Of a DNA stretch of 23,647 nucleotides, positions 1-23,647 are shown one piece after another. The position numbers and the translations under genes are program-made. Numbering within the stretch: the first letter of the stretch is position 1; every line of letters starts with the position of its first letter. The notes under the pieces are model-generated. The model was not told the origin of the DNA. It saw only the letters and a program-made list of their open reading frames with translations, and did no database searches. The stretch comes from a virus, in the IMG/VR virus record IMGVR_UViG_3300031841_002266, positions 1-23,647 of that record, one strand, 5' to 3'.

Positions 1-112
1 GATCAAGCGTGCCAGCAGCACCCGGAATGGTGATATTTAGATCCGATCCAATTGCGGCTGGAACGTCCAGTTCAATCGAACCGCTTGTTGCACCGTTTAG
101 TTTAAGTCCCAT
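1..112 (-). CDS. Tail-fibre-like structural protein, N-terminal fragment
   Basis: Partial gene: only the first 37 codons are inside the window and it runs off the left edge. The start ATG at 112-110 overlaps the TGA of the upstream gene (ATGA). It is preceded by a strong Shine-Dalgarno, GGAGGTGA at 123-116. The peptide opens MGLKLNGATSGSIELDVPAA and continues into a Gly/Ala/Ile-rich stretch ending near ITIPGAAGTLD. This type of opening (LKLNG..SG.IELD.PA..GS..ITLP) is common in cyanophage tail-fibre or adhesin proteins, so a virion surface role is likely. That is inferred from family resemblance and from its place downstream of the tail fibre. The remaining domains cannot be judged. Confidence 0.7.
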   Translation of the reverse strand, partial: MGLKLNGATSGSIELDVPAAIGSDLNITIPGAAGTLD

Positions 113-372
113 CACTCACCTCCTGGGGTTTCCTGTGCAGCGATCATTGCCTGATAATCAGCAACAACTTGATCAGTCCACAGTGCAGCAGCAACTGCCT
201 GCATCTCAGCGCACTCACCAGTCATGTCAGAGCCAGGGGTCTTGACGTGACGGTGGTAAGTACGACCCACCTCTTTGCCATCCTTTTCAACGATGTCAGC
301 ACGACGGCATTGAAGGATGTTGTAGGGAGGGATGATTTCGATTTTGTGTTCGTGACGTTCGGTAAAAGCCAT
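112..372 (-). CDS. Conserved cyanophage hypothetical protein (86 aa)
   Basis: This 86-aa protein begins MAFTERHEHKIEIIPP and ends TPGGE. Its charged N-terminal half contains the string CRRADIVEKDGKEVGRTYHRH, and a short helical part (about residues 54-80) is rich in Ala, Met and Trp. I recall very similar short proteins next to tail-fibre genes in cyanopodo- and cyanomyophages, but none with an assigned function. There is no signal peptide or membrane segment. GGAG lies about 12 bases upstream of the ATG. The stop overlaps the start of the next fibre-like gene, so it is probably co-expressed with the adhesin genes. A role as tail-fibre accessory protein or assembly helper is possible but only inferred from position. 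Confidence 0.75.
   Translation of the reverse strand: MAFTERHEHKIEIIPPYNILQCRRADIVEKDGKEVGRTYHRHVKTPGSDMTGECAEMQAVAAALWTDQVVADYQAMIAAQETPGGE
113..123 (-). promoter_or_regulatory. Strong Shine-Dalgarno for the left-edge fibre-like gene
   Basis: The minus strand reads GGAGGTGAGTGATG. The GGAGG core sits six bases from the ATG at 112. It lies inside the last codons of the 86-aa gene, so the two genes are translationally coupled. It stands out because most junctions in this window lack a clear Shine-Dalgarno. Confidence 0.75.
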
Positions 373-432
373 TTTAAGAAAATACTCCGTATTTAATAGG
401 TTTAATGGTTTTAGTTTTAAGCCGTTGCGGGC

Positions 433-1122
433 TCAGCTATCGGTAAAGTAAAACCCAGAGAAACGCATTCTATTAAAACCCGCACTACTAGCCGTCTTAA
501 AATCAGCAACAACCACTGGTGATGCTAAATCTGAACCTTTGTATAAATCTAATGTGCTAAACCCTTCTTGCCCAAGTAATACAAGGGGGGAGTCGTTCCA
601 ACCATCAACCTGCTGTACGCTTAAAATTGCAGAGCAGTCTTGAGTATCGGAACTACCATCAAATCCACTAGAAATTGCAAACGGCAATCCAGTCATGACA
701 ACATTTCCTGTACCATCAAGAGATTGTGAACCATTAGTCCTAATGCGACCACAAATATAAACAGCTCGTCCAACTTTTATGTAAGAACCACCAGTTTGAT
801 TGTTGTAGCTGATAGCACTTGAAGATGTATTGTTCGTATCGTAACCTGGAGTCCAAGTTCCTTCTTCGTAATCGTCAAACAACTCATTCTGCATTGTTGC
901 ACTACTGTTACCAGTAGCACTAAAGTCAATGCCGCTACCACTGGCAAGAACAAGATTCCCACTTTCAATAGTAAAGTTACCGTTGCTTTCTACGGTGGCA
1001 CGATTAGTACCACCAGTAACAAAGCTAATTTCATCTGTTCCAAACTGAAGACCTGTGTCGGCGTCTCCTCCCGTAATACCTGGATTAGCGGTGGTATTAG
1101 TACCGTCAATACGAATAGACAT
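433..1122 (-). CDS. Tail-fibre-like / receptor-binding protein (229 aa)
   Basis: I start this at the ATG at 1122 (MSIRIDGTNT). It sits at a TAATTATG junction where the tail fibre's TAA is followed two bases later by ATG. An earlier in-frame ATG at 1140 would overlap the tail-fibre gene further and has no better ribosome site. The N-terminal part (about residues 1-75) is Gly/Thr/Asn-rich and fibre-like (LQFGTDEISFV, ESGNLVLASGSGIDFSATG). Residues 80-229 form a separate C-terminal unit opening with FDDYEEGTWTP and containing YIKVGRAVYICG and VVMTGLPF. This DDYEEGTWTP-type domain recurs at the C-termini of marine phage fibres and is thought to be a receptor-binding head. The protein is probably a second, short fibre or a fibre-tip protein. 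Host specificity cannot be read from the sequence. Confidence 0.8.
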   Translation of the reverse strand: MSIRIDGTNTTANPGITGGDADTGLQFGTDEISFVTGGTNRATVESNGNFTIESGNLVLASGSGIDFSATGNSSATMQNELFDDYEEGTWTPGYDTNNTSSSAISYNNQTGGSYIKVGRAVYICGRIRTNGSQSLDGTGNVVMTGLPFAISSGFDGSSDTQDCSAILSVQQVDGWNDSPLVLLGQEGFSTLDLYKGSDLASPVVVADFKTASSAGFNRMRFSGFYFTDS

Positions 1123-1127
1123 AATTA
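1120..1127 (-). promoter_or_regulatory. TAATTATG stop-start junction without Shine-Dalgarno
   Basis: The tail fibre's stop TAA is followed by TT and then the ATG of the 229-aa fibre-like gene. No G-rich ribosome site lies in the preceding 20 bases. The same eight bases occur at three other gene junctions in this window (12267-12274, 18897-18904, 21227-21234). Confidence 0.65.
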
Positions 1128-4100
1128 AACAATTACCCAAGTAGAACCAGAAGGAACAGTGACGACCGCACCACTGTCAATAGTAATAGGACCAGCAGAC
1201 ATAGCGTTTTTGTTTGCAGAGATTTCGTAGCTAGTGGTTACGGTTTGATCGTTTTCAACAAACACTTGGTCTGCACCACCGCCGGTAGCACCACCACCAA
1301 GGCTGCCCCAAGAAGTACCGTTAAATCCTTCAAATCCGCTGTTTGTAGTGCTGTATCGAATCTGACCTTGTGCAGCTGCAGGTCCATTTCCACCAGCAGG
1401 ACGTTGTGCATCAGTACCGACGGGAACACGAATAGCACCTGTACCGTTAAAGACAACCTCTGCACCAGTATGGTAACCTTCAATGGTTACTGATTCAAAA
1501 TTACCAGCGTTAGAACGAGTTCTAAATTTAATGTCTTCCCAATAAGGTGTGCCATTATCACTTGTTTGTTGACCACCACCAGCAAGAAGTGTTATGTCAC
1601 CGTTGCTAGTAAAAATGGATGCACTACTACCGTGAGCAGGTACTGTGTTATCGTTGACATCATTAGCAGGGTTACCATTAGTAGTGTAGCTAATTCCTAA
1701 ATGGTTAGTACCACTACCGTCTGGATCCCTACCTACAGCAACTGTAATTGAATTTGAGGCTGGATCAGCATTTTGTGTAGCAGGTTCAAAATGGAACCGA
1801 TCTGTTTCTGCTTTAGTGTCAGCGTAATTTTTAGTAGCAGCATCTTGATTGTCAGTTGGGTTAACAACGTTTACAATTTTATTAGTTTGAACGTCGATGT
1901 TGCCGTTTGCTGCAAGCTTTAGATCACCAGAACTAGAAGTAATTTGGTTAGCGCCCATATCAAGTGGTGCACCAAACACAGCATTACCGGCATTATCCAG
2001 ATCAAGCGTCTCAAGGTTTACTTGGAATGAACCGCTATTAACGCTAAGCGTACCAGTAGATTGGTTGACAGTAAAGAAGTCACCAAGCTTAAACGTACCA
2101 CGATGGTCAGTAATAGCAGACCATACTTTACCGTTGTTACGTTCAACAACTTGGTTGTTTTCAATAGGTAATCCACCATTTTCAGGCAGTGCGTTGTAGT
2201 TAGTACCACTACCGACATACTCCATGGTGTGACCGCTAGATGCGATCATAGAACGCAAGAAGAACGACACAGCAGCATCATCTGCAACTGCACCATCTAG
2301 ACCAAGGTTGTTTGCGGTATCGTTAGGATCAGGACGACTAATTGTCACAGTCCAACCATTACCACCCTCGCTGTCAACATTAGCAACAGCACTCAACACA
2401 GGGTAAGTAACACCGTTGACCGAGACAAGCATGTTGTCTTGTGGACGTGTCGTATCACCAAACCAAGCTTCACCACCACCATACAAATCAGTACCTGCAG
2501 TAGGTTGATTGATGTTAAAGGTAGTATCTAGATCAGCTGCAGCACCGTCAACATTAGACGTAAAGATTGCATTAGGTGATTGACCATCAGCAATCAAAGA
2601 GAACGTACCAAAGTCAGTGGTAGATGCAGCAAGGTTAGCTTGACCACCATTCAAACAAGCAATGTGGAAGTGGTTAAAGAATGCATAGCTACTGGTAATT
2701 TGTGCGTAACCATTGTTAGTAACAAAGATACCAGGACCATTAAGTCCAACGTGGGTGTAGCTATCAGCAACCATTGAACGTAGTGGAGAGTCAGCTGCAA
2801 CAGTAGAACCGTCAACCAGCAGACCACCACCAGTCACTGCAGAAGTAGTGTCTCCTGCAAAACCACCACCAGGGCTGATGAAATTAAGGTCACTATTATC
2901 AATACCAGAATCAGAGAAGTTAGTACAATTCTGAATATAAGGGGATTTGGTAATAGTTGCACCAGCATAAAATGCAAAGTTCCAACCTTGAGTAGGTGGC
3001 AGACCGTGAGTAGCATCAGTGTACAACGAGCCTGCATCACCACGGGTACCGCTAGCTTTAACACCAGTCAGCGTCAAGTTAGCAACATACGAACCACTGT
3101 TCAACTCAAATAATGTGTTGGTTTCAGTAGCTTGTGTTGGGTGTACAATACAGCTACGAAGTGCTTGACCAATAATAGAAACGTTTTTCTTTTGGATTTG
3201 AATTGGTGCAGCTTCTTGATACACACCAGCAGCAACAATAACAACACTACCATCACCATAGGTAGCATCACCATTGATTTGATTAATGGCTGCTTTAATG
3301 GTCTGTTTAGGGCGGCTAATACGGTGACCGTCGTTAGCATCATCGCCACTGGTTGCATCAACATAGACAACCTTAGGCTGGTTAGTAAAGGTACCACCAG
3401 AAGTGATACCAACCCAAGCACTACCACTCCAAACAGAAAGGGTCAGGTCATCATCAGGGTCAACCCAAACCTGACCAGCACCAACACCATCAGTAGTAGC
3501 AGGTGCTACGTTTTGATAGTAATTATTGAACCTTCGAGTCAGCGCTTGAGCAGTAAAAAGATTGTTGTCAGTACCAACAACATCAGGATCTGCAATTTGA
3601 TCAGCTAGTTGAATCTGATCTGCATCTTTAATCTTGTCAAAGTCAATACTATTATCAGCAAGACCAAGGGTAATGGTACCGTCACCATCATCAGTAACGG
3701 TAATACCAGTACCATCAGTACCAATGTCAGACGTAATGACTTCATCAATACGATTTTCAATAGCCTGAGTGGTTGCAATAGTATCGTCACTAGCAGACCA
3801 AACTTCAGCGCTAGTAATAGTTTCGTTCAGTTCATCTTGAAAACGAGCGTCTAGTGCTGCAGTGGTGGCAATGTGATCATCATCACTTACCCAAGCTTCA
3901 GTACTAAGAATAGTCTCTGCTGCTTCATCTTGGAAGCGGGCATCCATAGCAGCAGTGGTAGCAATTTGAGCATCACTACTAACCCAAGGTTCATCACTAT
4001 GGATGGTTTCAGTTTCTGTGTTCCAGGTAAGGTTTGCAATCTCTTGGACTGCAAAGTTGTTTTGGGTAAAGTTATCGTTTAAATCCTCTGCTTTAATAGC

Positions 4101-4340
4101 TGACCCTGCAAAGAAGGTAGCTTTCAGCGTTTCAATGTTAGTATCACGGAAGATACGGATACGTGCATTGTTAGCAGGGGCAGTATCAAAGCTAAGGGTG
4201 GTAGCGTTGGCAAAGGTAAAATCAGTTGTCTCAGTTTCGTTAATACTAGCCTTAACGTCACTCTGTTCAATGTATTCAAATGTAAAGGCGTAATTAGTTG
4301 TTGAACCGTCGCCTGTAAAAGTATTTTCAGTTGTAGCCAT
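1125..4340 (-). CDS. Tail fibre protein, T7 gp17-like N-terminus with beta-helix body
   Basis: This 1071-aa fibre is about twice the length of T7 gp17. Residues 5-100 match the T7 fibre attachment domain, which docks the fibre on the tail: FTGDGSTTNYAFTF, SDVK, FTF, TAPANNARI, then FFAGSAIKAEDLNDNF. Residues 111-202 hold three 31-aa repeats. From about residue 320 a right-handed beta-helix (pectate-lyase-like) region starts at PKVVYVDATSGDDANDG, and it continues through Gly/Asn/Ser-rich coils typical of host-binding fibres. The C-terminus (GQIRYSTTNSGFEGFNGTSW, then ending VTVPSGSTWVIV) is the end seen on many cyanophage fibres. The start follows gp16 by ten bases. Binding to host lipopolysaccharide or another surface receptor is expected from the family. 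No catalytic depolymerase residues can be asserted. Confidence 0.9.
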   Translation of the reverse strand: MATTENTFTGDGSTTNYAFTFEYIEQSDVKASINETETTDFTFANATTLSFDTAPANNARIRIFRDTNIETLKATFFAGSAIKAEDLNDNFTQNNFAVQEIANLTWNTETETIHSDEPWVSSDAQIATTAAMDARFQDEAAETILSTEAWVSDDDHIATTAALDARFQDELNETITSAEVWSASDDTIATTQAIENRIDEVITSDIGTDGTGITVTDDGDGTITLGLADNSIDFDKIKDADQIQLADQIADPDVVGTDNNLFTAQALTRRFNNYYQNVAPATTDGVGAGQVWVDPDDDLTLSVWSGSAWVGITSGGTFTNQPKVVYVDATSGDDANDGHRISRPKQTIKAAINQINGDATYGDGSVVIVAAGVYQEAAPIQIQKKNVSIIGQALRSCIVHPTQATETNTLFELNSGSYVANLTLTGVKASGTRGDAGSLYTDATHGLPPTQGWNFAFYAGATITKSPYIQNCTNFSDSGIDNSDLNFISPGGGFAGDTTSAVTGGGLLVDGSTVAADSPLRSMVADSYTHVGLNGPGIFVTNNGYAQITSSYAFFNHFHIACLNGGQANLAASTTDFGTFSLIADGQSPNAIFTSNVDGAAADLDTTFNINQPTAGTDLYGGGEAWFGDTTRPQDNMLVSVNGVTYPVLSAVANVDSEGGNGWTVTISRPDPNDTANNLGLDGAVADDAAVSFFLRSMIASSGHTMEYVGSGTNYNALPENGGLPIENNQVVERNNGKVWSAITDHRGTFKLGDFFTVNQSTGTLSVNSGSFQVNLETLDLDNAGNAVFGAPLDMGANQITSSSGDLKLAANGNIDVQTNKIVNVVNPTDNQDAATKNYADTKAETDRFHFEPATQNADPASNSITVAVGRDPDGSGTNHLGISYTTNGNPANDVNDNTVPAHGSSASIFTSNGDITLLAGGGQQTSDNGTPYWEDIKFRTRSNAGNFESVTIEGYHTGAEVVFNGTGAIRVPVGTDAQRPAGGNGPAAAQGQIRYSTTNSGFEGFNGTSWGSLGGGATGGGADQVFVENDQTVTTSYEISANKNAMSAGPITIDSGAVVTVPSGSTWVIV
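3735..4010 (-). repeat. Three tandem 31-aa repeats in the tail fibre
   Basis: Residues 111-141, 142-172 and 173-202 share the pattern ETI.S.E.W...D..IATT.A...R..E. The first two copies are closest (both carry DARFQDE) and the third has diverged. The period is 93 bases. The repeats lie between the attachment domain and the beta-helix body, and their helical, acidic composition suggests a trimeric coiled or stalk segment. Confidence 0.8.
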
Positions 4341-4350
4341 AACGCTTTAA

Positions 4351-7300
4351 TTACGGGTTTGCAAGTTGGCGGATTTGTTCTAATTGTTTTTGAACTTCAC
4401 TTTGACGCCTTTGAGCTTCTGGATAATTACCTTGCTCAACAGCCTCATTTACCCATTTTTGACCTCGTGTTTGAATACGAATGTCAGCATATTCCTCGTT
4501 GTTTTCAATGATGTACTCAGCTGCTTTTTTAGCTTTACGGGTAATTTGATCTAATTTTCGATAAAGAGGAGACCTTTCTTCCAAAATAGCAATGTCGGAA
4601 TCATCCACTGCAGGATTACGGCGAGCAGCACGCAACATTTCTAACTCTTGGTTATAGACTTTGTTGCGACTCATTTTGTCAATTTCTTTCCACAGCTCCA
4701 TCTTACCGATGATCCTACCTATTTCTTCACGCATTTCAGGTGTGTATTCATAGCCATCAGAATGAGTTTTAATGAAATCAAATCCATCCCAACCAGTGCT
4801 ATAGAGCCATTCACGCCAAGGTTCACCACCATCAGAAACCTGAATAGGTGACAAAGCATTTAGTGCTCGCAAGAAAGGATTGTCAATTTCATTAATAGGA
4901 TTGCCTGTCCAATAATCAATACGGACTGGTAGCGTGCTAGATGCCCCAGGAAGTCGATTGGAAATATATCCAATCATATCGTTGTAAATATCCTTTTGTG
5001 CATTAGTAATTGCTTGAGAAACAACGCCTAAAGCACCTGACATAGGTACAGAAGCACGGACATTTTGAGCAACAAAGCGGGTCATAGCAGCCTCATCACC
5101 GTTAATGGCTTTAAGAATGGGCTCAACACCTTGCAAGGGTGTGTTATTTAACCAAGTTGCAGCCAAGGTCCACATCAATTGACCGCCAATATGTTCTGCG
5201 TAATCAGGTCCAAGGTCATTTTGATAATGTGCGATGTCACCAATAATGGTCAACAAAGGATCAAGAGGTACAATACCAGCAAAAGAAATCCACTTATTAC
5301 CAACTTTAATGGTTTTTTCTTGGTAATTGTAGTTGTCTTTCAACTTTTTACGCTCACTACCATTAACAGGACCGTTACCACGAATATTACCTTGTAGGGC
5401 ATATTGATAAAGAACACTGACAGTTATAGCACTTAAAGCAAGGCGGCCACGGTATTCAGCTTGCAGATTTTTATAAATCGCCATTGCATTAGGCGTCTTG
5501 TCAAAATCTTTAATTCCATGTGCAGCCAAAGCAATCTTGATCTTATCAATATCATCACCAGCAGTAAGCACTTTACCGTACTTCGTTATGCCAGGAATAA
5601 CAGCAATCGGTGTGTAAGAAAGACCAATTTTAATACCGTTCATCGATGTTCGGGGGAACATGAACAGCGTTTTAAGAAGAGGAACATTTTGTCCAGCTTT
5701 ATTGAAAAAGCTAGCAACATTGTCATCGAGGTTCAAGGCAATTTCACCTGACATGTTCCTTACAGCTTCATCTGTAAGAACACCTTGAGCATCAAACATT
5801 TTGCTGTAATGTTTCTTTTCTGCTTCTAATAGCAGCTCAGGTGTTACAGAACCATATTTACTGAACACATCGTCATATGCACGATATCGTGAAACAGCAG
5901 TAGCCATAAATGTATCAGTACCAGCATCAATACCAGACATAAGTGTCTGACCGTAACGCATCGTAGGCATTTGGCTCATGTCATACATAGCCTTTGCCAT
6001 TTTGTACTGAGCTAACATTCCAAAGTTACCTTCTTTTTCCCACATCGGAACCATGGCGTCCAATGTTTCCCATTTAGCATCTTCTTTGATTACGTAGTCG
6101 CGACGGATTGTACGTTCAAAAGACTTTGGATCAGTGTGTACTTGTTTAATGCGAACAATTGCATCTTCCAAAGCACGGTGCATGGTTTGACGTGAAGCAC
6201 TGTGGTAATAGAGAGTCCGTTTGATAGGCTCCATATCACCTTTTACCATTGCTTCAATACCATGACCAAGCATACTAGTCAGGTATTTGTTAATAACTTG
6301 AGAACCATTGCCAAGAAAAGCACGTGCAGCAGCAAGTCCACTCAACACGTTGTTGTAACGAATTGCCCAAAAACCTTTAGCAAACATGTTCAGTTCACCA
6401 GGATCTGGACTTACAACAAGACCCTTAGGGCTAATTTGTTTACGTGCCCAGGCGTACATCTTGGAGATTGTATCAACATCACCATTACTCATTGCAAATG
6501 CATTGAGCATTGGTCGAATGGCTTCAGGGTTTTCTTGTCTTAAGGTTTCAATAGTTTGACGGAACTGTTTCACACTCGCTGTGCGTTGTGCAAATACTTC
6601 ATCAAACTCAGCTTTCAACGAAAGACCAAGATAATCAGGGTCAGGTGCTTCTTGCAGTAATTTAATAGCACTTTGTTTTTGCTTTAAACTCCAACCTGCA
6701 ATGTATTTATTAAGACCATGCTCAACCATTAGAAATTCTAATTTATCAAGCACCATTTCCATGACGCGGTCATCATCAGCTAGTTCTTCAAATCGATTAA
6801 GACCTTCTGAAAATGACGTAATCTCACGTCCAAAAGTGTCCATCAATCGAGCACTAGACTCAGTAACTTCACGACCAAGATAAAGATTTACCAGATCATT
6901 GATAGCTACAGCAGATGCAAGAGTTTGCTTTTCATTAAAGTAATAGACAGGAACGTCATTACCAAACTCATCTTGCAGAACTTTACGATCCATAGTTGGG
7001 ATAAACTTATTCCGCAACAACGCAGGATCTGTTACTGGCGTCATGATGTCGGTATAAACATCCCAAGGCACTTCTTTCATTTGCCTTGCAGAAATCCTAA
7101 AGCCGTTAATAGTGGCGTCAAATTTACCTGCATCACGTGCACTTTCTGCTAGACCAGCAACTGCATTACGTGTGCCACCTTTAAGATTCAGTGCATCTTT
7201 CATAAAAGGTTCAGACAACACAGGCGCAGGGTCACCAGTAGCTACACCAGTTTTAATTGCAGCAACATCAGCCATGTTACGTGCAACATTAGCTGGAGGA

Positions 7301-8508
7301 ATTGTCTGCACAGCCGTAGCACTAGGACGTGCAACATATGGTGTAATAAAAGGATCAAAGGTAGCAACAGGTGCTTCTAACCTACGAATTGCCTCTTCAT
7401 CAATTTGCACTTGACGACTAGCTTCAGCTTGCTCAAGTTTAATTTCAAGGTCAGTGCCTCGTCTTGCTTCAGTGTAACCTGCTTCATTCATTTGTGAAAG
7501 CAGTGTATCCCTAGCTTCTTTAAACCTTTTTGCATCAGCAGGCGTGTCAGCCATACGAATAGCTTCTTCCAGTAGTGCAATATTTTCTACACTTTCAGGA
7601 TCAAGCTTGGCAATTTCAGATGCTTTATGTGCTGTGGATTTGGCATCTTTTGGCTGGAACCATTTAAGTATTTTTGCACCAGAACCTACCGCGTATCCCA
7701 ACAAGTCACCAACAAAACTAAACCCGACACTGTCGAGCATGTTTTTGTTTTTACGTATTTCAGGTGAATCGCTATCTAAAGTACGCAGTGCCTCAGGAAT
7801 AGGCAGCGATCCATTCGGTCCAAATGTATCAGGAAAATTTTCTGCAAGACTAGCAAATGTGTTATCTTCCAGACCTTGATCACTGACACCAATTACAGCA
7901 GCATCAATACCTGCTGCACCAGTAACGCCAAGAGCACCTTTAAGTAGACCGCCGATTTGCATACCGCGAATACCATTAGTCAGGGCACCCACACCAAACA
8001 TAGTAGGAAGAACAACACTTGAAAAGTTACGAATTTTTTGAATGTAATCATTCTCAAATTTTGTCAGTTCATCGTACTGATCATCGAAACTTTGCAGGTT
8101 GTCAGCAAATCCAGGAATATACTTTGTCGGAGGGAGAATAGAACCAGCAGTAACTGCAGCATCAATTCCAAAGTCAACAAGACTAATAGGAACAGCAGCA
8201 GCAAGTTCAGCAGCAGCTCTAGGGTCTTCTGCAAATGCTGCCATGTCTGCATCAGCACCACCACCCAATTGACGACGGTTCCATTCATCACGGCTCATGC
8301 CTTGTTTGGCATAATAAGAATAATCTTTTGATGGATCAAAGACAGCATCTACTTGAGGTTGTTGTACCTCTTCTTCATCTTCTTCCTCTTCTTCAGGAAA
8401 TGAAGATTTTTCCAATTGATTTACCGCATTGAATCTTGCTTCACGCTCTTCAATAAGACCTTGAATAGATTCTGCGTGTGCTTGTTGTTCTAGATCTTCT
8501 TCGTTCAT
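4351..8508 (-). CDS. Internal core / ejection protein, T7 gp16-like (1385 aa)
   Basis: This is the largest gene in the window and close in size to T7 gp16 (1318 aa). It sits in the gp16 position, directly after gp15 and before the tail fibre. In T7, gp16 is part of the internal core that is ejected to form a channel for DNA through the cell envelope. Residues about 40-50 are an acidic run (FPEEEEEDEEEV). Around residues 160-205 there is a hydrophobic, glycine-rich stretch (VVLPTMFGVGALTNG...GGLLKGALGVTGAAGIDAAV) that could enter membranes. Much of the rest looks helical and charged, and the C-terminal 150 residues are rich in Arg, Glu and Gln. The N-terminal transglycosylase domain of T7 gp16 is absent here and is found at the end of the preceding gene instead. 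The start has a good Shine-Dalgarno and overlaps the stop of gp15 by four bases (ATGA). Confidence 0.88.
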   Translation of the reverse strand: MNEEDLEQQAHAESIQGLIEEREARFNAVNQLEKSSFPEEEEEDEEEVQQPQVDAVFDPSKDYSYYAKQGMSRDEWNRRQLGGGADADMAAFAEDPRAAAELAAAVPISLVDFGIDAAVTAGSILPPTKYIPGFADNLQSFDDQYDELTKFENDYIQKIRNFSSVVLPTMFGVGALTNGIRGMQIGGLLKGALGVTGAAGIDAAVIGVSDQGLEDNTFASLAENFPDTFGPNGSLPIPEALRTLDSDSPEIRKNKNMLDSVGFSFVGDLLGYAVGSGAKILKWFQPKDAKSTAHKASEIAKLDPESVENIALLEEAIRMADTPADAKRFKEARDTLLSQMNEAGYTEARRGTDLEIKLEQAEASRQVQIDEEAIRRLEAPVATFDPFITPYVARPSATAVQTIPPANVARNMADVAAIKTGVATGDPAPVLSEPFMKDALNLKGGTRNAVAGLAESARDAGKFDATINGFRISARQMKEVPWDVYTDIMTPVTDPALLRNKFIPTMDRKVLQDEFGNDVPVYYFNEKQTLASAVAINDLVNLYLGREVTESSARLMDTFGREITSFSEGLNRFEELADDDRVMEMVLDKLEFLMVEHGLNKYIAGWSLKQKQSAIKLLQEAPDPDYLGLSLKAEFDEVFAQRTASVKQFRQTIETLRQENPEAIRPMLNAFAMSNGDVDTISKMYAWARKQISPKGLVVSPDPGELNMFAKGFWAIRYNNVLSGLAAARAFLGNGSQVINKYLTSMLGHGIEAMVKGDMEPIKRTLYYHSASRQTMHRALEDAIVRIKQVHTDPKSFERTIRRDYVIKEDAKWETLDAMVPMWEKEGNFGMLAQYKMAKAMYDMSQMPTMRYGQTLMSGIDAGTDTFMATAVSRYRAYDDVFSKYGSVTPELLLEAEKKHYSKMFDAQGVLTDEAVRNMSGEIALNLDDNVASFFNKAGQNVPLLKTLFMFPRTSMNGIKIGLSYTPIAVIPGITKYGKVLTAGDDIDKIKIALAAHGIKDFDKTPNAMAIYKNLQAEYRGRLALSAITVSVLYQYALQGNIRGNGPVNGSERKKLKDNYNYQEKTIKVGNKWISFAGIVPLDPLLTIIGDIAHYQNDLGPDYAEHIGGQLMWTLAATWLNNTPLQGVEPILKAINGDEAAMTRFVAQNVRASVPMSGALGVVSQAITNAQKDIYNDMIGYISNRLPGASSTLPVRIDYWTGNPINEIDNPFLRALNALSPIQVSDGGEPWREWLYSTGWDGFDFIKTHSDGYEYTPEMREEIGRIIGKMELWKEIDKMSRNKVYNQELEMLRAARRNPAVDDSDIAILEERSPLYRKLDQITRKAKKAAEYIIENNEEYADIRIQTRGQKWVNEAVEQGNYPEAQRRQSEVQKQLEQIRQLANP

Positions 8509-11192
8509 TGTCCTCCTCGCTGGTACATATTCCAGATGTTAGTTGTATACTCACGGAATGAAGGATATGCAATTCCATTATAATATTGAGGTGCTGGGTC
8601 ATCATAAAGATGATTGTTGCCTCGACCTCCATACCACTCAGCGGCAGCACGACGAATCATAATTTCACCAGCATAACCTTGCTGTGCATAATAAGAAAGC
8701 ATATCTCTAAACCTTCCATTAATAACAGCTTCTTGAGCTTCTGGATTATTACGAAACTCATGTGTAGACAATGAACGTCCGTAATACTGTCTAGTCCAAC
8801 TAGCTACATTACCTGGCATTACTTGTCCGATACCAATTGCACCGCTATGAGGATTAACGGCACCATAACTAGCACCAGATTCTTGAGTAATGATTGCATT
8901 ACGGAACCTAGTAACTGGGGTTTGTTCTCCTGTCAAAGCAACATAACTAGGATTCATGAATACAGGGGCACGAGAACCACCGTAAGTAAGCAAAGTAGCC
9001 CTTGCTTGATCATGTCTTGTCCTAATGCTTTGGATGAATCGTTCTGCTTGAGGATCATCCGTTGCTTTGAGAAGATCAGCCTGTGGACCGGGGGATAGAC
9101 GCTCTGTATATCCTCCGACTTTTTCTAATTGAATGTTTAGAAGTTCAGCAGGTGTACGTTTTTGTACATCAAATTTTGCAATGTCCCTATAAATAGCAGG
9201 AATATTGACTGGTTGATTGTTTTGAATTTGCATACGGATAGAATCTAGCAACGATTGATCGATAAATAGTTGCGTGTTAATGAGATTTGGATTTGCTTTA
9301 TAAGCCTCCAATAAGCTTCTTTTGGTCTTTAATGGAACAACAGGAACTCCTTTTGTGTATCTGCCTGCTTGAGGTGAAAATTCTGGAAAGTAAGTGGAAG
9401 TTGGACTGCCGACATCAGTAGAGTATTCTTGTGTTTTAAACTTACCTTTTTTGTCAGTAATTAAACTTCGAACATAAAGAAGTGCTTCGTTATGTGCTTT
9501 TTCAGGAGACACGCTTTCTGCTCGCGCAGCAAATTGCTCATTGTAAAGTTTAAAAGCAAATGCAGTTGCACTTTTAATGCCTGTAAATTCATTGTCAATG
9601 GTCTCGCTTCCTAAACTCGTTCTGAGTTCAGTCTGCAGTTCTGACCTAATGTCAGCATCTGTCATACCCCGTTGCTTACGGATGTCAGCAAGACGAAGTG
9701 CATCAGGACCATACTTATCCCGCAAAGATTTTGGGATGCTGGTGTTTGACAAGTATTCAGGAGTCAGCAGAGATTGTGCAATAAGTTCTTGAATCTCTTC
9801 TTCCCAAAATTTAAGATTACCACGAGCTTCAACGCTTTGGTCAGCATAACGCTTGAATTGGTCAATAGGAACACTTAGATTCTGCAGATCTTGCATAATC
9901 TTGTTGAATGTTTCCATATCACCTGCCCAACCTTTGCCATCAAAGTTATTCAAGAATACTCTAGTCTCTTCAATGGTTTGTTGTTTAACTGCTTCCAGTT
10001 CTGCATCTATTGCACTGCGATCTGCTCGCCTATCAGCAGCTCTGTTTCTGATTAAAGTATCAACTTTTTGTGGAAATCTTTCATACCAAGACTGACCTTG
10101 ATCAGTCATAGTATTCATAAGAATGTCTTGCCATTGATTCTTAGTAAACAAGCTGGTATCTTCAAGAAGTGTAAACACTGCATTGACACCATCAGTGCGT
10201 GTGTTTCTTTTACCCTTTTCGTTGTAACCACGGCTAGCTGCATTAAAGTAATTCAGCATAGCTTGAGGTTCTTTTAGCTTGATAAATGCAAGTTTGAAGT
10301 TCTGCTGATCAGTCTGATCCTTTGCAATAATTTCTTGCGTTTCAGCTTGAATAATCTGTTGATTACGTACTGCACGCATTTCTTTAAACAATGGGTTCAA
10401 GAAATCTGCATTAAGTCCATAAAGATTATTCGCCTTCAGATATTGAATTTGAAGTTGTTCAAGAAGCTGAGCGGTTTCAGTTGCATCGTTAGGTTCTAGC
10501 TCAATCAAAGCACGGTTAATAAATTGACCGTAGCCTTCTTTAGCCATCTCAGCGAAAGCTTTAAGACGACCAATCTCAGCGCTTTTGTCACCATCTCTGA
10601 TGTGGCGTACCACACGTGCTGGTGCACCAGAAGCTTCGAGTGCTTCTGCAAATGATTGGATACCATCACTATCTGCATACAAAGCTTGTTCAGCATTTTT
10701 GTAGATAGCTTCACGATCGATGTCAATACCTTCAGCAATTGCTTGATTGTATGCGGCATCCATCTGTGCTTCATCAACAGCATCTTTAATGCCAATCAGT
10801 TTTTCTGCCAGTTTGGGGGACATAGCAGCAAGGGCTTGCTTTTGTGTGTAAGACGCTTGCTCCCTTTTACTGGTTTGTTCAATAGCATTGATTCTGCGCT
10901 GTGAATCTTCTTGTTGAACACGTTGATTTTGCTTGATAGCTTCACGTCTAGCTGCATAGTACGTATCTTCAATGCGCTGGTTTTCAGCTAGGTTTGCTTG
11001 TTCACGTTGGAATTTACGCTCTAAGTCAGAGATATACTGACCACTGCGTTGAGCTTCTTGTTGCTGTTGTGTTTGTAGGTTACGTATAACCTGTTGGTCA
11101 CGTTGCTGTTGTTGAGCAAGGACATTGTATGGAACTTTTAATTGTTGAAATCCTTGTCCACGGGCGTACCCCTGGAAAGTTGTTTTAGCCAT
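8505..11192 (-). CDS. Internal core protein, T7 gp15-like, with C-terminal lytic transglycosylase domain (895 aa)
   Basis: By position this matches T7 gp15 (747 aa), part of the internal core ejected with the DNA. Residues 1-150 are extremely Gln/Arg/Glu-rich with long helical, probably coiled-coil stretches. The C-terminal part, about residues 760-860, is a soluble lytic transglycosylase (SLT, lysozyme-like) domain. It has the catalytic-type glutamate at about 771 in ITQESGASYGAVNPHSGA, then GIGQVMPG at about 787-794, and the AAAEWYGGRG motif near 850-858. Such domains cut peptidoglycan so the ejection channel can cross the wall. In T7 this domain is at the N-terminus of gp16, so here it lies on the other side of the gene boundary. 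The start codon directly follows the TAA of the gp14-like gene (TAAATG). Confidence 0.88.
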   Translation of the reverse strand: MAKTTFQGYARGQGFQQLKVPYNVLAQQQQRDQQVIRNLQTQQQQEAQRSGQYISDLERKFQREQANLAENQRIEDTYYAARREAIKQNQRVQQEDSQRRINAIEQTSKREQASYTQKQALAAMSPKLAEKLIGIKDAVDEAQMDAAYNQAIAEGIDIDREAIYKNAEQALYADSDGIQSFAEALEASGAPARVVRHIRDGDKSAEIGRLKAFAEMAKEGYGQFINRALIELEPNDATETAQLLEQLQIQYLKANNLYGLNADFLNPLFKEMRAVRNQQIIQAETQEIIAKDQTDQQNFKLAFIKLKEPQAMLNYFNAASRGYNEKGKRNTRTDGVNAVFTLLEDTSLFTKNQWQDILMNTMTDQGQSWYERFPQKVDTLIRNRAADRRADRSAIDAELEAVKQQTIEETRVFLNNFDGKGWAGDMETFNKIMQDLQNLSVPIDQFKRYADQSVEARGNLKFWEEEIQELIAQSLLTPEYLSNTSIPKSLRDKYGPDALRLADIRKQRGMTDADIRSELQTELRTSLGSETIDNEFTGIKSATAFAFKLYNEQFAARAESVSPEKAHNEALLYVRSLITDKKGKFKTQEYSTDVGSPTSTYFPEFSPQAGRYTKGVPVVPLKTKRSLLEAYKANPNLINTQLFIDQSLLDSIRMQIQNNQPVNIPAIYRDIAKFDVQKRTPAELLNIQLEKVGGYTERLSPGPQADLLKATDDPQAERFIQSIRTRHDQARATLLTYGGSRAPVFMNPSYVALTGEQTPVTRFRNAIITQESGASYGAVNPHSGAIGIGQVMPGNVASWTRQYYGRSLSTHEFRNNPEAQEAVINGRFRDMLSYYAQQGYAGEIMIRRAAAEWYGGRGNNHLYDDPAPQYYNGIAYPSFREYTTNIWNMYQRGGQ
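8509..8518 (-). promoter_or_regulatory. Shine-Dalgarno for the gp16-like gene
   Basis: The minus strand reads GAGGAGGACAATG, with an AGGAGG core about five bases before the ATG at 8508. It lies inside the last codons (RGGQ) of the gp15-like gene, so translation of the two is coupled. Confidence 0.75.
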
Positions 11193-12269
11193 TTAACCAA
11201 AGAATGATTTGTTCAAATTCATACCAGTTGTATTAGCAATACCGAGATTAGATCCAGTGTTAAATCCTGACCTTCCACTAAATGGAATATTGGTTGTCAT
11301 GGACTGACCAGCATAATTACCGAACTGTCCAAAGTTAGTACCTCCTGGTTGGAACAATTGCGACACAAGCGGAGTAACTGCCGCTGCCACGTCTGGAAGT
11401 TGCTTAGCGAATGCATTAGCCCATCCACCTCCAGCACCACCTGTAGCAGAAGCCATTGCACCTTTGATAGGTTTAGGTCCGAAGTCAAATTCCTGCAGTT
11501 CACGGGGATATTGATACTCAGTGAGCGGAGTTTTAAAGGGTATGACAGGTGCCGGGATTTCATCAGGCGGCAACATACGTGCTGAGAATGCATTCAAATC
11601 AGCTTGCAGATGTTGCATGTCGATTTGACGCAGTGCGGCTGCAGCGTTTGTTTGAAGACTGACAAGAGATTCAGCCATACCAGCTTGATTCCTACCAAGA
11701 GCAGCTAGTTGAGACTGAGCAGCTTTACGTGCAGATCTACCAGCTTGGCCACGTGCTCTAGCAGTTGCCTCACCTAAAAGGTTTTCAAGAATAGAATCCT
11801 GATTAGCAAATGCAAATTTTTGAGCTTCTTCTCTTACTGCACGTGCTTGTTGTTCTTTTGCATATGCAGCACCGAATTTGTTTAAAGAAGTATTTGTTGC
11901 ATAAAGTTGCTCAGATTTAGTGTATTGATCGTTTAACTGCTTTTGCTGTAGGTTCCTAATCTGCAGCGAGTACTGGTAGTTTTGCTCAGCAGTAGCATCT
12001 TTGTACTGAGCAATGATGCTTTCGTTCTTTTTAGCAAGGTCAATAGCTCGGATAGCATCATCGCGATTAGCGGTAAGCTGCTCCTTCGTCATTTCCCAGG
12101 CTTTTTTATCGTAGCCGTATTGACGCTCTAACGCCCTTTCTTGTGCTTTTTCAGCTTTTTTCTGCGCCTTTTTAGCGCTTCTTTCAGCTTTGTCCTGCTG
12201 ACTAGCACCGAAAATTGCTGAACCAAGAGTAGTAGCAGCGCCAATAGCTGCACCCCAAGGAAACGGCAT
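11193..12269 (-). CDS. Internal core protein, T7 gp14-like (358 aa)
   Basis: The N-terminus (MPFPWGAAIGAATTLGSAIFGASQQ) is small-residue-rich and hydrophobic. A long basic/acidic helix rich in Ala, Lys, Gln and Glu follows over about residues 25-180. The C-terminal third is Gly/Asn/Phe-rich and ends in NLNKSFFG. This plan and the position between the tail nozzle and the gp15-like gene fit T7 gp14, the outer-membrane part of the ejection channel, although it is longer than the T7 protein (196 aa). The start is set by a TAATTATG junction with GGAGGA just upstream. No T7 gene 13 equivalent lies between it and tail tube B. Sequence identity to T7 gp14 is not obvious by eye, so the call rests mostly on gene order and composition. 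Confidence 0.8.
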   Translation of the reverse strand: MPFPWGAAIGAATTLGSAIFGASQQDKAERSAKKAQKKAEKAQERALERQYGYDKKAWEMTKEQLTANRDDAIRAIDLAKKNESIIAQYKDATAEQNYQYSLQIRNLQQKQLNDQYTKSEQLYATNTSLNKFGAAYAKEQQARAVREEAQKFAFANQDSILENLLGEATARARGQAGRSARKAAQSQLAALGRNQAGMAESLVSLQTNAAAALRQIDMQHLQADLNAFSARMLPPDEIPAPVIPFKTPLTEYQYPRELQEFDFGPKPIKGAMASATGGAGGGWANAFAKQLPDVAAAVTPLVSQLFQPGGTNFGQFGNYAGQSMTTNIPFSGRSGFNTGSNLGIANTTGMNLNKSFFG

Positions 12270-12282
12270 AATTAAGTCCTCC
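12267..12282 (-). promoter_or_regulatory. GGAGGA plus TAATTATG start site of the gp14-like gene
   Basis: The minus strand reads GGAGGACTTAATTATG. The tail tube B stop TAA is embedded in it, so the ribosome site lies in the last codons of that gene. It is the only TAATTATG junction of the four here that also has a clear Shine-Dalgarno. Confidence 0.7.
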
Positions 12283-14902
12283 TATAGAAACGAGGTGTAT
12301 ATTGTCCTTCCCACATCATTGTATTAACAGCAACAGGAAAGGGTGAATTGTTGAACATTCTTACTCTAAAGTTCTGTGTACGTTGGTGGATTGGTAAAAT
12401 GAATACATTATCTGCATTCAATGGAACATCATTAGCCAGATACTCATTAGCTAAGACAGTGGGTTGTACATCAAACCATTCATCAATATACATTACAATT
12501 GTTGCATCATCTGCAGGTGCAGTTGTAAATGTAATTGTAGTGTCGTTTGTAAATGTAAAAGCAGTCTCAGCTACTCCATTTACTTTAATTTTTACATCAG
12601 ACCTATCGACATAATTAAGGTCATTACGATTGAAAGTAAATGCTGTAGTTGATCCATCACCAGTAAAATTGATGCTGTAAGGCATACGACCTTTTTGCTG
12701 CAGCTTGAAACTCATCATGCCAGACAATCCAACAGCAAATTTCATACGTGCTACAGTCAGAGAAGCTGTGTAATCAGAGACTTCTGGATTGGGTCTGAAA
12801 TAGGTGCGTGGTAGCTCTACATCAAAGTTATACTTAAATCCAACAATGACATCATCAGCAACGTCAAGTGCTTTATCTCCGCTAGCAGTGAGGTTCTTGT
12901 TAGGAACAACAAAGAAGGTTTCAGTAGCAGGTGAATTAGGTCCGTTAGTATCTGACCCACGTTCAGGAGTTAAAGTAAAGCCGGACTCTACAAACTCTCC
13001 ACCACTTGTATCACCTTTAAGCACAATAATAGGTGTAAGAGTACTTACATCATTATAAGGGATGTAGCACTTAGTACGCTTGTTAGCAGAGTCGTAAATA
13101 ACATTAGCCGACGGGATGTTTTTGTATAAATCAATGCTGGGGTTGACTCGTTCTCCTTCGTTACTGACAATGATTGCTTGCTCAGGGCTTTGTGCTAAAC
13201 TTGCTTTACTCAGTGTAAACTGATCGGCTTGTTTGGTGACCGCATACATTGTGTCAGAATTGACTGCAAGGAATTGAGCAGTACCTGGCATAAGCCAGCT
13301 AACCCAAGCCTGCATAATATTCTTTTCTCCGTCATTGTAATAACGGAAGATAAACACTTCATTTAAGCTTTGACCATAAAGACAAAGGAAGGAGTTTTGT
13401 GAACTTGCAAGGATGTTATCTACATCTTTTGAAATCCACTCCTTGACTACACGACCAATGTCTAGCACCTGGGGGTTCTCTTGCTGTCCACGTGTGACCA
13501 TACTGAACACCCGAGAATACCCAGGAGTTTTACTGACAAAATTAATATTAGTTCCAATGTCTACTGGATCTAAAGTCGTATCCATTTCATAATAGGAAAG
13601 GGTACGAATAGTAGAAAGAGAGGGCGTAAGAACACCGTTGTCAGAAAACAGGATAAACTGCTCATCACCAGAGAACAGAACCACACCCTGAGGTGTAGGG
13701 ATTGCTGCGTGCAATGCAGTAGGACGGGTAGAAGAACAACTAATATCAATAGGATCAGCATCAGTTACAACCTGTGCTGAAATATGATAAAAGTTATAGA
13801 ACTCACCAGATTGGCTCATCGACACATTGTCTTTGGATAGGAAACCAAGACGATTGTTATGGAAAAAACCAGCTGTAATTTTTTGCCCTAAAAAACTAGG
13901 GTGTTCATTAGTTTCATCGTCACCAACAAGTCTATCTTCATAAGTAACTTCTCTAAACACAAACTCATCAACATCAGTGTTGACAAGTTCATGCGGCATG
14001 GTAGATGCATCTAGACCAGGAGATACATCAGGAGCAATAGTCTCTTCCCAATAACCTTCACCACTTACACCATCTTCTGCTACAAACTTTACATAGTAAG
14101 TATCTTCAGATTCGTTAGTGTTAATGACTTTAATTACATGATCATGGAAAGATTCAGTTGGAAGTAAAGAAACATTGTCTACTTGATCTTGAAAAACAAA
14201 CAAGCTGCTGTTTTTAGGACCGCCATGGCATTCAATTCTAAACGAACCGTTTGATCTTGTAATAGTTAAAGTGCGGTTTCGTGCAGTGACAGTAATGCCA
14301 GATAAACTTAGTCCATCAATAGCTGATTTAAGATCACCAAGTAAATCATCAAAGTCATCGCCACTAGGTGGGTTGATTGTTACAGTATTAGCAGTATTAC
14401 TATTACCTAAATAAATTGTTACAGTATAATCACTGCCATGAGTAACATCATATAGAATAAGCGTGGCCTGTCTATTAGCGTTAAAAGCAGGCACAGCCTG
14501 AGCTGCTACTGTTTTGCTTTTATTGATGATAATACTGGTGTCTTGTACTGTAAGTACTTTGTAGTTATTTTTAGTTGTATCAAGATAACCTGTACCATCA
14601 GGAAAAGTTACAGTACATGCATTTCCAGTAGTTGCATTCCAGATGTCAATGTTAGTACCTTTAATGACGCCTACATATTCTTCATCATCATCACGGTTAA
14701 TGTAAAACCATTTACCGTCGTCATACTCTTCGTCGTCGCCTAAGTTTACAATATGTTCGAAGCCAGGTCTTTTAGTAAGTCCATACGTAGGATCAGGGTA
14801 TCCATTGTAGCACTCACGAACCTGACCAGGAAGTTTTTTGTCATCTGATTGTTTTGATACACCACCCAAATAGTTGGGGATTCGTTGAGTAACTGCTGCC
14901 AT
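12272..14902 (-). CDS. Tail tubular protein B (T7 gp12-like nozzle), 876 aa
   Basis: This gene directly follows tail tube A. It begins MAAVTQRIPNYLGGVSKQSD, the recognisable opening of the T7 gp12 family (IPN...GVS.Q), and continues with GQVRECYNGYPDPTYGLTKRPG. Gp12 forms the tail nozzle beneath the gp11 ring and contacts the tail fibres. At 876 aa it is longer than T7 gp12 (794 aa). Part of the excess is a segment at residues 742-807 that closely resembles the tail-fibre attachment domain. The C-terminus (FRVRMFNNSPFPVAVNTMMW, ending YTPRFYRRT) is family-typical. The start overlaps the gp11 stop (TAATG). It carries no signal peptide or membrane segment, as expected for a virion protein assembled in the cytoplasm. 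Confidence 0.93.
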   Translation of the reverse strand: MAAVTQRIPNYLGGVSKQSDDKKLPGQVRECYNGYPDPTYGLTKRPGFEHIVNLGDDEEYDDGKWFYINRDDDEEYVGVIKGTNIDIWNATTGNACTVTFPDGTGYLDTTKNNYKVLTVQDTSIIINKSKTVAAQAVPAFNANRQATLILYDVTHGSDYTVTIYLGNSNTANTVTINPPSGDDFDDLLGDLKSAIDGLSLSGITVTARNRTLTITRSNGSFRIECHGGPKNSSLFVFQDQVDNVSLLPTESFHDHVIKVINTNESEDTYYVKFVAEDGVSGEGYWEETIAPDVSPGLDASTMPHELVNTDVDEFVFREVTYEDRLVGDDETNEHPSFLGQKITAGFFHNNRLGFLSKDNVSMSQSGEFYNFYHISAQVVTDADPIDISCSSTRPTALHAAIPTPQGVVLFSGDEQFILFSDNGVLTPSLSTIRTLSYYEMDTTLDPVDIGTNINFVSKTPGYSRVFSMVTRGQQENPQVLDIGRVVKEWISKDVDNILASSQNSFLCLYGQSLNEVFIFRYYNDGEKNIMQAWVSWLMPGTAQFLAVNSDTMYAVTKQADQFTLSKASLAQSPEQAIIVSNEGERVNPSIDLYKNIPSANVIYDSANKRTKCYIPYNDVSTLTPIIVLKGDTSGGEFVESGFTLTPERGSDTNGPNSPATETFFVVPNKNLTASGDKALDVADDVIVGFKYNFDVELPRTYFRPNPEVSDYTASLTVARMKFAVGLSGMMSFKLQQKGRMPYSINFTGDGSTTAFTFNRNDLNYVDRSDVKIKVNGVAETAFTFTNDTTITFTTAPADDATIVMYIDEWFDVQPTVLANEYLANDVPLNADNVFILPIHQRTQNFRVRMFNNSPFPVAVNTMMWEGQYTPRFYRRT
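12482..12679 (-). repeat. Fibre-attachment-like domain inside tail tubular protein B
   Basis: Residues 742-807 of tail tubular protein B align without effort to residues 5-66 of the tail fibre in this window. Shared elements in order are FTGDGSTT, FTF, Y, SDVK, a short N-containing turn, FTF.N.TT, F.TAPA..A.I and a final D. The second half of the fibre domain (GSAIKAEDLND) is not repeated. The DNA copies (12482-12679 and about 4143-4328) have diverged, so this is an old duplication or a shared module. Confidence 0.75.
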
Positions 14903-15516
14903 TAGCGGAATAGTGCTTTGTAAGGTTGATAACTGGAGTACGTATTAGTCGTACCAGGATGACCAAAGAATGTATAATCACCTTGATTACATTCATATTC
15001 CATAGCCATTGCTCGGCAATACGCTTCTTTTTGTTGGAGAATTTGGTATTGATTTGCATCACCTACAATACGGCTGGAAACAATAGTTGCAGCCCTTGAC
15101 GTAATAAAATCTTGAATGGGGACAGGAATATCAATCCAATCAAACAACCAAATAACATCACAATCAACACTGTTCGTCCAATCGTAAGTGTGCTTTACTT
15201 TATCGTAAAGTTTACCTTGACGACGGATAGCATCATAATCCATGTTTGCAGCATTGTCGGAAAGATCTAACTGCAGTACATTATTTGGAATGTTAATCTT
15301 ATTGTTGGTATCAGGAGTAAACTTATAGTTATACTCTTTGTTAAAAGACCATCCCTCTGCCTGTACTTCCCTGGAGACTTCGAGCAAAGTCTGGTAAGCA
15401 ATCGCAACGTCCGGGTTGGTTTGATCTAGGGTAGTCACAGGCGCTTGACCACATGACTGCAGGATTTGATTAACAGCAGGCAGCTCTAGCTGCGAGTTAG
15501 TGGTAGGAAAAGCCAT
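14902..15516 (-). CDS. Tail tubular protein A (T7 gp11-like), 204 aa
   Basis: The length is close to T7 gp11 (196 aa). The opening LPAVNQILQSCGQAPVTTLD, followed by NPDVAIAYQTLLEVSREVQAEGWSFN, is characteristic of the tail tube A family, which forms the gatekeeper ring between portal and nozzle. Trp-rich IWLFDWIDIP and the C-terminal helix with YCRAMAMEYECNQG also fit. It lies directly downstream of the capsid terminator, and the start ATG is only a few bases after the T-tract, so transcription must read through that terminator or begin in it. There is no clear Shine-Dalgarno (AATTATATGG). Its stop overlaps the start of the gp12-like gene. Confidence 0.93.
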   Translation of the reverse strand: MAFPTTNSQLELPAVNQILQSCGQAPVTTLDQTNPDVAIAYQTLLEVSREVQAEGWSFNKEYNYKFTPDTNNKINIPNNVLQLDLSDNAANMDYDAIRRQGKLYDKVKHTYDWTNSVDCDVIWLFDWIDIPVPIQDFITSRAATIVSSRIVGDANQYQILQQKEAYCRAMAMEYECNQGDYTFFGHPGTTNTYSSYQPYKALFR

Positions 15517-15520
15517 ATAA

Positions 15521-15549
15521 TTAAAAAAAAGGGAGCCCGAAGACTCCCC
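15521..15549 (-). terminator. Intrinsic terminator after the major capsid gene (T7 late-terminator position)
   Basis: On the minus strand GGGAGTC pairs with GGCTCCC across a TTCG tetraloop. The seven-base stem has one G-U pair and is followed directly by eight Ts. It starts about 20 bases after the capsid stop codon and ends just before the tail tube A start. T7 has its single late terminator at exactly this place, between genes 10 and 11, where partial read-through keeps capsid mRNA in excess over tail mRNA. The same role is inferred here. Confidence 0.9.
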
Positions 15550-15567
15550 ATATAAAAGAACAAATAA

Positions 15568-16713
15568 TCAGAATGCGGGAGGCTTGGTAGCGGTACCAGC
15601 AAACAGTTCCACGCAAGCAGCGGGATTCAGATAGTCGGCTCCCATTGCGAGACGACCGAGAATAACATCGCCTTGGTAGACCACCGACACATCTCCACTG
15701 GTGACTTGCACCTGAGGACCGATGGCTTCGACGACACCAGCGCCTTCACGCTGGAAGATTAGACCGCAGCTGTTAGCGAATTCGGTTTCTTCACCGTACT
15801 CGTTGTTGATGCCAGCGACATCATTAGCAGCGTCTTCCAGGGTTTCAGACACGAACGAACCGGTGTTACCAGGATCGATAATACCAGGGTTAGTAGCGGT
15901 AGCAGAAGCACCGTACTTGGTACCATAAGAACCAAAGAACGGAATGTTCATGGACTTGTAGATCTTGATACCGGCAATCTCAATGATGCCGTTACCGCCT
16001 TGCAGGGCAGTGCCTTGCTCGTCGCGGTTGATCAGTCCGTTAGAACCGACTTCTTGGATCAGCTTGTGATACTGACGGGGGTTCAGAACACCCACACGTC
16101 CATCCTGGCTGACACCTTTCTCGTCAAGTGCAGCAGCTGCATCGTAGAAAGCGTTGACCAGAGCAGTGTCGTCATAAGCATCAGCAGCAGAAGCATTGGT
16201 GCCCACACGAATCTGAGTACCACCGGGCTCAATGAAGTTAGCCTTGGTGATCGGAGAAGCTGCACGTGCACCACGGGTCAGAGCACGGAAGATCAGACGA
16301 TCATACTTTTGTGCCAGAGCGTAGCCGATTTTACGAGAAATCTCAGAGCGCAGATCATAGTGCGCCAGAGTTTCATCGAGGTCATACAAAAATGCGCTGG
16401 AGATGAGCAGATCATCAATCGTGATGGTCTTCTCAGCCACCGGAGGTGCACCGTCATCGTTACCCAGGATAGCACGACCAGGCGTATGGAACTCAGCCTT
16501 GGTGTGACCGGTGTAGATGAACTGAAGAGACTTACCATTCTTCAGCGTACGCTTCATGACAAGGTCACGAGCAATTGCATTGTGCTGGAAGCCCTTGAAC
16601 ATTTCACCCGAAAAAAGCTTCAGGTAAAGAGCGCGGGCATCACCCGCAGAGTTAGATTGACCGGGACGAGTCAGTGAGGTTTCAAGGAAACCAGTCCCTA
16701 CTTGTTGTGCCAT
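15568..16713 (-). CDS. Major capsid protein (T7 gp10-like), 381 aa
   Basis: The size and opening (MAQQVGTGFLETSLTRPGQ, then ALYLKLFSGEMFKGFQHNAI and KSLQFIYTGHTKAEFHTPG) match the T7 gp10 HK97-fold capsid family. TIDDLLISSAFLYDLDETLAHYD and EISRKIGYALAQKYDRLIFRAL form the expected central helices. It follows the connector and scaffold, separated by the cargo block and a structured leader. There is no Shine-Dalgarno: the ATG is preceded by ACTCTCTATTTAAAA. Its codon use looks more G/C-rich than that of its neighbours, as expected for the most expressed late gene. No obvious T7-style slippery site for a longer minor capsid form is seen before the TGA. The intrinsic terminator follows at once. 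Confidence 0.95.
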   Translation of the reverse strand: MAQQVGTGFLETSLTRPGQSNSAGDARALYLKLFSGEMFKGFQHNAIARDLVMKRTLKNGKSLQFIYTGHTKAEFHTPGRAILGNDDGAPPVAEKTITIDDLLISSAFLYDLDETLAHYDLRSEISRKIGYALAQKYDRLIFRALTRGARAASPITKANFIEPGGTQIRVGTNASAADAYDDTALVNAFYDAAAALDEKGVSQDGRVGVLNPRQYHKLIQEVGSNGLINRDEQGTALQGGNGIIEIAGIKIYKSMNIPFFGSYGTKYGASATATNPGIIDPGNTGSFVSETLEDAANDVAGINNEYGEETEFANSCGLIFQREGAGVVEAIGPQVQVTSGDVSVVYQGDVILGRLAMGADYLNPAACVELFAGTATKPPAF

Positions 16714-16876
16714 TTTTAAATAGAGAGTAAATAAAGGTATAGACTCTCTGAACGTTCAGAGTTATTCAGTTGTAATATTTGTGGTCTATCCCACCGTCTA
16801 GACGGCTAGAGGTATCGGCGTACCGGCTCTAACCAATGCAAGGGAGGTCCGACTCTGAGGTGCCTCCCAAGCTATT
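16714..16876 (-). ncRNA. Structured non-coding leader of the major capsid gene
   Basis: There is no coding potential on the minus strand here, but a dense series of inverted repeats lies between the 48-aa gene and the capsid ATG. H1 (16842-16868) pairs GGGAGG with CCTCCC. H2 (16804-16834) pairs GGTTAGAG with CTCTAGCC (one G-U) and encloses CGG-TACG-CCG. H3 (16794-16805) is the palindrome CCGTCTAGACGG. P4 pairs ATAGAC at 16789-16784 with GTCTAT at 16744-16739. It encloses H5, the 16-base palindrome CTCTGAACGTTCAGAG (16746-16761). H6 (16722-16749) pairs AGAGAGT with ACTCTCT and shares bases with H5, so the two compete. It may be an mRNA leader controlling capsid translation or stability, a processing site, or a small RNA. 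I do not recognise a named RNA family. Confidence 0.6.
16746..16761. repeat. Perfect 16-base palindrome upstream of the capsid gene
   Basis: CTCTGAACGTTCAGAG lies 33-48 bases before the capsid ATG. As RNA it can fold into a six-pair stem with an ACGU loop. As DNA it could bind a dimeric protein. No T-tract follows on the minus strand, so it is not a terminator. Confidence 0.75.
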
Positions 16877-17023
16877 TCAAAGAAGATCTTTAAGGCACTT
16901 CTTTTGTTTACGACATTCAGCTTTTTTGTCGCCACAATGTCCGCAACGTTTGAAGACAGAACTACCCTTTTCAGGCGTTAGCTTCGTAACGTTGGCTGTC
17001 ATTTTTTTGGATTGTTGTGCCAT
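16877..17023 (-). CDS. Small four-cysteine (zinc-ribbon-like) protein, 48 aa
   Basis: This short gene starts at the ATG at 17023 (MAQQSKKMTANVTKLTPEKG) and ends at the TGA at 16877-16879. Residues 26-43 contain RCGHCGDKKAECRKQKKC, with Cys at 27, 30, 37 and 43. The CxxC pair plus two further cysteines in a strongly basic context suggests a small zinc-binding knuckle that could contact nucleic acid. The first 53 bases overlap the end of the 52-aa gene in another frame. An A/T-rich AATAATTATT precedes the ATG and there is no Shine-Dalgarno. I do not recognise a named family, and the function is unknown. Its place next to the capsid leader may hint at late-gene control or a minor virion component. 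Confidence 0.65.
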   Translation of the reverse strand: MAQQSKKMTANVTKLTPEKGSSVFKRCGHCGDKKAECRKQKKCLKDLL

Positions 17024-17129
17024 AATAATTATTGTTTTGAATATAAGAAACGCCGCGATACTTCAGTTTAGCTACACGAAGTGCAAGCTTCTGTTCACGA
17101 ATGCGTTGAGAAAGTTCAAGACTAGACAT
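16971..17129 (-). CDS. Small basic protein with DUF4278-like motif, 52 aa
   Basis: I start this at the ATG at 17129 (MSSLELSQRIREQKLALRVA) because TTCGGAG lies seven bases upstream. A longer in-frame start at 17174 has no ribosome site and would begin inside a hairpin. Residues 1-20 form a basic helix. KLKYRGVSYI at residues 21-30 resembles the L.YRG..Y motif of short cyanobacterial DUF4278 proteins, whose function is unknown. That resemblance is by eye only. The C-terminal part is Asn/Tyr/Gln-rich. It is the first gene downstream of psbA and of a possible host-type promoter, and its 3' end overlaps the four-cysteine gene by 53 bases in a different frame. Confidence 0.6.
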   Translation of the reverse strand: MSSLELSQRIREQKLALRVAKLKYRGVSYIQNNNYYGTTIQKNDSQRYEANA

Positions 17130-17144
17130 GATGACTCCGAAGTA

Positions 17145-17168
17145 CCTGACCCCCGTTCCATGGTCAGG
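17145..17168 (-). repeat. Hairpin in the psbA to 52-aa gene gap
   Basis: CCTGACC pairs with GGTCAGG over a ten-base loop. It lies 48-71 bases after the psbA stop and has no T-tract after it, so it is not a standard terminator. It may protect the 3' end of psbA mRNA or the 5' end of a transcript from the candidate promoter at 17203-17211. Confidence 0.6.
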
Positions 17169-17202
17169 CGACATGCGTCCCGAAGGATGAACGTACGGCG
17201 TT

Positions 17203-17211
17203 ATTATATCA
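17203..17211 (-). promoter_or_regulatory. Candidate sigma-70 extended -10 promoter after psbA
   Basis: The minus strand reads TGATATAAT five bases after the psbA stop. This is a perfect extended -10 element (TGnTATAAT). No good -35 is present at the usual distance, which is tolerated for extended -10 promoters. Transcription would begin near 17197 and cover the 52-aa gene, the four-cysteine gene, the structured leader and the capsid gene. It would be read by host RNA polymerase. The call rests on one motif only. Confidence 0.5.
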
Positions 17212-17215
17212 GAGT

Positions 17216-18292
17216 TTAGCCAATAAAAGGTGCGCTCAAAGCTACTTCCACCGACGATGCGGAGGCAAGGTCCAGCGGAAAATTGTGAGCATTTCTTTCG
17301 TGCATAACTTCCAATCCGAGGTTTGCACGGTTGAGAATGTCAGCCCAAGTTGGGACAACACGATTGTCAGCAGCAAGAATAGACTGATTAAAATTAAAAC
17401 CATTGAGATTAAATGCCATAGTTGACACACCCAATGCAGTCAGCCAAATGCCGACCACAGGCCAAGCAGCAAGAAAGAAATGAAGGCTACGGCTATTATT
17501 GAAGCTGGCGTATTGAAAGATAAGCCTACCAAAATAACCATGAGCAGCAACAATGTTATACGTTTCTTCCTCTTGACCAAATTTGTAACCATAGTTTTGA
17601 GAAATCTCTTCACTGGTTTCACGTACAAGTGACGACGTGACCAAGCTTCCGTGCATAGCACTAAACAAGGAACCACCAAAAACACCAGCAACTCCCAACA
17701 TGTGGAAAGGATGCATGAGAATATTGTGTTCAGCTTGGAAGACCAGCATGAAGTTAAATGTGCCGGAGATACCGAGCGGCATACCATCGGAAAAAGAGCC
17801 TTGACCAAAAGGATACACCAAAAATACTGCACTGGCTGCTGCAACAGGTGCACTGTATGCAACAAAAATCCAGGGGCGCATACCTAGCCTGTAGCTAAGT
17901 TCCCATTCACGTCCCAGGTAAGAGAAGATACCGATAAGGAAGTGGAACACCACAAGCTGGTAGGGTCCGCCGTTGTACAGCCATTCGTCAAGTGAACCTG
18001 CTTCCCAGATTGGGTACAGGTGGAGTCCGATTGCATTGCTACTGGGCACGACTGCCCCGGAAATAATATTGTTCCCATACAACAGGGAACCTGCGACGGG
18101 TTCACGAATGCCATCAATATCAACAGGGGGTGCTGCGATGAATGCAACAATAAAACAAGTAGTTGCAGCGAGCAGACAAGGAATCATCAGCACGCCGAAC
18201 CATCCAACATAAAGACGGTTATTGGTAGAGGTTACCCAGGAACAGAACTCTTCCCAGGTATCCCTACGTTGTGTAAGAATAGATTGAGTCAT
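17216..18292 (-). CDS. psbA: Photosystem II D1 protein
   Basis: This is a full-length 358-aa D1 (usual length 358-360), unmistakable from [38 protein letters not shown] and NPHSG-free helices A-E through to [12 protein letters not shown]. In this protein's own numbering, tyrosine Z is Y160, manganese-cluster ligands are D169, E188, H331, E332, H336 and D341, and the chlorophyll ligand is H197. The last residue of the processed protein would be A343, followed by a 15-residue tail. Residue 129, position 130 in standard numbering, is Glu, as in high-light D1 forms. Phage D1 replaces the rapidly damaged host protein so photosynthesis can power replication. It is inserted in the thylakoid membrane with five helices. 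It appears intact, with no frameshift or intron. A hairpin leader precedes it and a possible promoter follows it. Confidence 0.99.
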
Positions 18293-18337
18293 GTTTACAA
18301 ATAAATAGATAACCTCCCACCCACCTCATAGTTATCA
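18293..18337 (-). promoter_or_regulatory. psbA leader with hairpin and G-rich loop (PhotoRC-like candidate)
   Basis: In the short gap before psbA the minus strand has GATAAC (18336-18331, starting in the upstream stop codon) pairing with GTTATC (18313-18308). The 17-base loop contains GAGGTGGGTGGGAG. The run GG-T-GGG-T-GGG-A-GG could also form a two-tier G-quadruplex. The SD-like GGGAGG is about 20 bases from the ATG, too far for normal initiation. Short structured leaders upstream of psbA in cyanobacteria and cyanophages have been described as PhotoRC RNAs. Whether this matches that consensus needs a covariance search. Confidence 0.55.
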
Positions 18338-18685
18338 AAAGCTGTACTTCACGCCAGCTTTAGTACCATAAGAATTGGTTGCATCGAAGGCAGCAGACAG
18401 CTCACCGTAAACAGAAAGCTTTTCAGTAGCAGCCAAAGAGCCGAAGATTTTACCAGTCAGTTTGGTATCAGCTTCACCATTGTCAGGAGAAAACACACTA
18501 GGACCAGCTTGGATACCCCAAGATGCCCAGGGACCGCTCTCTTCATAACCAACATGGAAGTCAGTCACGTGACCAGTAAAGTCAGAACCGGTAAATCCTG
18601 CATTGTTTTCAATGACAGCATAAGGACCGGCAATAGCAGGAGCAGCAGCGATCAGAGCTGCAGGGAGGATAGCAATAAGTTTCAT
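18335..18685 (-). CDS. Small secreted outer-membrane-like protein, 116 aa
   Basis: The N-terminus MKLIAILPAALIAAAPAIAG is a textbook signal peptide: a Lys, a hydrophobic core, and an AIA cleavage motif before G20. The mature part of about 97 residues is rich in Gly, aromatic and alternating polar/non-polar residues (HVTDFHVGYEESGPWASWGI, KLSVYGELSAAFD). It ends in YGTKAGVKYSF, and a C-terminal Phe after a beta strand is the hallmark of outer-membrane barrel proteins. At this length it could form a six- to eight-strand barrel or insert as an oligomer. The start overlaps the previous stop (ATGA), and the stop begins the psbA leader hairpin. Similar small proteins occur in cyanophages with no established role. 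Superinfection exclusion, altered host surface or release are possible roles, but only inferred. Confidence 0.75.
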   Translation of the reverse strand: MKLIAILPAALIAAAPAIAGPYAVIENNAGFTGSDFTGHVTDFHVGYEESGPWASWGIQAGPSVFSPDNGEADTKLTGKIFGSLAATEKLSVYGELSAAFDATNSYGTKAGVKYSF

Positions 18686-18831
18686 TTTTTCTTAGCAGTT
18701 TTAGCGGCGCGTTTAAAGTTGGCAGCCGTGGGTGCGCCTGGTGCCCCCGGCTTTCTCATTTTTTCTCCACTACCTTTTTTAATGCGTAGACGCTTGGCGT
18801 GGATGTTTGCGTAGAGACCTCGCTTAGGCAT
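18682..18831 (-). CDS. Small highly basic conserved cyanophage protein, 49 aa
   Basis: The ATG at 18831 shares its A with the stop of the upstream 22-aa gene (TAATG), and the TGA overlaps the next start. The protein opens MPKRGLYANIHAKRLRI and carries KMRKPGAPGAPT in the middle. It has 16 Lys/Arg against one Glu, giving a net charge near +15. I recall close relatives (MPKRGLYANIHAKR..RI..GSGE.MRKPG..GAPT) in many cyanopodo- and cyanomyophages, which supports it as a real gene despite its size. The function is not known. The charge and late position suggest DNA or RNA binding or a minor virion component. Confidence 0.85.
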   Translation of the reverse strand: MPKRGLYANIHAKRLRIKKGSGEKMRKPGAPGAPTAANFKRAAKTAKKK

Positions 18832-18899
18832 TATTTTTTGGCTCCCTTTTTAGGGGGACGACCTTTTTTAGTACCGTAAGTTCCTTTACCTTGTGGCAT
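18831..18899 (-). CDS. 22-aa basic peptide with AT-hook-like core
   Basis: This tiny gene starts MPQGKGTYGTKKGRPPKK and has eight Lys/Arg and no acidic residue. KKGRPPKK resembles the AT-hook (GRP core flanked by basic residues), which binds the minor groove of A/T-rich DNA. The start is set by a TAATTATG junction with the scaffold stop, and the end shares a base with the next ATG, so it is locked into the operon at both sides. Peptides of this type recur in cyanophages as far as I recall. Function is unknown. Confidence 0.7.
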   Translation of the reverse strand: MPQGKGTYGTKKGRPPKKGAKK

Positions 18900-18904
18900 A
18901 ATTA
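18897..18904 (-). promoter_or_regulatory. TAATTATG stop-start junction (scaffold to 22-aa gene)
   Basis: The scaffold stop TAA is followed by TT and the ATG of the basic peptide. There is no Shine-Dalgarno in the preceding A/T-rich codons, which suggests re-initiation by terminating ribosomes. Confidence 0.6.
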
Positions 18905-19663
18905 AAAATCAATGTTAGAGTTTTGAATTTGTTGCATGATCTTTTGACGATATGCAGGATCACGATCGTAACGAGGATCACTCATTGCAGCAACCAGTTC
19001 AGCTTGGCTGTTAAAACCCTGTGCTTTATCTTGAGAAGCTTTACCTTGCAGCATGTTACCTTCATAACCAACATTATCTTGGTAACGATAAGCTAGTGAT
19101 TGCACGGCAAAGTATGCTGCAAGAGGATCACCTTGATCCATCACTCGGTCATACATACTAATCTCCTGGTCACTAAGATTCTGACTCGCCCACTGCATCA
19201 TGTTAGTGTAGTTTTCGTCACCACCAACAATACCCTTGAGTTGATTGACATCAGTTTCAGTCATCTCTCGAGGTGCTTTTTGTTCAACCTGATTACGATA
19301 ATCAAGATACATATTTGCAAGATCAGTTGAAGACATATTCTCCAGCTGCTTCACAGTATCTTCTGTGTACTGCTGCGTGCTTGCTTCAGTCCACAAAGTA
19401 TCAAGGAAATCAGATCCAGTAGATTCTGAGTCTTCTTGTTCAGGTTCTTGGGGTTCTACTTCTGCAGTGTTCTCAGCAGATCCAAGTTTCTTTTGCAGTT
19501 CTTTGTATGCAGATTCAAGTTCTTGTGCAGTTTTGTATTTACCTGCAAGAAGACCTTCATGCTGTGCATCTAGTTCTTCACCAATAGCAAGTGATTCTTG
19601 TTCATCTGCATTAAGCTCGCCTGGAGAATTTTCTTCAGGCAGCATCGACAAAACTTCAGGCAT
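18902..19663 (-). CDS. Capsid scaffolding protein (T7 gp9-like), 253 aa
   Basis: A very acidic, helical protein (long runs of Glu, Gln and Asp in residues 1-90) located directly after the connector, as in T7. Its C-terminal end has SQAELVAAMSDPRYDRDPAYRQ, the typical gp9 signature that binds capsid subunits. It guides procapsid assembly and leaves before DNA packaging. At 253 aa it is somewhat shorter than T7 gp9 (307 aa). The start at 19663 follows the connector stop within TAATTAATTATG and lacks a Shine-Dalgarno. Confidence 0.92.
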   Translation of the reverse strand: MPEVLSMLPEENSPGELNADEQESLAIGEELDAQHEGLLAGKYKTAQELESAYKELQKKLGSAENTAEVEPQEPEQEDSESTGSDFLDTLWTEASTQQYTEDTVKQLENMSSTDLANMYLDYRNQVEQKAPREMTETDVNQLKGIVGGDENYTNMMQWASQNLSDQEISMYDRVMDQGDPLAAYFAVQSLAYRYQDNVGYEGNMLQGKASQDKAQGFNSQAELVAAMSDPRYDRDPAYRQKIMQQIQNSNIDF

Positions 19664-19669
19664 AATTAA

Positions 19670-21229
19670 TTAGGTGGGTTGTGGTGGTTCAATAATTTGT
19701 GGGTTTTTTTGTGGATCAAGAATAGGCGCCTTAAGCATGTTAGGCATCTGTTTCATTTGTTCCATTTGCATCTGCTGTTCTTGTGCAGCAGCTTGCTCAC
19801 CTTGAATCTCTTGCATAGATTTCACAAGATTCAAAATGTCAATACCTTGGGATGCAGCCAAGCGTCGAATGACTTCATCAGGATTGATGTATTGTGCAAT
19901 CGATTCTGGACCCATGGTCTGTGCAATAGTTTGCAAGAATTGACCAAGGCTTTCACGGTCTTGCCCACGCCCCAGGGCATTGATGCCAGCCACAATAGTA
20001 GGCTTGACGATACCTTTAGGAATGCGTGGAATCTCTCCTTTTTTCTGTGCTTCACTGAGCTTACGGTTAAGGTAAGGCACAAGGAAATCAACAGTCAACA
20101 GGGAGAACAATCCACCGAGTTGTTGTTCCAATTCGAGTTGCGTCATCCGCACTTCTTCAGCTGTAGTGCGTTCAGAATCACGAACATTCATGATCAAGAA
20201 TGCATCAGCTAATCGACGTTCAAGAGTAGATGTCATCTCGTATGCAGTTTTAAAGTCGGCAGTTTTACCAACTTGAATAACACCCACATCGTCTGGTCGG
20301 CCTTGAATAATAGCGCCGTTCCCTGCACCAGCAAGGGTACTAGGTTTAGTAGTACTGGAAGGGCTAACTACAAACACAACTTTGGCAGCTGCTGCAGAGC
20401 CTTCTACCAATGCTTGAGTAAGTGATTCAAGAGATTTCAAATCACCCAAGAATTGACCAACTCTGCCACGACCATAGCTTTCACCATCGACAGTATTAAA
20501 CCTCAGAGGAATCCAAGGATTAACGTCAACTGGTGATTTACCTTGGGAACCTTTAATGATTTTATCTGACACTTCTTGGTGCCAAATGAATCGATTGTTG
20601 TCCCGCTTGACGTGTGTGTATACATCAACGTCATCATCATATCCATTGCTGTTGTCAACAACGGAACCTTGTTCAAAGAAATCAGGAGGAAGCATACCTT
20701 CCACCAACTTCTTACTAATTTTTTCTTTCGTGACTATTTCAATCACATCGCCGTTACCATCACGATCAACGACAAAGCGGTTAAGCGGAAAAAGCTTAAG
20801 TCCTTTCCGTCCCATAAAGATTAGAGCGTTTCCACCAGTAACCAAATGAAGCAGTGCTTGATGCACAACAACACGATCATCTGATGCTGCAATAGATTCA
20901 AGAATAGTCTTCTCAATCTTTGCAAAAGAAAGATCTAATTCAGATTTAATTTGTGGTTCAAAATCTTCACCCAGTTGACTTTCGTCTAGTTGAAGTTTAA
21001 AGAATGATCCTTGTACAGGAAGAAGAGCAAGCATTAATTTACTTGCCAAAGTAACAACACCTTTGGCTCCCACGCTTTGGTAAGGAGTCATCAGTTGTTT
21101 CATCCCGATGTTGTATTCTTCGTGACCACGAATCAAATACGGAAGAGTAAGCTTAGAAGCTTCATGTGCTTCATCTAAGAATTGGGAACGATCTTTAGTT
21201 AAATAGTCATACCTAGTTCTAGCTGACAT
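19670..21229 (-). CDS. Head-tail connector (portal) protein, T7 gp8-like, 519 aa
   Basis: The length is near T7 gp8 (536 aa). Family marks include MTPYQSVGAKGVVTLASKLMLALLP (residues 47-71), GNALIFMGRKGLKLFPLNRF near 132, PWIPLRFNTVDGESYGRGRV near 236, and RDSERTTAEEVRMTQLELEQ near 347. Twelve copies form the portal ring through which DNA is packaged and leaves. The C-terminus is Gln/Met-rich (QEQQMQMEQMKQMPNM), probably disordered. The start is at a TAATTATG junction with the preceding gene, without a Shine-Dalgarno. The terminase is not in this window. Confidence 0.95.
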   Translation of the reverse strand: MSARTRYDYLTKDRSQFLDEAHEASKLTLPYLIRGHEEYNIGMKQLMTPYQSVGAKGVVTLASKLMLALLPVQGSFFKLQLDESQLGEDFEPQIKSELDLSFAKIEKTILESIAASDDRVVVHQALLHLVTGGNALIFMGRKGLKLFPLNRFVVDRDGNGDVIEIVTKEKISKKLVEGMLPPDFFEQGSVVDNSNGYDDDVDVYTHVKRDNNRFIWHQEVSDKIIKGSQGKSPVDVNPWIPLRFNTVDGESYGRGRVGQFLGDLKSLESLTQALVEGSAAAAKVVFVVSPSSTTKPSTLAGAGNGAIIQGRPDDVGVIQVGKTADFKTAYEMTSTLERRLADAFLIMNVRDSERTTAEEVRMTQLELEQQLGGLFSLLTVDFLVPYLNRKLSEAQKKGEIPRIPKGIVKPTIVAGINALGRGQDRESLGQFLQTIAQTMGPESIAQYINPDEVIRRLAASQGIDILNLVKSMQEIQGEQAAAQEQQMQMEQMKQMPNMLKAPILDPQKNPQIIEPPQPT

Positions 21230-21234
21230 AATTA
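21227..21234 (-). promoter_or_regulatory. TAATTATG stop-start junction (235-aa gene to connector)
   Basis: The stop TAA of the upstream gene (NLNL) is followed by TT and the connector ATG. No Shine-Dalgarno precedes it. Confidence 0.6.
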
Positions 21235-21939
21235 AAGATTCAAGTTAGTAATACGCAGTCCTTGACGACCAAAATATCCAGTAGATCCACGACCAGTAAG
21301 ACCCTGCTCATATGCTTCACTACGCTTTGTTTTAACTCCACCGACTTGTGGATTCATTGCTTGGTTGTAAGCATTTTGTTTTGCAATAGCATCCAAACGA
21401 TCTTCTGCTTGTTGGCGGTAACCTGCTTCACGTTCTGTTGCGGAACGAGCATCACTTAGCTGTGTACCTAAACCAGCGATCTGTCCAGTCAATCCAGCAA
21501 GTTGAGTTTTGTAGTCGCCAAGCTGCTTGGTATAATCAGTGGTCAACCCTGACAACCTATCTTGCAAAGCTTTGTAAGCAGGATCGTTTGCAATATTGTA
21601 TGCAGGGGTAGCAGCTTTAGTGACATTACTTGCTCTAGTTACAGGAACTGGTTTGTAAGAAGGCGCTGGAGTACTTACTGGTTTAGGAGGTGCTGCAGGC
21701 TGCGCTGCGGGTTTAGGTGGTACGTAAGGTGCTTTACGAATCCAACTATATGTAGGTTGTTTGATTTTGCTAGTTACCCAACCTCGTCCACCAGCTTTTT
21801 GCGGTCCAGTATACTTCTTTTCATACGCATCTTTATACCCAGTTACTACTCGTGTGTAGTATTTTTTGCGGTGCTCTGCTAACTTTTTCTGTCCAGACAT
21901 ATCGCCTGAAAACGTAATTCCATCTAATGTAATGGCCAT
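21232..21939 (-). CDS. Probable structural protein with Pro-rich linker and coiled coil, 235 aa
   Basis: This protein has three parts. Residues 1-75 are basic and aromatic (KKYYTRVVTGYKDAYEKKYTG). Residues about 72-105 are a Pro/Ala-rich linker (PPKPAAQPAAPPKPVSTPAP). Residues 118-195 look like a coiled coil (KALQDRLSGLTTDYTKQLGD), followed by a Gly/Arg-rich tail with GRGSTGYFGRQGLRI. There is no signal peptide. The start overlaps the previous stop (TAATG), and it sits immediately upstream of the connector. I recall similar proteins at this position in cyanopodoviruses, and some have been considered virion proteins. I do not recognise a domain, so a virion or assembly role is inferred from composition and neighbours. 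Confidence 0.8.
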   Translation of the reverse strand: MAITLDGITFSGDMSGQKKLAEHRKKYYTRVVTGYKDAYEKKYTGPQKAGGRGWVTSKIKQPTYSWIRKAPYVPPKPAAQPAAPPKPVSTPAPSYKPVPVTRASNVTKAATPAYNIANDPAYKALQDRLSGLTTDYTKQLGDYKTQLAGLTGQIAGLGTQLSDARSATEREAGYRQQAEDRLDAIAKQNAYNQAMNPQVGGVKTKRSEAYEQGLTGRGSTGYFGRQGLRITNLNL

Positions 21940-22118
21940 TACTCTTCCTCCATATATTTAATGACCCACTCAACGACACTACGCTGACCAGATCGGTACA
22001 TAATTTTTTCCATTGTATCTTCAGGTGTAGGGTTAGTGGGTGGAAAGATTTCTTCTAGTTTAGCAAGCATAGCATTGGCTGTCATGCCACGAACGTCAAG
22101 AAGATTTAAATCAGGCAT
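21939..22118 (-). CDS. Small acidic hypothetical protein, 59 aa
   Basis: The most likely start is the ATG at 22118 (MPDLNLLDVRGMTANAMLAK), which overlaps the RNR small-subunit stop by eight bases. An ATG at 22136 would add six residues and overlap more, and neither has a clear Shine-Dalgarno. The longest open frame (to 22205) lies inside the RNR gene and begins with non-conserved-looking residues, so I reject that start. The protein is helical and ends WVIKYMEEE. Its last bases overlap the start of the 235-aa gene (TAATG). I do not recognise a family. Confidence 0.65.
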   Translation of the reverse strand: MPDLNLLDVRGMTANAMLAKLEEIFPPTNPTPEDTMEKIMYRSGQRSVVEWVIKYMEEE

Positions 22119-22827
22119 ATTGCGGGAGGTTGACATTAGAATGCTCGAAGAAAGCAGGCATTCTAGCAGACTTAGTTTCGGAAAGCTCAGGAGCCTTACC
22201 CTCATACATTAGCCGGTCGCTGGAATCAAGCCAAAATTTTTTGTCCAAATATTTGTCCTGAGTATTAATGCCTAGTGGTTGCATTACCCAGTTGATAGTT
22301 GCCTTACGGAGTTTATCAAGAGAAGGAGAGATGTCAAGCCCCAACTCGCGACAAATAAGGCTATTGGTAGCAACGTGGATTTGTTCATCACGACTAATGT
22401 CAGCACTTACTGTACGCATTCCAGCGTCACCGTTAAAGCGGAAGAATGGTAGAAGAACGAAGAAAATTGCACGCTCGGCAACCATCGCTTTCGTGATAGT
22501 GTGATCTGGATGCGCGATCCAAGCTTTCTGGAGTACCAGGGCCTCCTTTTCAGCCTTTTCATCAACACCGTAGGCATTTGCAATATAACCCAGAGCGAGA
22601 TCATGGTTCTCCTCGTCTGTAACGTTGGATTCCAAAAGACTACGCGCGGAGTCAGGAACATTTTTATCCAGGGCATCGGTAATAAAATCTCCCACAGGTA
22701 GTTCCATATGTCGCAAGGCAAGAGCACGGAGAATTGTCTCCTCCGCACCCTCTTTGCATGTACCAGCAGTTGTCTGTACTGGTGTCCATTTGCGCTTTCG
22801 CGCCATTAGTTTTTCGTAAGGGTTCAT
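22111..22827 (-). CDS. nrdB: Class I ribonucleotide reductase small (beta) subunit, atypical
   Basis: This 238-aa ferritin-like protein is much shorter than E. coli NrdB (376 aa). Metal-ligand motifs are present: a first acidic ligand probably among E29/E30, E72xxH75 (DEENHD), E118 (MVAERAIFF) and E148xxH151 (RDEQIHVATN). The radical tyrosine of E. coli NrdB lies four residues after the first ligand His; here that position is Leu79, with a Tyr two residues later (Y81). The C-terminus VNLPQYA fits the tail that docks on the large subunit. The start overlaps the large-subunit stop (ATGA), so the two are made together. Relatives in P-SSP7-type phages were long overlooked while the large subunit was called class II. 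The role is to make deoxynucleotides from host ribonucleotides for phage DNA. Confidence 0.88.
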   Translation of the reverse strand: MNPYEKLMARKRKWTPVQTTAGTCKEGAEETILRALALRHMELPVGDFITDALDKNVPDSARSLLESNVTDEENHDLALGYIANAYGVDEKAEKEALVLQKAWIAHPDHTITKAMVAERAIFFVLLPFFRFNGDAGMRTVSADISRDEQIHVATNSLICRELGLDISPSLDKLRKATINWVMQPLGINTQDKYLDKKFWLDSSDRLMYEGKAPELSETKSARMPAFFEHSNVNLPQYA

Positions 22828-23647
22828 TCTTGGCAGTCACATGTTGGTTCTAAGATACTTTCTTCAAGCAAGTCTGCAAGATAATCATCGACATCACCTT
22901 GGATAGCTGCATATACATCAGACTTATCTTGTGTGTCGCCCATAACTTGCAGGCTATAGTAAAGGGAGGTTTGCGGTGATTGCAGCCACTCTTCGATAAA
23001 GGCGTTGTCGTAGGTAACAACATCACTCCAACTGTTGAAGCTATACCCGTGAAGAAGTCCCGTACGGTCAAGCATTGTCATCAATCCATTGGTGACACGT
23101 GTGTACGCATCCCAACCAACTTCAGATGCAATCTCGACATCTCCATAATTATAAGTTTGTACACCAAAGGTATCACTATCTCGGTCTACTGTTCGTGCAA
23201 TTGGCGGTGCGATTTCTGGTGTGCAAGTAAAGCCATCCAGATCTGTGCTTCGATAACTGCAGGAGGCAGTGGGCGCAATAGCAAAGGCTCGGACCATATC
23301 ATGACTGCGAGCAATGACAGCGGCAGATGAGATAGCATCCCTAAACTGACACGCAAGGTCATAGGCTGGTGTCCGTACCACGTCGCCTCCATTGACTTGG
23401 TCCAGAGCAACTCCGAACTGCTCATAGGTTATGCCGTACCTTCGTAGGAGGTTGGCCAGTCCGAGCATTCCGAGTCCGACTTGTCGGTCAGTTTCTGGCG
23501 AGAGGTATTCTCCGCTATCGCCAACGCCAGTTCTAGCGTGCAACTCACACAGTTCTTGCATACCTTGACGGAAAGCTCGCGGGATGTCGTCGAACTCACA
23601 GGCACCGAGATTGACATGTTGCAACAAGCATGTTCCGCGTGAGGGCA
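22824..23647 (-). CDS. nrdA: Ribonucleotide reductase large (alpha) subunit, C-terminal part
   Basis: The gene is cut by the right window edge: 273 codons plus stop are present, and the frame stays open to the edge (SRGTCLLQHVNLGACEFDD). The apparent TTG start at 23627 is not real. Family marks are RQVGLGMLGLANLLRRYGIT, AFAIAPTASCSYR (the PTAS-type substrate loop), and SLYYSLQ, whose Tyr pair corresponds to the radical-transfer tyrosines 730/731 of E. coli NrdA. The tail ends EPTCDCQE, a CxC pair in place of the usual spaced C-terminal cysteines that take electrons from thioredoxin or glutaredoxin. The YY pair and the adjacent beta-subunit gene indicate a class I enzyme, not B12-dependent class II. 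Confidence 0.9.
   Translation of the reverse strand, partial: PSRGTCLLQHVNLGACEFDDIPRAFRQGMQELCELHARTGVGDSGEYLSPETDRQVGLGMLGLANLLRRYGITYEQFGVALDQVNGGDVVRTPAYDLACQFRDAISSAAVIARSHDMVRAFAIAPTASCSYRSTDLDGFTCTPEIAPPIARTVDRDSDTFGVQTYNYGDVEIASEVGWDAYTRVTNGLMTMLDRTGLLHGYSFNSWSDVVTYDNAFIEEWLQSPQTSLYYSLQVMGDTQDKSDVYAAIQGDVDDYLADLLEESILEPTCDCQE

Follow-up and report, generated by a model that had tools for sequence, protein, structure and literature searches.

A conserved, structured sense-strand RNA precedes the major capsid protein gene of marine T7-like phages and carries an exchangeable hairpin or tRNA-like 5′ module

In a viral-record fragment with a T7-like cyanophage gene order, the major capsid protein (MCP) gene follows a short leader crowded with inverted repeats. 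What molecule do these repeats form, and what could it do for the capsid message? The window (the whole 23,647-nt stretch of DNA that was analyzed) carries, in minus-strand order, psbA, a Glutamine-II riboswitch, a pair of overlapping small ORFs, the leader (16876-16714) and the MCP gene, and the leader starts immediately 3′ of the stop codon of the 48-aa small ORF in the following list:

17216..18292, minus strand: psbA (photosystem II D1), upstream of the MCP gene and in the same orientation, from its ORF and annotated synteny in relatives
17144..17196, minus strand: Glutamine-II riboswitch (RF01704), in the interval between psbA and the small ORF, cmscan 51.9 bits, E 4.1e-10
16877..17023, minus strand: small ORF of 48 aa with CxxC-type cysteines, from sequence reading
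15568..16713, minus strand: MCP gene, ATG start, from its ORF and identity to annotated cyanopodovirus MCPs

The Glutamine-II (Downstream-peptide) riboswitch is a known element, separate from the leader RNA described here. Both are structured RNAs that many of these phages carry between psbA and the MCP gene, but RF01704 has another sequence, structure and position, and it controls a small peptide ORF and not a capsid leader. It adjoins a small ORF with a YRGVSY motif, a known cyanophage association that recurs in most relatives examined. MAQQ (ATGGCACAACAA) begins both the small ORF (17021-17023, minus strand) and the capsid gene (16711-16713, minus strand).

Because the capsid gene lies on the minus strand, the repeats named by a sequence-only reading of this DNA are to be read on that strand. 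All of them were recovered at their coordinates, and the capsid start codon indeed lacks a Shine-Dalgarno (SD) sequence in the window. From the 5′ end of the RNA, the elements are:

16838..16872, minus strand: 5′ module of type H, a stem round the conserved loop GCACCUCAGAGUCGGAC with an inner hairpin at 16842-16868, 119 distinct stems
16804..16834, minus strand: P1, an eight-pair stem (GGUUAGAG/CUCUAGCC) that encloses P2 and the conserved strand GAUACC, with covariation in both alignments and recovery by RNAalifold
16816..16825, minus strand: hairpin P2, CGG-UACG-CCG, paired in 99.6% of cells and closed by any of four pair types
16794..16805, minus strand: palindrome P3 of 12 bases, CCGTCTAGACGG, an even palindrome with 12 different centre 4-mers
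16781..16794, minus strand: hairpin P4, GUGG-GAUAGA-CCAC, covarying, paired in 99.4% of cells across the 93-sequence alignment
16746..16761, minus strand: palindrome E of 16 bases, CTCTGAACGTTCAGAG, its centre some 40 nt ahead of the start codon, an even palindrome in relatives
16722..16749, minus strand: hairpin F, AGAGAGU...ACUCUCU, sharing 16746-16749 with palindrome E, present in the window and not above the arm-swapped control in relatives

P3 shares positions 16804-16805 with P1 and position 16794 with P4. The minus-strand leader folds better than its shuffles (z = -2.97, 3 of 200 shuffles as good), and the plus strand yields z = -2.13. When the leader is mononucleotide-shuffled, a palindrome of at least 16 nt arises with P = 0.0036 and two palindromes of at least 12 nt with P = 0.0004. 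The comparative evidence is far stronger than these single-sequence statistics.

We collected 397 leaders, 256 of them representative, by scanning viral contigs with the capsid protein and a 17-mer from the module's loop, and by adding reference records. With blastn, the stretch 16778-16866 is matched in about 40 phage records, at one site each, ahead of the capsid gene. A MAFFT alignment of 95 cores placed P2 wrongly as a result of length differences, and it was replaced by a seed of 17 hand-checked leaders and a covariance model, R1. In the seed, 93.3% of cells are paired, double changes occur in 9 of 15 pairs, and the covariation score is 0.450, compared to 0.148 when shuffled and at most 0.086 in slid registers. 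Model R1 found 93 matches in 99 loci; in their alignment 91.5% of cells are paired, 12 of 15 pairs show double changes, and the covariation score is 0.445 (0.125 shuffled, at most 0.064 slid). The seed result is the cleaner of the two because the 93-sequence alignment was fitted to the model. Without guidance, RNAalifold recovers P1, P2 and P4 except for two middle pairs of P1, where mismatches are frequent. P2 is capped by a UACG-type tetraloop in most sequences, and the arms of P4 change together (GUGG/CCAC, GCUG/CAGC, GUGUG/CACAC, GUCG/CGAC and others).

The asymmetry of the mismatches tells which molecule is under selection. G.U pairs outnumber A.C pairs by 15 to 3 in the strong pairs and by 96 to 4 in the 5′ hairpin; therefore, the selected molecule is the sense RNA and not a DNA dyad. 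We conclude, with next to no doubt, that the leader is a conserved, structured RNA of the sense strand. Rfam offers no family for it: a scan against Rfam 15 reports nothing at 16714-16876 up to an E-value of 5 and only the Glutamine-II riboswitch in the interval, and a scan at permissive E-values adds only a chance snoRNA. Among the full texts searched there is no account of a capsid-leader RNA in these phages, though an earlier mention elsewhere is possible. On the basis of the missing Rfam match and these literature searches, the leader RNA is apparently undescribed. The sequence-only reading had proposed a novel cis-regulatory RNA, a proposal that a lack of covariation and of conserved stems in close relatives would have undermined; both are present, and together with the position before the capsid gene and the absence of an Rfam match they support it.

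The leader keeps a constant position before one class of gene. Among 171 viral occurrences of the 17-mer, 166 lie no more than 400 nt upstream of an MCP gene, a count that includes loci fetched by MCP query. Two of the other five are on truncated contigs, one is a coincidental match within a coding sequence, and the last two are the loci L208 and L189. In L208, the hairpin module stands before psbA rather than the capsid gene; in L189, it precedes a virion-like gene lying directly before the capsid gene. In a further locus, L145 (minus strand, about 5888 to 5060), the leader occurs twice, ahead of an additional small gene and again ahead of the MCP gene. The extra small virion-like genes before the capsid gene in L145 and L189 possibly encode a decoration protein. 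The leader is thus a cassette that is portable between genes. In 257 Gb of bacterial and archaeal genomes the 17-mer has 11 matches, no more than chance, none of them titled as a cyanobacterium, and a host origin of the loop sequence was rejected.

A free small RNA, released from the late transcript to act in trans, had also been proposed. A compact, structured RNA beside a possible cut site could be released in this way, but the leader almost always sits directly before a capsid or virion-like gene and was not seen detached. Positive evidence for such an RNA did not emerge from the comparison, and we regard it as highly improbable.

The innermost part of the structure reaches beyond the cyanophages. 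Pelagiphage HTVC011P and its relatives carry the core GCC-[hairpin with UACG]-GAYAAC before the capsid gene, and a descriptor of this core matches 36 of 47 distinct pelagiphage leaders. Their P2 pairs change on both sides, and a different hairpin lies 5′ of the core. Pelagiphage leaders have an SD-like GGAG and mostly lack a palindrome, whereas cyanophage leaders have palindromes and lack an SD sequence; an SD-like 4-mer occurs at positions -20 to -4 in only 4 of 249 representative leaders of cyanophage relatives. Model R1 is too specific and misses the leaders of both Syn5 and the pelagiphages, which were recognized by the core descriptor and by eye. Consequently, the homology of the pelagiphage leaders rests on motif, position and pairing. 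In leaders of the SS120-1 type (L093, L099, L312-L326), the GCC-P2-GAUAAC core is kept and is closed by a different long-range stem, GUAGGAG...CUCCUAU, which reaches near the start codon.

This pattern of conservation raises a first functional alternative, in which P1/P2 and the C/GAYAMC internal loop bind a protein or a small molecule to control translation, while the 5′ module is only an insulator. The ligand could be a phage or host protein, such as the capsid protein, the scaffold or a ribosomal protein, or else a small molecule. The most conserved nucleotides (GCC ... GAYAMC) do lie in an internal loop, as is typical of a binding site, they persist in the pelagiphages, and the leader adjoins a start codon that has no SD sequence. 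However, no conserved alternative pairing came to light for the start region, hairpin F being equal to its swapped control, and a pure binding site leaves the exchange of the 5′ module with tRNAs, described below, unexplained. We consider this alternative rather unlikely.

A second alternative holds that the element acts as DNA, either as a late promoter or as a protein-binding dyad. In T7, the promoter phi10 sits 63 nt before gene 10, and the start of its transcript, GGGAGACCACAA, resembles GGGAUAGACCACAA of the window. The palindromes are also perfect, with exact centres. The T7 gene 10 region is one of the nearest known likenesses, with the same gene and place, a structured leader on an abundant capsid mRNA and a short similarity, GGGA(UA)GACCACAA; model R1, when searched against T7, finds no match. 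The difference is that T7 sets the 5′ end with its own phi10 and has an SD sequence, whereas here the SD sequence is absent and, in Syn5, so is a nearby promoter. The RNA polymerase of Syn5 has two promoters only, one of which serves over 37 kb (PMC3950665). Their positions are 4929 and 44797; the capsid gene is at 20017 and has a tRNA-like module, P1/P2 and a palindrome in front of it. Because the promoters are far from the capsid gene, the leader must act after transcription, at least in Syn5. The element is also single-copy in the P-SSP7 genome and in the window, which is not the pattern of a T7-type late promoter, repeated in the genome and placed directly upstream. The promoter reading was rejected on these grounds. 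As for a dyad, G.U pairs far exceed A.C pairs, and the palindromes share no sequence, so no sequence-specific protein fits them. A DNA-level element of either kind is very improbable.

The 5′ module comes in two interchangeable types. Among 383 leaders, 276 (the window included) have the hairpin module, 93 have a tRNA-like T-arm, none has both and 14 are unclassified, these last being mostly near-variants or loci with a misplaced capsid start. In the hairpin module the stem varies freely around a nearly invariant top, and across the 119 distinct stems the five innermost positions are paired in 97-100%. The T-arm modules, of the tRNA-like type that P-SSP7 also has, carry loops such as UUCGAUU and UGCAAGU. 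On an MCP tree of 231 leaders, the module type changed at least 34 times, a count that capsid-gene recombination may inflate.

In five loci, the module slot is occupied by a tRNA gene according to ARAGORN: tRNA-Gly in NATL1A-7 (L090) and in L189, tRNA-Trp in L274, and in both L270 and L281 a ‘Cys’ tRNA whose anticodon is odd. In all five, the 3′ end of the tRNA lies 1-2 nt ahead of P1's first G, so that a tRNA gene stands directly at the border of the mRNA. In the window itself, ARAGORN finds no tRNA gene. The T-arm modules are mostly not full tRNAs; an acceptor stem of at least five pairs can be drawn in 72.7% of them, weakly above the 47.7% of a swapped control, and the Rfam tRNA model reports none of the tRNA-like modules, with weak matches to tmRNA and mascRNA only. 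In two freshwater loci (L268 and L266), a sequence upstream of the tRNA-like module, CCTGATGAG, resembles part of the hammerhead core; a GAAA box was not found there by eye.

A tRNA gene in the first part of the leader in some relatives suggests that these phages use the host's tRNA-cutting enzymes to free a protected capsid message. The sequence-only reading had listed an RNase processing site among its possibilities, and it is the best mechanistic reading because the 5′ hairpin is replaced in relatives by tRNA-like or true tRNA sequences; the cut itself we infer. Put in full, the leader would be both a processing punctuation mark and a protective 5′ leader of the capsid mRNA, a proposal whose cleavage, enzymes and gain in stability or translation are all conjectural and which we judge to be evenly poised between right and wrong. 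The 5′ module would punctuate a long late transcript running from psbA through the capsid gene, in the form of a tRNA or mini tRNA-like fold in some phages and of a substitute hairpin in this one. Host RNase P and RNase Z would cut the tRNA-like forms, and the same or another endonuclease the hairpin form. The hairpin module is without a T-loop, and that the enzyme is the same one is a guess. The cut would leave the capsid mRNA with the 5′ end UUGGC, directly at P1, and P1/P2 together with P4 could then cap the message against RNase E and RNase J. The result would be a long-lived, monocistronic-like message for the most needed late protein.

Several published observations bear on this proposal. 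Cyanobacteria possess RNase P, RNase Z, RNase E and RNase J (PMC10989914), and RNase E increases in the course of P-SSP7 infection (PMC9692554). RNase P cuts phage M3 RNA, C4 RNA and some mRNAs (PMC11143913). The C4 antisense RNA of P1/P7 and the phi80 M3 RNA are phage-encoded non-tRNA RNAs that imitate tRNA towards RNase P (PMC11143913), as the modules described here may do; they differ in being antisense or small RNAs, while here an mRNA leader would be cleaved. Antisense RNA reportedly shields the mRNAs of P-SSP7 from RNase E (PMC9692554), and this would lessen the need for a protective 5′ end. In tRNA punctuation, RNase P and RNase Z excise tRNAs from between messages, as in mitochondria; these phages share with it a tRNA or a fold resembling one that is placed between two messages and whose 3′ end adjoins the leader downstream. 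In contrast, most of the phages studied here have a degenerate tRNA-like fold or a hairpin that is not a tRNA, and the cutting is our proposal.

Processing could instead be of the RNase III type, with the 5′ hairpin and the palindromic duplexes serving as sites for RNase III or Mini-III. In T7, RNase III processes the late mRNAs, and the sites considered here would parallel those of T7. The RNase III genes of cyanobacteria number one to three, and Mini-III comes in addition (PMC10989914). Yet the stems are short, at about 6-10 pairs, RNase III does not need the nearly invariant loop of the hairpin, and tRNA enzymes account better for the interchange with tRNA-like modules. RNase III-type processing is accordingly improbable.

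The palindromes pose a separate question. In 228 of 243 leaders, palindrome E is kept as an even palindrome, perfect over at least 8 nt, with its centre usually 30-45 nt before the start. Arms of at least 6 nt are found in 56% of leaders compared to 2% of shuffles, odd loop lengths stay at background, and the central 4-mer takes 12 different forms. P3 behaves alike, as an even palindrome with an arm of at least 4 nt in 72% of leaders and 8% of shuffles. Perfect palindromes with changing centres are not explained by an intramolecular hairpin: a hairpin needs a loop, not a self-complementary centre, which implies self-pairing between two molecules or some function at the DNA level. Both E and P3 have the sequence features of a dimer site, a perfect even palindrome and a variable centre, as does the retroviral dimer initiation site, where dimerization is known; here it is a hypothesis. 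Natural examples of functional RNA dimers are few (PMC7357161).

An intramolecular switch between hairpin F (16722-16749) and palindrome E (16746-16761), another idea of the earlier reading, finds no such backing. In relatives, stems of at least 6 pairs form in 52.6% of leaders and in 44.5% when arms are swapped between phages, so that hairpin F is no better conserved than arm-swapped pairings, and with this control no conserved pair of mutually exclusive stems was found close to the start codon.

A bolder extension of the punctuation proposal would have marine T7-like phages swapping internal promoters for RNA punctuation by host tRNA enzymes, with the freed leaders dimerizing through lineage-private palindromes and thereby protecting or co-localizing the capsid mRNA. 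We hold this to be unlikely. The questions reach far, as cyanopodoviruses and pelagiphages rank with the most abundant of known viruses. T7 relies on many promoters; a leader possibly cut by host tRNA enzymes is a testable answer to how Syn5, with one promoter serving over 37 kb, makes capsid protein in excess over its other proteins. A true tRNA, a tRNA mimic and a hairpin in one slot form a natural series in the evolution of an RNA processing signal, and palindromes that are perfect yet variable are a clean question of their own. Finally, in five loci (L331, L333, L335, L340 and L360) the capsid gene is apparently split by an insertion of about 0.2 kb, possibly an intron.
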